A stretch of 64,000 bases of DNA. It comes from Syntrophobacterales bacterium. Lineage in GTDB: Bacteria; Desulfobacterota; Syntrophobacteria; Syntrophobacterales; Thermodesulforhabdaceae. This document shows, piece by piece, positions 1-64,000 of the stretch. Under the pieces are notes generated by a model. That model had not been told where the DNA came from. It searched no databases and was given only the letters and a program-made list of their open reading frames with translations. Position 1 is the first letter of the stretch, and the number at the start of each line of letters is the position of its first letter. The stretch lies in the NCBI GenBank assembly GCA_026417655.1, contig JAOACS010000031.1, positions 124,001-188,000 of the forward strand, written 5' to 3'. The translations under genes and the position numbers were made by a program.

Positions 1-387
1 GTATGTATTTTCAATCTTTGGCTCTCCTGTTGAAGAAAGCTCTGCTGCCTTCCGTTGGATACCTACTGAGGTAGTTCCACCTACAGATGGAAAAAGCTCT
101 GCCCGATGAACTCCATATAAAGCTCTAGCTCTTTCTACGTTCATGCTTGCTAGTTTGAGATCTCTATTGTTTTGTAGAGCTAACTCTATTAACTTCTGGA
201 GATGCTTGTCAGGAAAAAAATCTTTCCATGTAAGATCCGTAGCTATCGAACCAGAAGGAGTTTTATAAGCTTCCCCTTCCGGCCAGGATGCTGGAATCGG
301 AGCAAAGGGTCTTTCATAATGAGGAGCTAATGTGCAGCTAGTTGTTATGAAAATAGTGAGTATCGTTAAAATAGATTGTAACTTCAT
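1..387 (-). CDS. RND efflux outer-membrane lipoprotein (OprM/TolC-like), N-terminal part
   Basis: Only the first 129 codons lie in the window; the gene runs off the left edge. The protein starts with a short hydrophobic signal ending in a lipobox-like TTSC, followed by TLAPHYERP and a PASWPEG stretch, which is the typical mature N-terminus of NodT/OprM-type outer-membrane channels. Downstream, LQKLIELALQNNRDLKLA matches the first helical outer-membrane-efflux repeat. The start codon overlaps the stop of the pump gene as ATGA, so the two are translationally coupled. Role inferred: trimeric channel completing a tripartite efflux pump with the two genes upstream. The family call is firm; the substrate cannot be told. 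Confidence 0.85.
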   Translation of the reverse strand, partial: MKLQSILTILTIFITTSCTLAPHYERPFAPIPASWPEGEAYKTPSGSIATDLTWKDFFPDKHLQKLIELALQNNRDLKLASMNVERARALYGVHRAELFPSVGGTTSVGIQRKAAELSSTGEPKIENTY

Positions 388-3300
388 AAGTTGCGCCCCT
401 TATCAATCAAAAGAGAAGTTGAACTCTTCGATTTGGCGAAAATTTTTGAAACTATCACAAAAAAGAAGGGAATATAAAATAGATCGATGAATGTAGCAGA
501 AAGCATACCTCCCGTCACAGCAGTTCCTATAGCGTTCATTGAGCCAGCACCAGCTCCCGAAGCGAGAGCGAGGGGAAGAGTTCCAAAAAAGAAAGCCATC
601 GACGTCATAATAACAGGTCTAAACCGTATTCGGACTGCACTAAGGGTTGCCTCCATGAGATTCATCCCTTGAGTCTTCATGGCATGTTGGATGAACTGGA
701 CTATGAGAATAGCATTTTTGGTCGAAAGCCCCAAAGTGGTCAAAAAGCCAATCTGAAAATAGACACCGTTTGGGAGATCCCTTAAATATGTCGCAAGAAG
801 AGCCCCGAAGACCCCTAAGGGAAACATAAGCATATTGACAAAGGGAACAGTCCAGCTCTCAAAAAGTGCTGCAACACAAAGAAATATTACTATTACAGAG
901 AAGGCATAAAGAAGTGGAGCCTGAGTTGTAGACATCCGTTCTTGGTAGGAAAGTCCTGTCCAATCAAAGCCAAACCCCTTTGGAAGCTTCTGTACAAGCT
1001 CTTCCATCGCCTTCATCGCCTCTCCTGTGCTTCTTCCCGGAGCCGGTTCACCCCAGATGTTAATCGATGGGAAGCCATTGTAGCGTTCAAGTCTTGGAGA
1101 ACCATAGGTCCACTCTCCTGTAGCAAAGGCGGAAAAGGGAACCATCTTCCCCTCCCTATTCCTCACGTAAATCCTGTCTAGATCCTTTGGTAACATCCGA
1201 TAGGGTGCGTCAGCTTGAACATAGACCCGTTTTACTCTTCCGGCGTGCACGAAATCGTTTACATAGAACCCCCCAAACATAGCAGAAACAGTCTGATGTA
1301 TGGAAGATATAGGAACCCCTAGGGCACCAGCCTTCTCCCAGTCGATGTTTATTTTATACTGTGGAACGTCATCCATACCGTTGTGACGAACTCGGGAAAG
1401 TCTCGGATCCTGGGCAGCCATAGCAAGAAGTTGACTTCTAGCTTCCATTAAAGCCTCATGTCCTTTACCACCAAAGTCTAAAAGCTCAAAATCAAATCCC
1501 GTCGCATTCCCAAGCTCAATAATAGAGGGAGGAGGAAACACAAATACCATACCCTCTCTAATAGTTGAAAATTCCATCATTGCCCGTCGCACAATCGACC
1601 AAACTTTTAACTCCTTACCGTCCCTTAGATTCCAGTCCTTTAGCTTGATAAAGACTAGGCCATTATTCTGGGCTCTCCCTGCAAAACTGAATCCTGCTAG
1701 GGTCCCACAGGATTCGACGGCCCTATTTTCCTTCGTAAGAAAATAATCCCTTATTCGATCAAGAACACGCTGAGTTTGCTCTAGTGTCGAACCGGAAGGC
1801 ATAATAACCTGGCTAATCAAAATTCCCTGGTCTTCCTCGGGAAGATAGGCTGTAGGAAGTTTCAAAAGAAGCACTCCAACCACTAATACTATAACCACAT
1901 AAATCACCATGTAACGGATAATCTTAGAAAAGGATCCTTCGACAGTTTTTAGGTAAAAATTTCTCCCTCTACGAAACCCACGATCAAACCACCGAAAAAA
2001 GGGTCGAAGGGGTGTAACAACCCTATACGATGGATCACGATTAGAAAGAGGAGGTTTTAAAAAGGTAGCACAAAGAACAGGTGTCAAAATGAGGGCCACA
2101 ATTACTGAAAGAAGCATTGCGGAAATAATTGTTACAGCGAATTGTCGGTAGAGTATACCGGTAGAGCCAGGAAAGAAAGCCATAGGACCAAAAACTGCAG
2201 AAAGAACAAGACCAATTCCCACGAGGGCACTGGTAATCTGTTCCATCGACTTGGCAGTTGCTTCTTTAGGAGAGAGCCCTTCCTCCTCCATAATTCGCTC
2301 AACGTTTTCCACAACCACTATAGCATCATCCACAAGAAGGCCAATGGCGAGAACTGTAGCAAACATTGTGAGCATGTTAATCGAAAACCCCGCAAGAGCT
2401 AGAATGGCAAAGGTTCCCAGAAGCACTACCGGAACGGCAATGGTAGGGATTATTGTCGCCCGTAAGCTTCCGAGAAAAAGCCACATAATGAGAAAGACAA
2501 GGAGCACAGCCTCAAAAAGGGTCTCTAACACCTCCTTTATAGCCACTCTGGTAAAGGGTGTAGTGTCGAAGGGATAGACAATTTTCACACCGGGAGGAAA
2601 GAAGGGTTTCAACTCCTCAAGTTTCTTCTTTATCCGATCGGCAGTCTCCAGAGCATTGGCACCGGCCATGAGTCGTATGCCCATCGCAGCTCCAGGCTTT
2701 CCATTGTAAAAAAACTGAACATCGTAGGATTCAGTCCCAAGCTCTACACGCCCTAGATCCTTTACACGCACAATAGACCCGTCTGAATTTATCCGAACAG
2801 GGATAGAAGCGAATTCACTGGGAGTTCTAAGAAAGTGCTGAACCACAATAGATGCGTTCATACGTTGGCCAGGCATCGCAGGCATACCGCCAAACTGGCC
2901 TGCGGATACCTCAACATTATAACTTTTCAAAGCCCCAATTACATCCTCTACCGTCAAACGATAGCTTATAAGTTTTTCCGGGTCGAGCCAGATCCTCATA
3001 GCGTATTGGGTACCAAAGTTTTGAACTTCCCCAACCCCAGGAATGCGCGCAAGAACCTTCTCTAGATTCGACTGGGCATAGTCTCTTAGGTCATTTCCAT
3101 CCATACTACCGTCTTCTGATATGAGACCAACAATAAGAAGAAAGTTTCTTGTAGCCTTACCAACAGTGACCCCCATCTCTTGAACAACCGGAGGAAGGCT
3201 TGCCATGGCAAGCTGTAGTTTATTCTGCACCTTTGCCCAGGCAAGATCTGGATCGGTTCCAGGGGAAAATGTTAGTTCGATCCTAGAGGTTCCCGAAGAA

Positions 3301-3551
3301 TCACTCGTTGCCGACATGTAGATCATGTTGTCAAGGCCTGTCATCTTCTGCTCAATTATCTGAGTAACAGTGCCTTCTACTGTTTCCGCGGAGGCCCCTG
3401 GATAGGTTGCCATAATGTAAATAGATGGAGGAGCAAGATTCGGATACTGGGAAACAGGCATAAGGTATATTCCAAGAAGCCCCCCAAGCATCATAAGAAT
3501 AGCAATAACCCAAGCAAAGACTGGTCTATCTAAGAAAAATTTGGAAAACAT
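384..3551 (-). CDS. RND multidrug efflux transporter, HAE1 (AcrB) family
   Basis: This inner-membrane proton-driven pump has 1055 residues, the usual size for AcrB/MexB. The start MFSKFFLDRPVFAWV is typical of HAE1 pumps and has a good ribosome site (GGAGAAGGA, 5 nt before ATG at 3551); an in-frame ATG at 3608 would add 19 atypical residues. Visible hallmarks are the large periplasmic loops with the porter GATAT-type segments, the second transmembrane block with LLVDDAIVVVENVERIMEEEG (paired Asp residues of the proton relay), and the C-terminal TM set with GLSTKNAILIVQF. It sits 19 nt after the membrane-fusion gene and overlaps the outer-membrane gene by 4 nt, forming one operon. No local regulator gene is present in the window. 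Confidence 0.95.
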   Translation of the reverse strand: MFSKFFLDRPVFAWVIAILMMLGGLLGIYLMPVSQYPNLAPPSIYIMATYPGASAETVEGTVTQIIEQKMTGLDNMIYMSATSDSSGTSRIELTFSPGTDPDLAWAKVQNKLQLAMASLPPVVQEMGVTVGKATRNFLLIVGLISEDGSMDGNDLRDYAQSNLEKVLARIPGVGEVQNFGTQYAMRIWLDPEKLISYRLTVEDVIGALKSYNVEVSAGQFGGMPAMPGQRMNASIVVQHFLRTPSEFASIPVRINSDGSIVRVKDLGRVELGTESYDVQFFYNGKPGAAMGIRLMAGANALETADRIKKKLEELKPFFPPGVKIVYPFDTTPFTRVAIKEVLETLFEAVLLVFLIMWLFLGSLRATIIPTIAVPVVLLGTFAILALAGFSINMLTMFATVLAIGLLVDDAIVVVENVERIMEEEGLSPKEATAKSMEQITSALVGIGLVLSAVFGPMAFFPGSTGILYRQFAVTIISAMLLSVIVALILTPVLCATFLKPPLSNRDPSYRVVTPLRPFFRWFDRGFRRGRNFYLKTVEGSFSKIIRYMVIYVVIVLVVGVLLLKLPTAYLPEEDQGILISQVIMPSGSTLEQTQRVLDRIRDYFLTKENRAVESCGTLAGFSFAGRAQNNGLVFIKLKDWNLRDGKELKVWSIVRRAMMEFSTIREGMVFVFPPPSIIELGNATGFDFELLDFGGKGHEALMEARSQLLAMAAQDPRLSRVRHNGMDDVPQYKINIDWEKAGALGVPISSIHQTVSAMFGGFYVNDFVHAGRVKRVYVQADAPYRMLPKDLDRIYVRNREGKMVPFSAFATGEWTYGSPRLERYNGFPSINIWGEPAPGRSTGEAMKAMEELVQKLPKGFGFDWTGLSYQERMSTTQAPLLYAFSVIVIFLCVAALFESWTVPFVNMLMFPLGVFGALLATYLRDLPNGVYFQIGFLTTLGLSTKNAILIVQFIQHAMKTQGMNLMEATLSAVRIRFRPVIMTSMAFFFGTLPLALASGAGAGSMNAIGTAVTGGMLSATFIDLFYIPFFFVIVSKIFAKSKSSTSLLIDKGRNL

Positions 3552-3570
3552 TAGTCCTTCTCCCAAGCTT

Positions 3571-4743
3571 CTAATAGGGTGACCTAGCGAAGGGAACCTC
3601 CTTGACAACCATACCTGGTTTAACTTTAGCGATACCTTCCACTATAATGCGGTCTCCTGGAGAAAGTCCCGACGCCACCAACCATTTATCACCTATGGCT
3701 CTCTCTAAAACAATTGGACGCATTTCTACCTTATGTTCCCCATTAACCACCAACACAAAGGGATTATTCTTACGATCCCGCTGAACAGATTGCTGAGGAA
3801 CGAGAATCGCCCGATCGTTGATCCCTTCAAAAATAACTGCTCTAACATACATACCAGGGAGTAAAAGGAAATCTGGATTTGGTACTATAACTCGAACGGT
3901 TACAGAACCGGTTGTTGGATCTACAGTTACGTCGCGAAATTGGAGAAAACCTTCCCGTGGGTATATCGATCCATCTTCTAGAATAATCTTTGTGGGACTA
4001 CCCTTTTGCCCCTTTGGTTTAAAATTGCCACCCTCTAGGCGCTTCTTTAGCTGAAGGAGCTCTGTTGTAGACTGAGTTACATCTACATAGACAGGGTCGA
4101 GCTGATGGATAACAACAAGTGGTGTCTGCTGATAGGCCGTTACAATAGCCCCTTCAGTAACATTAGATTTCCCAATACGACCAGATATGGGAGCGGTAAT
4201 CTTTGTGTATCCTAGATTTATCTCAGCCGATTTAACAGAGGCTTTCCAATACTCGACCTCTGCTAGGGCCTGTTTAAGTGCTGCCGAGGCTTCATCGTAA
4301 TCCTGCTGACTCACGGCCCTCTCGGCAAGAAGATCCCTAAATCTTTCAACTTTCAGTTTTATCGCCGGAATTTGAGCCTCCGCCTTCCCAAGAGCTGCCT
4401 TGGCGTGAGAGAGAGCAGCCTCAAAGGGAGCGGGATCAATCTGATATAGGACCTGGCCTACCTTCACATCCGAACCTTCGTTAAAAAACCGCTTCACTAT
4501 AAGACCACTTACCTGGGGCCTCACTTCCGAAATGCGGAAGGAAGAAACTCTCCCCGGAAGTTCTGTAACAAGTTCCACAGCTTCCATAGAAACAGTTATG
4601 GTTGAGACTTCAGGAGTGAGGAGCTGTTCCTGAGACTGGGTCCTTCTTTCGCAACTTAAAGAAAAAAGAAAAAAAAGAAGAGAAAGAATTGTTAGAAATG
4701 TTTTAGGCCTTCGCATCACAAACAAACGTTCGTTTATATTCAT
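3571..4743 (-). CDS. RND efflux periplasmic adaptor (membrane fusion protein, AcrA/MexA family), lipoprotein
   Basis: The 390-residue adaptor links the inner pump to the outer channel. It begins with a lipoprotein-type signal (hydrophobic stretch LTILSLLFFLFSLSC with Cys about residue 30). The barrel-sandwich hybrid half-motif GLIVKRFFNEGSDVKVGQVLYQID, the helical hairpin (about residues 95-165), and the second lipoyl half with TAPISGRIGKSNVTEGAIV are in order. The C-terminal part with DRIIVEGIAKVKPGMVV is the membrane-proximal domain. ATG at 4743 is chosen because GGGGGAGG lies 9-10 nt upstream; the in-frame ATG at 4716 has no ribosome site. First gene of the efflux operon. An imperfect palindrome over codons 3-8 may be a repressor site. 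Confidence 0.93.
   Translation of the reverse strand: MNINERLFVMRRPKTFLTILSLLFFLFSLSCERRTQSQEQLLTPEVSTITVSMEAVELVTELPGRVSSFRISEVRPQVSGLIVKRFFNEGSDVKVGQVLYQIDPAPFEAALSHAKAALGKAEAQIPAIKLKVERFRDLLAERAVSQQDYDEASAALKQALAEVEYWKASVKSAEINLGYTKITAPISGRIGKSNVTEGAIVTAYQQTPLVVIHQLDPVYVDVTQSTTELLQLKKRLEGGNFKPKGQKGSPTKIILEDGSIYPREGFLQFRDVTVDPTTGSVTVRVIVPNPDFLLLPGMYVRAVIFEGINDRAILVPQQSVQRDRKNNPFVLVVNGEHKVEMRPIVLERAIGDKWLVASGLSPGDRIIVEGIAKVKPGMVVKEVPFARSPY
4722..4737. promoter_or_regulatory. imperfect 16-bp palindrome at start of efflux operon (possible TetR-family operator)
   Basis: AAACAAACGTTCGTTT is symmetric apart from one base pair and is centred on AACGTT. It lies just inside the first codons of the adaptor gene. 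Its size and layout resemble operators of TetR-type efflux repressors. No TetR gene is seen in the window, so this is inference. Confidence 0.35.
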
Positions 4744-4852
4744 AGCCCCATACCTCCCCCTTTCCTTATTTGAGGAAAGTATTTTCTATTTTGGAAATCT
4801 TCCTTTGTCAATGTTAAAGGGGGAGAAAAGGGAGTGAGTGAAGGACCTTAAT

Positions 4853-4928
4853 TGGTGGAGATGACGGGATTCGAACCCGTGACCTCAGCCTTGCGAAGGC
4901 TGCGCTCTCCCACCTGAGCTACATCCCC
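4853..4928 (-). tRNA. tRNA-Ala (anticodon CGC)
   Basis: A 76-nt cloverleaf with encoded CCA. Acceptor GGGGATG pairs with CATCTCC (one G-T). The D arm is GCTC/GAGC. The anticodon arm is CAGCC/GGCTG around TTCGCAA, giving anticodon CGC for GCG codons. The T arm is ACGGG-TTCGAAT-CCCGT. It lies between the efflux operon and the PilZ gene. Confidence 0.97.
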
Positions 4929-4947
4929 TACTAATATTTATTGTTTC

Positions 4948-4974
4948 AGTATAATCCTTTGAAAGATTTGTCAA
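4948..4974 (-). promoter_or_regulatory. promoter of tRNA-Ala
   Basis: On the minus strand a perfect TTGACA (4969-4974) is followed after 15 bp by TATACT (4948-4953), about 20 nt ahead of the tRNA 5' end. The spacer is shorter than ideal, but both boxes match sigma-70 consensus well. Confidence 0.6.
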
Positions 4975-5016
4975 TACGACGTGTTTCAATTTTCCTAACC
5001 ACTTTTTCCCACAAAC

Positions 5017-5496
5017 TCATTGTCTTAGGTAAAAATTAATAATCTTATCGTAGGCTCTATCCTCCACAAATTCAGCTCCAGCAAAATGACCGCTTAGATG
5101 CCTTACAATGGCAACTCTTTCAATTAAGGAATTTTGAATATCGTCCAAGCGAAAATGCACTTCTATCTTGTCCCCTAGCTTAAGATTATCAACAAAGGGC
5201 GAACGGAATCCAAGTCCAGAAAATGATATATTCTCTACAATCATGGGATATAAGCGTTCATCACCAACTATTCTAAAGGTTCCTCTTAGATTAACTGGCT
5301 TTCTATAATGTCTTCTTGCGTCAAACATGACTCTGAAACTATTTCCGCAGGGACATGAAACCAAAATAGGCTTTACCATCATTTTGGAATCTACCTTCGA
5401 TATTTTTTTCGTTCTTCCACAACCGTCACATACAACAATAGCTATCCCTTTTTGATCAACAAATATGCGCTTTATAGTAACCTCTCTAGTCTTCAT
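5017..5496 (-). CDS. zinc-ribbon-like plus PilZ domain protein
   Basis: This is a 159-residue cytosolic protein. Residues 1-60 carry CDGCG and SCPCG, a four-cysteine pattern that could hold one zinc. From about residue 62 a PilZ domain follows: RRHYRK is the c-di-GMP-binding RxxxR element and ENISFSGLGF is the D/NxSxxG element. PilZ proteins are c-di-GMP receptors; the output here is unknown. It is the last gene of the seven-gene minus-strand run, with its start overlapping the cbiC stop by 4 nt (ATGA), so expression is probably coupled to the upstream signalling genes. The pairing of a Cys-rich N-terminus with PilZ is seen directly; zinc binding is inferred. Confidence 0.85.
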   Translation of the reverse strand: MKTREVTIKRIFVDQKGIAIVVCDGCGRTKKISKVDSKMMVKPILVSCPCGNSFRVMFDARRHYRKPVNLRGTFRIVGDERLYPMIVENISFSGLGFRSPFVDNLKLGDKIEVHFRLDDIQNSLIERVAIVRHLSGHFAGAEFVEDRAYDKIINFYLRQ

Positions 5497-6173
5497 AATT
5501 CATCCCGACGAGGGAAAAGTTTATTTCCTGCAATATCTATAATAGCATGTAGGATTGAAATGGCAACGGGGCTTCCTCCCTTTCTACCTTCCACAGTAAT
5601 TGAAGGAACAAAGGACATATTCCGAAGGAGTTCCTTAGATTCGGCGGCCTGTACAAAGCCAACCGGAACACCAATAACAAGGGATGGAAAGGCCTCTTTA
5701 TCTCTCATAATCCTTATGACTTCCATAAGGGCAGTAGGAGCATTACCAATAGCTACCAATGCCCCATTAAGATCCTTCGCCATAAGTCGAAAAGCGGCGG
5801 CAGATCGAGTTATGTTAAGCCTTTCCGCCAATTCTCTACTTTCCGAGTTGGTTACGGGTACCTTTACTTCAATACCAAACCTTTTAAGCCTTGATGGGGA
5901 AAGCCCCACAGCGATCATTCGAGTGTCCACAAAAATAGGTCCTCCCCTTTTAATAACCTCTACTCCAGCTTCTATCGCATTCTGGTGGAAATGTATAAGT
6001 TTTGAAAACTCAAGGTCGCCCGTAGAATGGATAACCCTTCTTACAACCATCCATTGAAGTTCATCGAAATTATGGTCCTTTATTTCACGATCTATGATTT
6101 TAAAACTCTCCTCTTCAATGGAAAGACCCGCAGGAACTATTTCTCGTAACTCCTCGTGCGTATAATTACTCAT
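5493..6173 (-). CDS. cbiC: precorrin-8X / cobalt-precorrin-8 methylmutase
   Basis: The 226-residue enzyme moves a methyl group from C11 to C12 of (cobalt-)precorrin-8 to give (cobyr-)hydrogenobyrinate in cobalamin synthesis. The N-terminal SFKIIDREI, the catalytic-histidine segment VVRRVIHSTGD, FVDTRMIAVGL and the C-terminal GNAPTALMEV and GVPVGFVQAAESKE are classic CbiC/CobH signatures. The length is normal. It sits 19 nt after the methylase gene and overlaps the PilZ start by 4 nt. Only cbiD (52313) is also present here, so the pathway is dispersed. The cobalt (anaerobic) version is inferred from the presence of CbiD. Confidence 0.93.
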   Translation of the reverse strand: MSNYTHEELREIVPAGLSIEEESFKIIDREIKDHNFDELQWMVVRRVIHSTGDLEFSKLIHFHQNAIEAGVEVIKRGGPIFVDTRMIAVGLSPSRLKRFGIEVKVPVTNSESRELAERLNITRSAAAFRLMAKDLNGALVAIGNAPTALMEVIRIMRDKEAFPSLVIGVPVGFVQAAESKELLRNMSFVPSITVEGRKGGSPVAISILHAIIDIAGNKLFPRRDEL

Positions 6174-6192
6174 GATTTTTCCCCTTTACTAT

Positions 6193-6915
6193 CTAAACCT
6201 TGGAGGCTCTGACAAAGTAGGACACACCTCCTAAAAACCTGTGTAGCTGCCTCACCTTAAAGCCGCCCTCTTCTAGAGTCTTTACCATATCTTCGGGCGA
6301 TATGAAATGTTTTACCGAAGTAGGAAGGTAGCTATAGGCCTCTTTATCCCTTGAGATAAGACCTCCCAAGAGAGGAAGAAGTCTTTGGAAGTAAAAAAGA
6401 TACATTGAGCGGAAAAAGGGTGTCGAAGGTATGCTGAATTCAAGAATGAGAATCTCCCCCGACTTTTTCAACACCCGTCGAAACTCTCTTATTATTGGCA
6501 AAAGCTCCTTCGGATCCTCTGCCGCACCAGGCATATTGCGGATACCGTAGGCAATCATAAGAGCATCGGCTACTTCAGATCTAACAGGAAGGTATCGCCC
6601 ATCGCCTAAGACTACCCGGTAATTTTGGTAGCTCCTGCCCTTTATCATTGCTCTCTTCAACATGACCTCAGCAATGTCAATTCCAATTACTTTTACACAG
6701 GGCTTTAATCGAAGAAGAGATAAGGCAAAATCTCCCGTTCCCGTAGCAACATCTATAACAAGAGCCTTTTCAAGGATCTGAAGAGATCTGACTGACCTAT
6801 AACGCCACCAAAGATCCATTCCTGAAGAAAGAAGGTGGTTTAAAAAATCATAAAAGGGAGCAATACGATTAAACATTGCTCCAATGCAATCTGGATCTTT
6901 ATTTAAAGAGGACAT
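6193..6915 (-). CDS. ubiE: demethylmenaquinone / ubiquinone-type C-methyltransferase (UbiE/MenG)
   Basis: This 240-residue SAM-dependent methylase performs the last ring methylation of menaquinone. It shows MFNRIAPFYDFLNHLLSSGMD (UbiE N-terminal signature), SAM motif I VIDVATGTGDFAL, the acidic GIDIAEVML, and the family motif AYGIRNMPGAAEDP ahead of LILEFSIP. The start overlaps the upstream prenyltransferase by 17 nt, giving a two-gene quinone module inside a signalling operon. MenG rather than ubiquinone function is inferred from the anaerobic setting and the MqnP-like neighbour. Confidence 0.9.
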   Translation of the reverse strand: MSSLNKDPDCIGAMFNRIAPFYDFLNHLLSSGMDLWWRYRSVRSLQILEKALVIDVATGTGDFALSLLRLKPCVKVIGIDIAEVMLKRAMIKGRSYQNYRVVLGDGRYLPVRSEVADALMIAYGIRNMPGAAEDPKELLPIIREFRRVLKKSGEILILEFSIPSTPFFRSMYLFYFQRLLPLLGGLISRDKEAYSYLPTSVKHFISPEDMVKTLEEGGFKVRQLHRFLGGVSYFVRASKV

Positions 6916-7768
6916 CTAGCCCAATACCTGCAAAAAGTGCAACCGAAACCATGCTATTTACGTGGAAAAAGGCTATAGGAACCCTTGAAAGATCTTCAGG
7001 TCTTACCATACTATGTTCCCAAAGGAGGAGGAAACCGATTATTACAAGAAAAATCCCATAGACTTTCCCCAAGTTAAAAATAGGGATAAGGCTCAATAAA
7101 GAAATAAAGGTTATCAGGTGAAGAATTGACGATATTACAAGAGCCTTCCTTACCCCAAACCTGGAAGGAAGAGAATAAAGCCCCACCATTCTATCAAAAT
7201 CAATATCCTGACAGGCATATAGGATATCAAAGCCCGATATGTAGGTAAGTAACGCAACCGTAAGAGGAACAATCCGCCAATCCCAACTTCCAGTTACAGC
7301 GATCCAAGCCCCAAGAGGGGCAAGCCCTATGGCAAAGCCGAGATAGAGATGACTCCAGGAGGTAAAACGCTTAGTGTAGGAGTAACTCAAAAGCACGCCG
7401 AGAGTAGGAAAGGAGAGCCAAAAACAAAGAGCTCCAAGCTGGTAAGCGCTTAATATAAATAGGGCTGAAAAAAATATTATGAGAAGAAAGATGGTTCTAG
7501 GAGAAATGGCACCCGTTACGGAAGGTCTAGATAGGGTCCGCGGATTTAAGCGATCGAACCTAAGATCGGCCCACCTATTAAAACCCATTGCAGCTGACCT
7601 CGCACTGACCATAGCCACAAGAATCCAAAAAAAGGTCTTCCACTTGACAGGCGTATTATAAACATGGGCTAGCACCACAGAAGAAAGAGCAAAGGGCATA
7701 GCAAAAATCGTGTGGCTAAATTTTATTAGTTTACCAAAAAGGTAAATTGCCCGTAGTACCGAATCCAT
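6899..7768 (-). CDS. mqnP: UbiA-family prenyltransferase, probably MqnP (futalosine menaquinone route)
   Basis: The 289-residue integral membrane enzyme has about eight to nine hydrophobic segments and the two aspartate-rich sites of UbiA enzymes: NRWADLRFD (about residue 64) and DIDFDRMVG (about residue 190). It attaches the polyprenyl tail to an aromatic ring at the membrane. The N-terminal pattern KLIKFSHTIFAMPFAL is typical of the 4-hydroxybenzoate octaprenyltransferase-like MqnP group found with futalosine pathways. It overlaps the hybrid kinase gene by 1 nt and the ubiE gene by 17 nt. MqnP rather than UbiA is inferred from context; no mqnA-D genes are in the window. Confidence 0.8.
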   Translation of the reverse strand: MDSVLRAIYLFGKLIKFSHTIFAMPFALSSVVLAHVYNTPVKWKTFFWILVAMVSARSAAMGFNRWADLRFDRLNPRTLSRPSVTGAISPRTIFLLIIFFSALFILSAYQLGALCFWLSFPTLGVLLSYSYTKRFTSWSHLYLGFAIGLAPLGAWIAVTGSWDWRIVPLTVALLTYISGFDILYACQDIDFDRMVGLYSLPSRFGVRKALVISSILHLITFISLLSLIPIFNLGKVYGIFLVIIGFLLLWEHSMVRPEDLSRVPIAFFHVNSMVSVALFAGIGLDVLFK

Positions 7769-10062
7769 TAGGAGATCTTTTCTCTGTTTGTGTTTCTATT
7801 ATAACTTGCCGAAATTAAAGAGGGATCCTCCATGCTAACAATTATCCTCTGAAGTTTTCCCATAGAAAAAGGCTTACTTAATACTGGAATACCATCCCTT
7901 CGACATTTGTCAACTACCTCCTTTTCAGCATATCCCGTCATGAGCACGGGTTTTATATGGGGGAACCTAGATTGTATCTCCTCTACAACCGTATACCCGC
8001 TCCCATCTGTAAGGCGAAAATCACAAATCGCCACATCAAGAAATTCTCCTTCTTTATCGAGCAAATAAAGGGCTTCCCTAATAGATCCTGCCACATAGAC
8101 GAGATGGCCAAGAGCTTGAAGAGCATTGGCCATAATATCTTTAAGAGCAAGGTTATCCTCTACAAGAAGGATTCTCTTTGGGGTAGTAACTTCGATTGTA
8201 TCCTCTGACTCCTCAAGGTCCCTATCTTCAATACCTTCTTTCCACACAGGAAGATAGCAGTAAAAAACTGTGCCAAGGGAAAGAGAGCTTTCTACCTTAA
8301 TAAACCCTCCGAGATTGCGGATCTCATTCCAAACCACATATAACCCTAGCCCATGGCCCATCTCTTTTTTACCAGAGAAAAAGGGCTCAAAGATCTTCTC
8401 TAGCGTTACCTCGTCCATACCTATACCGGTATCTTTTACCATAATCACTACAAAGGGCCCTGGGCTAACATTCTCTATCCCAGGGGGAATCTCTTCCCTG
8501 GAAACATTCACCTCCTTAGTTCTTACTAACAAGGTTCCTCCAGAAGGCATGGCGTCCTGAGCATTAAGGAATAGATTGATAAGAACCCTGTCTATCTGCC
8601 CCGGATACGCTTTAACATTGCTAATGTTGGGATCCAGTTCTACCTGGACATGGATATTCTCTCTGAAAACCCGACGGACGAATTTTTCAAGGGATCGTAT
8701 AATATTATTTACGTTGTAAGCCTGAGGCATCAGCTGCTCACTTCTTTCTTCTACCGCAAATCCCATAAGCTGCCGGCATAGTGAAACCCCCTGATCAATA
8801 GCTATCCCCACCTCCCGACTGTAACGCCTAACCTCAGGATTGTCTTGAAACTTATATTTTAGAAACTCCATACCACTTTGAACGACCATTAGGATATTTC
8901 TAAAATCGTGGGCTATTCCTGAAGCAAGTCTACCCAGAGCTTCCATACGCTGAGCTTGGAAAGCGTAGCGCTCCAAAGCCCGCTCCGTTGTTATATCCTG
9001 AGCGATCTGAATAACTCCGATTAATTCCTCGTTAGGGCTGTAAATCCTTGAGGCGATAAGTTTGACTATCTTTTTTCTGCCGTGGACCTCGAATACCGTC
9101 TCACAGGTCACCGCATCGGGCATGCCCAAGTACAAAGAAACCCCCTGCTTCTCAAACTTCTTGGCTAGACTTGAAGCGTCAAATACCAGAAGAAGCTCGG
9201 CCAGAGTAGGGGGAACTTTTCTGTTAGGGTAAATTGATTCGAAGTTTGGCTTCTTTCCGATAATCGCATCCTTTGGAATCCCCGTAAGCTTTTCACAAGC
9301 AAAGTTCCACAAAACAACTCGACCACTTTCGTCTAAAGTAAAGATGGGCACCGGATTTTTATCAAAAAGAAGTTCAAAATACTCGTAGCTCTTTTGAAGT
9401 TCCTGCTGCATCCTTTTTTCTTCAGTCCGATCCCTAAAGACGCACAAAATATTTTCCTCTCCATCTATCATAACGCGGCTCGCTCTAAGTTCAGCCTCAA
9501 TCTTTCTTCCATCCGAGGTAGATATAATCCAACACACTTCATTTATCCTGTTTGGAGAAATTGTTTCCCGAAGCGTTTCTATATCTGGAAAGAGAATAAA
9601 GCGTGAAAGCTTAGCCCCTATAAGATCCTCGGATGAGACGCCAAGAAGTTTTTCCGCGGACTCATTGCAATCAAGAATCGTTCCATCCCTGCTTACCACA
9701 AAAATTGCATCAGAGGCACCGTGAAAGACCGATCGATACTTTTTCTCACTAGAAATAATCTTCTCGCCACTTTCCTGGACAAATTTAAAGAGCGATCCAA
9801 GGTGATAAAGTCCATATAAGAGGAAGCAGGATGTAGCAAAACCTATTGTCTCCTCAATCAAACCTATTGTCTCAAGAGGAAGATTTTGGCCTTCCCCTGT
9901 CGTGCGAAGAAGACCAAAAAAACGTCTCAAAACCATAAGCGATACGGCTATAGATATAAACAACCACCCTTTTTTGGCAGGAATCCCCTCAAAAAACCGT
10001 AGCGCCATAAAGGCAGCTACAAGCTGAACGAACACTGAAAAGAAAATAATCCACTCGGTCAT
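7768..10062 (-). CDS. membrane-bound PAS hybrid histidine kinase with receiver
   Basis: A 764-residue kinase. Three hydrophobic segments occupy about residues 1-90, so the sensor is membrane-embedded without a large periplasmic loop. PAS domains follow at about 105-225 (AIFVVSRDGTILDCNESAEKLLG) and 228-360. The H-box GIAHDFRNIL has its histidine near residue 385. N- and G-boxes follow (NLFLNAQDAMPSGG, VKDTGIGMDE, GHGLGLYVVWNEIRNLGG). A C-terminal receiver has its phospho-acceptor Asp in AICDFRLTDG (about 681) and a conserved Lys in VLSKPF. There is no DNA-binding output. It starts 15 nt after the upstream hybrid kinase and its stop overlaps the prenyltransferase start by 1 nt. Confidence 0.9.
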   Translation of the reverse strand: MTEWIIFFSVFVQLVAAFMALRFFEGIPAKKGWLFISIAVSLMVLRRFFGLLRTTGEGQNLPLETIGLIEETIGFATSCFLLYGLYHLGSLFKFVQESGEKIISSEKKYRSVFHGASDAIFVVSRDGTILDCNESAEKLLGVSSEDLIGAKLSRFILFPDIETLRETISPNRINEVCWIISTSDGRKIEAELRASRVMIDGEENILCVFRDRTEEKRMQQELQKSYEYFELLFDKNPVPIFTLDESGRVVLWNFACEKLTGIPKDAIIGKKPNFESIYPNRKVPPTLAELLLVFDASSLAKKFEKQGVSLYLGMPDAVTCETVFEVHGRKKIVKLIASRIYSPNEELIGVIQIAQDITTERALERYAFQAQRMEALGRLASGIAHDFRNILMVVQSGMEFLKYKFQDNPEVRRYSREVGIAIDQGVSLCRQLMGFAVEERSEQLMPQAYNVNNIIRSLEKFVRRVFRENIHVQVELDPNISNVKAYPGQIDRVLINLFLNAQDAMPSGGTLLVRTKEVNVSREEIPPGIENVSPGPFVVIMVKDTGIGMDEVTLEKIFEPFFSGKKEMGHGLGLYVVWNEIRNLGGFIKVESSLSLGTVFYCYLPVWKEGIEDRDLEESEDTIEVTTPKRILLVEDNLALKDIMANALQALGHLVYVAGSIREALYLLDKEGEFLDVAICDFRLTDGSGYTVVEEIQSRFPHIKPVLMTGYAEKEVVDKCRRDGIPVLSKPFSMGKLQRIIVSMEDPSLISASYNRNTNREKIS

Positions 10063-10077
10063 GATGGTAACCTCTTC

Positions 10078-13062
10078 TTAAAGCAAATCTTGAGATGGCG
10101 TCTCATGTACTTTCGTCTCCTCACAGCTCTTAAGTATAGAAAGTATCTCACCAATTGAAGCAGGCTTTCCAAGAACACCCCGAATACCTAAGGTTTTCGC
10201 CTCTAGTTCTACATGTTCATCTGGAAAGCCTGTCAAAATTATCACAGGAAAATCAGGACGCATATTAAAAATTTGTTTAGAAAGCTCTATTCCGTTCATA
10301 TTTGACATTCTGTAATCGATGATAGCAGCATCAAATTGAAAAGGCGCTTCATAGAAAACCTTCAACGCCCTTTTAGGATCGGAAAATGCCGTAACATAGA
10401 ACCCCTTTTCTTCTAGTTCAAGTTTAAGAACCTTCAGTATAGCCTCCTCGTTATCCACAATAAGTATCCGGGTAGGCCTCTTGTAGCTCAAAGGAAGTCC
10501 ATCACCACTTTCAGTAAGATCCCGATCTTCCAGCTCCCTTACAGGTGTTTCGCTTCTACACAAAGGAAAGATCATTCTGAAAACCGATCCCCTACCTGGC
10601 TCACTCTCGACCTGAATTATACCATTCATATTTTTTACTACATTATAGACTATGGCAAGTCCCATACCTGTTCCCTTTCCAGGAGGCTTTGTAGTAAAAT
10701 AGGGATCAAAGATGCGATGTATTATAGAAGGATCGATGCCACAACCCGTATCTTTTACCAGAAATTTTAAATAACCATTTTCAGAGGGGGGAAGTCCAAG
10801 CTGTTTTGCTTGATCTTCGTCAATGTTACATTTTTTAAGAGAGATTGTTATGACACCTCCCTGTTTTTCCATAGCTTGAACAGCATTAATAATCAGATTA
10901 ATCATAAGTTGCTGAAATTCCATAGGAGAAGCGGTTACCGTATCATTTTCACCGGAAGCGATCTCTATATTGCTTATTAGCTCAATTTCAGCTGGAATAA
11001 GATGTTGAATAAATTTAATATTCTCCTTAACTAAAACAGATAGGGAAACGGGCATCCTTTCCCTAGGAGATGTCCTTGCAAAGGAAAGAATCTGTTCAAC
11101 AAGTCTTTTAGCTCTCTGTCCGGCAAGGAACACTTCCTCCATGAAGGACCTAGCCTTTTCCACATCCATTTCCCCCTTGGAGAGCTTCATTATAGCAAGT
11201 TCGGCATAACCGAGAATAATCATAAGGATATTGTTAAAATCATGAGCTATTCCGGTAGCTAAAGTTCCCAGGGCCTCCATCTTTTGGGAGACAAAAAGCT
11301 GAGTCTGGAGGTGAAACTCATCAGTGACGTCCCGTATTAAGAATAATTTCGAAGACCTTGAGATTCTTCCCGTAAGAGTAAAAAATGTCACATCCCACAC
11401 ATGCTCCCTTCTGGAGCTATTTGGTATAACTCTAATACGTCCATTCCATGGTTTTCCTTCCTCTAAAGCTCTAAGGAAGGAAATACCTTGATTATCAAGA
11501 CAAATAAGGGGTGTTATAAGTTCCTTTAAACTGCCACAGGATGTAAGATCTGAACAGTTTAGCATTCTTAAAAAAGCCATATTGGCCCACAGGCAATTCC
11601 CACCTTCACCAATAAGAGCAAAACCATCAGGGATCTCTTCAATCGCCGATCTTAAGAGAGAAACCTCCTCTTCGGATTTTACGCGCCATGAAATGTCACG
11701 CCATATACCCTGAATGATATAACCATTTCTTAAAGATATCTTTACAGCCTCATCCCTAACCCATCGAACCACTCCCCACTTACTAATCACTCGGTACTCG
11801 GATCGAAAAACCATTCCTTCACCGACGACAAAACGGTTAAGCTCTTCCCGCACTCGCAACCTGTCCTCTTCGTGTATAAAATCGAACCATCGAAAGGGTT
11901 TCTCAATAGGCACCTCAGGCCCCACAAGATCCTGGATTCTTGAACTGACAAATATATAAGATAGATCCATTGTAGCTCGGTAGAGGACACCAGGGATCTG
12001 CTCAATCAACAATTTCAAATCATTCTGATGCTCAACCACCTTATCTTCCATGACTTCGAAGGCAAGAGCAAGCTCTATAAATTCTGAAGGCCATGATGAA
12101 GAAGGTCGGACTCTGGTTTCAAAATTTTCCGAGAAGATCTGCGTTACTCTTTTTAATTCTCTCATTGGAGCGATAATGAATCGATTTGCAAAAAGTATTG
12201 CGACAAGTTCAGCAAAACCAATAACCCCAATCGTTATAAGAATGACACTAAGGGTATGTTTCCTTACCGGTTCAAAGACCTTTTCCACAGGAACACCAAT
12301 AGTGATGTAAAGCCCTCCTCGTTCCATATCGTATCCCACAAAACCGTAGGCATAGATTCTCTCGACTCCATCAATACCGCGTAGCCGTAAAATTCCCTTG
12401 TCTGTCTTCCCATAAAGAGCCTGAAAGATTTGTGTCTCTGGAAGTTTTTTCCCGACCCACTTTTCAGGCTCTATTGTTCTGGCGAGAACAAGTCCTTCGG
12501 TATCACGGATTGTAGCGACCGCACCTTCAGGAAGTCTTAGACCCGTCAATACAGCCTGTAATTCGGCTTGATTTATAACGATAAAGCCAGCGCCTCTAAA
12601 AGATTCGTCTGGGGAATCGATAGATTTTGCTACAATGAGTCCAGGTTTTCCCGTTATTCTTTCTATGAGGTAGTGTCCGATAACTGTTCCTCGTGAGGAA
12701 GAGACTCGCCTAAACCAGGCTCTATCGCTTACATCTATTTGGTTAGAACTAGGAGGAGAGCTTTCAATTAAGAGGCCCCTTTCGTCTACTATCCCTACAC
12801 TTGAGTATCGACTTTTAAAGGGCTTTATAAGGGTTTCAGGGGAAGCATTCCGTTGAATAATCTGAGAAAGGATATCCATGGAATTTCTAACAAGATTGTC
12901 CAAGTTCTTTTCGGCCTCATCCAAAATGGAAAGGAGAATACCTTCGGCCCTATTTTTCTCCGCTTCCGCCAACTGCACAATGGAGAAAAAATTAATGGCT
13001 ATAAGGGGTACGGCTATTAAAAACATAAGGATAACGAGATAGAGCCTTAAAGAGAACTTCAT
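10078..13062 (-). CDS. dCache-type sensor PAS-PAS hybrid histidine kinase with receiver
   Basis: A 994-residue kinase. TM1 lies at about residues 7-27, a periplasmic Cache-like sensor at 30-275 (SPPSSNQIDVSDRAWFRRV, then a second subdomain), and TM2 at about 278-298. A short linker, two PAS domains (about 352-470 with the PAC segment IIQGIWRDIS; 475-590) and the H-box GIAHDFNNIL (His about 607) follow. The ATPase boxes are NLIINAVQAM, VKDTGCGID and GTGMGLAIVYNVVKNMNG. The receiver has Asp in AIIDYRMSN (about 914) and Lys in VLGKPA. The start overlaps the chemoreceptor stop as ATGA. Its ligand is unknown; Cache domains usually bind small extracellular metabolites. Confidence 0.9.
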   Translation of the reverse strand: MKFSLRLYLVILMFLIAVPLIAINFFSIVQLAEAEKNRAEGILLSILDEAEKNLDNLVRNSMDILSQIIQRNASPETLIKPFKSRYSSVGIVDERGLLIESSPPSSNQIDVSDRAWFRRVSSSRGTVIGHYLIERITGKPGLIVAKSIDSPDESFRGAGFIVINQAELQAVLTGLRLPEGAVATIRDTEGLVLARTIEPEKWVGKKLPETQIFQALYGKTDKGILRLRGIDGVERIYAYGFVGYDMERGGLYITIGVPVEKVFEPVRKHTLSVILITIGVIGFAELVAILFANRFIIAPMRELKRVTQIFSENFETRVRPSSSWPSEFIELALAFEVMEDKVVEHQNDLKLLIEQIPGVLYRATMDLSYIFVSSRIQDLVGPEVPIEKPFRWFDFIHEEDRLRVREELNRFVVGEGMVFRSEYRVISKWGVVRWVRDEAVKISLRNGYIIQGIWRDISWRVKSEEEVSLLRSAIEEIPDGFALIGEGGNCLWANMAFLRMLNCSDLTSCGSLKELITPLICLDNQGISFLRALEEGKPWNGRIRVIPNSSRREHVWDVTFFTLTGRISRSSKLFLIRDVTDEFHLQTQLFVSQKMEALGTLATGIAHDFNNILMIILGYAELAIMKLSKGEMDVEKARSFMEEVFLAGQRAKRLVEQILSFARTSPRERMPVSLSVLVKENIKFIQHLIPAEIELISNIEIASGENDTVTASPMEFQQLMINLIINAVQAMEKQGGVITISLKKCNIDEDQAKQLGLPPSENGYLKFLVKDTGCGIDPSIIHRIFDPYFTTKPPGKGTGMGLAIVYNVVKNMNGIIQVESEPGRGSVFRMIFPLCRSETPVRELEDRDLTESGDGLPLSYKRPTRILIVDNEEAILKVLKLELEEKGFYVTAFSDPKRALKVFYEAPFQFDAAIIDYRMSNMNGIELSKQIFNMRPDFPVIILTGFPDEHVELEAKTLGIRGVLGKPASIGEILSILKSCEETKVHETPSQDLL

Positions 13063-14909
13063 CTTTCCTGTTTCCCCGCTATTTTAAGAAGTTTCTTTTT
13101 AGATTTTTTCGCTTCTACCAGAGGTTTTGATCTTTTTGTTTGTATAACCCTAAGGGGTGGTTTTTTTGTTACTTCAGGAGTATCCTCTCCTTCGGTAGTC
13201 TTAAATGTTTTATCGCCACTTATGAGCGCTCTTAATTCCACTGTGGCATCTTTTATCATTTGAACTCGCCTTTGAAGTTCCTGAGTAATCGACGCCACTT
13301 GCTCCGCTGCGGCCGCATTATGATTTACTACTTTGTCAATCTCTCTTATCGCCATGGAAAGTTGTTCCATACCTGTGGACTGCTCTTCGGAACTTCTAGC
13401 GATCTCTTCTACCAAAGCGCTCACCCTTTTAGTTAAAGAAACCATCTGTTCAAAGGACTGTTCGGCCTTTACTATAAGAAATTTACCATTGGCGATCTTT
13501 TGCGAAGAAGCCTCGATAAGATTTCCAGTGTCTCTAGCCGCCTGAGCCGCCTTAAGAGCAAGGGAGCGAACCTCGTCGGCAACCACAGCAAAGCCCGCTC
13601 CTGCCTCACCAGCTCTTGCCGCTTCAACGGCGGCGTTTAGGGCAAGAAGATTTGTCTGAAAGGCTATCTCATCTATCTTCTTCACTATGGACTGGGTTTC
13701 ATCACCAGCTCGCTTGATCTCATCCATTGCAACTACCGTATCTTTCAAAACGGCATAAACCTCTGCCATAACTTTATCCGTTGTGGCCATAAAATTTCTT
13801 ATTTCCGAGCTCCTAGCGGTATTATGCTTTGCCATGGAAGAGATCTCTTCAATGGAGGCGGAACTTTCTTCAACCGAGGCGGCCTGTTGCGAGGCTCCCT
13901 CTGCGAGCTTATGGTTTTCTAAAATAAGAACTTCAGAAACAGAAACAATCTCCTGAGTAGCAGAGGAAATATCATTTCCAACCCTAGAAAGAAGTTTCGT
14001 AATCGATCTAGTTACCCAAAAACCTACAAATATCGCAAAAATAAGTCCAAAGACAGAACAAACTACAAAGATCCTCTGGAGTAGGTTTATATCTTCTAAC
14101 ATATCCTTTTTGATCTGACCAGTTAAAGCATCAAGTTTCTCAAGGCTTTCTCTGCTTGTCGTTATCATTTCCTTTTCACCTTCAGAGCCCATTTTAAAGG
14201 CCTGATAATATTGGCTTCCAGCTTCTCCATAGGAAGCTACAAACCCTCTTATGGTCGCAATAGTCTTCTTCATGTCTTCATCATGGGAAAGCTTTTCCTC
14301 TAGCTTGGACACTACGTTATCTGTAGCCTTTAGCTGGGCCTCGTAAACCTCAAAGGCCTTCTCATCCTGTAAATATACGGCGTAAAGAGCCCGAAGCCTT
14401 AGAAGCAAAAAGGTCTCCTTAAATTCATGAAGAGTTTCCTGGGGAAGCGTGCTAAGTTCCTGGGTAATCTTTTCAGCCAATTCACGCCATTTAGAAAAGG
14501 ACTCCTCCTTGGGACGGTAGGAAGCTACATACTTTCCCATAAAGGCTTCTCGATACTTCTTAATTTGTTCAATTGAGCTTTCAATAAGTTTTTTGTATCT
14601 TTCAGGAACTGTTTTATCTTTAATTATTTCCGAACAAAGTTCCATCAATTTATTGTAACCCCTTTCCCATTTTTCCACCGAATTAAGCTCATCTCCTGCA
14701 ACCTTTTTAAAACCGCGAAGGGCGAAATTCTTTTCTTGCCTCCTAAGTTCCAGTAATTCCCTAGCTATCTGTTCTGTTTTGGTGAGAATAAGAGAGTTCT
14801 TCTTTACCTTGACAAGGCTCCATAGTCCTAACCCTGAGACAATTAAAAGGAGAACAAGTAGAATAGAACTTAACATTACAATTCGGTGAGATATTTTCCA
14901 GCTTTTCAT
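13059..14909 (-). CDS. methyl-accepting chemotaxis protein with HBM-like sensor
   Basis: A 616-residue chemoreceptor. TM1 is at residues 10-32. The periplasmic helical domain (33-275) contains LRRQEKNFALRG, close to the motif typical of helical bimodular (HBM) sensors. TM2 is at about 277-297, followed by a short HAMP-like linker and a long coiled-coil signalling domain with the conserved tip EIAFQTNLLALNAAVEAARAG. The C-terminus is Lys-rich and lacks a CheR-docking pentapeptide. The start has GGGGGA 4 nt upstream of ATG. It is the first gene of a seven-gene run; a sigma-54-like promoter lies 72-88 nt upstream. No cheA or cheW is nearby, so it must use remote partners or signal to the adjacent kinases. 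Confidence 0.93.
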   Translation of the reverse strand: MKSWKISHRIVMLSSILLVLLLIVSGLGLWSLVKVKKNSLILTKTEQIARELLELRRQEKNFALRGFKKVAGDELNSVEKWERGYNKLMELCSEIIKDKTVPERYKKLIESSIEQIKKYREAFMGKYVASYRPKEESFSKWRELAEKITQELSTLPQETLHEFKETFLLLRLRALYAVYLQDEKAFEVYEAQLKATDNVVSKLEEKLSHDEDMKKTIATIRGFVASYGEAGSQYYQAFKMGSEGEKEMITTSRESLEKLDALTGQIKKDMLEDINLLQRIFVVCSVFGLIFAIFVGFWVTRSITKLLSRVGNDISSATQEIVSVSEVLILENHKLAEGASQQAASVEESSASIEEISSMAKHNTARSSEIRNFMATTDKVMAEVYAVLKDTVVAMDEIKRAGDETQSIVKKIDEIAFQTNLLALNAAVEAARAGEAGAGFAVVADEVRSLALKAAQAARDTGNLIEASSQKIANGKFLIVKAEQSFEQMVSLTKRVSALVEEIARSSEEQSTGMEQLSMAIREIDKVVNHNAAAAEQVASITQELQRRVQMIKDATVELRALISGDKTFKTTEGEDTPEVTKKPPLRVIQTKRSKPLVEAKKSKKKLLKIAGKQER

Positions 14910-14980
14910 ACTATCCCCCTGATTTTACAAGTAATTTTTTTATCCAACCTAAAAAAAAACCACACCTTTAATAAAAGTTT

Positions 14981-14997
14981 AGCATAAGTTATGCCAA
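14981..14997 (-). promoter_or_regulatory. sigma-54 (RpoN) type promoter for the chemoreceptor operon
   Basis: On the minus strand TTGGCATAACTTATGCT matches the -24/-12 consensus TTGGCACRNNNNTTGCW at all but two defined positions. The GG and GC dinucleotides are exactly 10 nt apart. Transcription would begin near 14970, about 60 nt ahead of the start codon. The core is also a 13-bp palindrome (GCATAA-G-TTATGC), so a dimeric repressor site is an alternative. Confidence 0.6.
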
Positions 14998-15250
14998 AAA
15001 AAAGCCCTTAAAAAGACTAATACTTTCGAAGCCTTCAAAATCAAAAAACGACCCATTAAAGTCACATAAAGGAGACATCAATATAGAAATATAGCCCTTT
15101 CAATATCTTACATAACCTTATAGAGACTCCAAAATGAGACAGTCAGTTAAAAACAATTGACTCCGGATCCGTTATACTTTAAAAATTTTAATGTCTAGTT
15201 TAAGACTTCAAAAAAGAAAGAGGCCAAGAAGGATTGTAGAGAGTGTTTCT
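14998..15250 (+). promoter_or_regulatory. AT-rich intergenic stretch upstream of the leu leader, with a candidate promoter
   Basis: No gene is apparent. At 15157-15162 TTGACT is followed 17 bp on by a weak -10 (TAAAAA, 15180-15185). A better-looking TATACT at 15173-15178 has no suitably spaced -35. Either could drive the leader. An in-frame ATG at 15191 could extend the leader peptide by 20 residues but has no ribosome site. Confidence 0.4.
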
Positions 15251-15352
15251 ATGAAATGTTTGAGATCTAATTGGGTGCTGTTACTTCTCCTTCTATCCTG
15301 TGAGTTCCCGGTCCGGGAACCTAGGGTAGGTACTGCTCGGCCACCCGATTAG
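15251..15352 (+). CDS. leuL: leucine leader peptide (leuL-type), 33 residues
   Basis: A short ORF encodes six consecutive leucines (codons 10-15, 15278-15295) using CTG, TTA, CTT, CTC, CTT and CTA, after MKCLRSNWV and before SCEFPVREPRVGTARPPD. It ends at TAG 15350-15352, just upstream of an intrinsic terminator that precedes leuA. This is the layout of ribosome-mediated attenuation: scarcity of charged tRNA-Leu stalls the ribosome on the Leu run. The ribosome site is weak (AGAGAG). At first sight the run of Leu before Ser-Cys resembles a lipoprotein signal, but the size, the terminator and the downstream gene argue for a leader. Confidence 0.8.
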   Translation: MKCLRSNWVLLLLLLSCEFPVREPRVGTARPPD

Positions 15353-15413
15353 ATGGAAAAGCCGAGTAAAGCCAGAAAAAGCCATGGGTTCCCGCCCATG
15401 GCTTTTTTGTTTT
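15304..15413 (+). promoter_or_regulatory. leucine attenuator: mutually exclusive hairpins
   Basis: Arm 1 GTTCCCGG (15304-15311) pairs with arm 2 CCGGGAAC (15313-15320). Arm 2, as CGGGAACC (15314-15321), can instead pair with GGTTCCCG (15387-15394), which covers the loop and top of the terminator's 5' arm. The terminator stem is GCCATGGG/CCCATGGC. A ribosome stalled on the Leu codons ending at 15295 would mask arm 1, free arm 2, form the antiterminator and let leuA be transcribed. A ribosome reaching the stop leaves arm 1:2 intact and the terminator forms. A further helix CTCGGC (15336-15341)/GCCGAG (15361-15366) spans the stop codon. Confidence 0.75.
15375..15413 (+). terminator. intrinsic terminator of the leu attenuator
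   Basis: An 8-bp GC-rich stem GCCATGGG (15381-15388)/CCCATGGC (15395-15402) with loop TTCCCG is preceded by an A-run and followed by TTTTTTGTTTT. It lies between the leader peptide and leuA. Confidence 0.9.
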
Positions 15414-15544
15414 GCCAAGAAAAAGAAAGGGGGGATGAGTAATGGGGCTTTCACTGGGTTTGTCTGAGGGTTCTTTTCCCTATGGCTTAGGAGAGACGGC
15501 ATGGGCTAATATAGTTAAAGGTATGATCATAAAAGGAGAAAACC

Positions 15545-17071
15545 ATGAGTCGCAAAGTATACGTATTCGATACCACATTGAGAGATGGGGAGCAGGTGCC
15601 AGGGGCAAAACTTAACAAACGGCAGAAACTGGAGATAGCCGAACAACTTGCTAGGCTTGGAGTAGATGTCATTGAGGCAGGTTTTCCCTGTTCGTCGCCT
15701 GAAGATCTTCAGGCCGTAAAGGCTGTAGCAGAACAGGTAAAGGGACCTATTATAGCTGGTCTCGCTAGAGCTGTGGCACAAGACATTGACATAGCATGGG
15801 AAGCGGTTCGACAGGCTGAACGACCAAGGATTCACGTTTTCTTAGGTTCATCCGATATTCATCTTCAGAAAAAATTAAGAACCGATCGAGAATCGGCCCT
15901 AGAGCAGGCTGTATGGGCGGTGACCTATGCAAAAAAATATTGTAGCGATGTGGAATACTCTACCGAAGATGCATCTAGAACCGATTTCGATTACCTCTGT
16001 AGGGTGATAGAAGCTGTTATTAAAGCCGGAGCTACCGTTGTAAATATTCCTGACACGGTTGGATATGCTATACCTGAGGAATTCGGCAGCATGATAAAAA
16101 GGCTTAGAGAACGAGTGCCAGCTTTAGACCGGGTAATCCTGAGTGTTCCCTGTCAAAATGACCTAGGTCTTGCTGTTGCTAACCCTCTCTCTGCCGTAAA
16201 AAATGGCGCCGATCAGGTGGAATGCACTATAAACGGTATTGGTGAGAGGGCAGGAAACGCTGCTCTTGAAGAGATTGTAATGGCAATAAAGGTCCGACCC
16301 GAATATTACAACGCTTATACCGACATTAAGACGCAGGAAATTTATCGGACGAGCCGAATGGTAAGCCGAGTCATGAACATACCTGTTCAGCCTAACAAGG
16401 CGATTGTAGGTTCGAATGCCTTTGCTCACTCTTCAGGTATCCATCAAGACGGGATCCTGAAGGACCGAAGAACTTACGAAATTATACGTCCCGAGGATGT
16501 TGGAATAAGAGAACACAAGTTAGTTCTCACGGCAAGATCTGGCCGAGCAGCCCTAAGGCATCAACTGGGTCTTATCGGTTATGTGCTTCCCGAAGAGCAG
16601 TTTGAACGAGTATATCAACGATTTCTTAATGTAGCGGATAGGAAAAAGGAGGTATCTTCGGAAGATCTTATAAGTATTGTCGAAATAGAACTTACAAAGG
16701 TTCCCGAAACCTATTCCTTCCATAGCATACAAATTATGAGCGGGAATACAATGATACCAATGGCTTCGGTCACTCTTACAAAGGGTGAACAATATCTTAG
16801 TGAAGCTTCTACAGGAAATGGACCGGTTGATGCGGTATTTAGATGTATTGAAAAGATAGTCAAAAAATCTGCAAAATTAAGAGATTACGATCTAAAGGCC
16901 GTAACCACTGGGACAGATGCTCTTGGTGAAGCTATGGTAAGAGTTGAAATTGAGGGGACGCTTTACTCGGGACTTGGCACGAGCCCCGATGTTATTGAAG
17001 CAAGCGCCAGAGCATACCTAAATGCCTTTAACCGCTACTTTGCAGCTAAAAATGGCAGCAATGTAAAGTAA
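15545..17071 (+). CDS. leuA: 2-isopropylmalate synthase (metal-site histidines replaced)
   Basis: This 508-residue enzyme condenses acetyl-CoA with 2-oxoisovalerate, the first committed step to leucine. The N-terminal TIM barrel carries FDTTLRDGEQVPGA, TEDASRTD and NGIGERAGNAALEE. The C-terminal LeuA regulatory domain (about 370-500) that binds leucine is complete. The start follows AAAAGGAG. The segment normally written HCHND or HCQND reads PCQND here (Pro202, CCC 16148-16150; Gln204). The first His normally coordinates the catalytic divalent metal, so activity may be altered or a sequence error may be present. Regulation by the leucine attenuator upstream strongly supports leuA rather than citramalate or homocitrate synthase. 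Confidence 0.9.
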   Translation: MSRKVYVFDTTLRDGEQVPGAKLNKRQKLEIAEQLARLGVDVIEAGFPCSSPEDLQAVKAVAEQVKGPIIAGLARAVAQDIDIAWEAVRQAERPRIHVFLGSSDIHLQKKLRTDRESALEQAVWAVTYAKKYCSDVEYSTEDASRTDFDYLCRVIEAVIKAGATVVNIPDTVGYAIPEEFGSMIKRLRERVPALDRVILSVPCQNDLGLAVANPLSAVKNGADQVECTINGIGERAGNAALEEIVMAIKVRPEYYNAYTDIKTQEIYRTSRMVSRVMNIPVQPNKAIVGSNAFAHSSGIHQDGILKDRRTYEIIRPEDVGIREHKLVLTARSGRAALRHQLGLIGYVLPEEQFERVYQRFLNVADRKKEVSSEDLISIVEIELTKVPETYSFHSIQIMSGNTMIPMASVTLTKGEQYLSEASTGNGPVDAVFRCIEKIVKKSAKLRDYDLKAVTTGTDALGEAMVRVEIEGTLYSGLGTSPDVIEASARAYLNAFNRYFAAKNGSNVK

Positions 17072-17080
17072 TATTCAAAA

Positions 17081-17115
17081 GGGGCAACCGCCAAAAGCGG
17101 TTACCCTTAATTTTA
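17081..17115 (+). terminator. intrinsic terminator after leuA
   Basis: The stem GGGCAACCGC/GCGGTTACCC has a CAAAA loop region and a single C/A mismatch, and is followed by TTAATTTT, 10 nt past the leuA stop. Confidence 0.75.
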
Positions 17116-17192
17116 AAGATGAATCTTTAGGAAAAAATTGCTAATTTTTTCTATGTAATGGCCCTAAAGGATGGTAAAGGAGGGGTTAGTCT

Positions 17193-17641
17193 ATGAAGAT
17201 AAAAAAAGTAGCCCCATGGCTAGTTTTTATCATTCGGGTGCTTACAGTTCCTTCCTTTGCACAGGACCTAGGGTTTAATAAGGAAGATCGTGAAAGGCTT
17301 ATTAGATTAGAGGTTGCTTTAAAAGTATTTATGGGAAAGACGGATAAAGGCTTTGCCGAACTACGAGAAGACATGAACAAAAGGTTTGAACAGGTAGATA
17401 AAAGATTTGAACAAATGATGACTTTTCTGTGGATCCTATCTGGGATATTCACATCCTTTGCCATAGCAATAATAGACTTTGCCTACTGGGATAGGAGAAC
17501 CATAATAAAAAGGCTAAGGATTAAGCCATAGAGATGATATAGGGGGAGGGGAGATTGATTCACGTAATTAGGGCACTAAGGGAACTCGCCGCAGGGGACC
17601 AAAAGGTAGCGGAAATACTTAAAAACTTTAGCTTGCTCTAA
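17193..17641 (+). pseudogene. small coiled-coil membrane protein gene, frameshifted with in-frame stops
   Basis: The first 112 codons (17193-17531) encode a signal peptide ending PSFAQ, a coiled coil with repeats of KRFEQVDKRFEQ, and one transmembrane helix followed by WDRRTIIK. Reading then continues coherently in another frame: KKAKD-stop-AIEMI-stop-GEGRLIHVIRALREL and AAGDQKVAEILKNFSLL to TAA at 17639-17641. Adding one A to the AAAAA run at about 17507-17511 would join the two, and both internal stops (TAA, TAG) are one change from Glu codons. The C-terminal part therefore looks like a decayed continuation of the same gene. The ribosome site AAAGGAGG at the start is intact. Function unknown; similar coiled-coil/TM proteins are common in anaerobes. 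Confidence 0.65.
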
Positions 17642-17667
17642 ATACAACGCAGGATTAGGTTCTACAA

Positions 17668-20391
17668 ATGAGCGTTCCAGAGCCTAAAAAGGTCTTTGAT
17701 CTCCTTGAAAATGCTTCTCGCTATTTTAGCATTCTTATAAGACGTTTTCCAGAACATAAGAACTGGGTTTCTAAAAAACTTTTTCACCGTTTCACAGCAG
17801 TAGATCTATATCGCGCTCTATCTGAACAACTTTCGTCCGTCCCCGAGAAAAAATTATGGGAACAACTTTCTAAGACCTTTAGAATCTTCAAACAACAACA
17901 TTTTCTTCGACTAGGAGCAAGAAGTCTTCTTGGTATTGACTCCTTTCAAGATACAGTATCCCAACTGTCCGACATCGCAATAACTCTCCTTCAAATAGCC
18001 ACCCAAAGGCTGCTGGAATACCCAAAATTGTGGATCTCCTCCAGTGATCTCGAGCTATGGGAAAGGGAAAGGACCAACATAAGTCTTTCGGTAATAGGCT
18101 TAGGAAAACTTGGAGGGAGGGAACTTAATTTTGTCTCCGATATCGATTTACTTTTTCTCTACCATGCAAAATCCCCTATGGGAGCAAGGGTTGCTCAGGC
18201 CCTTTTGCCAAGATTTGTTCAAAATCTCTCCCGGCTCTTTTCAGATATTATAGACGGAGATAGGGTCTTCATAGTAGATCTTAGGCTTCGACCTGGCGGA
18301 AAAGACGGAGAACTTGTACCATCTCTCGACTATGCCGTCCATTATTACCTACTTCAAGGTAGAAGTTGGGAGCGCCTCGCCCTTATTAAAGCAACACCCG
18401 TTGCAGGAGACATCGGTCTCGGGAATCAATTTTTAAACGAGGTTCAGCCTTTTGTCTTCAGAAGATTTCTTGACTTCCAGGCAATAGACGAAATCAGGAC
18501 ATTACGTGACCAGATTCTTAGAGAAACCCCTTCGGAAGATCCCTCCCCTGGCTACAATGTTAAATTAGGAAAGGGTGGTATCCGTGAAGTTGAATTTCTT
18601 GTTCAATCCCTTCAACTAATTTACGGAGGACGACTAAAACAGCTTAGAGAAAAAAATACTCTCCGATGTATTGAGTTCCTAAGGGGTGAAAAGCTCCTTT
18701 CCGAAAGGAACGCAGAAGAGCTCTCAAGGGCCTACATATTTTTAAGAAACCTAGAACATTGGATTCAATTACAGGAGAACCGACAAACCCACCTTGTTCC
18801 CAAAGATGCTACTCTTCAGAACATGCTAGCTCTGACCCTAGGTTTCTCCTCTTCCGAGGAACTACTAAAGGAGCTCAGAACCCACACCGAAATTGTAAGA
18901 TACCACTTTGAAAGACTATTTGGTATGTCCTGCGAAGAATGTGAACCTGAAGCTACCAATTCGGTCAATTCAGAAGATTCGTCTTTTCTACTCTGGGTTG
19001 AAGAAATGTTAGGAAAAGATCTTACGGGCGAAATCGGAAACATCTTAAGAAAGGATACGACATTTAGAATCTCCAAAAACCCCTCTGAAACCCGCCTAAG
19101 ACAATGGGTTCAAACTTTGACCAGACGACCTGGCCTTTGCAAATTTCTCGCCTCCTCTAAAGCTAAGGAAAACCGAGCATTAGAAAAGGCCATCTTTACC
19201 GTCCTTCATATTCCCTCCATGGGAGAACTAATCACTCAGGTTCCTTCCCTCATAGAGAGTTTTTCAGAAGGGAACGAGTTTTTCGAAACCTACCACCTGT
19301 GGAAAAAAAGGGCAGAGGAGATTATTGAAGGCTGCGGAACCTTCGAGGAGGCGCTTTTGTGGCTTCGGCGGCTTAAGAATGAGCGGCTTCTTCATATTGC
19401 GCTATGGGACGTAGAAAGTAACCCCTCCCTTGGGGATTTAGAAAAAGAGATTTCCATGCTCGCCGACTTTTTCGTAAAGACAACTTATAAATTAGCCTGC
19501 CTCCAGGTCTTAAAATCCTCCCCTGAAGACTATCCCCTTATAGTATCAGCAATGGGTAAATGGGGTAGTCATGAAATGGGGTATAGATCCGATCTCGATT
19601 TGGTATTTATCTATTTCCCTCAAAAAGACAAGGAAAGGGGGCAGATTCCAGAAGATGTGACGCGATTTATACAAAGGTTTGTTCGACTACTTTCAATGAC
19701 CCTTCAGGAGGGGCCCGGTTATGAGGTGGACATGAGACTACGTCCAACGGGAAACTATGGTCCCCTAGTGGTAACCTATCATGCCTGGGAAGACTATTAT
19801 ACCGAAAGAGCTGATATTTGGGAGATCGCCTCCCTTCTAAGATTTCGCCCTGTCGTAGGATACCAAAAAGCGGTCTATGAACTCCGAGAAAGGGCCAAAC
19901 ATTTTTGCTTCCAATCCCATTCTAAAGAAAAAGTTTTGGAGCGCCTTTGTGAATTAAAAACTCGCATGGAAGAAGAAAGAACAAAGGAGACAGATAAAAA
20001 TATTCATATCAAACTAGGAAAAGGTGGATTAGTGGAAGTGGAATTTTGGTGTCAAGCAACAGCCCTTACGGAAAGGGACATAGTCTGGGAACATCCTTTG
20101 GCCGTTGTTAATGCCCTGCCCACAGTTTTTAAAGTATGGCAAGTGCCCGAAGAGGAACAGAGGGAGCTCTTAAGAGCTTTTGCAGCACTTCGAAGACTGG
20201 AACATAGATTTGCTCTACTTGGTAAAAATGTAGAGGAATTAACCCCTCAGGATATCGAAACATTGAAAGATCTGGGATTGTGGGATTCTAATCAAAAATA
20301 TCAAGATTGGAGTGATATACGGCGTGCCCGTCGGTATATTCGTTCTAGATGGGAGAAGATCTGTTCGATAACCAAGAGAGAACATCCATGA
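17668..20391 (+). CDS. glnE: bifunctional glutamine synthetase adenylyltransferase/deadenylylase
   Basis: This 907-residue enzyme adds or removes AMP on glutamine synthetase to match activity to nitrogen status. Both nucleotidyltransferase halves are visible: GLGKLGGRELNFVSDIDLLF (about residue 143) with GKGGIREVEF, and AMGKWGSHEMGYRSDLDLVF (about 627) with MRLRPTGNYGPLV and GKGGLVEVEFWCQ. The metal-binding D-x-D pairs are present in each. The length is slightly below the E. coli protein. The start follows the decayed coiled-coil gene by 26 nt. Its stop overlaps by 4 nt the start of a decayed DsrE-type ORF. No glnA or glnB is in the window. Confidence 0.95.
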   Translation: MSVPEPKKVFDLLENASRYFSILIRRFPEHKNWVSKKLFHRFTAVDLYRALSEQLSSVPEKKLWEQLSKTFRIFKQQHFLRLGARSLLGIDSFQDTVSQLSDIAITLLQIATQRLLEYPKLWISSSDLELWERERTNISLSVIGLGKLGGRELNFVSDIDLLFLYHAKSPMGARVAQALLPRFVQNLSRLFSDIIDGDRVFIVDLRLRPGGKDGELVPSLDYAVHYYLLQGRSWERLALIKATPVAGDIGLGNQFLNEVQPFVFRRFLDFQAIDEIRTLRDQILRETPSEDPSPGYNVKLGKGGIREVEFLVQSLQLIYGGRLKQLREKNTLRCIEFLRGEKLLSERNAEELSRAYIFLRNLEHWIQLQENRQTHLVPKDATLQNMLALTLGFSSSEELLKELRTHTEIVRYHFERLFGMSCEECEPEATNSVNSEDSSFLLWVEEMLGKDLTGEIGNILRKDTTFRISKNPSETRLRQWVQTLTRRPGLCKFLASSKAKENRALEKAIFTVLHIPSMGELITQVPSLIESFSEGNEFFETYHLWKKRAEEIIEGCGTFEEALLWLRRLKNERLLHIALWDVESNPSLGDLEKEISMLADFFVKTTYKLACLQVLKSSPEDYPLIVSAMGKWGSHEMGYRSDLDLVFIYFPQKDKERGQIPEDVTRFIQRFVRLLSMTLQEGPGYEVDMRLRPTGNYGPLVVTYHAWEDYYTERADIWEIASLLRFRPVVGYQKAVYELRERAKHFCFQSHSKEKVLERLCELKTRMEEERTKETDKNIHIKLGKGGLVEVEFWCQATALTERDIVWEHPLAVVNALPTVFKVWQVPEEEQRELLRAFAALRRLEHRFALLGKNVEELTPQDIETLKDLGLWDSNQKYQDWSDIRRARRYIRSRWEKICSITKREHP

Positions 20392-20730
20392 GAAGAATAG
20401 CTACTACTTGTGTCTTTAGGGGAAATCCCATGGTCATGTCCTTCTAAATGCCCCTGATATGGAGGAAAAGGGTTTCGAAGGTAAAATCATAATGGAAGGA
20501 GAAAGGGTCAAGCTTCTCTAGAAATGGAAAAACTAGAGCATCTTCTACACAGCCTTTACTTAAGAGCCAAGAGAGTTGGGCCAGTGGTAGCGGTATGTAG
20601 AGTCTGTTCTAAAAAGTTAGGGATTATCTAAACCTTGGAAGCTTCTGATCTTTCAATTGTAGCCGGTACGTCGGGACATGACAGTTTGGTTATACTCATA
20701 GCGGAAGGATATGAAACTATTACAGCATAG
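20388..20730 (+). pseudogene. decayed DsrE-family small protein gene
   Basis: This 343-bp stretch contains no intact ORF but reads as one protein across three frames. It runs MRRIATTCVFRGNPMVMS, then after a frameshift HVLLNAPDMEEKGFEGKII with EGERVKLL, then after another shift EMEKLEHLLHSLYLRAKRVG and VCRVCSKKLGII, an in-frame TAA where Glu is expected, and TLEASDLSIVAGTSGHDSLV with AEGYETITA before the TAG at 20728-20730. The order (HVLLNA..., CxxCSKKLG, GHxSL..., EGYE) matches small cytosolic DsrE-like proteins, as I recall the family. Its ATG overlaps the glnE stop. At least two frameshifts and one nonsense change are needed to explain it. Confidence 0.7.
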
Positions 20731-20742
20731 CGGGAGGTTTTG

Positions 20743-21669
20743 ATGGCGGAGGAAAAAGCAAACATTTTGGTGGTTGGAAGTGGAGCTATAGGTGCTTTTT
20801 ATGCTGGAAAACTCGTTCAGAGTGGTGCTAAAGTAGATCTATTATGCCGATCGGATTACGAAACAATCAAAAGTAAGGGGGTCCTTGTAAAAAGTATCTG
20901 GGGAGACTTTCACTATACTCCCAGGAAAACTATTCCTTTCGATAAGCCCGATCCGGGAGAATACGATTATGTAATTCTATGCACCAAGGTTCTTCCAGGT
21001 GTAAATGTTCCATCAATGATTCGACCCTTTGTAAGTAAAGAAACATCGATAGTGCTTATCCAAAACGGTATTGAGATTGAACCTCCTATAGCTAAGGCAT
21101 TTCCCGATAATGAGATTCTTAGCGGACTTGCCTTTGTATGCTGCGAAAGAAAGGCCCCCGGCGAGATTTATCATACCGACTATGGAAGGCTTGTAATTGG
21201 CCTCTATCCAAGGGGCTACAGTTCATCAGCCACCCAATTGGTAGAGCTTTTCCGGTCCTCCGGTGTTCCAGCCGAGGTAACCGAAGATGTTAAAACAGCC
21301 CGATGGGCAAAGTTAGTCTGGAATGCTCCCTTCAACCCTATTTCAGTTCTTTGTAAGTGCACAACAGACAAAATGGTTTCCAATGCCACCATAGAATCGG
21401 TAGTGAGAGCTGTTATGAAAGAAGTTGTCACTTTAGCAAGATTAGATGGATCCCCTTTAAGCTTTTCTATTATAGAAAGCCATATAAAGGATACTAAAGT
21501 CATGAAACCCTACAAGACTAGCATGCTGTTAGATTACGAGGCCGGACGCCCAATGGAGATAGAAGCTATCCTTGGAAACGCCGTAAGAAAGGCTGAGGAA
21601 TTTGGTATTGAAGTTCCACACTTAAAAACCCTTTACGGAGTGCTTTCAATAGTGGAACAATGCCGGTAG
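20743..21669 (+). CDS. panE: 2-dehydropantoate 2-reductase (ketopantoate reductase family)
   Basis: A 308-residue NADPH-dependent reductase giving pantoate for coenzyme A. The N-terminal Rossmann motif ILVVGSGAIGAFYAGKLVQSG and the LCTKVLPG segment are typical. The catalytic-lysine helix ARWAKLVWNAPFNPISVLC and the C-terminal KTSMLLDYEAGRPMEIEAI with Glu are conserved ApbA/PanE signatures. ATG at 20743 follows GGGAGG by 5 nt; the TTG at 20740 is too close to that site. It converges with hisB, leaving 6 nt between the stops. Other ketopantoate-reductase-like dehydrogenases share this fold, so pantoate is the likely but not proven product. Confidence 0.85.
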   Translation: MAEEKANILVVGSGAIGAFYAGKLVQSGAKVDLLCRSDYETIKSKGVLVKSIWGDFHYTPRKTIPFDKPDPGEYDYVILCTKVLPGVNVPSMIRPFVSKETSIVLIQNGIEIEPPIAKAFPDNEILSGLAFVCCERKAPGEIYHTDYGRLVIGLYPRGYSSSATQLVELFRSSGVPAEVTEDVKTARWAKLVWNAPFNPISVLCKCTTDKMVSNATIESVVRAVMKEVVTLARLDGSPLSFSIIESHIKDTKVMKPYKTSMLLDYEAGRPMEIEAILGNAVRKAEEFGIEVPHLKTLYGVLSIVEQCR

Positions 21670-21675
21670 TAATGG

Positions 21676-22266
21676 TCATAGAGTCCCCTTTGTCGATGGA
21701 ACTCCACGATAAAAACCACCAATGGTTGAAGCCTCACAAAGAGCCCTTCCTAGGGCCTTAAAAAGCGATTCGACCATGTGGTGCGAGTTTGTTCCGTAAA
21801 GGATGTGGGCATGAAGTGTTATCCCACCATGTTGAGCGAAGGCTCTTAAGAACTCCGGCACGAGTTCTGATTCCATTGAACCAATTCTTTCTGCCATCGG
21901 TGGTGCCTTGTAAACCAGAAAAGGTCTTCTAGAAAGGTCCACCACAACCTGAGAAAGCGCTTCATCCATGGGAATTAGAGCATAACCATAACGATTTATA
22001 CCCTTGCGGTCACCAAGAGCTTCATTAAAAGCGATCCCCAAGGCAATTCCCACATCTTCCACGGTATGGTGGTTGTCAACCTCTATATCACCGGAGGCCT
22101 CAATATAGCCACTAAGCCTTCCATGCACCATCATAAGAGTAAGCATATGGTCGAAAAAACCTATGCCAGTTTTTATCAGGACATCATCCATTACATCCAG
22201 TTCTATAGAAACTCGTATGACAGTCTCCCTAGTCTCTCTAACAACCTCGGCTCTACGTTTTCCCAT
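21676..22266 (-). CDS. hisB: imidazoleglycerol-phosphate dehydratase
   Basis: A 196-residue enzyme of histidine synthesis that dehydrates imidazoleglycerol phosphate to imidazoleacetol phosphate. Signatures: FFDHMLTLMMVHGRL, DNHHTVEDVGIALG (metal-binding His pair), DLSRRPFLVY, and the second metal motif TNSHHMVESLFKALGRAL. The length is that of the monofunctional bacterial enzyme. The start MGKRRAEV at 22266 has AGGAG upstream. The ORF stays open another 56 codons 5', but that part has no homologous look and would overlap the hypA promoter region. No other his genes are adjacent. Confidence 0.93.
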   Translation of the reverse strand: MGKRRAEVVRETRETVIRVSIELDVMDDVLIKTGIGFFDHMLTLMMVHGRLSGYIEASGDIEVDNHHTVEDVGIALGIAFNEALGDRKGINRYGYALIPMDEALSQVVVDLSRRPFLVYKAPPMAERIGSMESELVPEFLRAFAQHGGITLHAHILYGTNSHHMVESLFKALGRALCEASTIGGFYRGVPSTKGTL

Positions 22267-22371
22267 ATCCCTATCTCTTCTCCTACTGCTAGTCTTTAGT
22301 GTGCACCCTTGTCTTACTTTATGATGAATGATATGGTCAAGCTGAACTGTGTAAGAAAGGGGATATCCTAA

Positions 22372-22734
22372 ATGCATGAAGTAGGTATTGCAGAGATGCT
22401 CTCCGAAATTGCCATAGAGGAAGCGAAAAGGCATAACTTTTCAAAGGTTTCTAGCCTTAAGGTTCAGATTGGTGAGATGGCGGCAGTCGTTCCAGAGGCC
22501 CTCATCTTCGCCTTCTCCATAGTATCTAAAGGCACTATCCTAGAGGGCGCCCAACTTAGCATAGAGATTGTGCCAATAGTGGCTCGATGCGATAGATGCG
22601 AAGAGCTGTTTGAGGTAGAAAATTTTTCATTTAAATGCCCTGAATGTGGGAAGGTAAGCGATCACTGTATAAGTGGCAAGGAATTACTTCTCATATCCAT
22701 TGAAGGTGAGAAAGGAGAACATCCCCATGTCTGA
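22372..22734 (+). CDS. hypA: hydrogenase/urease nickel maturation protein
   Basis: A 120-residue nickel metallochaperone for NiFe-hydrogenase assembly. The N-terminus MHEVGIAE (His2 and Glu3 in the Ni site) is diagnostic, and the zinc site is CDRCEELF...CPEC (two CxxC pairs). It overlaps hypB by 8 nt. No hydrogenase structural genes are in the window; MvhD/HdrA at 36-39 kb is the only possible partner complex nearby. Confidence 0.95.
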   Translation: MHEVGIAEMLSEIAIEEAKRHNFSKVSSLKVQIGEMAAVVPEALIFAFSIVSKGTILEGAQLSIEIVPIVARCDRCEELFEVENFSFKCPECGKVSDHCISGKELLLISIEGEKGEHPHV

Positions 22735-23392
22735 GATTTCAGTGACCGTTGTTCGCAATATACTTGAAGCCCAGGACAGAATTGCTAAGAGTAATAGAAA
22801 ACTCTTTGAAGATCACAAAGTGTTTGTTTTAAATCTTATGAGTTCACCCGGAGCTGGAAAAACCTCTCTTCTGGAACGAACAATCGAGGCCATGAAGAGT
22901 TCCTATCGAATTGCAGTTATAGAAGGGGACATACAGTCCCAAGAAGATGCCTTGCGTATAAAGCGACTGGGAGTTGAGACGATTCAAATTAACACGGGAG
23001 GAGCATGCCATCTTGATGCTAACATGATCCAGTCAGCTCTCGAAAAGATCCCCCTCAATGCCTACGACTTTCTTATAATTGAAAACGTAGGAAATCTCGT
23101 CTGTCCCGCCGAATTCGATCTAGGAGAACACGAAAAGGCCATGATTTTAAGTGTTACTGAGGGGGATGATAAACCCCTTAAATATCCCCTCATGTTTCAA
23201 AAATCCTCGGTATTACTAATTAACAAAATAGATCTTATCCCCTATGTTACGTTCAATACGGAAAGGGTAAAAAAGACCGTAAGTGAACTAAACCCCCGGA
23301 TTCAGGTCCTCGAAATTTCTTGTAAAACAGGTGAAGGGATCGATAAGTGGGTAGAATGGTTAAGGAATCGAATTTCTCTTTGCAAGCATTGA
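22727..23392 (+). CDS. hypB: hydrogenase nickel incorporation GTPase
   Basis: A 221-residue SIMIBI-class GTPase that drives nickel insertion together with HypA. P-loop SSPGAGKTSLLER, metal-site Cys and His in GGACHLDANM, ENVGNLVCPAEFDLGE and the guanine-specificity NKIDL are present. The His-rich nickel-storage N-terminus of some HypB proteins is missing. ATG at 22727 is preferred because AAAGGAG lies 8 nt upstream; it overlaps the end of hypA. The open frame starting at 22673 is upstream read-through inside hypA. Confidence 0.95.
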   Translation: MSEISVTVVRNILEAQDRIAKSNRKLFEDHKVFVLNLMSSPGAGKTSLLERTIEAMKSSYRIAVIEGDIQSQEDALRIKRLGVETIQINTGGACHLDANMIQSALEKIPLNAYDFLIIENVGNLVCPAEFDLGEHEKAMILSVTEGDDKPLKYPLMFQKSSVLLINKIDLIPYVTFNTERVKKTVSELNPRIQVLEISCKTGEGIDKWVEWLRNRISLCKH

Positions 23393-23395
23393 TTC

Positions 23396-23418
23396 GAAAA
23401 AGCCTTCCTATGAAGGCT
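23396..23418 (-). terminator. intrinsic terminator overlapping the hemB stop
   Basis: On the minus strand AGCCTTC-ATAG-GAAGGCT is followed by TTTTT. The loop contains the hemB stop codon, so termination is placed directly at the gene's end, facing the hypB stop. Confidence 0.75.
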
Positions 23419-24391
23419 CCCTTGTCAGCCAGAGGGCAACATCTTTAGCAAAATAGGTTAAAATCATATCCGCCCCTGCTCGGCGAATGGCGGTAAGAAT
23501 CTCTATAACAATACGCTTTTCTTCGAGCCATCCCCTTTCGCAGGCGGCCTTAATCATTGAATATTCACCACTTACATTGTAGGCGGCTACAGGAAAGTCA
23601 AACCTATCTTTTATAACTCGTATAACATCTAAATAAGCAAGAGCAGGTTTTATCATGACTATATCGGCCCCTTCTTTAATATCCAGAGAGACCTCCCTTA
23701 TAGCCTCTTCCACATTGGCAATATCCATCTGATAGGAGCGCCTATCTCCGAATTGAGGTGCAGATTGGGCGGCCTCTCTAAAGGGACTATAGAAACCTGA
23801 AGAGTATTTTGCGGAGTAAGCCATTATAGCCGTTTGGGAAAAACCACTTTCATCAAGAGCCTTTCGGATGGTTTTAACCCGCCCATCCATCATGTCCGAT
23901 GGGGCCACAATGTCCACTCCGCTTTTCGCATGGGAAACGGCCACTCGGGCAAGAATTTCAAGGGTCGCATCATTATCCACTTCCCTCCCTTTAAGAACTC
24001 CACAGTGTCCATGGCTTGTATACTCACAAAGACAAACATCGGTTATGACCACTAGATCCGGAACCGCATCCTTTATAGCCTTAACAGCCTGTTGAACCAC
24101 TCCGGACTGGCTATAAGCTTCACTCCCCCGCTCGTCCTTTTCCTGAGGAATCCCAAAAAGAATTACCGCAGGAATGCCAAGTTTTGCCACCTCCTTTGCT
24201 TCTCGAACTATCTCGTCTCTGGAGAGCTGAAATACACCCGGCATGGAAGCTACCTGACGCCTTACCCGTTCACCTGCTACAACGAAAAGCGGATAGATAA
24301 GATTGTCTACCGAAAGTCTGGTTTCACGAATCATTCTTCTTAAATTCTCAGTCCTCCTAAGTCTTCTCGGGCGGTATTTTGGAAACTCCAT
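23408..24391 (-). CDS. hemB: delta-aminolevulinic acid dehydratase (porphobilinogen synthase)
   Basis: A 327-residue enzyme joining two aminolevulinate molecules to porphobilinogen, the shared tetrapyrrole precursor for heme, siroheme and cobalamin. The zinc-site motif [16 protein letters not shown] with three Cys marks the zinc-dependent class. Schiff-base lysines lie in [15 protein letters not shown] and [13 protein letters not shown]. It starts 24 nt after ahbC and forms an operon with ahbC and the ClpX-like gene. A terminator overlaps its stop codon. Confidence 0.96.
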
Positions 24392-24415
24392 AAACTCTCC
24401 TCCTCCAGAGGTTAC

Positions 24416-25609
24416 TTAAGGTATTGGAGCCTGTTTAATTTCGTCGTCTGTAAGATAACAGGCTGGATCTGGTGCCCATAAATCACCGGTAACTACCTCA
24501 GCCCTAACACGGAAGTTTCCTCCGCATATATTAAGCCATCTACAGGTGGCACATCGTCCCTTTACGTAACGCCTTTTATCCTTGAGCATTCTCATTAGAG
24601 GATTTGACAAATCGGTCCATATCTCTCCAAAGGATCTTTCCCTTACATTCCCAAAGGAATAATGGCGCCAGAACTGGTCCGCATGGACCGATCCATCCCA
24701 GCTTACACAACCTATGCCTCTACCAGAATTGTTACCCCCATTCATTTCGAGAAGTTCTAACACCTGAGGAGCTCGAGGCGATCCCTCCCGTACCATCCGA
24801 AGATATAAATAGGGGCCGTCCGCATGGTTATCTACCGTAAGCACCTCCTTAGATTTTCCAATACGGTGAAGCTCAGCAGTTTTGTCTATTATCAAATCTA
24901 CGGTGCGTCTAGTCTCTTCATGAGAGAGAGCCTCCTCAACAAGAGAGCTTCCCCTTCCTGCATAAACTAGATGATAAAAACATATACGCGGGATATCCCT
25001 TTCCTCTATGAGATCGAACATAGCTGGCACTTCAGAAACATTACGACGATTTATCGTAAACCTTAGACCCACCTTAATACCAGCTTCCTTACAGGCAGAA
25101 ATCCCCTCCATCGCTCTACCAAAGGCTCCTCGAACCCCCCTAAAGCGATCATTTACTACTTCCATACCATCGAGACTCACCCCCACATAAGAAAGCCCTA
25201 TAGATTTCATCTCCGACGCTAACTTAGGTGTAATTAGGGTCCCATTTGTTGAAATAACAGCCCGAAGGCCCTTTTCGACAGCATAGGCTGTAAGTTCCAA
25301 TAGGTCATCCCTCAAGAAGGGTTCACCTCCTGAAAATAGAATAACAGGACACCCAAATTCCGAAAGACTATCAATAAGAGCCTTTCCTTCGGAAGTAGAT
25401 AACTCATTAGGAGCTGGTCCCGAGTCCGCATGGGCATAGCAATGGATACACCTCAGGTTACACCGCCTTGTAACATTCCATACTACAACAGGTTTTTTAT
25501 CTTCTGAAAATTGCAATAGGTGACTCGGGAGATGAGAGCTTTTTCTACCATAACGTAAGGCGTCGGAGGGCTCTATCGTTCCGCAGTATAACTTGGAGAT
25601 ACCAATCAT
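24416..25609 (-). CDS. ahbC: radical SAM heme biosynthesis protein, AhbC type
   Basis: A 397-residue radical SAM protein. The N-terminal signature MIGISKLYCGTIEPSDALRY is, as I recall, shared by AhbC proteins of sulfate reducers and methanogens. The SAM cluster motif is CNLRCIHC (Cys50, 54, 57), followed by SGGEP. A C-terminal SPASM-like set of cysteines (GCVSWDG; CATCRWLNICGGN; ACYL) suggests a second cluster. AhbC removes acetate side chains from 12,18-didecarboxysiroheme to give Fe-coproporphyrin III in the alternative heme route. Linkage to hemB fits. AhbD or NirJ-type relatives are the alternative. It is 14 nt from the ClpX-like gene, implying one transcript. Confidence 0.85.
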   Translation of the reverse strand: MIGISKLYCGTIEPSDALRYGRKSSHLPSHLLQFSEDKKPVVVWNVTRRCNLRCIHCYAHADSGPAPNELSTSEGKALIDSLSEFGCPVILFSGGEPFLRDDLLELTAYAVEKGLRAVISTNGTLITPKLASEMKSIGLSYVGVSLDGMEVVNDRFRGVRGAFGRAMEGISACKEAGIKVGLRFTINRRNVSEVPAMFDLIEERDIPRICFYHLVYAGRGSSLVEEALSHEETRRTVDLIIDKTAELHRIGKSKEVLTVDNHADGPYLYLRMVREGSPRAPQVLELLEMNGGNNSGRGIGCVSWDGSVHADQFWRHYSFGNVRERSFGEIWTDLSNPLMRMLKDKRRYVKGRCATCRWLNICGGNFRVRAEVVTGDLWAPDPACYLTDDEIKQAPIP

Positions 25610-25623
25610 TTAGGAAGCTCCTT

Positions 25624-27447
25624 CTATAGAGAAGATAAATCTTGCTGAGATTTTCCAATAGGATAGCGTTGGTAGGTGGTCCGAACAAGATCGTCCATAT
25701 ACTCATCGGGGTTTAACACAGCTTCCTTCGGAAGAGTAAACTGCATCTGGCCACTTCTTTCGGCGATTAGTTTCATTGCATAATCATAGTCTCTTGCTAC
25801 TTCACGGCAAACTACCGCAGCGGTCGTATCCCTATCCAAGGCCTTCAGTATAATTTCATCGACGGCATCCTCTGTAAATGTGATCTTAAAACCATGCCTT
25901 TCGTAAAAGTCGGACTCAAAAATACGCACCTGATTGTAAAGGAGGGCCACCTCGTCGAAGATTTTGTCTATTGGAATACCGGTCCTCATGTGGTATTCAA
26001 TTACAAGATTTATCCGAGAAGGTGTAAAGATTATCGGATATTTCCTTACGTAAAACTCTATTCTGGAAGCCGACTTGTCCTTTACTAGATCGCTCTCCTC
26101 TCTTTTTATTGCTTCATAGAGAGCTCTTCGATCGGGATCGTCCGGATTAGCAAGGATAACCCTAAGGTTTTCCTCGGGATCGGTAACTATCTCCTTGGTT
26201 ACAACTAAGGTCTTTATATTGGTCGATGGAAGAGTCTTTTCAAAGGGGATTAAAACCTTTTCTACAATACTTACAAGAGATCTCGCCCCCGTACCTTCAA
26301 GGTAGGCGAGCCTTGCTATTTCCCTAAGGGCCTCATCCTGAAAGACAATGTCGATGCCGTAACATCTAAAATCCTCTTTCTTACCGCTAATAATTGGATT
26401 ATTAGGATTTCTAAGTATCTGATAGAGATCTTCTTCCTCAAGTGGATCTAAGACAGCAATTACTGGAATACGACCGATAAATTCACGTTCAAAACCATAC
26501 TGGACTAGGTCATCAGCTTTGACATGTTTCAAATACTCTACATCACTATCCTTACTCTGAATCTCAGCTCCAAAACCAATCCCCTGTTTCTTCATGCGGC
26601 CTTTAATGATCTCTGGCAACTCTGGAAAGGCTCCGCTCATGACAAATAGGATGTTTCTTGTGTTAACCACACGCCTCTCCCTCTTTCCCGTTCTCCGATA
26701 ATGTTCTATTGCCTGAAGTTGTGAAATAGGGTCGTAGGAACTTCTTAGATCAACCTCCGTTTCTTCAAGGGGTTTGAGGAGTGCTCTCTGGACTCCGGTT
26801 CGAGAAACATCGGGACCAATAATATTTCTGGAGGAGGCTATCTTATCAACCTCGTCTAGATAAATAATGCCATGCTCCGCAAGCTCAATATCGTCGTTTG
26901 CAACAGCAACTAGATCTCTTATAAGATCTTCTACATCCCCTCCCACATAACCAGTTTCACTAAACTTGGTGGCATCGCCCTTTACAAAAGGGACATTTAA
27001 CTTTTCAGCTATAAGCTTTACTAGATAGGTTTTTCCAACACCCGTGGGGCCTATTAATAGGATGTTGTTTTTGATTCGACCAACGGTGTGAGTCTTACCA
27101 AATCTTTCCCGCTGCTTCTGAAGACGGATCCTATTATAATGGGTGCAGATTTTAGTGGCAAGAATAGCTTTAGCTCTATCCTGTTTAACCACGTACTGGT
27201 TAAGGTAATCTTCGAGCTCCTCAGGTTTCATGTCGAAACGAATCTTTTGGATTCCAGAGCTCTTTTTAGGAATTCCTTCGTCTTCTGCCTTGTAGCTTGT
27301 TGAATGAAAAGGTGACATAACCTTAATCCGTATCCCATATTTTTTCTTTAGATAGTCGTTAAGTTCCCTTTCGAGTTCCTCGGGATCAGGGAACTGTGAA
27401 GCCCTTTCCATAAGGTTGTTTTTCCTTTTCCAAAAAAGTTTGCTCAC
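25624..27447 (-). CDS. ClpX-like AAA+ unfoldase lacking the zinc domain
   Basis: A 607-residue AAA+ protein. After a 75-residue N-terminus without the ClpX zinc-binding cysteines come Walker A GPTGVGKT (about residue 134), Walker B IIYLDEVDKI, a GYVGGDVEDL pore-loop segment, the arginine-finger region EFIGRIPV and sensor-2 GTGARSL, all ClpX-like. KKQGIGFGAEI (about 289) holds the IGF tripeptide that in ClpX docks on ClpP. A C-terminal extension of about 170 residues has no recognised domain. GTG at 27447 is the annotated start (GAGG 11 nt upstream); ATG at 27411 is possible. A TTGACA on the minus strand at 27485-27490 may be its promoter. It is transcribed into ahbC and hemB. Confidence 0.85.
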   Translation of the reverse strand: MSKLFWKRKNNLMERASQFPDPEELERELNDYLKKKYGIRIKVMSPFHSTSYKAEDEGIPKKSSGIQKIRFDMKPEELEDYLNQYVVKQDRAKAILATKICTHYNRIRLQKQRERFGKTHTVGRIKNNILLIGPTGVGKTYLVKLIAEKLNVPFVKGDATKFSETGYVGGDVEDLIRDLVAVANDDIELAEHGIIYLDEVDKIASSRNIIGPDVSRTGVQRALLKPLEETEVDLRSSYDPISQLQAIEHYRRTGKRERRVVNTRNILFVMSGAFPELPEIIKGRMKKQGIGFGAEIQSKDSDVEYLKHVKADDLVQYGFEREFIGRIPVIAVLDPLEEEDLYQILRNPNNPIISGKKEDFRCYGIDIVFQDEALREIARLAYLEGTGARSLVSIVEKVLIPFEKTLPSTNIKTLVVTKEIVTDPEENLRVILANPDDPDRRALYEAIKREESDLVKDKSASRIEFYVRKYPIIFTPSRINLVIEYHMRTGIPIDKIFDEVALLYNQVRIFESDFYERHGFKITFTEDAVDEIILKALDRDTTAAVVCREVARDYDYAMKLIAERSGQMQFTLPKEAVLNPDEYMDDLVRTTYQRYPIGKSQQDLSSL

Positions 27448-27651
27448 TTAAGTTATTTCCTCTTTAGTTTTTAATCCTAGATTTTGTCAAGGCCGTTCAC
27501 CTAGAAACATTAAAATTCTCCCTAGTATCAATCACAAATATAATTTCTTATGATGCTAATTTCAATAAAAGGAGAGAAAGTTAAAAAAAGAGCGAAGTAG
27601 TATCTAGAAAACCCCCTCCAATACTTTACTCCTAGGGTCTTATAGGGTCTA

Positions 27652-27703
27652 TTGACAGCGAATCTCTTTAGTGTTAACCCCATAAAGGTACATTTGTTTA
27701 CTA
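27652..27703 (+). promoter_or_regulatory. bio promoter with BirA-type operator
   Basis: TTGACA (27652-27657) with a weak -10 near 27674-27680 is overlapped by half-site GTGTTAACC (27671-27679). After 15 bp comes the inverted half-site TGTTTACTA (27695-27703). These match the known BirA pattern TTGTAAACC-(14-16 nt)-GGTTTACAA at most positions. Biotin-loaded BirA would block transcription of bioAFD. No birA gene is in the window. Confidence 0.6.
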
Positions 27704-27723
27704 TGAAATAGCTGGAGGCTACT

Positions 27724-29034
27724 ATGCCCTACCTTGATGAAAACACCTACTCGATGCTAGAATTCGATCGGGAACACCTGTGGCATCCCTACACATCGCC
27801 AACAAATCCATTGCCCGTATATCCAGTCGTTTCAGCCAAGGGCACTAAACTCCTTCTTGCCGATGGAAGAGAGCTCATAGATGGTATGAGCTCCTGGTGG
27901 TGTGCCATACATGGCTATGGGCATCCAGATCTTGTAAAGGCCGTTATGGATCAGGTTCAGAGGATGTCACATGTTATGTTCGGAGGAATTACCCATCCTC
28001 CTGCAGTTGAGCTAGGAAGACTCCTTTTGACGATTCTTCCTAAGGGACTTACAAAGATCTTCTTCTGCGATTCGGGTTCGGTTGCCGTGGAAGTCGCTAT
28101 GAAGATCGCAATTCAGTATTGGCACGCTGCAGGAAAACCAGAGAAAAAACGGTTTCTTACAATACGATCAGGCTACCATGGCGATACCTTCGGTGCAATG
28201 AGTGTCTGTGACCCTGTGACAGGTATGCACAGACTATTTTCTGGTTTTATTCCGAAAAACCTTTTTGCCGATGCTCCAAGATGCCGATTTCATGACCCGT
28301 GGGATGAAAAGGATATTTCAAGTCTCGAGGTCCTACTAGATCAGCACTCCAATGAAATAGCCGCCATTATTATGGAGCCGGTTGTGCAAGGTGCAGGAGG
28401 AATGAGATTTTACAATCCCATGTATCTTCGTCGGGCATACGAACTTTCCCGAAAATGGGATGTCCTTTTTATTGCAGATGAGATTGCAACTGGATTTGGT
28501 AGGACCGGTCGAATGTTTGCCTGCGAATGGGCTGAAGTGACACCGGATGTTATGTGTATTGGCAAGGCCCTAACAGGGGGTATGATGACTCTTGCGGCAA
28601 CGATTACAACCGATCAGGTCGCCTATACAATTGGCAATGGTGATCCGGGTATTTTTGCCCATGGTCCTACCTTTATGGCGAATCCTTTGGCCTGCGCCGT
28701 CTCTAGAGCGAGTGTCCAACTACTCCTCTCATCGCCTTGGAAAGAACGGGTCCTAAGAATTGAGGGTATTCTTGAGGAAGGATTAGCCCCTTGCAAAGAT
28801 CTATCAATCGTTGAGGATGTAAGAGTCTTAGGGGCAATTGGTGTTGTGGAGACTCGAGAAACCGTTGATGTGGCATGGCTTCAGAGGCTTTTTGTTGAAA
28901 GAGGGGTATGGATCAGACCCTTTTGGAAGCTTGTCTATGTCATGCCGCCCTATATCATAACAGAGGAAGAATTGAAGAGGCTATGCCAAGCTATATGCGA
29001 AGTAATGGAAATATGGAATCAAAAGCTAACATAA
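27724..29034 (+). CDS. bioA: adenosylmethionine-8-amino-7-oxononanoate aminotransferase
   Basis: A 436-residue PLP enzyme converting KAPA to DAPA in biotin synthesis. The N-terminal HLWHPYTSP, the substrate loop [16 protein letters not shown] and the PLP-lysine segment CIGKALTGG are typical BioA features, as is the specificity-determining aromatic pair in SSWWC. ATG follows GGAGG by 7 nt. It is the first gene of bioA-bioF-bioD; its 3' end overlaps bioF. A BirA-type operator lies directly upstream. No bioB, bioC or bioH is present here. Confidence 0.96.
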
Positions 29035-30197
29035 CGGCCCATCAAGATAAGTTTTGGTTCGTAGATAGGGAATTAGAAACCCGAAGGGCTTCTCATCGTC
29101 TAAGGACTCTTGTTCCCATTGTGCCCATTTCTCCAAGGGAAGTTGAAATCTCGGGAAAAAGAATGATCTCCTTTGCTTCAAACGACTATCTTGGACTTTC
29201 CAAACATCCCCTTCTGAAGGAGCGGGCTATTGAATATACTATTCGATATGGGACAGGTGCTACAGCTTCTAGGCTAGTTTGCGGAAACTACGATTGTATG
29301 GAGTCTCTGGAAAAAAGATTGGCAGAGCTAAGTTATAAAGAAAAGGCCCTGATACTTCCCTCAGGGTTTCAAACTAATGTAAGTCTTCTTCCTGCTCTGG
29401 CCGATAAAGACTCTCTAATTATATCCGATGAATTAAACCATGCTAGTATTGTCCTTGGATGCCGCCTTGCTAGATGCTCTCTTGAGATATTTCCCCACAA
29501 TGATTATGATGCCCTTCAAAAGATTATTTCTAAAAGGCGGGATCAGTTTTCTAGGATTATTGTTGTAACAGAAAGCGTCTTCTCCATGGATGGAGACAGA
29601 GCCGATATAGATAGGCTTGTAGAAATATCAAAGAATTTCTCCGCTATCGTTGTAGTAGATGAGGCCCATGCTGTGGGGGTCCTTGGAACGAATGGGATGG
29701 GACTTTCTGTAGGAAGTGGTGTAGACATTATAATGGGTACCTTTAGCAAGGCCCTAGGAGCAAGTGGTGCCTATGTGGCCTGTTCTGAAAAGTTGGCCTC
29801 TTACCTTATAAACTGTTGTGCCGGTTTTATCTACTCTACAGCCATGCCTCCTCCAGTAATAGGAGCTATAGATGCCGCCTTAGATCTAGTCCTGACTAGC
29901 GAAGAAGTCCGTAGAGAACTTCTTAAAAAAGCCGATTACGTAAGAGCTTCTCTCAAAGCTTTAGGCTTTAATACTGGCTTTTCAAGTACCCATATTGTGC
30001 CTGTGATTGTAGGACATGAAAAGGAAGCTCTCGATTTGTCCCAACACCTTAGAAATAAAGATATTTTCACCCTTGCCTTCCGTCCCCCCACCGTGCCCCC
30101 GGGGACAAGTAGAATAAGAATTTCTTTAAGTGCTTCCCATTCATGGGAGGATATTGAAAAACTTGTGGAGGCTCTTTCATCATGGACAAGATTATAG
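29013..30197 (+). CDS. bioF: 8-amino-7-oxononanoate synthase
   Basis: A 394-residue PLP enzyme condensing pimeloyl-ACP/CoA with alanine to KAPA. Signatures: [12 protein letters not shown], the PLP region [15 protein letters not shown], and [12 protein letters not shown] with the Schiff-base lysine. The start is uncertain: ATG at 29013 gives the usual length; ATG at 28983 follows GAAGAGG by only 2 nt and would add 10 residues. It overlaps bioA by about 22 nt and bioD by 16 nt, a tight coupled operon. Confidence 0.92.
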
Positions 30198-30823
30198 AGA
30201 GTTTACCTCCTAGGGTCTTTGTAACCGGCACCGATACAGGAGTCGGTAAAACCCTGGTCTGCGCGGCTTTAATGTTAGCATCCAACAACACCTATTACTG
30301 GAAACCGATTCAGACTGGTAGCGAAGAAGGAACCGATAAGGAGTGGATAAGGGGGGTCACAGGACTTCCCAAAGAACGCTTCTTACCCGAGGTCTACTGT
30401 TTTAGAAAGCCCCTCTCTCCCCACGCTGCTTCCGCCCTTGAAAACGTAACCATTGACATATCCTCTATCTCAGTCCCTAAGGTTGGGGGAAGACTCATTG
30501 TTGAAGGGGCTGGTGGCGTAATGGTGCCCCTCAATAAGCATCAGCTTATGATTGACCTTATGAAACAACTAAAACTCCCCCTTTTGATCGTTGCAAGAAG
30601 CACACTAGGAACAATAAACCATTCTCTTTTGACAATCTCGGCTCTTAGGAATGCAGGGCTCAATATAATTGGTGTAGTTATGAATGGACCCCGTAATGAA
30701 TCGAACAAAGAAGCTATAGAACATTACGGTAAGGTTTCAGTAGTAGCCCAGATAGAGCCCCTTAGCGTTATAAAAGCTGAAACCTTACAATATGTTCTTG
30801 ACAATTTCTTTAATTTTCTCTAA
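30182..30823 (+). CDS. bioD: dethiobiotin synthetase
   Basis: A 213-residue ATP-dependent carboxylase closing the ureido ring of dethiobiotin. P-loop VTGTDTGVGKT, KPIQTGSEEG and the EGAGGVMVPL motif are diagnostic. The length is normal. It is the last gene of the bio operon. Its 3' end contains a TTGACA-type promoter that probably serves tRNA-Phe. Confidence 0.95.
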   Translation: MDKIIESLPPRVFVTGTDTGVGKTLVCAALMLASNNTYYWKPIQTGSEEGTDKEWIRGVTGLPKERFLPEVYCFRKPLSPHAASALENVTIDISSISVPKVGGRLIVEGAGGVMVPLNKHQLMIDLMKQLKLPLLIVARSTLGTINHSLLTISALRNAGLNIIGVVMNGPRNESNKEAIEHYGKVSVVAQIEPLSVIKAETLQYVLDNFFNFL

Positions 30824-30826
30824 AGG
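30798..30826 (+). promoter_or_regulatory. candidate promoter of tRNA-Phe inside bioD
   Basis: TTGACA (30798-30803), 17-bp spacer, TAAAGG (30821-30826). A start near 30833 is 7 nt ahead of the tRNA. The -35 is perfect, the -10 weak. Confidence 0.45.
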
Positions 30827-30839
30827 GAAATTCGCTATT

Positions 30840-30915
30840 GGCGAGGTAGCTCAGACGGTAGAGCAGTGGACTGAAAATCCTCGTGTCCCCAGTTCGATTC
30901 TGGGCCTCGCCACCA
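30840..30915 (+). tRNA. tRNA-Phe (anticodon GAA)
   Basis: A 76-nt cloverleaf with encoded CCA. Acceptor GGCGAGG/CCTCGCC, D arm GCTC/GAGC, loop CTGAAAA giving anticodon GAA, T arm CCCAG-TTCGATT-CTGGG. The anticodon stem GTGGA/TCCTC has a T-T mismatch at pair 28-42, where related tRNA-Phe genes usually have an A-T pair. Confidence 0.95.
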
Positions 30916-30989
30916 CAAAATCGTACTGTGATTCATTCTGTAACTCTAAGTTGTGAATGGGGTAGCTCAAAAGGCAATTCCCCGCTATC

Positions 30990-31020
30990 AAAACCCGCAA
31001 AAAGCGGGTTTTGTTTTTTT
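30990..31020 (+). terminator. intrinsic terminator after tRNA-Phe
   Basis: AAAACCCGC (30990-30998), loop AAAAA, GCGGGTTTT (31004-31012), then G and seven T. It ends the tRNA transcript 10 nt before the ribosome site of the next gene, so that gene may depend on read-through or its own promoter. Confidence 0.85.
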
Positions 31021-31030
31021 GGAGGGGTAT

Positions 31031-31639
31031 ATGCGCATAGAAAAGATAGCCTATCATCCAGAAGATGAGTTGATAAGAAGACTTAGAAACGTTCGCCTCT
31101 TGAAAAAGCCAGAGGTTCTAATCTACGAAACCTGTCTTATCTCCCTTGAAAGGATCTCTACGGACTATCTTTTTCCTACCCAAAGATATGTTCTCCTTCA
31201 AGAGCTTGAAAAGATTCGAAATCTCCAATGGGCTCTTAAGGAAGCAGGCTATGATATGTTTTTTCTCAATGGTTTTTTAGAGATTTGGGTTTATGGGAAT
31301 GAAGTCCCCATTACCCTCCTCCCTCCAATCGTTGAAGAGTCTATAGAGGCGAATGGCTCCGTCGTTATCCTTATAAATGACGGAATGCACAGACTCTACC
31401 TTGCAAGACACCAATGGGTTATTCCTCAGGTCGCCTATATAAGAGGGATTCCAAGAAAATACCCCTACTACGCCTATCCAAACCCCACAAAGTGGGAAAA
31501 CATCCAAGTAGTAGATGAGCTTCCCCCTACCTATATTAAAAAATGGCATAGGATCGCCGATTATCATAGCCTCTACCGTAATTTCAATTCTGCCTTTTCC
31601 TCAGTCGGAGAGCCGAGGGGAAGATTTAGTAAGTCTTAA
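31031..31639 (+). CDS. unrecognised 202-residue protein with DGMHR motif
   Basis: I do not recognise this soluble protein. ATG at 31031 follows GGAGG by 7 nt; the longer frame from 30953 would run through the terminator. It has no signal peptide or membrane segment. About residues 95-130 read LLPPIVEESIEANGSVVILI, NDGMHRLYLARHQW and VIPQVAYIRG, a beta-helix-DGxHR arrangement like the core of ParB/sulfiredoxin-type domains (DGxHRxxAA). The C-terminal third is rich in Tyr, Pro and Trp (KYPYYAYPNPTKWENI). Its 3' end overlaps the convergent ddl stop by 4 nt. The ParB-like reading is a motif-level guess. Confidence 0.6.
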   Translation: MRIEKIAYHPEDELIRRLRNVRLLKKPEVLIYETCLISLERISTDYLFPTQRYVLLQELEKIRNLQWALKEAGYDMFFLNGFLEIWVYGNEVPITLLPPIVEESIEANGSVVILINDGMHRLYLARHQWVIPQVAYIRGIPRKYPYYAYPNPTKWENIQVVDELPPTYIKKWHRIADYHSLYRNFNSAFSSVGEPRGRFSKS

Positions 31640-32577
31640 CTCTTATTCCTTTTTTCCATAGCGAGTTCTATCAAAGTATCAAGAAGCTCTGAGAAGGAAA
31701 GTCCTGCTACACGGGCTGCCTGGGGGAAAAGACTTGTCGAAGTCATGCCGGGGATAGTGTTTGTCTCAAGTATATAAAACTCTCCGTTGTGTAAAATCAT
31801 ATCGGTTCGGCTATAGTCTTCACAACAAAGTGCTTTATGAGCCCTAAGGGCATACTCCTGACATTTCAAGGTGAGGTTTTCGGAAATAGGTGCAGGGCAA
31901 ATCTCCTCTGTGGCGCCAGCTTGGTATTTCGCCGTATAGTCGAAGAATTCAAAACCTGCCGACGGGCGAATCTCTATAGGGGGAAGTGCCCTAGGAGGTG
32001 AATTACCAAGAACTCCAACGGTTATCTCTCTACCAGGAAGGTATTTCTCGAGAAGACACTGTCTGTCGTAAGACCAAGCCTTTTCTAAAGCTTCTTTAAG
32101 TTCCTTTGGTTCCCTAACGATAGTAACTCCAATACTCGATCCTTCTTGCTCAGGTTTTACCACTAGAGGAAACCCTATACGTTCACGTATTATAGCCTCA
32201 TCGGGCTGATCCCCAATTCGGCAGACCATATATGGAGCCACAGGAAGCCCTGCCTGTATGTAGAGATACTTACTAATGATTTTATTCATAGCTATAGCAC
32301 TACCAAGGACTCTACTACCCTGATATGGAATCCCAAGCGCTTCGAGAAATCCCTGGATTGTACCATCTTCACCACCTCGACCGTGGAGCATAATCATAGC
32401 TACATCTATATTTTCCGCATTCTGAGCAAGTTTTACTAGATCGTGGGCAGGATCATACATAAGTACTTCATACCTTTCAGGATTCAATGCCTTACTTACC
32501 TGGAAACCGCTAGAGAGAGAAACCTCTCTTTCCGCCGAAAAGCCTCCTGCTAGTATAGCTACTCTTATTTTTGACAT
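31636..32577 (-). CDS. ddl: D-alanine--D-alanine ligase
   Basis: A 313-residue ATP-grasp enzyme making the D-Ala-D-Ala end of peptidoglycan precursors. Features: VAILAGGFSAEREVSLSSG, HGRGGEDGTIQGFLEALGIPY, the ATP-grasp lysine region PLVVKPEQEGSSIGV, and the C-terminal TNTIPGMTSTSLFPQAA. ATG at 32577 is preferred, with GGAGGGG 3 nt upstream; ATG at 32589 would add four residues and lies within that ribosome site. It follows the HD-domain gene by 36 nt on the same strand. Confidence 0.95.
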   Translation of the reverse strand: MSKIRVAILAGGFSAEREVSLSSGFQVSKALNPERYEVLMYDPAHDLVKLAQNAENIDVAMIMLHGRGGEDGTIQGFLEALGIPYQGSRVLGSAIAMNKIISKYLYIQAGLPVAPYMVCRIGDQPDEAIIRERIGFPLVVKPEQEGSSIGVTIVREPKELKEALEKAWSYDRQCLLEKYLPGREITVGVLGNSPPRALPPIEIRPSAGFEFFDYTAKYQAGATEEICPAPISENLTLKCQEYALRAHKALCCEDYSRTDMILHNGEFYILETNTIPGMTSTSLFPQAARVAGLSFSELLDTLIELAMEKRNKS

Positions 32578-32613
32578 CTTCCCCTCCATTACGAAGTAGT
32601 CCTAATAAAGGCT

Positions 32614-33186
32614 CTACTTATAAGGGGTCAATTTAGAAACATCCTCTTTAAGTAAAGCGCTTAGCCTATTTTCTAGCTCCTTATAGAGCTTCCACTTTTC
32701 TCTAAGAGATCTTATATGCTCCGAAGTCTTACCATAACGTCTAATTAGATCATCAAATCTCTCATCTAGGGACACTATAGAGGTGTGAAGAACCCTTTTA
32801 TCTGCGTAATTTACAAGGATCGACTCATTAGGACAGGCTCTAATATCTTCTTTAGATATGTTAACGTGCTGTTCAACGATAGTAGCTACTTCGTGATAGC
32901 CATGAAGTCTTAACCACTCTCCACCAGCGATAGCATGATGGCACCGTTCTTCTAGACACCTAGCCTTTGCGATATCGTGAAGGAGAGCTCCTGCTTCAAC
33001 CTTTTCCGATGATATGGGATACGAATGTAGAACACAAAGCTTTGCAAGAACCATCGCCATCTCACATACTTTAAAACTATGTTCCATTATATGCGGTGGC
33101 ATACCAACCTGAAGCATAAGTTCGAGACATTCCTCTCTAGTGGGAATATAATTATTCTTTACTTGTGGGATACTTATATACGGCAT
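32614..33186 (-). CDS. HD-domain phosphohydrolase
   Basis: A 190-residue cytosolic protein with an HD fold: the first histidine in MEHSFKVCEMA, then the HD pair in ALLHDIAKARCLEE, CHHAIAGGEWL and VEQHV, the metal ligands of HD/HDIG hydrolases. The substrate is unknown; small single-domain members act on nucleotides or related phosphoesters. GGGGGA lies 8 nt before ATG. It is upstream of ddl in the same transcription unit. Confidence 0.8.
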   Translation of the reverse strand: MPYISIPQVKNNYIPTREECLELMLQVGMPPHIMEHSFKVCEMAMVLAKLCVLHSYPISSEKVEAGALLHDIAKARCLEERCHHAIAGGEWLRLHGYHEVATIVEQHVNISKEDIRACPNESILVNYADKRVLHTSIVSLDERFDDLIRRYGKTSEHIRSLREKWKLYKELENRLSALLKEDVSKLTPYK

Positions 33187-33240
33187 TAGTTAATCCCCCA
33201 GTTTTTGTTTTTCGATTTCACAATGTCTCTTCGCCATCTT

Positions 33241-33268
33241 CTACTATCCCATTATTATCTTAAGTCAA
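33241..33268 (-). promoter_or_regulatory. candidate promoter for HD-ddl unit
   Basis: On the minus strand TTGACT (33263-33268) with a 16-bp spacer to TAGTAG (33241-33246), about 55 nt before the ATG. It lies back-to-back with the fhs promoter. Confidence 0.4.
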
Positions 33269-33290
33269 GCATTAAGGTAAGCTTTCTATC

Positions 33291-33319
33291 TTGACAGGAC
33301 TGTAATTTTAGTCTAAGAG
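33291..33319 (+). promoter_or_regulatory. candidate promoter for fhs
   Basis: TTGACA (33291-33296), 17-bp spacer, weak TAAGAG (33314-33319). A short inverted repeat GACT/AGTC (33298-33313) sits in the spacer. The remaining 134 nt to the start codon show no recognised riboswitch. Confidence 0.4.
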
Positions 33320-33453
33320 TCGAAATCATGTGAAAAAAGTATCGTTTTATGAACATTCGATATTAGGGTAAACTATTGGAAAAGGTGAGTTTTGTGTGAA
33401 ATCGGATGAAGGGAGAAAGATTAACAAATCAAAACTAAGTAGGGGAGGAAGCG

Positions 33454-35217
33454 ATGCCATACGATCCAACCAAATTGGCAGATTGGCAAATTGCTGAAGA
33501 AGCTGAAAAGAATATGCCCGGTCCCTATGAGTGGCAGGAGAGGCTTGGGCTAGAAAAAGATGAAATTATTCCCATGGGGCGAGTATGTAAACTCGATTTC
33601 ATGAAAATTCTTGAACGACTAAAAGACCGTCCCGATGGAAAATACATAGAAGTAACAGCGATTACTCCTACACCCCTTGGCGAAGGAAAGACCACCACAT
33701 CCCTTGGACTCATTGAAGGTCTTGGTAAGAGAGGAAAGAATGTAGGTGGATGTCTTCGCCAGCCCTCTGGTGGTCCTACCATGAACATCAAGGGGACGGC
33801 AGCTGGTGGTGGTAACGCTCTCCTTATCCCTATGACCGAATTTTCGATGGGACTTACTGGCGACATTAACGCCCTTATGAATGCCCACAACCTTGCCATG
33901 GTAGCTCTCACTGCCAGAATGCAACATGAAAGAAACTATACCGATGAACAGCTCCAGAGACTTACTGGAATGCGACGGTTGGATGTGGATCCCACTAGGG
34001 TCGAGTTTGGCTGGGTAATAGATTTCTGTGCTCAGGCCCTTAGGAACATCATCATCGGAATCGGTGGTAGAAACGATGGTTACATGATGCAATCAAAATT
34101 TGGTATCGCTGTAAGCTCCGAGTTAATGGCTATTCTTTCTATTGTAAGAGATCTTCCCGATCTTAGAAAACGGCTTGCCGAAATCACCCTTGCCTTCGAT
34201 AAAACCGGCAAACCAGTAACTACGGGTGATCTTGAAGTTGCTGGTGCGATGTGTGCTTGGATGCTTCCAGCTATCAACCCAACCCTTTGTTGCACCATAG
34301 AATATCAGCCCGTCTTAATCCATGCAGGTCCCTTTGCTAACATAGCCATTGGGCAGTCATCAATTATAGGGGACCGCATTGGTCTCAAGATGTTCGATTA
34401 CCACGTCACAGAAAGTGGCTTTGCAGCGGATATAGGCTTTGAAAAATTCTGGAACGTCAAATGCCGCCTCAGCGGACTTAAACCTCACGTCTCAGTTCTT
34501 ACCACCACAATTAGAGCTCTCAAAATGCACGGTGGTGGTCCAAAGGTCGTTCCTGGGCTTCCTCTTCCTGAGGAATATACTAAGGAAAATCTCGGACTCC
34601 TTGAAAAAGGTCTTGAAAACATGGTTCATCATATCAAGGTCATTAGAAAGTCAGGCATGAATCCAGTTGTCTGCATCAACTCATTCTATACCGACACCCA
34701 GGAAGAGATTAAGATGGTTAGAAAAGCTGCTGAAGCTGCCGGAGCAAGATGCGCCCTCTCCGAACACTGGCTTAAGGGAGGAGAAGGTGCTCTAGAGCTT
34801 GCCGACGCAGTGATTGAGGCTTGTGAAGAGCCGTCTGATTTCAAATTCCTCTATCCTATAGAGATGAAACTAAGAGATCGAGTTGAGATTATTGCAAAAG
34901 AAGTTTACGGAGCCGATGGTGTTGTATGGACTCCTGAGGCAGAAGCTAAGGCAAAGATGCTCGAATCTGATCCTAAGTATGCCGATTACATGACCATGAT
35001 GGTAAAAACCCATCTCAGCCTTTCCCATGATCCAACCCTTAAAGGCGTTCCTAAGGGATGGGTGCTCCCAATTAGAGATGTCCTGATTTACTCCGGCGCA
35101 AAATTCCTGTGCCCATGCGCTGGAACTATAAGCCTTATGCCAGGAACTGCTTCCAATCCGGCATTCCGCCGAGTTGATGTGGATGTGAATACGGGTAAGG
35201 TGATGGGATTGTTCTAA
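33454..35217 (+). CDS. fhs: formate--tetrahydrofolate ligase
   Basis: A 587-residue ATP-dependent ligase forming 10-formyl-THF from formate, the entry of the methyl branch of the Wood-Ljungdahl pathway or its reverse. The P-loop-like [16 protein letters not shown] and the motif [19 protein letters not shown] are diagnostic, as is the C-terminal [21 protein letters not shown]. The length is slightly above average for bacteria. GGGGAGG precedes the ATG. folD follows after a hairpin. Codons look strongly biased to C/T-ending choices compared with neighbours, which may reflect high expression (visual impression only). Confidence 0.97.
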
Positions 35218-35231
35218 TTTGACCTAAACTG

Positions 35232-35284
35232 GTCGGGGAGAAGGTCTCCTTATGAAAAGGCCTAGTCCCCGACTGATATTTTTT
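35232..35284 (+). terminator. hairpin terminator between fhs and folD
   Basis: GTCGGGGA (35232-35239) pairs with TCCCCGAC (35266-35273), followed by TGATATTTTTT. The long loop has inner pairing (AGGTCTCCTT region). The folD ribosome site follows at once, so this may attenuate rather than fully stop read-through. Confidence 0.65.
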
Positions 35285-35300
35285 CAGGAGGTAACTTACT

Positions 35301-36191
35301 ATGGCAGCACAACTAATTAAGGGAACGGAAGTAGCAAAGGCCATAAGGGAAGAGCTCAAGAAAGAGGTTGAACGACTTAAAGAAAAATATGGTGTTGTCC
35401 CGGGATTAGTGACTATACTTGTTGGGGAAAACCCAGCTTCTCAAAGCTACGTAAGGGCAAAACAGCAGACGGCCCACGAGCTTGGTTTTTATTCCGTTCA
35501 GGAGGATAGACCCGCCGACATTTCAGAAGCCGATCTATTAAAGTTGATCGATCAATATAATAAGGATCCCAAAATCCATGGTATCTTGGTTCAGCTTCCC
35601 CTACCCAAACATATCAACGAGACCCAAGTGTTGTATGCCATTGATCCATCAAAGGATGTTGATGCCTTCCATCCCTTCAACGTAGGAAAATTGATGATAG
35701 GAGAACCAGATTACCTTCCCTGCACACCTGCAGGCATTCAGGAGCTTCTAATAAGAACCGGTGTTGAAACATCCGGTGCCGAGGTCGTGGTTATTGGCCG
35801 CTCTAATATCGTTGGAAAACCTATTGCAGTAATGCTTATGCAAAAAGGAAAGGGTGCTAATGCTACAGTAACGGTATGTCATACTCGGACAAAAGATGTG
35901 GTATCCCATACCAAGCGAGCCGATATACTTATCGTTGCAGCGGGAGTTGCCGAGTATGTAAAAGGTGATTGGATCAAACCCGGTGCTGTGGTTATCGATG
36001 TAGGAGTCAATGAGGTAGGAAGAACCGCCGATGGGAAGAGAATCCTAAAGGGTGATGTGGCCTTTGATGAAGCGAAGGAAGTAGCAAGTGCTATTACGCC
36101 TGTCCCGGGCGGTGTCGGCCCCATGACAATAACAATGCTTATGAAAAATACCGTTAGAGCCTGTAAGGTTCACAATAATATTAAAGACTAG
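35301..36191 (+). CDS. folD: methylene-THF dehydrogenase / methenyl-THF cyclohydrolase
   Basis: A 296-residue bifunctional enzyme interconverting 10-formyl-, methenyl- and methylene-THF with NAD(P). Signatures: GENPASQSYVRAKQ with the catalytic Lys (about residue 54), VQLPLPKHI, and the Rossmann part VVIGRSNIVGKPIAVML, ending PVPGGVGPMTITMLM. AGGAGG lies upstream of ATG. With fhs it gives the formyl-to-methylene part of the C1 pathway; a strong two-way terminator follows. Confidence 0.97.
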   Translation: MAAQLIKGTEVAKAIREELKKEVERLKEKYGVVPGLVTILVGENPASQSYVRAKQQTAHELGFYSVQEDRPADISEADLLKLIDQYNKDPKIHGILVQLPLPKHINETQVLYAIDPSKDVDAFHPFNVGKLMIGEPDYLPCTPAGIQELLIRTGVETSGAEVVVIGRSNIVGKPIAVMLMQKGKGANATVTVCHTRTKDVVSHTKRADILIVAAGVAEYVKGDWIKPGAVVIDVGVNEVGRTADGKRILKGDVAFDEAKEVASAITPVPGGVGPMTITMLMKNTVRACKVHNNIKD

Positions 36192-36225
36192 TAGCATTCG
36201 ATCCCGATTGGGTGGGAATTATAAT

Positions 36226-36263
36226 GAAAAAAACCCCTCGGCTACAAACCGAGGGGTTTTTTT
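36226..36263. terminator. bidirectional terminator between folD and mvhD
   Basis: CCCCTCGG (36234-36241), loop CTACAAA, CCGAGGGG (36249-36256), flanked by an A-run on the left and seven T on the right. It can therefore end the rightward folD and leftward mvhD transcripts. Confidence 0.88.
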
Positions 36264-36271
36264 CAGGGGAA

Positions 36272-36670
36272 CTACATTGATTTCATACCCTTTAGACGGT
36301 CAATCATGAGGTTTGCAACTTCTATGAATCTATTGGCCTTTCCAGCACCTATGCTAAATATCTCAACTCTTTCAGGTTCAAGACCTATATCGGTCATTAC
36401 CTTCTTTATATAATCTACCTTCTTCTGGGCCTTTTCTATTCCCTTTTTGAATTGGCAGCTATCGGTCATGCATCCCACAACATAGACTCCATCTGCCCCA
36501 TTTTCAAAAGCCTTAAGTATATGCAATGCATCCAATCTTCCCGTACAGGGAAGTTGAATGATTTTTATGTTTTCCGGCAATGTCCACTGTGCTTTTTCAG
36601 CTACCTGGGCTGCCGCCGAAGCACAGTTAGAACAACAAAAGGCAACAATTTGGGGTTCAAAGTTACTCAT
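36272..36670 (-). CDS. mvhD: MvhD-type hydrogenase iron-sulfur subunit
   Basis: A 132-residue [2Fe-2S]-type electron carrier. The N-terminal FCCSNCASAAA, the LPCTGRLDALHILKAFENGADG segment (seen in two parts) and VVGCMTDSCQFKKG carry the conserved cysteines of MvhD/FlpD proteins. These pass electrons from hydrogenase or formate dehydrogenase to HdrA. It starts 30 nt after hdrA, in the same operon. No mvhA/G or fdh is adjacent, so the donor is encoded elsewhere. Confidence 0.93.
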   Translation of the reverse strand: MSNFEPQIVAFCCSNCASAAAQVAEKAQWTLPENIKIIQLPCTGRLDALHILKAFENGADGVYVVGCMTDSCQFKKGIEKAQKKVDYIKKVMTDIGLEPERVEIFSIGAGKANRFIEVANLMIDRLKGMKSM

Positions 36671-36700
36671 AGAACCTTCTCCTCTCCTTCTTGGTCTCCC

Positions 36701-39448
36701 TTAAGCTTCCCTCACAAGGTTCTCTGCCATAGCTATTATATGATCATCGCTCAATTTTCTAAACACAATCGCCTTACCAGGGCATTCGCTCACACACATT
36801 CCACATCCCTGACACAGTGCTGGGTCAATATAAGCAGCCTCTTGGACACTTTGAATGATCGGGATTCCGTAGGGGCATGTCCGGACACAGGTAAGGCATA
36901 CGGCGCATCTTTCGGGATTGACTTCAGCCACAGCCCCACCAACAAAGACCATTCCCTGAGAAAGGAATCTAAAGGCTCGTCCCGTTGCCGCTAGGGCCTC
37001 TTCTATGCTCTCCTCCACACCCTTTGGTCCAAGGGCAAGGCCGGCGAAAAAGACACCCTCCAGCTCACCATCGACCGGTTTCATCTTGGCAGGCGACTCC
37101 TTGAGGAAGCCATAGTCATCAACGCTTGCTCTGTATAATTTAGCTAAAGCCTCGATAGGTTCTGGGTAGATAGCCGTTTGAAGAGATACAAAATCAGGCT
37201 CAAGAATCACATCTCGTCCTAAGATGGGATCATAGACCTGAATCTTTATTTTCCCATTTTCCACTGTAACGGCCGGTTTCCTATTTAAATCATACCTAAT
37301 GAAAAGAACCCCCTTTTCTCTCGCTTCCTTATAGATCTCTTCCCGTTCCCCAAAGGTGCGGACATCTCTATAGAGGACATAAATATCCATATCGGGATTG
37401 AGGGCTTTAAGATCACATGCAGCCCTTGCGGAGAAGGTGCAGCATAGACGGCTACAGTAGGGCCTTTGAGGTTCTCTAGAGCCCACGCACTGTATAAACA
37501 CAGCGCTACCGGCACTTTTGAAAGCCTCCGGAGAATCAATAAGTTTCTTGGTAAAATCGGACCAACGGTATATTTCAGGATGAGATCCGTAAGCGTATTC
37601 ATTAGGTTTAAGAGAGTGGGCACCCGTTGCTATTATGACAGCACCATGACGAATGGTCTGAAGGGAGCCGTTTAAAGATATAGTGGATTCAAATTGACCA
37701 CCAAATCCCTTCGCTTCAATAACATTCGAATTTAGAAGGACCTTTATCTTAGGATTATTAGAAACCTTGGAGACTAGATCACTCAGAAACTCCTTAACGG
37801 ATGTTCCTGTCCATGTAGTTTTAACTTTATGAGCATGACCTCCAAGACGATCCTTCTTTTCTACAAGCGTTACTTCCACACCCTTTTCAGCTAGAGCAAG
37901 AGCCGCTGTCATTCCAGAAATTCCGCCACCTATTACCAGAACGGACTGTTCTATGGCTACCGGTTTAATTGGTAGAGGTTCAGACATACGAGCATGAAGC
38001 ACTGAGACTCTAAGCAGATTCTTAATCTGTTCGATCCCCTTTTCTGAGGTGCCTAGAGTTCTAAAATCAACAAAGCTATATAGGGTGGGATTAAGCTGGG
38101 CTTCCTTCATTGCCCATTCGATCATTTCTTTGTGCATTATGGGCGAACAGCTTGCATAAACGAGCCGATTAATTCCGGTCTTTCTAATCCACTCGGCAAG
38201 ATTTTTAAAGGCCTCGGAACTCTGAAGATCTATCCTGTCAGCGGCAATAACACCGGGCAATGTTTTCACATAAGAAATGAGATCCTCCACTACCCTATCA
38301 AAGACATCTAATCTTCCGGGGCAAAGGCTAAATATAACCCCAACCTTCGGTTCCTCACCACTTATGTCTCGGAAGGATGGGCCTACAGGTGATGCACCAT
38401 TTCCTCCTATAAGCTTAGAAACCTGTGCTGCTACCGCTTGAGCCTCTACAACTGATTGGTAAACATCTCGAGGACCTACCGCTGCTCCGCAGGCAAAAAC
38501 ACCCTTTACATTGGTTGCTCCCGGATTCAATTCTTCCGTCTCTATAAATCCGTACTTATTGACTGTAACACCGAGTTTTTCGGCAACCTCCTTAACACCA
38601 GGAGATGGTCTAAGACCAACGGAGAGAACAACAAGATCGAATATCTCTCCCTGCTTTTCTCCATTTTCATCTAAATACTCTAATACGAGATCCTCAGTTC
38701 CAGGGAGCCTTTCTATACTGTGAATTCTAGTTCTTACAAGCTTAACACCCTTTGCCAGAGCATTGTTGAGATATTCTTCATACCCCTTTCCGTGGGTTCT
38801 AATGTCCATGAAGAAAATGGTCGTTTCAGTCTCGGGAGATGCATCCTTTATGTGGGAAGCTTCTTTTAGGGCATACATACAGCAGACCGAAGAACAATAG
38901 GGTGCATCACACTTGTTAATTTCTCTTGAACCTACGCACTGTAGCCAAGCGATCTTTTTTGGAACCTTCCCATCCGATGGTCTTACTACAACACCCTTGG
39001 ATGCCGATATAGGTTTCTGCATCCACTCTAGCTCAGTACTGGTAATGACGTTGGGATACTCCGAATATGAATAGGTGTCATAGACGGAGGGATCAAATGG
39101 TTCCAAGCCCGCAGCAAGGACAATAGCATTCGCTTCGATGGATTTCACATCATCCTTTGTCTTTAATGTTATTTTGAAAGAGGGCGCCGAGCCTTCGATT
39201 TTTTCTACTACCGTATCGGTATAGACCGATATAAGCGGATGTTGAGAACAGGCTATGGTGCGATTTAAAACCTTACAACAGCTACAGAGAGGATAAAGTC
39301 TATGAAGATTGGGAATAATACCACCAAGTTGAGAACCCTTTTCTATAAGATCCACGTGAAACCCTTGATCGGCGAGATCTAGAGCCGCATTAAGGCCCGA
39401 TACCCCCCCGCCGATTACTACAACATTCTTTACTCCCTGTGCACTCAT
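36701..39448 (-). CDS. hdrA: HdrA-like FAD/iron-sulfur protein with two FAD modules
   Basis: A 915-residue soluble electron-transfer flavoprotein. The first FAD module starts NVVVIGGGVSGLNAALDLA, with a Cys-rich segment LYPLCSCCKVLN (about 55-70) and HdrA motifs WLQCVGSRE with SSVCCMYALKEA. A CSPIMHKEM region precedes a second module from about residue 495 (SVLVIGGGISGMTAALALAEK) that repeats FIQCVGSRE and CSRLCCTFSARAA. The C-terminus has two [4Fe-4S] ferredoxin motifs, CAVCLTCVRTCPYG (about 843) and CQGCGMCVSECPGKA (about 880). ATG at 39448 follows GGGGGAAGG. With MvhD it probably bifurcates or confurcates electrons; no HdrB/HdrC is next to it. Confidence 0.9.
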   Translation of the reverse strand: MSAQGVKNVVVIGGGVSGLNAALDLADQGFHVDLIEKGSQLGGIIPNLHRLYPLCSCCKVLNRTIACSQHPLISVYTDTVVEKIEGSAPSFKITLKTKDDVKSIEANAIVLAAGLEPFDPSVYDTYSYSEYPNVITSTELEWMQKPISASKGVVVRPSDGKVPKKIAWLQCVGSREINKCDAPYCSSVCCMYALKEASHIKDASPETETTIFFMDIRTHGKGYEEYLNNALAKGVKLVRTRIHSIERLPGTEDLVLEYLDENGEKQGEIFDLVVLSVGLRPSPGVKEVAEKLGVTVNKYGFIETEELNPGATNVKGVFACGAAVGPRDVYQSVVEAQAVAAQVSKLIGGNGASPVGPSFRDISGEEPKVGVIFSLCPGRLDVFDRVVEDLISYVKTLPGVIAADRIDLQSSEAFKNLAEWIRKTGINRLVYASCSPIMHKEMIEWAMKEAQLNPTLYSFVDFRTLGTSEKGIEQIKNLLRVSVLHARMSEPLPIKPVAIEQSVLVIGGGISGMTAALALAEKGVEVTLVEKKDRLGGHAHKVKTTWTGTSVKEFLSDLVSKVSNNPKIKVLLNSNVIEAKGFGGQFESTISLNGSLQTIRHGAVIIATGAHSLKPNEYAYGSHPEIYRWSDFTKKLIDSPEAFKSAGSAVFIQCVGSREPQRPYCSRLCCTFSARAACDLKALNPDMDIYVLYRDVRTFGEREEIYKEAREKGVLFIRYDLNRKPAVTVENGKIKIQVYDPILGRDVILEPDFVSLQTAIYPEPIEALAKLYRASVDDYGFLKESPAKMKPVDGELEGVFFAGLALGPKGVEESIEEALAATGRAFRFLSQGMVFVGGAVAEVNPERCAVCLTCVRTCPYGIPIIQSVQEAAYIDPALCQGCGMCVSECPGKAIVFRKLSDDHIIAMAENLVREA

Positions 39449-39603
39449 ACCTTCCCCCATTTTTCGTGGAAAGATTAGTAAAGTTTTGACGTTTACTTCT
39501 GTGAAAAGTTCTTTCCTATCCTAAAGATAATAAGGATAGATCCCTTTTTCGCGCTATCGGCCGAAAAAAGATGCGTATTTTCAGTAAAAACAGACACACT
39601 TAA

Positions 39604-39632
39604 GTCTTATGTGAAAAAAAAATCAACGTCAA
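39604..39632 (-). promoter_or_regulatory. candidate promoter for hdrA-mvhD
   Basis: On the minus strand TTGACG (39627-39632), 17-bp T-rich spacer, TAAGAC (39604-39609), about 150 nt before hdrA. Nearby, GTGACA (39663-39668) and TGTCAC (39686-39691) form an inverted repeat just upstream that could hold a regulator. The rest of the 264-bp gap shows no gene. Confidence 0.4.
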
Positions 39633-39712
39633 GTATAAACCTTCCTACTAGACCTTAATTCCGTGACACTTATGATGGAGAGAGTTGTCACTAAGCCATT
39701 ACTAGCTTTCCA

Positions 39713-41215
39713 TTAATTACGTGACACCCGATCCTCAATTGGAGAAGCTATCTCCTCTTTGGCGTTAAAAGGAAGGATGAAGTAAAAGGTGTTACCATAT
39801 TTTTCCGGTTCACAACCGACTTTTCCACCGTGGATTTCAACAACGTTTTTGACAAAATAGAGTCCGTGACCAGATCCACTTGGGGTCTTTGATTCCCCTT
39901 CTGCCTCACTTTTGCGAACTACGCGATATCCTTCTTCAAACACTCTTAAACTCTCTTCGGGAGAAAGAGGTCTTCCCGTTGTGAAAATATTGAACCGAAT
40001 GCCATGCATGTTATCTCCAAAGAAGTTCTTAAGGATTTTGTAATCGATGGATACAAGTTTTACATCATTTCCTAAAGGATCCTTTATGGGTTCAGTATAT
40101 TTTAGAGCGTTGGACATGAGGTTATCGAACACTTGGGAAATCAGGCCCTTGTCAACAAAGAGAGTTATCTCTTCCTCCGGAACATCACCGGCTGTGCGTT
40201 TAAGATGGATTCCCTTTTTATCAAAAAGAGGAGCATAACGGTCTATAATCCGTTCTATGATCTCATTTTTGAAGTTACAGGGTTGCTTCCTTAAAACGTA
40301 AGTTCCTTTAAGAAAGTGCTCCTTTCGAAATAGGGTCTCTAAAAAAAGGCTTGTGTGGGTGTAGTGCCTTTCCAAATCTCTTGCTTCTTCCTCCATTTTG
40401 TCGGTTATTTCAGAAAAGTCATTGTAGATGGCACATAATTCATCGGTAATATTTTGATGTGCCTGATCATGAGAAAGAACCAGGATAAGATCCTTTATAC
40501 TCTTTTGAACTAAACGATATGATTCTAGGTGTTTTTTAAGTCTTTTGATGTATAGCATATAGTAAAGATTTGGCGAAATGACGTTATGTTCAATGTCGGC
40601 AACCAACTGGTTTATGAATTTAAGATGGTTTAGATTTTGCTGTATAAGAAGTTTTTGATGGAGGTTGTAGCCAATACGATTGGCAAACTTCTCAAGGAAG
40701 AAAAGATCCTCCTGAAATGTCTCTTTAGGGAATATGGCTACAAGAAATCCAAAGACACCTTTTATCCCAGCAAAGGAAACCCATTGTTTTAAAGCCTGGT
40801 TCCCCCTAATTGGAAATGCCCACTTCCCGTTTAAGGATATAGGGCCCTGTAAAGGCTCAGAGTGGAATTCTGTATTCTTATGAAGTATGTTCTCTAGAGT
40901 GGCAATCTCATCAAGCTCTTTGGAATCATACTTCTTCCCAGGTGAGTCCTTTTCTAATCCCTTCCAGCTAGTGCAAACCTTTTCTAGCCGATTAGTTCTA
41001 GAGTTTAACACATAGAGTATACTTTCTATGTTGAAGAAGACCTTAGGAACAGCAACGGATACTAGATACAAGTGTTCAAGAGATGTAGATTCCTGAGCAA
41101 GATCAAAAAAGGTGGCAAAGGCTTCTTCCTTAAGTCTTTCAAAGTTATATCGTTTATAGTCATCCTTCTTTTTTTCTACCTTTTTGATCGCCTCTTCCAG
41201 CGTAACATACCCCAT
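39713..41215 (-). CDS. soluble GAF-like sensor histidine kinase
   Basis: A 500-residue protein without signal or TM segments. After a basic coiled N-terminus, residues about 45-210 look like a GAF-type sensor. The putative phospho-histidine is in VADIEHNVISPNLYY (about 224). The ATPase has an N-box QVFDNLMSNALKYT and a G2-box GSGHGLYFVKNVVEIHGGKV; the G1 box is unusual, FTTGRPLSP in place of a D-x-G-x-G motif. No receiver is attached or adjacent. It starts 29 nt after gpsA as the last gene of the gyrB-gyrA-gpsA unit. Signal and partner unknown. Confidence 0.75.
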   Translation of the reverse strand: MGYVTLEEAIKKVEKKKDDYKRYNFERLKEEAFATFFDLAQESTSLEHLYLVSVAVPKVFFNIESILYVLNSRTNRLEKVCTSWKGLEKDSPGKKYDSKELDEIATLENILHKNTEFHSEPLQGPISLNGKWAFPIRGNQALKQWVSFAGIKGVFGFLVAIFPKETFQEDLFFLEKFANRIGYNLHQKLLIQQNLNHLKFINQLVADIEHNVISPNLYYMLYIKRLKKHLESYRLVQKSIKDLILVLSHDQAHQNITDELCAIYNDFSEITDKMEEEARDLERHYTHTSLFLETLFRKEHFLKGTYVLRKQPCNFKNEIIERIIDRYAPLFDKKGIHLKRTAGDVPEEEITLFVDKGLISQVFDNLMSNALKYTEPIKDPLGNDVKLVSIDYKILKNFFGDNMHGIRFNIFTTGRPLSPEESLRVFEEGYRVVRKSEAEGESKTPSGSGHGLYFVKNVVEIHGGKVGCEPEKYGNTFYFILPFNAKEEIASPIEDRVSRN

Positions 41216-41244
41216 TAGACCTTCTCCAAGCTATTATTATTTGA

Positions 41245-42288
41245 TTAACACTGATTCCTCATTATAATCTCCCTATGGTGTTCTAACTCATGCTTTAGGG
41301 CTCTTGTCATAAGAGTTTTAACAGCCTCCCTAGGATCCTGGTTTTCGTAAAGTATCAGATAGACCTGTTCACATATTGGCATCTCAACACCCACCTTCTT
41401 AGCTAGAAAATATACGGATTTTGCCGTTTTTACACCCTCTGCAACCATTCTCATCTCCGAAAGGATCGTTTCTAATTTTTTCCCTTGTCCAATCAGATAA
41501 CCAACAGTTCTATTTCGGCTAAGATCTCCTGTGCACGTCAAAAGGAGGTCTCCTATGCCAGCAAGGCCCGAAAATGTTAGAGGATGAGCTCCAAGTCTAA
41601 CACCCAGTCTCGCCATTTCGGCAAGCCCCCTCGTAATAAGCGCCGCTCGAGTATTGTGCCCAAATCCCATGCCATCACACATGCCTGCGGCAATAGCAAT
41701 AACATTTTTTATGGCCCCTGCTAGCTCAAGTCCCACAACGTCTTCACTCGTATAAACCCTAAAATAATCAGTAGCAAAAAGCCTTTGAACTTTCCTCGCG
41801 ATCTCTTCCTCATGAGAGGCTACAGTTACCGCAGTGGGAATTTTCCTGATCACCTCTTTAGCGAAGGATGGACCAGCGATACAGGAAAATCTTAATCTCT
41901 TATTAACGGGCAAAATATCCTTCCAGACCCCTTCCATTGTAAGAAGTGTTTCGTTTTCAATACCCTTTGTCGCACTTACCACTATGACACTGTCTTCCAT
42001 AAAGGGGATCATCCTTAAAGCGACCGATCGATAAACGTGAGAAGGAACAACCATTACTATAAGCTGCCTTCCTCTTACTACCTGTTCAATGTCGGTGTAG
42101 GACTCAATGTTACTGTTAAGTCTATAACCAGGAAGGTAATAGGTATTTTCCCTCTTTTCCCTTATGATTTCACAAAGTTCCGGTTCATATACCCAGAGTC
42201 GAACCCTATATCCCTTTTCGGCAAGAAGTTGAGCTATACTTGTTCCCCAGCTTCCCGCACCAACTACCCCAATAATCTCATCCTTCAT
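41245..42288 (-). CDS. gpsA: NAD(P)-dependent glycerol-3-phosphate dehydrogenase
   Basis: A 347-residue enzyme reducing dihydroxyacetone phosphate to sn-glycerol-3-phosphate for phospholipids. Rossmann motif IGVVGAGSWGTSIAQLLAEK, VSATKGIE, the catalytic-lysine segment LAGAIKNVIAIAAG and GLAGIGDLLLTC with GhNTRAA are diagnostic. It lies 52 nt after gyrA on the same strand. Confidence 0.96.
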   Translation of the reverse strand: MKDEIIGVVGAGSWGTSIAQLLAEKGYRVRLWVYEPELCEIIREKRENTYYLPGYRLNSNIESYTDIEQVVRGRQLIVMVVPSHVYRSVALRMIPFMEDSVIVVSATKGIENETLLTMEGVWKDILPVNKRLRFSCIAGPSFAKEVIRKIPTAVTVASHEEEIARKVQRLFATDYFRVYTSEDVVGLELAGAIKNVIAIAAGMCDGMGFGHNTRAALITRGLAEMARLGVRLGAHPLTFSGLAGIGDLLLTCTGDLSRNRTVGYLIGQGKKLETILSEMRMVAEGVKTAKSVYFLAKKVGVEMPICEQVYLILYENQDPREAVKTLMTRALKHELEHHREIIMRNQC

Positions 42289-42340
42289 AGGAAAATTCCG
42301 CTCCTTTCTTAGACCTGTGGAATTGGAAAAGTAACCTTAT

Positions 42341-44824
42341 TCATTCGTCACTATCCCTATCTATTTCATTCACAACCGTTATATTCACTACCTTCTCTTC
42401 CCCATCCACATCCATTAGTTTGACCCCCTGAGTGGATCTTCCCATTATCCGAATATCCGAAACCGCAAGCCGTATAATGCGACCTAGATTCGTTATCAAA
42501 AGCACCTCGTCGTCAGGGCTTACAATACAGAAGGAGGTAGCAGGTCCCGTTTTTGCTGTAATTTTAAGGCTCACAACACCCTGGGCACCCCTTTTATGGA
42601 CCCTGAATTCACTGCATAGCGTCCTTTTTCCAAACCCCTTTCCAGATACGACCAGAAGGGAAGCTTCGGAATCGGTCTCCTGCGAGCCATATACCTCCAT
42701 GCCTATTAGTGAGTTATTGGCAAGATTCATGCCCCTTACTCCATAGGCCGAACGACCCATAGGACGAATCTCACGCTCATCTATAAGTAGAGTCTTCCCC
42801 ACGTCAGACATTAAAAATATCTTGTCTTTTCCAGTTGTTATTTTGGCACTTATTAGCTCATCCTCTTCCTTTAGTGTTATAGCTCGGATACCTCTACTTA
42901 TAGGTCGAGAGAAGAGGCTAAGAGACATCTTCTTCATTATGCCCATTCGAGTTGCCAGCACAACGTAGGGGGGAGGAAGCCTATCGGCATGTTCTTCCTC
43001 CTCATCCCTTATCTCTTCGAGCTTTGATGGAATGGCTAAAACCGTTGCTACCTTCTCACCGGGTTGAATATTTAATAGATTTACAATCGATTTCCCCTGA
43101 GCTGAAGGTGAAACCTCCGGAATATCCCTCACATTTAACCAATACACCCGCCCAGTATTGGTAAAAACGAGGAGGGTATCATGGGTGGAAGCGGTAAGAA
43201 CAAGAACCGTCACATCCTCTTCACGGGTCGATACACCCCTTTTGCCCTTGCCACCTCGTCGCTGACTTCTATAAACTTGAAGAGGCGTCCTTTTAATGTA
43301 TCCCGCTTTAGTAAGCACAACGACAACATCCTTTTCAGGTGTGATTTCGTCCCAGCTAAAATCTCCTAATTCTTCAAAGATAATTTCAGTTTTCCTATCG
43401 TCTCCGTAGGTTTCCTCGATCTCCTTTAGCTCGTCAGATATAATCTGATCTACAAGAGCAGGTGACGATAGAATATGCCTAAATCGCTCAATATCTTTAA
43501 GCACAGAACTGTATTCTTCCAAAATCTTTTCTCTCTCAAGTCCAGTAAGGCGTTGAAGACGCATATCTAGTATCGCCTGAGCTTGCCTCTCAGAGAGATT
43601 GAAAGAAGTAATAAGGTTTTTCTTTGCAATAGGTGGAGTCTGAGAAGATCGAATGATCCGAATTACCTCATCGAGGCGGTCTAAAGCAACAACAAGTCCT
43701 TCCAGAATATGAGCCCGTTCTTCAGCTTTTTTAAGATCGAACTCCGTTCGTTTGACAACGATCTCCCGCCTAAAATTGACAAATTGAGCAAATATCTCCT
43801 TAAGACTTAGAATTTCTGGACGATTGTTTACAACAGTAAGCATTATAATCCCAAAATTAACCTCCAGCGGAGTAAACTTATAAAGCTGATTTTCAACCGT
43901 CTTAGGATTCTCCTCCGCCTTTAGGACGAGAACAATCCTTAAGCCTTCTCTATCCGACTCATCCCGTATATCGTGGATACCTTCTATTTTCCTTTCCTTT
44001 ACCAGTTCCGCTATTCTTTCTATGAGTTTTGCTTTGTTAACCTGGAAGGGTATTTCGGTAATAACAAGAACCTTCTTCTTACCCTTGAGCTCCTCTACAG
44101 TGATCCTTCCTCTTAGTCTTACAGAGCCTCGGCCTGACTCATAGGCTGTTCTTATCCCCTCAAGCCCTACAATTATTCCCCCTGTGGGAAAATCAGGAGC
44201 AGGCATAATCTCCATAAGCTTCGATACAGGAATTTCCGGATCCCCAAGGTAAGCTCGTATCGCCCTAGAAAGCTCTCTGAGGTTATGAGGTGGTATATTG
44301 GTCGCCATCCCAACAGCTATACCCGATGCTCCATTAAGGAGTAGATTGGGTACCCTAGTTGGAAGAACAGTAGGCTCAAGAAGGGAATTATCATAGTTTG
44401 GCTGGAAGGCCACAGTCTCCTTCTCTATGTCTTTTAAGAACTCATGAGCTATTTTCGCCATGCGAACCTCAGTGTATCGCATAGCTGCCGGTGGATCACC
44501 GTCAACCGATCCGAAATTTCCCTGTCCGTCTATGATAGGGTAACGCATGGAGAAATCCTGTGCCATACGAACCAGAGCGTCATAGACTGCAGCATCACCG
44601 TGGGGATGATACTTACCTATTACATCACCCACTATGCGGGCAGATTTTTTGTAAGGTTTGTTGTAATCGTTTCCAAGTTCATACATGGAGTATAGGATAC
44701 GACGATGAACTGGCTTTAGACCATCCCTTACATCGGGTATGGCCCTTCCAACAATTACACTCATAGCATAATCGAGATAGGAGAATTTGAGTTCATCCTC
44801 GATATTTATAATCTTTTCTGCCAT
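42341..44824 (-). CDS. gyrA: DNA gyrase subunit A
   Basis: An 827-residue cleavage-rejoining subunit. [14 protein letters not shown], the catalytic tyrosine in AAMRYTE (Tyr117) and the GyrA box [11 protein letters not shown] show gyrase rather than topoisomerase IV. In the quinolone-determining region the sequence is [11 protein letters not shown]: the position equal to E. coli Ser83 is Ala78, while the Asp87 equivalent is kept. The C-terminal beta-pinwheel repeats are complete and end in an acidic tail. It begins 12 nt after gyrB, a single operon. Confidence 0.98.
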
Positions 44825-44836
44825 CTTATCGTCCCC

Positions 44837-47466
<2,630 letters not shown>

Positions 47467-47489
47467 GAATTTTTTTCATCTCGGTAAAT

Positions 47490-47498
47490 AGTATACCA
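47490..47498 (-). promoter_or_regulatory. extended -10 promoter of gyrB
   Basis: TGGTATACT on the minus strand is a perfect TGn extension with a near-consensus -10. No good -35 is found at 16-18 bp, as allowed for extended -10 promoters. The predicted start is near 47483, about 150 nt before the ATG. Confidence 0.65.
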
Positions 47499-47576
47499 CA
47501 TTTTGTTACGTCTTTGCTACAGCCTTATCTGACTTTACCTTAAACCTTTAGGCCCCCTATTTACGTGAAATTTTTC

Positions 47577-47771
47577 TTGACAACCAATTTGAGCCTATGG
47601 TTAGGGTTAAGAGGAGGGTAGAGTATAGGGGGCAGGCCGTTATATTCATGTAACTCTTTTAAGAGCTTAGATATACTTTTTTAGAGTAGTATTCTTTTTA
47701 TTTAACTGGGGTGGTCTCTAGGGTTCTTTAAAAATCATCTTCTAAATGGTCGGTAAGAAAGGAGGAGAGGT
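47577..47771 (+). promoter_or_regulatory. leader/promoter region of the porin-like gene
   Basis: TTGACA at 47577-47582 has only a weak -10 (GTTAGG/TTAGGG near 47600-47606). A second AT-rich stretch with TATACT-like bases lies at about 47664-47670. No ORF or recognised RNA is seen in this 195-nt stretch; AAAGGAGGAGAGG directly precedes the gene. Confidence 0.35.
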
Positions 47772-49445
47772 ATGAGGAAAATCTGTAGTGTTTTCTTAGG
47801 AATGGTTCTTTTGCTATCATCTGGAATTTCTTTAGCAACTTCTCAGGGGAACCAGGGAAGCACGGTGGAAGACATTACGAAGGAAGTTATAGTAGGGCCT
47901 GGTAGTGTTGCTGTCACCACCAAGGGTGATCTGCTTATGAGCTTTGGGGCTCAAGCCCGCTTTGTCCCCACCTGGGAATCTAATTGGGACTTTGGAATGA
48001 ACGAAAACGTTAGCAGTTTCCTCGGTGGAGCTCTGCATAGAAAGTTTTTCCAAACCCATGTCAATGAAAGTGGGGCTGTAAGAGATAAATATATAAGAAG
48101 TGAAGACAGGCTTTACTTTAATGCCATGGCCAAAGATAGATCCTGGTCCTTCTACGCAGCGATAGAGTATGACAGAGCCATTGATACTGATACGGTAGAT
48201 AACAGAGGTGGCACCTTTGAATCAAGCAACTTCGGTCTTGAAAGGCTAAATGCCAGTGTAGCTCTTCCTTTTAATATGAGACTTCATGCAGGATGGGATG
48301 TGTGGGGAGTTGACCATTATGATGGAGGAGGTCTCGTCTACGCTGACGATAACCCCGGTTTTTGGATAAACGGTTCCTGGGGAGAAGATCAAGTTACGTG
48401 GAGCATCGCCTATCATAAACTTAAAAATGTGGCCTGGCAGCCCTCTATAAGAGCAGCCACTAGTTCCAACCAGTTCTTTGACCAGGATAGTGATCGAGAC
48501 GCCATTTCGGGTTGGCTTAAATATAAGATTAACAACGACCACAGCATAAAACTCTTCTATGTCTATGATGCAATAAACAACATGCCAGTTATTGACTTTC
48601 TTGGCGCTATGTCGGGTGGTAGGGTAGGTATCATTGGAAATGCGAAACCTGAAATTGACTCTCATCATATAGGTGGTTACTGGACTGGTAAATTTGGTAT
48701 CTTTCAGGCTATGTTAGAAGGTGTTTATCAATTTGGAACCGCCGACAATACAGGTCTTAGTAGATATGGTCGAGCCGAAAACTATGACATAAAAGCCTAT
48801 GCCTTTGCTGGTGATATCAGTGTGGATCTAAAGGATCTTTTTGGCTTCTCCGTCAAACCCCACGTTGGCTTCATTTACACCTCCGGTGACGATGATCCAA
48901 CGGACGATAAACTCGGAGGCTACGAAGGTGTTGCAAACGCTCAGCGTTTTGCTACGGCCTTCGGGGGTGAAAACACCATCCTTGCAGACACAAACTTTGT
49001 GCTCGGAACTGCCCTTTATGGTTTCGTTCCTGAATTTTACGGAAACGGCACCCCAGTTCCCACTGGAGGACTTCAAAACTTCCAGGGAACCGGAAATGGC
49101 CGAGGTGATAACCCTGGTATGACCATGCTTAGCTTCGGAATAACCATTGTGCCTGAAAAATTTCTCATTTACAGAACCAACGCGAATGTCTTCTGGTGGA
49201 ATGAGGACATTTACGTAACAAGCTGGGTAAATCCAACTATCACTTCCAGGGTTGAGTCTGGCTACGTCGGAACTGAGTGGGACAATGAAATTACCCTTGC
49301 CCTTAACAGACATGTTTTCTTGAAAGCCCAATGGGCTCTATTCTTCCCAGGCGATGTAATAAAGGATGTGACCAAGGCCATAAGTGGAGCACAGGCTGAC
49401 AATATCGCATCTAGAGTTGCAGCAGAGCTGATTTGGAACTTCTAA
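47772..49445 (+). CDS. porin-like outer-membrane beta-barrel protein
   Basis: A 557-residue exported protein with a clear signal peptide (cleavage expected after SSGISLA, about residue 22). The mature part has many alternating amphipathic strands rich in Tyr, Trp, Gly and Asp (for example WSFYAAIEYDRAID; ISGWLKYKINNDHSIKLFYVYD) and ends in the C-terminal phenylalanine WNF typical of outer-membrane barrels. Cys is essentially absent. Similar proteins in sulfate reducers are annotated as porins or alginate-export-like barrels; substrate unknown. A strong ribosome site and a strong terminator suggest an abundant, singly transcribed product. Confidence 0.75.
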   Translation: MRKICSVFLGMVLLLSSGISLATSQGNQGSTVEDITKEVIVGPGSVAVTTKGDLLMSFGAQARFVPTWESNWDFGMNENVSSFLGGALHRKFFQTHVNESGAVRDKYIRSEDRLYFNAMAKDRSWSFYAAIEYDRAIDTDTVDNRGGTFESSNFGLERLNASVALPFNMRLHAGWDVWGVDHYDGGGLVYADDNPGFWINGSWGEDQVTWSIAYHKLKNVAWQPSIRAATSSNQFFDQDSDRDAISGWLKYKINNDHSIKLFYVYDAINNMPVIDFLGAMSGGRVGIIGNAKPEIDSHHIGGYWTGKFGIFQAMLEGVYQFGTADNTGLSRYGRAENYDIKAYAFAGDISVDLKDLFGFSVKPHVGFIYTSGDDDPTDDKLGGYEGVANAQRFATAFGGENTILADTNFVLGTALYGFVPEFYGNGTPVPTGGLQNFQGTGNGRGDNPGMTMLSFGITIVPEKFLIYRTNANVFWWNEDIYVTSWVNPTITSRVESGYVGTEWDNEITLALNRHVFLKAQWALFFPGDVIKDVTKAISGAQADNIASRVAAELIWNF

Positions 49446-49484
49446 TAAGGGAGCTTTTCTAAAAATCTATTGTGAAGTTGCTAT

Positions 49485-49527
49485 AAAGGGGTATAATGAC
49501 GTCTGTTCATTATGCCCCTTTTCTTTT
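49485..49527 (+). terminator. intrinsic terminator after the porin gene
   Basis: A 15-bp stem AAAGGGGTATAATGA (49485-49499)/TCATTATGCCCCTTT (49507-49521) has one T-G wobble and a CGTCTGT loop, followed by TCTTTTT. Confidence 0.88.
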
Positions 49528-49543
49528 TGGCGGGAGGATACCT

Positions 49544-50593
49544 ATGAAGAGAGTAATCGTCACAATCGTTTCCTGTATGATGATGGTTTCAGCCTGTTCC
49601 GAAAAGTCAAGCAAGCTAGTTTCACTTCCTGATATTACGACTGAGAGTAAAGAGGGTCGCTCCTTTTCCAGTGCCGAGATTCGCCAGATGTTTGTTGATC
49701 AACCCTGGCTCGCCTCGGGAGATTATTTTTTAAAGCGGGATCCCCAAAAGGAATCGATATTTCTCGTAGAACTCTTTGCCGATGCAGGAGAAAGGGCTAA
49801 GACCGAAGCTACCCAACAGGAAAAACGAATAGCTCGATTAGAGGAGGCGGTCTTCAAAAAGGAAACCACACCCATCACTCCTATTCAAAGGCCCCAATAT
49901 CGCAAAAAGATCGGATTCCTAATCGACTATCAACATGTTAACCTAAAGGATGGAGAAGCTTTTCTAAAGATTGCCCGGGAGGTTACCACAACCAAAGGGG
50001 CAATATATGTAGATCACCATAAGATAAAGGAAGTGCTTTCTAAAACCGACTGTCTTGAGAAAAGAGATCTTGCCTGCGTATCCCGTGTTTCTGGCATTTA
50101 TCCAGGGGTTCGGTTTCTCAACGTTGTAGAACTACTTTCAATACCAACTAGCACAAAACAGCAAAATGCTAAGGCAAGAGTAAGCATTGTCGATACAGGG
50201 CTTTCCTATCGTCATCCATCCCTTGAAGTAGAAATGCCTATAAAAGCCGAGGCAGATAGACAAGAGTTTATGAAGCTTATAGCAGAAAAACTCGTGGAAG
50301 TATCCTTTGAAAATCAGAACATAATGCCCTGGTTCTGCCACGCCTTTTCTCAGGAAAGCCATAACCGATGGTTCATAAGCGCAGGTTCCGCTTCTGGTCT
50401 TAAAGAAGGGGATGTATTAAAAATAATCCCCGGTGGTAAAGTAGTAAATTCACCCACCGGCACCCCTGCAGCATGGCTTCCTGCGGAATCTAAAGGAACC
50501 GTTAAGGTAGAACGAATTGTTAATGAGGAGCTAGCAATAGTAAGTTTGGCATCAGGAAGTGCTCCAACCCTTGAAGATTATTTAATTCCCTAA
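49544..50593 (+). CDS. predicted lipoprotein with coiled coil, function unknown
   Basis: A 349-residue protein. ATG at 49544 has GGGAGGA 6 nt upstream; the frame opens earlier only inside the terminator. The N-terminal signal ends in MVSAC, a lipobox, followed by SEKSSK. A charged coiled-coil segment lies about residues 85-110 ([13 protein letters not shown]). The last 80 residues, with [20 protein letters not shown] and [19 protein letters not shown], look like the C-terminal beta domain of FlgT/curli-secretion-related proteins (GLxxGDxL ... VxxVxxxxA). Probable periplasmic-facing lipoprotein; precise role unknown. Confidence 0.6.
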
Positions 50594-50619
50594 AACTAAG
50601 AGGATGTTCAGAGAGAGCT

Positions 50620-52320
50620 ATGGGAAAGAAAGAATTTAAAACACCGCCTAATTTTATCAAGGACATCATAGAGGAGGATCTTAGGGCTGGACGGTATGGA
50701 GGTCGAGTCCATACTCGATTTCCACCTGAACCCAATGGATTTCTCCACATAGGTCATGCCAAGTCTGTTTGCCTTAATTTTGGTCTAGCCCAGGAATATA
50801 ATGGGCTATGCAATGTGAGGATGGATGATACCAATCCATCCACAGAGGACGAGGCCTATGTGCAGGCCATAAAGGAAGATGTGAGATGGCTTGGTTTTGA
50901 TTGGGAAGATAGATTTTACTACGCCTCTGACTATTTTGATAAGCTTTACGAGTATGCCATTGAGCTTATCAAAAAAGGCAAGGCCTATGTTGATAGCCTT
51001 AGTCAGGAAGAGATTCGGCAGTATCGGGGAACCCTTACTGAAGCAGGCAAGGAAAGCCCCTACAGAAATCGTAGCATCGAAGAAAATCTCGAATTATTTG
51101 AGAGGATGAAGAAAGGAGAGTTTCCTGAAGGGGCCCACGTTTTAAGAGCTAAAATCGACATGGCCCATCCAAACCTCAACATGCGAGATCCTGTAATGTA
51201 CCGAATAAAGTATGCAACCCACTACAGAACAGGCAATAGATGGTGTATTTATCCTACCTACGATTATGCCCATTGTATATCAGACTCCATCGAAGGGATA
51301 ACCCATTCTATTTGCACCCTTGAATTTGAAGATCACCGCCCCTTATACGATTGGTTCCTTGATGAGTTGGGTATCTATCATCCAAAGCAGATCGAATTTG
51401 CTAGACTTAATCTTACCTATACAGTGCTTAGTAAACGCTATCTCTCTATACTAGTGAGGGAAGGTTATGTAACGGGATGGGATGATCCTAGAATGCCCAC
51501 CATTCGAGGGCTTCGCCGTCGGGGCTACACTCCTGAGGCGATAAAAGATTTCTGTGAACGGATCGGTGTAGCTAAAAGAAATAGTGTGGTCGATGTAGCT
51601 CTTCTAGAGCATTGTCTAAGAGAAGATCTTAATAAACGCGCTCCCCGAGCTATGGCCGTCCTTAGACCTCTAAAGCTTGTCATTGTAAATTACCCAAATG
51701 ATCAGGTTGAGGAACTCGAAGCGGTTAATAACCCTGAGGATCCATCTATGGGGACAAGAAAAATCCCCTTTTCCAAAGTTCTCTACATAGAGCGTGATGA
51801 TTTTAGAGAAAACCCTCCCAAGGATTATTTTCGACTTGCGCCTGGGCGTGAAGTGCGTCTCCGATATGGATACTACGTTACCTGTGTGGACTTCATAAAG
51901 GATTCGAACGGAAATGTAATAGAGGTCCATTGCACATACGATCCTGAAACTCGAGGTGGATGGAGCGCAGACGGTCGCAAGGTAAGAGGAACTATCCATT
52001 GGGTATCGGCTCGTCATGCTATACCCGTTGAGGTTAGGCTCTATGATTACCTCTTTACCAAAGAAGACATGACCAATCTAGAAGAGGGTGAAGATTTTAG
52101 GCAATACATAAATCCCAAATCCCTTGAAGTGCTCTACCCCTGCTACGTAGAACCCTCCCTTGCCAATGCTCCACCCGAAAGTCGCTACCAGTTTGAACGG
52201 CTCGGCTATTTTTCCGTAGATCCTGTTGATAGCAAAAAAGATAGATTGGTTTTTAACCGCATTGTAACCCTTAAGGATACCTGGAGTAAGATCGAAAAAA
52301 AACTCACGGAAAATGCCTAA
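50620..52320 (+). CDS. glnS: glutaminyl-tRNA synthetase
   Basis: A 566-residue class I synthetase. HIGH motif [30 protein letters not shown] (GlnRS form) and the KMSKS equivalent YTVLSKRYL are visible; the C-terminal anticodon-binding beta barrels are complete. It starts 26 nt after the lipoprotein gene and overlaps cbiD by 8 nt. Direct glutaminylation is therefore available besides any GatCAB route. Confidence 0.96.
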
Positions 52321-53536
52321 TCGGAGAATTCTCAAAAGGGGTTTTTCAACCGGAAGTGGAGTAACGGCGGCCCTTATGGCCGCCGTTAAAGCTATTTTGG
52401 GTCTAAGGATTGATAAGGTTGTGGCCATCAGGTTGCCTTTAGGGTTTTACATTCCTGTGCCCGTTAACTTGGTTCACCTCAATGGGACCTCCTGCATAGC
52501 GGAGGTTAAAAAAGATGGTGGCGACGATCCCGATATTACCCATGGTGCTATAATTCGTGCCCAGGTTTCTCTTGTGAAAAAGGCAAATACCTCTAAGTCT
52601 GCCATATGGCTCGACATTGGAGAAGGTATAGGTATTGTAACTAAACCCGGTCTTCCCCTTCCACCTGGTGAACCAGCCGTAAATCCAGTTCCTAGAAAAA
52701 TGATTGTAGAAAATGTCTCTTCAATCTTTTTAAAAGATATAGACGTTAGGTATTTTTCTGAAAATCTAATGGAGCTTCCACCATTAAAATTGAAGGGAAG
52801 AGTTTCCCTTCCTTTGGAGACTAAAATTCCCTTTGATATTTACAGTATCTTATCTATTCCCGGTGGAGAGGATCTTGCGAAAAAGACCTTAAATCCTAGG
52901 CTAGGTATAGTTGGAGGGCTTTCTGTGCTAGGAACCAACGGTCTTGTTACACCCTTTTCTCATGAAGCCTACGAAGAAACAATAGACTATGCCCTACGTT
53001 TTGCAAAGACCAATGGCTGCTCTAGCGTCGTACTTACCACCGGTGGTAAAAGTGAATCCTACGCTAGAAGGCTTCTTCCTCAACTCCCGGAGGTTGCCTT
53101 CATTCAGATCGCCGACTTCTTCGGTTTTTCAGTAAAAAAAGCTGGAGACTACGGTTTCTACGAAATCGTTCATGCTGTGTTCTTCGGAAAGGCCGTCAAG
53201 ATGGCATTGGGATTTTCATATACCCATGCCCGTGAAGGATTAGTTGAGATGAAAAAGCTGGCTCACGGGTTAGATATTTCAGGAGAACTCGAAGAGGTTA
53301 TCTTAAAGGCCAATACGGCAAGAGAGGTATTGGAAATATTAAAGGAGAGATCGCTTTCTGATCTCATCGAAAAAATCTGCATAAAGGCTCTTCAGACCTC
53401 CTTTAATCTTTGTCCTCGTGTACCAAGGCGCCGCATTATTTTGTTTGATTACGATGGCTCACTTCTTTGTGAGGAGTCCATGCATGGGAGCAGGCTGATA
53501 GGCCTGCCCCATCAGGATAGCTCAAAGGGTTTTTAA
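52313..53536 (+). CDS. cbiD: cobalt-precorrin-5B C1-methyltransferase
   Basis: A 407-residue enzyme of anaerobic cobalamin synthesis that methylates C1 of the corrin ring. [20 protein letters not shown] (here KRGFSTGSG), the [11 protein letters not shown] motif and [20 protein letters not shown] with INPVPR-like NPVPRKMI are diagnostic for CbiD. The last 40 residues, with [14 protein letters not shown], extend beyond the usual end. It overlaps glnS by 8 nt and its stop runs 15 nt into the convergent hydrolase gene. Confidence 0.94.
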
Positions 53537-54085
53537 CAAGGGTAGGAGCTTCCTAAATTCCTCTGTTCCAGCCCTATTTAGAAGCTCAAAAATTACCATT
53601 TCAGTAGAACTCATTATCGCTCCCGCCTGCTCTAGCCGCTTGATTCCTATGAGCCTATTTTCTTCGCTTCTCGATGATACAGCATCGGTTACAAGATCTA
53701 CCCGATAGCCCAATCTTAGGGCATGAGCACCTGTGTGAAATATACAGACGTGGCTCTCTATCCCTGCAAGGATGACTGTTTTACGTTGGAGAGAGTCAAT
53801 AGTCTTTCTTATTTCTTCGTTTTCAAAGCAACTGAACTCAAATTTATTGATAACAACAGGATCTTTCGCCATTTCGACTAACTCAGGAAGAAATCCCCCG
53901 AGTTTTTCGGCGTTATTGGTTGTAAATATGATAGGTATTTGAAACACTTTTGAAGTTTCTATTAAAGCGCGACAGTTCTTCTTCAAATCCTCACGCCTAA
54001 CACATGGATCTAGAAGGGTCTTTTGAACATCGACAAGAAGCAGTATAGAGTCGTCTCTTTTCAAAAATTCAGCCGCCCTACTCAT
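53522..54085 (-). CDS. isochorismatase-like cysteine hydrolase
   Basis: A 187-residue single-domain protein. The catalytic triad typical of this family is present: Asp in LLLVDVQKTL (about 18), Lys in VVINKFEFSCF (about 80) and Cys in AGIESHVCIFHTGAHAL (about 113). The cis-peptide segment precedes the Cys as usual. Family members cleave C-N or C-O bonds in small molecules (nicotinamide, isochorismate, carbamoyl compounds); the substrate cannot be told. Convergent with cbiD. Confidence 0.88.
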   Translation of the reverse strand: MSRAAEFLKRDDSILLLVDVQKTLLDPCVRREDLKKNCRALIETSKVFQIPIIFTTNNAEKLGGFLPELVEMAKDPVVINKFEFSCFENEEIRKTIDSLQRKTVILAGIESHVCIFHTGAHALRLGYRVDLVTDAVSSRSEENRLIGIKRLEQAGAIMSSTEMVIFELLNRAGTEEFRKLLPLLKTL

Positions 54086-54205
54086 AATCGCTCCTTTCTT
54101 TAAAGCTTTTTAGTTGCGAAGGGTTAAAAAATTTTATTATAAGTTCACATCTACGGTCTCAAAAATCATAAAATTTTTCAACTAGCAAAAAGGAGGCATA
54201 GATCC

Positions 54206-54409
54206 ATGGAATGCCGTAAGGAAGAAAATCTTAAAAAATGCACCTGCTCCTACGATCCCTGCAACAAAAAGGGAATATGTTGCGAGTGTTTAATGTATCA
54301 TCTCAGAAACCGACAACTTCCCGGTTGTTGCTTTCCTCGAGAAGCCGAAAGAACTTATGATAGATCCTTTGAACACTTTGCAAGACTAGTTATGGAGAGG
54401 AAAATTTAA
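54206..54409 (+). CDS. small cysteine-rich protein (DUF6485 type)
   Basis: A 67-residue cytosolic protein with eight cysteines spaced CTCSYDPCNKKGICCECLMYH and LPGCCFP, which could bind zinc or an iron-sulfur cluster. The pattern matches, as I recall, the DUF6485 family common in anaerobes. AAAGGAGG lies upstream. Function unknown. Confidence 0.75.
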   Translation: MECRKEENLKKCTCSYDPCNKKGICCECLMYHLRNRQLPGCCFPREAERTYDRSFEHFARLVMERKI

Positions 54410-54451
54410 GCTCCAGGGGTCAAGATTTCGAAGAAACGTTTTACCTTTATC

Positions 54452-54480
54452 TTGACAATTTACCGATATAGAGTTTAAGG
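54452..54480 (+). promoter_or_regulatory. candidate promoter for the phe leader
   Basis: TTGACA (54452-54457) with a 17-bp spacer to a weak TTAAGG (54475-54480). The predicted start near 54487 is 26 nt before the leader ATG. Confidence 0.5.
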
Positions 54481-54512
54481 GTAGATTCGATTAAGAAATG
54501 GAAAGGAAGATA

Positions 54513-54623
54513 ATGAAAAGCTACCCTGCAAGATACAACATTAGCTTATCTGCTAGTAGCCTTCTCTGGGGCCCTGGTTTTGGCTTCTTCTTCTTTTTTA
54601 GAAAGCCACCCGAGGGCTATTAG
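54513..54623 (+). CDS. pheL: phenylalanine leader peptide (pheL-type), 36 residues
   Basis: A short ORF runs MKSYPARYNISL...WGPGFGFFFFFRKPPEGY, stop at 54621-54623. Six Phe codons occur in seven positions (codon 23 and 25-29; 54579-54599), analogous to the E. coli pheA leader. AAGGA lies 5 nt before ATG 54513; an in-frame ATG at 54498 lacks a good site. Tandem alternative hairpins and a terminator follow, then the DAHP synthase/prephenate dehydratase gene. Confidence 0.85.
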   Translation: MKSYPARYNISLSASSLLWGPGFGFFFFFRKPPEGY

Positions 54624-54720
54624 CGCCTAAATAAGCATAAAGCCCCGGGTGGAAGCGATTCCCTCCGGGGTGGGAGGTTATAAATCATAAACCCCGAGAT
54701 AACTTCTCGGGGTTTTTTAT
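54606..54720 (+). promoter_or_regulatory. phenylalanine attenuator: competing helices
   Basis: Helix 1:2 is CCACCCG (54606-54612) + GGGCT (54614-54618) with AGCCC (54641-54645) + CGGGTGG (54646-54652), one bulged A. Helix 2:3 is CCCCGG (54643-54648) with CCGGGG (54665-54670), capped by GGAA-GCGA-TTCC, a GNRA tetraloop. Antiterminator 3:4 is CGGGGT (54666-54671) with ACCCCG (54691-54696), the terminator's 5' arm. A ribosome stalled on Phe codons leaves 1 free, so 1:2 forms, 3 pairs with 4 and transcription continues. A ribosome at the stop covers 1, so 2:3 forms and the terminator folds. The geometry is self-consistent. Confidence 0.78.
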
Positions 54721-54722
54721 TT
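54690..54722 (+). terminator. intrinsic terminator of the phe attenuator
   Basis: AACCCCGAG (54690-54698), loop ATAACTT, CTCGGGGTT (54706-54714), then TTTTATTTT, directly before the GGAGG of the fusion gene. Confidence 0.9.
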
Positions 54723-54736
54723 TGGAGGTAAAACCT

Positions 54737-56638
54737 ATGATACTCGTCATTAATAAGCAGGCCTCAGAAGACACAATAAATGAAATCAAGCGTCTTATTA
54801 GGGATAAGGGTTATACCCCCCGAGAGATTCACGGAACCGATGAACGTCTTATTGGAGTTGTAGGTTATTCTGATAAGGACAGATTAGATCCGGCGTATTT
54901 TGAAACCATTTCAGGAGTTTCCAAGGTAATTCCCGTAAGTAAACCCTATAAGCTCGTTAGTCGAGATTTCCATCCCGATCCTTCCAGAATTAAGATAGGG
55001 GATGTAGTAATAGGTGGTGACCGACTGGTAGTTATAGCAGGACCATGTAGTGTTGAGGATCGAAAGACAACCCTTGAAATCGCCCGTCTAGTTCGCCGCC
55101 ATGGGGCGGTATTATTTCGTGGTGGTGCCTTTAAGCCTAGAACATCTCCCTACAGTTTCCAGGGACTTGGAGAAGAGGGATTGAAAATCCTTGCCGAGGT
55201 CCGAGAAGAAACGGGGCTACGGATAGTATCGGAGATTACATCACCCGCTCAAGCCGATCTCATGATGAAATACGTCGATGTGGTGCAGATTGGAGCCCGT
55301 AATATGCAAAATTTTGAGCTCCTTAGGTGTGTCGGTAGAATGGGGAAACCGGTCCTTCTCAAAAGAGGGCTTGCTGCAACCATTGAAGAATGGCTCATGG
55401 CGGCAGAGTATATCCTTTCGGAAGGAAATGATCAGGTAATTCTATGTGAGCGAGGCATTCGCACCTTTGAACATTATACCAGGAATACTCTGGATCTTAC
55501 CGCCGTACCGGTAGTTAAAAAGCTTACCCACCTTCCAGTCATTGTGGATCCAAGTCACGCCACGGGGCTCAGGGAAAAAGTGCTTCCAATGGCCCGAGCC
55601 GCTATTGCGGCAGGAGCCGATGGAATTATGGTAGAGGTCCACATAGAACCGGATAGGGCCTTATCTGATGGTGCCCAGAGCCTCTATCCCGAGCAATTCG
55701 AACGACTCATGAGGGATCTTCATGTCATCTCGCCTGTTGTAGGAAAACAACTTGATTTTGATTACCTTCCCAAAGCTCGCTATCTAGCCCGAAAAGATCA
55801 TGCGGTAGAACCTATAGTGGTCTATTCAGGTGATCCTGGCTCTTTTAGCCACAAAGCGGCTCTACAATTCTTCGGCGAAACGGTTCCTATGAAAAACCTT
55901 TCCTCCTTCCGGGAAGTCTTTTCGGCAGTTGTGGAAGGCAGAGCCACATGGGGTGTTGTCCCCTTGGAAAACTCCCTCACCGGAAGTATCCACGTAAATT
56001 ATGATCTACTTATGGAATACGATCTCAATATTGTTGGAGAACTAACACTTAGGATAGTTCACAACCTTATAGGTATTGAGGGAACGACGTTGGATAAAAT
56101 CAGAACCCTCTATTCTCATCCTCAGGTCTTTGAGCAATGTAAGGAATTTCTTGATAAACACCCTCACTGGGATCTCGTTGCCTGCAAAGACACAGCAACG
56201 GCTGTAAAGCGCGTTGCCGAGAAAAATGATTATTCCTACGCTGCAATAGCAAGTGCTGAAGCGGCTAAGATATTCAACATGACTATAATTAAAGAAGGCA
56301 TAGAGACTCATCCCCGCAATTTCACAAGGTTTGTAATAATAGCCAGAGAAAAGGCCTTCGAAGGCTATAGAGACAAGTCCTCTCTTATTTTTTCTGTAAG
56401 CAACCGTCCTGGGGCTTTATACGAGGTCTTAAAAATTTTTGCAGAAAATGGAATAAACCTTGTGAAACTAGAATCCCGTCCCATTCATGGACGTCCATGG
56501 GAGTATCTCTTTTATGCTGATGTGGAGATCGATCTCGGAAGCCAAGAGCACTATCCTGTGGTTGAAGAGATCAAAGCCAGCACAGAGTTCTTCAAATTCC
56601 TTGGAAGTTACAGAAAGGGGATGCAGGTAACCGACTAG
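54737..56638 (+). CDS. aroF/pheA: DAHP synthase - prephenate dehydratase - ACT fusion
   Basis: A 633-residue fusion. Residues 1-340 are a type I-beta DAHP synthase with a ferredoxin-like N-domain: AGPCSVEDR, FKPRTSPYSFQGLG, QIGARNMQNFELL, LCERGIRTFE and VDPSHATG. It makes DAHP, the first shikimate step. Residues about 361-540 are prephenate dehydratase (VVYSGDPGSFSHKAALQFFG; GVVPLENSLTGS; RNFTRFVII), the route to phenylpyruvate. Residues 545-625 are an ACT domain with ESRP, the Phe sensor. No chorismate mutase is included. ATG at 54737 follows GGAGG by 8 nt. First and late pathway enzymes thus share one Phe-sensing chain, and the gene is under a Phe attenuator. Confidence 0.93.
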   Translation: MILVINKQASEDTINEIKRLIRDKGYTPREIHGTDERLIGVVGYSDKDRLDPAYFETISGVSKVIPVSKPYKLVSRDFHPDPSRIKIGDVVIGGDRLVVIAGPCSVEDRKTTLEIARLVRRHGAVLFRGGAFKPRTSPYSFQGLGEEGLKILAEVREETGLRIVSEITSPAQADLMMKYVDVVQIGARNMQNFELLRCVGRMGKPVLLKRGLAATIEEWLMAAEYILSEGNDQVILCERGIRTFEHYTRNTLDLTAVPVVKKLTHLPVIVDPSHATGLREKVLPMARAAIAAGADGIMVEVHIEPDRALSDGAQSLYPEQFERLMRDLHVISPVVGKQLDFDYLPKARYLARKDHAVEPIVVYSGDPGSFSHKAALQFFGETVPMKNLSSFREVFSAVVEGRATWGVVPLENSLTGSIHVNYDLLMEYDLNIVGELTLRIVHNLIGIEGTTLDKIRTLYSHPQVFEQCKEFLDKHPHWDLVACKDTATAVKRVAEKNDYSYAAIASAEAAKIFNMTIIKEGIETHPRNFTRFVIIAREKAFEGYRDKSSLIFSVSNRPGALYEVLKIFAENGINLVKLESRPIHGRPWEYLFYADVEIDLGSQEHYPVVEEIKASTEFFKFLGSYRKGMQVTD

Positions 56639-56651
56639 AGATATATCCGCA

Positions 56652-56673
56652 AGGTCGAGCCTATGCTCGACCT
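56652..56673. other. hairpin between convergent genes
   Basis: A perfect 9-bp stem AGGTCGAGC-CTAT-GCTCGACCT follows the fusion gene stop by 13 nt. No T-run follows on either strand, so it is not a classical terminator; it may stabilise the transcript 3' end or act with Rho. Confidence 0.5.
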
Positions 56674-56683
56674 ATTCCCTCCA

Positions 56684-57610
56684 TTACCTCAAAATTAGCT
56701 TTATTATCTCCACATCCTGGCTTATTTGGGCTATAAGTTCCTCGATCGCAGAAAATTTTTTTTCACCCCTTATGTAATGCTCGAATGAAACGGTTATCTC
56801 CTTTCCATAGAGATTTCCATTAAAACCGAGTATGTGAACCTCAAGGGACAGCTGGGTTTCACCAAATGTGGGGTTGTAACCTATGTTGGTGGCCCCTTTA
56901 AATCTTTTACCATCAAAAGTAACCCATGTGGCATATACTCCTTCCTTTGGTATGACGTGATCACCAACGTCCACATTGGCTGTTGGAAAGCCCAGTAGCT
57001 TCCCACCACGATCCCGACCCCTTAGCACTGGACCAGTGATTGAATATGAACGCCCCAATAGTCTAGCGGCAAAATGGACTCGACCTTCTTTAATAACTTT
57101 GCGAATCGCCGTGCTGCTTACCACAAACCCTTCTATAGAGATTTCGGGCAAAACATCTACTCCAAAACCGTATTTATTGCCATATTCTTTGAGCATCTCT
57201 ATGTTGCCTTCTCTACCCCTGCCAAAGTGATAATCATAGCCCACAACAATCCATCGAATGCCTAAGCCATGAACAAGATAGGAAAGAATAAAATCCTGAG
57301 CGGTAATCGAGGCAAATTCACGCGAGAAGGGAATAACTATTGTATAATCAACACCAAGCTGGGCAAGTATATTGAGTTTTTCATAATGGGGAGTAATAAA
57401 TCGCAGATTACATTCAGGACATAGAACCTTTACTGGATGAGGACTAAAGGTTATTACAACAGAAGAACCTCCTAGCTCCTTAGCACGTTCTCTCGCCGTA
57501 TTTATAAGAGCCTGATGTCCCTTATGGACTCCGTCAAAGTTTCCTATTGTAACAACAGGATTTTTAAGGTTAAGTTTAGTGTTAATGGAGAATCCTTCAA
57601 TCACTTCCAT
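56684..57610 (-). CDS. ribF: bifunctional riboflavin kinase / FAD synthetase
   Basis: A 308-residue enzyme making FMN and FAD. The N-terminal nucleotidyltransferase has VTIGNFDGVHKGHQALI and the HxGH-like core; STAIRKVIKEGRV precedes the C-terminal flavokinase with GRGREGN, the GFPTANVD motif and ATNIGYNPTFGE. The length is normal. Convergent with the fusion gene. Confidence 0.96.
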   Translation of the reverse strand: MEVIEGFSINTKLNLKNPVVTIGNFDGVHKGHQALINTARERAKELGGSSVVITFSPHPVKVLCPECNLRFITPHYEKLNILAQLGVDYTIVIPFSREFASITAQDFILSYLVHGLGIRWIVVGYDYHFGRGREGNIEMLKEYGNKYGFGVDVLPEISIEGFVVSSTAIRKVIKEGRVHFAARLLGRSYSITGPVLRGRDRGGKLLGFPTANVDVGDHVIPKEGVYATWVTFDGKRFKGATNIGYNPTFGETQLSLEVHILGFNGNLYGKEITVSFEHYIRGEKKFSAIEELIAQISQDVEIIKLILR

Positions 57611-57701
57611 AGATTATGACTCCCTTCTCACGAGCGTTCTTAATGGCCTTTTGCAATATGCTACCCCTCCATAAACTCCTACTATCCCGATTTTGCCAAT
57701 C

Positions 57702-57730
57702 TTGACAATGGGGAGTTTGTAAGATATGGT
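57702..57730 (+). promoter_or_regulatory. promoter of tRNA-Leu
   Basis: TTGACA (57702-57707), 17-bp spacer, TATGGT (57725-57730); start expected near 57737, about 30 nt before the tRNA. Confidence 0.7.
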
Positions 57731-57767
57731 AAAAACATTCGATTATCAATGAACTTTTACATGTAAT

Positions 57768-57854
57768 GCCGAAGTGGCGGAATTGGTAGACGCGCTAGAT
57801 TCAGGATCTAGTAGGTGTATGCCTGTCGGGGTTCGAGTCCCCGCTTCGGCACCA
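57768..57854 (+). tRNA. tRNA-Leu (anticodon CAG)
   Basis: An 87-nt class II tRNA with encoded CCA. Acceptor GCCGAAG/CTTCGGC; anticodon arm CTAGA-TTCAGGA-TCTAG gives anticodon CAG for CUG. A long variable arm (TAGGTGTATGCCTGT region) and T arm CGGGG-TTCGAGT-CCCCG are present. CTG is one of the six Leu codons in the leuL run. Confidence 0.97.
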
Positions 57855-57874
57855 TATCGGAAAGGATAGAACCA

Positions 57875-58780
57875 ATGGGGGAACCTTTGAAAGAATCTAC
57901 TGCTACCGTCGTGGTAACCTTCCATCCTCCCGACGAATTGTGGGAAAATCTTAAGGTTATCGCTAGCCAAGTTGATTGGATCATCATTATAGATAACACC
58001 CCTGGAGGTATAAACCCAAGAATTCAAGAGGAACGAATCACAATTCTTTCAAACAAACGTAATATTGGACTTGCAAGAGCTCAAAACCTAGGTATAGGCC
58101 TTGCCATATCTATGGGGTATGAATGGGTCCTACTGCTTGACCAAGATTCGAGACCTGCACCAGATTTTATGGAAAGAATGGGAGAGTACTATAAATCCCT
58201 TTCCCCGGAAGATCAAAGTAATCTTCTTATGTTAACCCCTAATTTATACGATAATACCTTTGGTTTCTTCTATCCTCGAATTGTAAAATCTAGTTTTTTG
58301 TTCAAACGAACATATTGTAAAGATAGGAAAGGGATTCCCAATGCTCTCATTACTATCTCTTCAGGGAGTCTAATCCCTGTAAGATCATTCTATCGGATAG
58401 GCTTTATGGACGATTCGCTTTTCATAGACCATGTAGATAATGATTTTTGCCTAAGGGGTCTCTCCTCCGGTCTTGTGATACATGTAGTCTGTGGGGCTCT
58501 GCTCTTTCACAGGTTGGGAAACTATAAAAAAGTCTATTCAATGGGATCTTTTTTAATAAAGCCTAGCTTTTATCCACCCTTTAGACGCTACTTCATCTAC
58601 CGTAATAGAGTTTTAGTATGGAGACGCTATTTTAAGAAAGTGCCTAGTTTTGTTCTCCACGATGCCCTGGTCACCCTTTATGATCTACTGAAGATAGCCC
58701 TTTTAGAGGATCGCCGAAGAGAAAAATTTAAGGCTATTTTTGAAGGGATACTGGACGGATGGAAAGGTTATAGTCACTAA
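57875..58780 (+). CDS. GT2-family glycosyltransferase (rhamnosyltransferase-like)
   Basis: A 301-residue GT-A fold enzyme. N-terminal TVVVTFHPPDELWENL, the nucleotide-sugar segment NIGLARAQNLGI and the metal-binding LLLDQDSRP (D-x-D) are clear, followed by FIDHVDNDFCLRG. The pattern resembles rhamnosyltransferases of surface polysaccharide synthesis. ATG at 57875 has AAAGGA about 8 nt upstream; a longer frame begins inside tRNA-Leu. The C-terminus is hydrophobic and basic and may lie on the membrane. It stands alone after the tRNA, with no other polysaccharide genes here. Confidence 0.88.
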   Translation: MGEPLKESTATVVVTFHPPDELWENLKVIASQVDWIIIIDNTPGGINPRIQEERITILSNKRNIGLARAQNLGIGLAISMGYEWVLLLDQDSRPAPDFMERMGEYYKSLSPEDQSNLLMLTPNLYDNTFGFFYPRIVKSSFLFKRTYCKDRKGIPNALITISSGSLIPVRSFYRIGFMDDSLFIDHVDNDFCLRGLSSGLVIHVVCGALLFHRLGNYKKVYSMGSFLIKPSFYPPFRRYFIYRNRVLVWRRYFKKVPSFVLHDALVTLYDLLKIALLEDRRREKFKAIFEGILDGWKGYSH

Positions 58781-58902
58781 AAGGGCTCCCTCCGCTCCCT
58801 ATCTTAATCCCCTTTACACCTCCATCAAAGCATAACCAACAATCTTTTTTCCCCTAGAGGAGACCTGCCAAGTAATAGAGTCCTTATAAGGAAACACAGA
58901 AC

Positions 58903-60309
58903 CTAAAACTTTCTCTCCTTCGGTTGATCCTGTTCTCCCCTTCGCTTCAAATTTGTTAACTTCCTCTGAATAAGATCCTTATCCTGCTGAGAAGAGGCTA
59001 GGGAGAGAGCCTTTTCGTAGTGGAAGGTTGCGAGCCTTTGGTCACCAATCTTGGCGTAATGATCACCAAGATATGTGTGGGCCTCCCTTAAGCGCCCTAG
59101 TTTTCCTAAAACTGTTCCAAGGTGATACTCTATATCTATGAAGAAATCAGAATAGGAGAGGGCTTTTTCGTAGTGTTCAAGGGCTTCCGAAAATCTTTCA
59201 TTTTCCTCAAGTATAATGCCGTATCGGTAATGAAGGATGGGATTTTCCCGAGATAGGCTAAGGGATTGGGTAAAAACCGAGTTAGCCTTTTCATACTGCC
59301 TCTGCCTCACCAAAACCTCGGAAAGCTTTGTCGCTATAAAAATATTTCCTCTCTGAGTTTGCCAGGCAGTTTCTAGATAATTAGCGGCATCATAAATACT
59401 TCCCATTCCCAAAGCTCTGATCCCCTGAGCATAGGCAACCACTGGTGTATCGTAATTGAGCTGCTGGGCATCCCTTATGATACGGTCAAGCCCCGAAATA
59501 TCATTAGTGATCCCAAGAATGGTGGCCTTCGCATAGGGAAATAGCCCTATTGATTTTTTTTCACTAGAGGAGCCAAGTTTTTTAGCCACTACCGAAAGAT
59601 AGTCAATACGTTCTGCAATTCCCGGGTGAGACATAAGATAGTCGTAATTTCCGGGACGCCCCTGCCATTGTTTCTGGGAAAGTTTCTGCATGGCGGATAG
59701 GGCATCATAAGGAGAATAGCCTGATGTGGTAAGAATTCTAAGGCCGATCTGATCCGCCTCCCGTTCATGGTCTCGACTATAACTTAGAGCAACCGTTTGA
59801 GCTCCTCCTATACTCCCTGTGGTTATTGCTTGAGCAAGTTGAGGGTTCCCTATCAGTGCTCCAGCAAGAATCGCTGCAAGGGATGCAACCATAAGAGTCT
59901 TTTGTTGCTCTAGTTGTCGATGTATATGCCTTGCCTGAGCATGGGCAATTTCGTGGGCAATAACCGAAGCTAGCTCACCCTCATTAGTCATAAGGTTTAT
60001 GAGGCCAGTGTTTACGAAGACATAACCTCCGGGGATCGTAAAGGCATTGGGGATATCATTATCTATAACGAAGAACTTATACTTGTATGGAATGGATTCA
60101 GCGTTCTTTACAAGTTTATTACCTAACTCTGTAACGTAGAAATTTACCTCGGGACTATTAAGGAAACGATAATTTTCCTGAACTTTACGAAAAACCTCTC
60201 GTCCAAGTTCAATCTCATCCTTCAAATCAAGAGCTCCAGCCCCTTTTGGAAAAAAACTCCAAAAAATCATAAAACCAGCTGTTAACGTCACCAGAGCTTT
60301 AGCGGACAT
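58903..60309 (-). CDS. bepA: periplasmic M48 metalloprotease with TPR repeats (BepA-like)
   Basis: A 468-residue exported protein with an N-terminal signal (FMIFWSFFPKGAGALD). The zinc motif is VIAHEIAHAQARH (HExxH), with the third ligand in HEREADQIGLRIL. The C-terminal half (from about residue 290) consists of tetratricopeptide repeats (for example NPILHYRYGIILEENERFSE; EYHLGTVLGKLGRLREA). BepA-type proteases check assembly of outer-membrane proteins such as LptD. It is the last gene of the obg-proBA-nadD-rsfS run, 11 nt after rsfS. Confidence 0.9.
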   Translation of the reverse strand: MSAKALVTLTAGFMIFWSFFPKGAGALDLKDEIELGREVFRKVQENYRFLNSPEVNFYVTELGNKLVKNAESIPYKYKFFVIDNDIPNAFTIPGGYVFVNTGLINLMTNEGELASVIAHEIAHAQARHIHRQLEQQKTLMVASLAAILAGALIGNPQLAQAITTGSIGGAQTVALSYSRDHEREADQIGLRILTTSGYSPYDALSAMQKLSQKQWQGRPGNYDYLMSHPGIAERIDYLSVVAKKLGSSSEKKSIGLFPYAKATILGITNDISGLDRIIRDAQQLNYDTPVVAYAQGIRALGMGSIYDAANYLETAWQTQRGNIFIATKLSEVLVRQRQYEKANSVFTQSLSLSRENPILHYRYGIILEENERFSEALEHYEKALSYSDFFIDIEYHLGTVLGKLGRLREAHTYLGDHYAKIGDQRLATFHYEKALSLASSQQDKDLIQRKLTNLKRRGEQDQPKERKF

Positions 60310-60320
60310 CTCTATGTCTC

Positions 60321-60761
60321 CTAAGCATCTTCCCTTCCATCCCTTTCACCAGTTTTCCACACATTGGGCGCTTCGGACCATAGACTTTCGAGATCGTAGG
60401 TTTCCCTCACCGGATCATGAAAGACATGAACAACCACATCTTCATAGTCCATTAGAACCCAGCGTCCCTCCTTCCTACCCTCTATGCCTATGGGACGATA
60501 TCCAGCCTTTCCCATCTCCTCTTCTATGTGATCAACAATACCTTGCACTTGCTTTGTTGATTGTCCACTGCATATTACGAAATAATCTGTGAAATTGCAT
60601 AGCCCCTCCAGAGACAACACAGAAAGTCGCTGAGCCTTATAATTGTCGGCAATCTTAGCACAGAGGAAAGCCTTTTCTTGAGATGAAAGGGAGAGGATCG
60701 TTTTTGACCTTTTCTTTCTGGAAGTTCTTACTGTTTTATTATCCTCTACCATACCTATCAA
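60321..60761 (-). CDS. rsfS: ribosomal silencing factor
   Basis: A 146-residue RsfS/Iojap protein that binds ribosomal protein L14 and blocks subunit joining during starvation. The core reads LEGLCNFTDYFVICSGQST, VDHIEEEM and WVLMDYEDVVVHVFHDPVRETYDLE (seen in parts), all typical. A TTG start at 60761 is chosen because AGAGGTG lies 6-7 nt upstream; ATG at 60752 would be 15 nt from it. A basic N-terminal tail of about 25 residues precedes the domain. It follows nadD, a conserved arrangement. Confidence 0.94.
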   Translation of the reverse strand: MIGMVEDNKTVRTSRKKRSKTILSLSSQEKAFLCAKIADNYKAQRLSVLSLEGLCNFTDYFVICSGQSTKQVQGIVDHIEEEMGKAGYRPIGIEGRKEGRWVLMDYEDVVVHVFHDPVRETYDLESLWSEAPNVWKTGERDGREDA

Positions 60762-60804
60762 TCTACACCTCTTTATTTATTTTTTTCCTAAGACTGGACC
60801 ATCC

Positions 60805-61458
60805 TTATACATAAAGACGGTTACATATTATGTATTCCCTTACCGCTTCAGGCACCAGAAATCTTATAGACCGTCCCAGGGAAACAAACTCTCTTATTTT
60901 AGAAGCTGAAATATCGAGGAGAGTTACCGATACCAATTTTATAGGTCGCCACAGGGGATGTTCAAAACATTTTTTATTTCCGATCCAGTAATAATCTAAT
61001 TTTAACCGATCGGAGATAAAACTTGAAATGTTTTCCCGGGACGCCCCCGGCCGAATCATAATAACAATCGAGGCAAGGTTAAAAATCTCCTTGTAGTGCC
61101 ACCATGAGTCTATTTCCAAAAAGGCATCACTTCCTATTAGGAAAAAAATATCCACACCCTCATACATTCTTATCAAGCTGTTAAGCGTTCTTACAGTGTA
61201 GGAAACTCCTCCCAATTGAGCTTCAATATCGGAGACAGCAAATTTTGGATGGCCGCCGATAGCAAGACCAAGCATATTGTAGCGGTGCTCAAAGGGCACA
61301 AGAAGGGAAACATCTTTGTGGGGAGGGATAAAGGTAGGTATGAAGATAACCTGATCCAATTTAAGCTCTTCACAAACCTCTTCTGCAACCCTTAGATGTC
61401 CGAAATGAATCGGATTGAAGCTTCCTCCAAATACCCCTAACCGTCTTAAGTTGTCCAT
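60805..61458 (-). CDS. nadD: nicotinate-nucleotide adenylyltransferase
   Basis: A 217-residue NAD-synthesis enzyme joining nicotinate mononucleotide and ATP. LGVFGGSFNPIHFGHLRVAEE with the HxGH motif, IPPHK, FLIGSDAFLEIDSWWHYKEI and the late ISASKIREFVSLG (S-x-x-x-R) are diagnostic. Its start overlaps the proA stop by 1 nt. Confidence 0.96.
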   Translation of the reverse strand: MDNLRRLGVFGGSFNPIHFGHLRVAEEVCEELKLDQVIFIPTFIPPHKDVSLLVPFEHRYNMLGLAIGGHPKFAVSDIEAQLGGVSYTVRTLNSLIRMYEGVDIFFLIGSDAFLEIDSWWHYKEIFNLASIVIMIRPGASRENISSFISDRLKLDYYWIGNKKCFEHPLWRPIKLVSVTLLDISASKIREFVSLGRSIRFLVPEAVREYIICNRLYV

Positions 61459-62711
61459 CAGCTTCTCAATTGACCGTTTCCTATGGCTATGAATTTGGTG
61501 GTAGTCAATTCCTCAAGACCCATGGGACCGAAAGCGTGAAGCTTCGAAGTCGAAATACCTATTTCTGCACCTAATCCAAGCTGATAACCATCATTTAGGC
61601 GTGTGGAGGCATTAACCAAAACAAGGGAGGATTGAACCTCCTCAAGAAATCGCCAACTCTTCCTGTAATCTTCTGTAACTATTGCTTCCGTATGGTTAGA
61701 ACCATAATGATGGATATGGTCTATCGCTTCCTCCATTGAATCAACAATCTTTATAGCAAGAATAAGATCAAGATACTCGGCATACCAGTCCTCTTCCGTT
61801 GCTTCAGCGCAGTCTATAATTTTTCTTGTCCTATCACAGCCTCTAAGCTCAACACCGGCACTTCTAAAAACCTCTGCCATCCTAGGAAGAAAGGTTTCCG
61901 CAACGTCTCGATGCACTAAGAGAGTCTCCATGGCATTACAGACGCTTGGACGTTGGACCTTGGCGTTAAAGCAAATTTTTTCGGCCTTTTCTAAATCGGC
62001 ATCATTGTCCACATAGATATGACACACTCCCTTGTAGTGCTTTAAAACTGGCATCCTGGCGTGTTCTGCGACAAACCGAATCAGCTCCTCACCACCCCTT
62101 GGTATAACTACATCCACCTGGTCTTCCATCTTGAGAAGCTCTAAGACGGCGGAACGATCGGTTGTGGGAACAACCTGGACAGCGTCAGCAGGAAGACCTG
62201 CCTTCTCAAGACTACTGCGGATAATGTCACAAAGAGCCTTGTTGGAATGGAAAGCCTCTGAACCACCTCTAAGAATTACGGCGTTACCTGCTTTAATGCA
62301 AAGTATCGAAGCATCGATTGTTACGTTAGGACGGGATTCGTAGATAATGGCTATGACCCCAAGCGGTATTCTCATTCTCCCTACTTTTAAACCATTTGGT
62401 CTAATCCACATCTTGGTAATCTCTCCCACAGGATCAGGAAGTTTTATAACCTCCTCAATACCGGCTATCATCTCCTTCATGACCTTTTCAGAAAGGGTAA
62501 GTCTTTCAAGTTTTGCACCAGATATTCCCATGGCTTTAGCATTTTCCAAATCAAGTTTATTGGCTTCCATGATAACATTATGATTTTCCACAAGAGCCTG
62601 AGCCATAAGCTTTAGGGCTTCATTTTTCTGAGATGTTGAAGCCTTGGCCATTTTATAGGATGCGGCCTTTGCCATAGTACCTATTTCTTTAAGCGTAGTC
62701 TGCCAGTTCAT
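61458..62711 (-). CDS. proA: gamma-glutamyl phosphate reductase
   Basis: A 417-residue NADPH-dependent aldehyde-dehydrogenase-fold enzyme, second step of proline synthesis. [36 protein letters not shown] with the catalytic Cys (in [12 protein letters not shown]), and the C-terminal [16 protein letters not shown] are diagnostic. ATG at 62711 has GGAGGAGAGG upstream and overlaps the proB end by 23 nt; an in-frame start at 62756 lies inside proB. Confidence 0.96.
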
Positions 62712-63912
62712 TAGCCCTCTCCTCCAGTTTGTCGGCCTCTTCAAAGACAAGAGCAAGGTTATTCCGATGAATTACCTCATCGGAATGTTTGTAACCCAAA
62801 ATACTCTCTATTTCGGATGTGTGACATCCTTTGATCTTTTCTATTTCAGAGGCCCTATAGTTAGATAATCCTACAGCTATGACCTGACCAGAGGTATCTA
62901 AACATCTTACAGGTGCCCCCATACCAAATGTTCCTCGAACCTCCAGTATCCCTGCAGGGAGAAGAGACTTTCCCTTATGGACAATGGCTTCTACGGCACC
63001 ACCGTCAATGATGAGATCCCCGGCAGGGTGAGGCACATGAGCAAGCCAAACTTTACGGCCCTGGTAAAGTTTTTTATCTGGAACAAAGAGTGTCCCTAGG
63101 CATTCCCCTTGCATAAGCCTCAAAAGCACGTCCCTTTCTCTACCCGGGGCAATTATCAAAGGAATTCCGATGGCAAGGGATTTTTTAGCAGCCATTAACT
63201 TGCTTATCATTCCTCCCGTTCCAGTAGAACTTGTCTGTGATGAGGCACAGGAGAGAATTTGTCGATCTACTCTATGGACCTCTGGGATCAATTTCGCCGA
63301 TGGGTGTTCTCTTGGGTCATGGTCGTAGAGTCCAGCTATGTCAGTTAAGACCACAATGAGGTCGGCCCCCACTAACCCACCTATGAGAACTGCAAGCTGG
63401 TCATTATCCCCAAACTTGATTTCCTCCACTGCAACAGTATCGTTTTCGTTTATAACAGGAATTATGTTCCATTCGATAAGGGTTTCAAGGGTATTTCTAG
63501 CGTTAAGGTAGCGTTGACGATATCCGAGGTCATCACCGGTAAGAAGCACCTGAGCAACAAGTGTATCGTGCTTATCAAAGGCCTCTTCCCATGCCTGCAT
63601 AAGAAAACTCTGGCCAACCGCTGCAGTGGCCTGTTTGTAGGGAATAGATTTTGGCTTTTCCGTAAGCCCCAGTTTCTTCATGCCGGAGGCTATAGCACCA
63701 GAGGAAACTATAAGGATCTCTCGTCCACTACTACGAAGCTCAGCGATTTGGTCGCTTATGCGATGGATCATTACCCGATCGAGCCCTTTTTGTCCTGTAA
63801 GGACGGCACTTCCTATTTTGATCACAATACGGCGACATCGGTCAAAAATCCTTTTTCTTTCCTCAATAATTTTCAAATCTACAACTCCCCCTTCATTCAA
63901 AGAAACACTCAT
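62689..63912 (-). CDS. proB: glutamate 5-kinase with PUA domain
   Basis: A 407-residue kinase phosphorylating glutamate for proline synthesis. The amino-acid-kinase core has [47 protein letters not shown] and [12 protein letters not shown]. The C-terminal PUA domain (about 290-375) is complete. The N-terminus has about 25 extra residues before the core; AAGGA 4 nt before ATG supports this start. Its start overlaps the obg stop as TAATG. Confidence 0.96.
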
Positions 63913-64000
63913 TAGGTCCTTGGATTATACAACAGTTCAGAGACCCTGTTAATAAGCTCAGGTATGCCCTTGTGTGTAACAGCAGAGATAGAGAGGAGAG
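63912..64000 (-). CDS. obgE: Obg-type GTPase, C-terminal end only
   Basis: The last 28 codons are visible: LLSISAVTHKGIPELINRVS with a short tail ending NPRT. This fits the G5 (SA) motif and final helix of Obg GTPases, and the gene order obg-proB-proA is common. The gene runs off the right edge, so identity rests on this short piece and context. Confidence 0.7.
   Translation of the reverse strand, partial: LLSISAVTHKGIPELINRVSELLYNPRT

Follow-up and report, generated by a model that had tools for sequence, protein, structure and literature searches.

A predicted phenylalanine attenuator before a DAHP synthase-prephenate dehydratase fusion gene, and tyrosine and tryptophan leaders before its paralogues, in Desulfobacterota

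The window, as we call the whole 64,000-nucleotide stretch of DNA analysed here, carries a gene for a 633-aa protein in which a DAHP synthase (type I-beta, with a ferredoxin-like N-domain), a prephenate dehydratase and an ACT domain are fused. Upstream of this gene lie a short reading frame rich in Phe codons and a terminator, which raises the question of whether the fusion gene is controlled by the supply of phenylalanine and, if so, how the other DAHP synthases of the same genome are controlled. Our analysis indicates that the region is very probably a transcription attenuator of the ribosome-mediated kind, which responds to charged tRNA-Phe and regulates the fusion gene, and that it is one of three such leaders. 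From the sequence, its conservation, compensatory changes and the match between codons and pathway, we infer the stalling, the read-through and the order of folding that would occur in vivo.

The leader region of the fusion gene

The features of the locus are listed below, with coordinates given as positions within the window; all of them are on the plus strand.

54452-54457, plus strand: -35-like element, a perfect TTGACA (direct reading)
54500-54509, plus strand: SD-like GGAAAGGAAG of the leader ORF (direct reading)
54513-54623, plus strand: leader ORF of 36 codons, ending GFGFFFFFRKPPEGY before the stop; Phe run kept at 45 of 46 Desulfobacterota fusion loci
54552-54561, plus strand: alternative upstream arm GCUAGUAGCC, pairing with GGGCUAUUAGC at 54614-54624 (fold of the full leader)
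54579-54599, plus strand: Phe control codons, codons 23 and 25-29 (direct reading)
54582-54607, plus strand: hairpin spanning the Phe codons, formed by arm 0 (GGCUUC, 54582-54587) with GAAAGCC (54601-54607) (folding)
54606-54618, plus strand: arm 1 (CCACCCG-A-GGGCU), overlapping the end of the leader ORF; partner arm 2 (covariation, masked folding)
54641-54654, plus strand: arm 2 (AGCCCCGGGUGGAA); partner arm 1 or arm 3 (covariation)
54659-54671, plus strand: arm 3 (UUCCCUCCGGGGU); partner arm 2, with a GCGA loop in the window, or arm 4, as antiterminator (covariation, masked folding)
54689-54699, plus strand: arm 4 (AAACCCCGAGA), 5' arm of the terminator; partner also arm 3 (terminator scan, covariation)
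54705-54723, plus strand: arm 5 (UCUCGGGGUUU, 54705-54715) and U tract (54713-54723), forming with arm 4 the intrinsic terminator 4:5 (folding, covariation)
54737-56638, plus strand: DAHP synthase-prephenate dehydratase-ACT fusion gene (domain matches)

Domain matches of the fusion gene (DAHP_synth_FXD; DAHP_synth_1, E 3.4e-86; PDT, 4.5e-64; ACT, 1.2e-10) agree with the identity assigned to it in a first-pass annotation of this DNA, which had also described a leader of 36 codons in which six codons within a stretch of seven are Phe. Direct reading gave the same leader: the ORF starts with ATG at 54513, ends with a stop codon at 54621-54623 and encodes MKSYPARYNISLSASSLLWGPGFGFFFFFRKPPEGY, in which residues 23 and 25-29 are Phe. 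The locus thus contains a short, putatively translated ORF with an SD-like site and a run of codons for a product of the pathway. In the promoter scan, the TTGACA at 54452-54457 had no good -10 element at the standard spacing and no full sigma-70 match was found, and the promoter of the window leader is at this point suggested. The sequence TCTTGACA upstream of the leader is common to the window and a relative of the same genus (L003). We also observed a small Cys-rich ORF (CTCSYDPCNKKGICCECLMYHLRNRQLPGCCFP...) at 54200-54409, which ends shortly 5' of the attenuator.

Downstream of the leader ORF come five arms whose pairings exclude one another, then the terminator (54689-54715) and the fusion gene, and none of 200 dinucleotide shuffles was as stable as the leader fold (z = -4.1). 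An intrinsic terminator, whose stem (54689-54699/54705-54715) is followed by TTTTTTATTTT, therefore stands between the leader ORF and the structural gene. Its 5' arm had been proposed to double as part of an antiterminator, and indeed arm 4 can pair with either arm 3 or arm 5. The competing helices described earlier, one of them with a GCGA tetraloop, were likewise found, the GCGA cap being present on the helix 54642-54654/54659-54671, but the tetraloop is variable in relatives. As the loop sequences of relatives differ, GCGA was ruled out as a conserved feature.

Conservation and covariation of the leader in relatives

We gathered orthologues of the fusion gene from 60 related genomes and a public genome collection, and scored a Phe run, defined as 4 or more Phe within 8 codons of a short frame, in the 46 Desulfobacterota fusion loci with at least 450 nt of upstream sequence; expectations were taken from dinucleotide shuffles of the same sequences. 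Homologous loci lacking the run had been named beforehand as an observation that would speak against an attenuator. The run was present 5' of the fusion gene at 45 of the 46 loci (6.75 expected), and runs of at least 5 Phe were present at 39 (1.25 expected). The exception, L010, is also Phe-rich and encodes FGWFSCFLGGFFLMNPPG. A Phe-run leader was found at none of 46 fusion genes of other phyla (almost all Spirochaetota), and leaders related to the Phe leader of the window were found in Desulfobacterota loci only. Likewise, a terminator lies between leader and fusion gene at 44 of the 46 Desulfobacterota loci compared with 4 of the 46 loci of other phyla. Named loci with the Phe leader include Desulforhabdus, Syntrophobacteraceae, Desulfobacteraceae, Desulfatitalea, Desulfobacula and Desulfotignum, and the Phe attenuator is therefore distributed over several Desulfobacterota families.

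The geometry of the leader is conserved as well. From the middle Phe codon to the arm 1 core there are 15 nt in the window (median 19.5 and range 12-24 in 34 loci), the stop codon lies 15 nt past the start of the arm 1 core (median 13), and arm 2 starts 19 nt past the stop codon (median 19). These results bear on whether the locus could be a plain terminator preceded by an incidental T-rich frame, with no sensing of an amino acid. The region is T-rich, and about 15% of loci (6.75 of 46) reach 4 Phe or more when shuffled. However, runs of at least 4 and of at least 5 Phe are both far more frequent than shuffles predict, the distances that separate the Phe codons from arm 1 and the stop codon from arm 2 are conserved, and sister genes (see below) have Tyr or Trp codons, which are not T-homopolymers, at the equivalent place. 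These observations make this explanation very improbable.

The elements conserved are thus the Phe codons, the arms and the spacing between them, with arm 1 lying within the coding region beside the stop codon. These observations count against a riboswitch, a T-box, a protein-bound leader or some other RNA sensor governing the terminator independently of the leader peptide. Several stable competing helices do precede the terminator, as such a sensor would have, yet the leader matched no Rfam family at the gathering score: neither a T-box nor any other Rfam cis-regulatory element was found at that score, and tRNAs were the sole Rfam matches in the window. We consider such a sensor highly unlikely.

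To compare the arms between loci, we delimited five of them in each of 34 loci and concatenated them as blocks without gaps, and pairs were counted for two mutually exclusive structures: set A, consisting of helices 1:2 and 3:4, and set B, consisting of helices 2:3 and 4:5. With registers set by hand and by pattern, which somewhat favours the structure, 90.8% of cells were paired in set A and 90.2% in set B. In set A, 15 cells had changed on both sides compared with 4.7 in shuffles (0 of 500 as high), with a covariation score of 0.220 compared with 0.174. For set B, both-sided changes affected 15 pairs and 92 cells, compared with 28.7 in shuffles (0 of 500), with a score of 0.362 compared with 0.215 (0 of 500 as high). 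When the partners were slid by one to three columns, pairing fell to 28-62% and the scores were much lower. The compensatory changes that had been anticipated in the leader helices were found in helices 1:2 (where both-sided changes occur at four pairs), 2:3 and 4:5, whereas helix 3:4 is preserved in 96% of cells with almost no sequence variation (CGGGG with CCCCG), so that little covariation can be seen there. Arm 2 changes in step with each of its partners, arm 1 and arm 3, as in the variants CCCGGGUGG, CCGGAUGG and CCGAAUGG (its forms include GGGUGG, GGAUGG and GAAUGG), as would be expected if it had to pair with each of them in turn. The arms were seen again in a check set of 13 loci outside the alignment, in which some of the arm boundaries picked by pattern are off (e.g. 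arm 4 of L018).

The covariation also bears on whether the leader peptide might be a small functional protein and the terminator a separate element. The end of the peptide (FRSVHP or PPG) does appear conserved in parts of the set; however, it is encoded by the stretch that forms arm 1 and changes along with arm 2, and the N-terminal parts of the peptides have no similarity between genera. We accordingly give a functional peptide very little credence and retain the attenuator as the preferred reading. In the Desulfobacteraceae-type leaders of L047, L049-L053, L057 and L091, helix 2:3 has a T run of its own behind it, and these leaders thus contain terminators in tandem.

Ribosome position and the predicted switch

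We modelled the effect of the ribosome by masked folding, in which the mask ends 12 nt beyond the A-site codon and the folded transcript ends with arm 4, arm 5 not yet being present. With the ribosome stalled on a Phe codon, helix 3:4 was predicted in 26 of the 34 loci, whereas with the ribosome at the stop codon it was predicted in 2 and helix 2:3 in all 34. For the window leader, stalling at Phe codons two to four gave 9 pairs of 1:2 and 7.7 of 3:4, compared with 11.6 pairs of 2:3 and 0.1 of 3:4 with the ribosome at the stop codon. The logic put forward in the first-pass annotation, that stalling on Phe frees arm 1 and leads to read-through, was thus reproduced in these predicted folds, which, together with the covariation, point to an exclusive antiterminator that depends on the position of the ribosome. 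The remaining 8 of the 34 relatives had no switch in equilibrium folding.

When no ribosome was included, 28 of the 34 species folded into 2:3, mostly with an extra helix between arm 0 and arm 1 (mean 9.9 pairs); the arm at the Phe codons in Desulfobacterales is GGACGCUUC. The arm 0 hairpin is weak in the window but strong in most relatives, and 0:1 pairing in the window, by the definition used for the 34 loci, amounted to 0.2 pairs. In the absence of translation, folds ending at arm 4 favoured 1:2 with 3:4 in the window and in a few of its near relatives; in the complete leader of the window, 54552-54561 paired with arm 1 and the terminator was formed. The full stalled transcript at equilibrium still contains the terminator, and read-through therefore requires helix 3:4 to be in place by the time arm 5 is transcribed. 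Attenuators are generally assumed to depend on the antiterminator forming first.

The following sequence of events is predicted. When Phe is ample, the ribosome would reach the leader stop codon and cover arm 1, so that arms 2 and 3 would pair, arm 4 would be free for arm 5 and the terminator would end transcription. When Phe is scarce, the ribosome would stall on the Phe run, about 15 nt 5' of arm 1; arm 1 would then pair with arm 2, arm 3 would take arm 4, and RNA polymerase would continue into the fusion gene. In most relatives, when translation does not occur, the extra arm at the Phe codons would hold arm 1 and thereby lead to 2:3 and the terminator. The leaders of most relatives may thus act as a six-arm relay, in which 0:1, 2:3 and 4:5 would result in termination, and 1:2 and 3:4 in read-through.

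Leaders of the other DAHP synthases and comparison with known systems

As a control, we scanned the same genomes 5' of their stand-alone DAHP synthase genes. The genome of the window contains two more DAHP synthases, on contigs C18 and C21. That on C18 heads trpE-trpG-trpD-trpC-trpF-trpB, with MVIIDVSLNVRGWWWCSIGAHHGYAVG and two tandem terminators upstream of it; that on C21 comes before tyrA and has MNCNSWQSFSFLYYYPYYHRREGAPGMR and a terminator upstream of it.

L162 2915-3110 (contig C18): Trp-run leader (RGWWWC; leader 2915-2998) and two tandem terminators
L163 3675-3835 (contig C21): Tyr-run leader (YYYPYYH; leader 3675-3761) and terminator before the DAHP synthase and tyrA

The first-pass annotation had recognized the Phe leader but neither the upstream arm nor the Trp and Tyr leaders of the genes on C18 and C21. 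In relatives across the order, a Trp run precedes 29 of 32 DAHP synthase genes followed by trpE (1.0 expected) and a Tyr run 29 of 31 followed by tyrA (0.05 expected), whereas among 14 DAHP synthase genes without such a neighbour we found no Tyr run, one Trp run and one Phe run. Terminators showed the same distribution (30 of 32 and 29 of 31, respectively, compared with 2 of 14). All three kinds of leader occur in 12 of the 19 members of the order with a readable Phe leader. In the DAHP synthase tree the three classes cluster strongly, with 9 changes for five labels compared with 82 in shuffles, and the tyrA class forms one side of a starred branch. Simple masked folding gave no switch in the Tyr leader of the window's genome and no order of events in its two-terminator Trp leader.

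The Tyr leader differs between genomes with and without the fusion. Its best 12 residues hold 2-4 Phe (mean 2.7, e.g. FFTGFYFYYGWY) in 12 genomes in which no fusion was found, compared with 0-2 (mean 0.9) before DAHP synthase-tyrA in 16 genomes with the fusion (Mann-Whitney p = 4e-5, with genomes that are not independent and some of which are incomplete). Because of this dependence and incompleteness, we regard the evidence for retuned codons, namely a Tyr leader that appears richer in Phe where the fusion was not found, as suggestive. Mixed Phe-Tyr leaders (FFTGFYFYYG) were observed before DAHP synthase-tyrA in L228, L229 and L231 (genomes G005, G019 and G007), where no Phe-leader fusion was found. 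In the fusion-less genomes G006 (L156, L147) and G028 (L157, L143), a Phe/Tyr-rich leader lies 5' of a stand-alone aroQ-pheA (MVCTTRFFFYFYCTRGAKQR, MKVERYFMNFYYYPFPLRGKTAQACI).

Overall, these patterns make it likely that in this order of Desulfobacterota each of the three DAHP synthase paralogues is tied to one end product by its own attenuator, and that the codons are retuned when an isozyme is missing. If so, feedback at the entry point of the pathway would be split three ways by leader peptides, including a tyrosine-specific attenuator, and in one order the entry to aromatic biosynthesis would be shared by three isozymes, each seemingly under the control of a different amino acid by way of its leader peptide. 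The set would offer an example of duplicated enzymes coming to serve separate end products, and the match of codon to branch over about 110 genes makes the prediction directly testable.

The enterobacterial pheA attenuator (pheL leader) comprises a Phe-rich peptide, competing hairpins and a terminator before the prephenate dehydratase gene. The window leader shares these elements, but its target is a DAHP synthase-prephenate dehydratase fusion that lacks chorismate mutase, in Desulfobacterota, and the Desulfobacterota leaders have five to six arms in relay compared with four in pheA; the window leader consequently lies outside the enterobacterial pheA type, which has four arms before aroQ-pheA in Gammaproteobacteria. 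The his attenuator resembles it in having a relay of alternating hairpins that ends in a terminator. His_leader (RF00514) was the best sub-threshold Rfam match (54608-54722; 33.2 bits compared with a gathering score of 49), but the codons of the window are Phe and not His, and the likeness is one of architecture only; moreover, the his-like six-arm relay is that of most relatives, whereas the extra arm is weak in the lineage of the window. In E. coli, the three DAHP synthases AroG, AroF and AroH are assigned to Phe, Tyr and Trp. Those isozymes are distinguished by allosteric control and the TyrR and TrpR repressors, whereas here each gene has its own aromatic leader and terminator.

For Corynebacterium glutamicum, an attenuator with aromatic codons (Phe-Tyr-Phe) has been proposed 5' of the DAHP synthase gene aroF (PMC4046766); that is a single short FYF motif in another phylum, in contrast to three isozymes with separate leaders. 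A study from 2005 listed predicted attenuators before tyrA-containing operons, including the Desulfovibrio vulgaris supraoperon (PMC1173090). Our literature search, in which specialist coverage was limited and which leaves priority unproven, returned no Phe attenuator on a DAHP synthase-prephenate dehydratase fusion, no Tyr-specific leader and no three-way arrangement. The sequence evidence strongly supports the window leader as a genuine Phe attenuator, which would represent a known mechanism in a new lineage and on a new target. A survey of Rfam leader motifs suggested a possible origin of amino-acid attenuators in Gammaproteobacteria and few transfers since (PMC3766115), and it is against this suggestion that a Phe attenuator conserved across several Desulfobacterota families is to be set.
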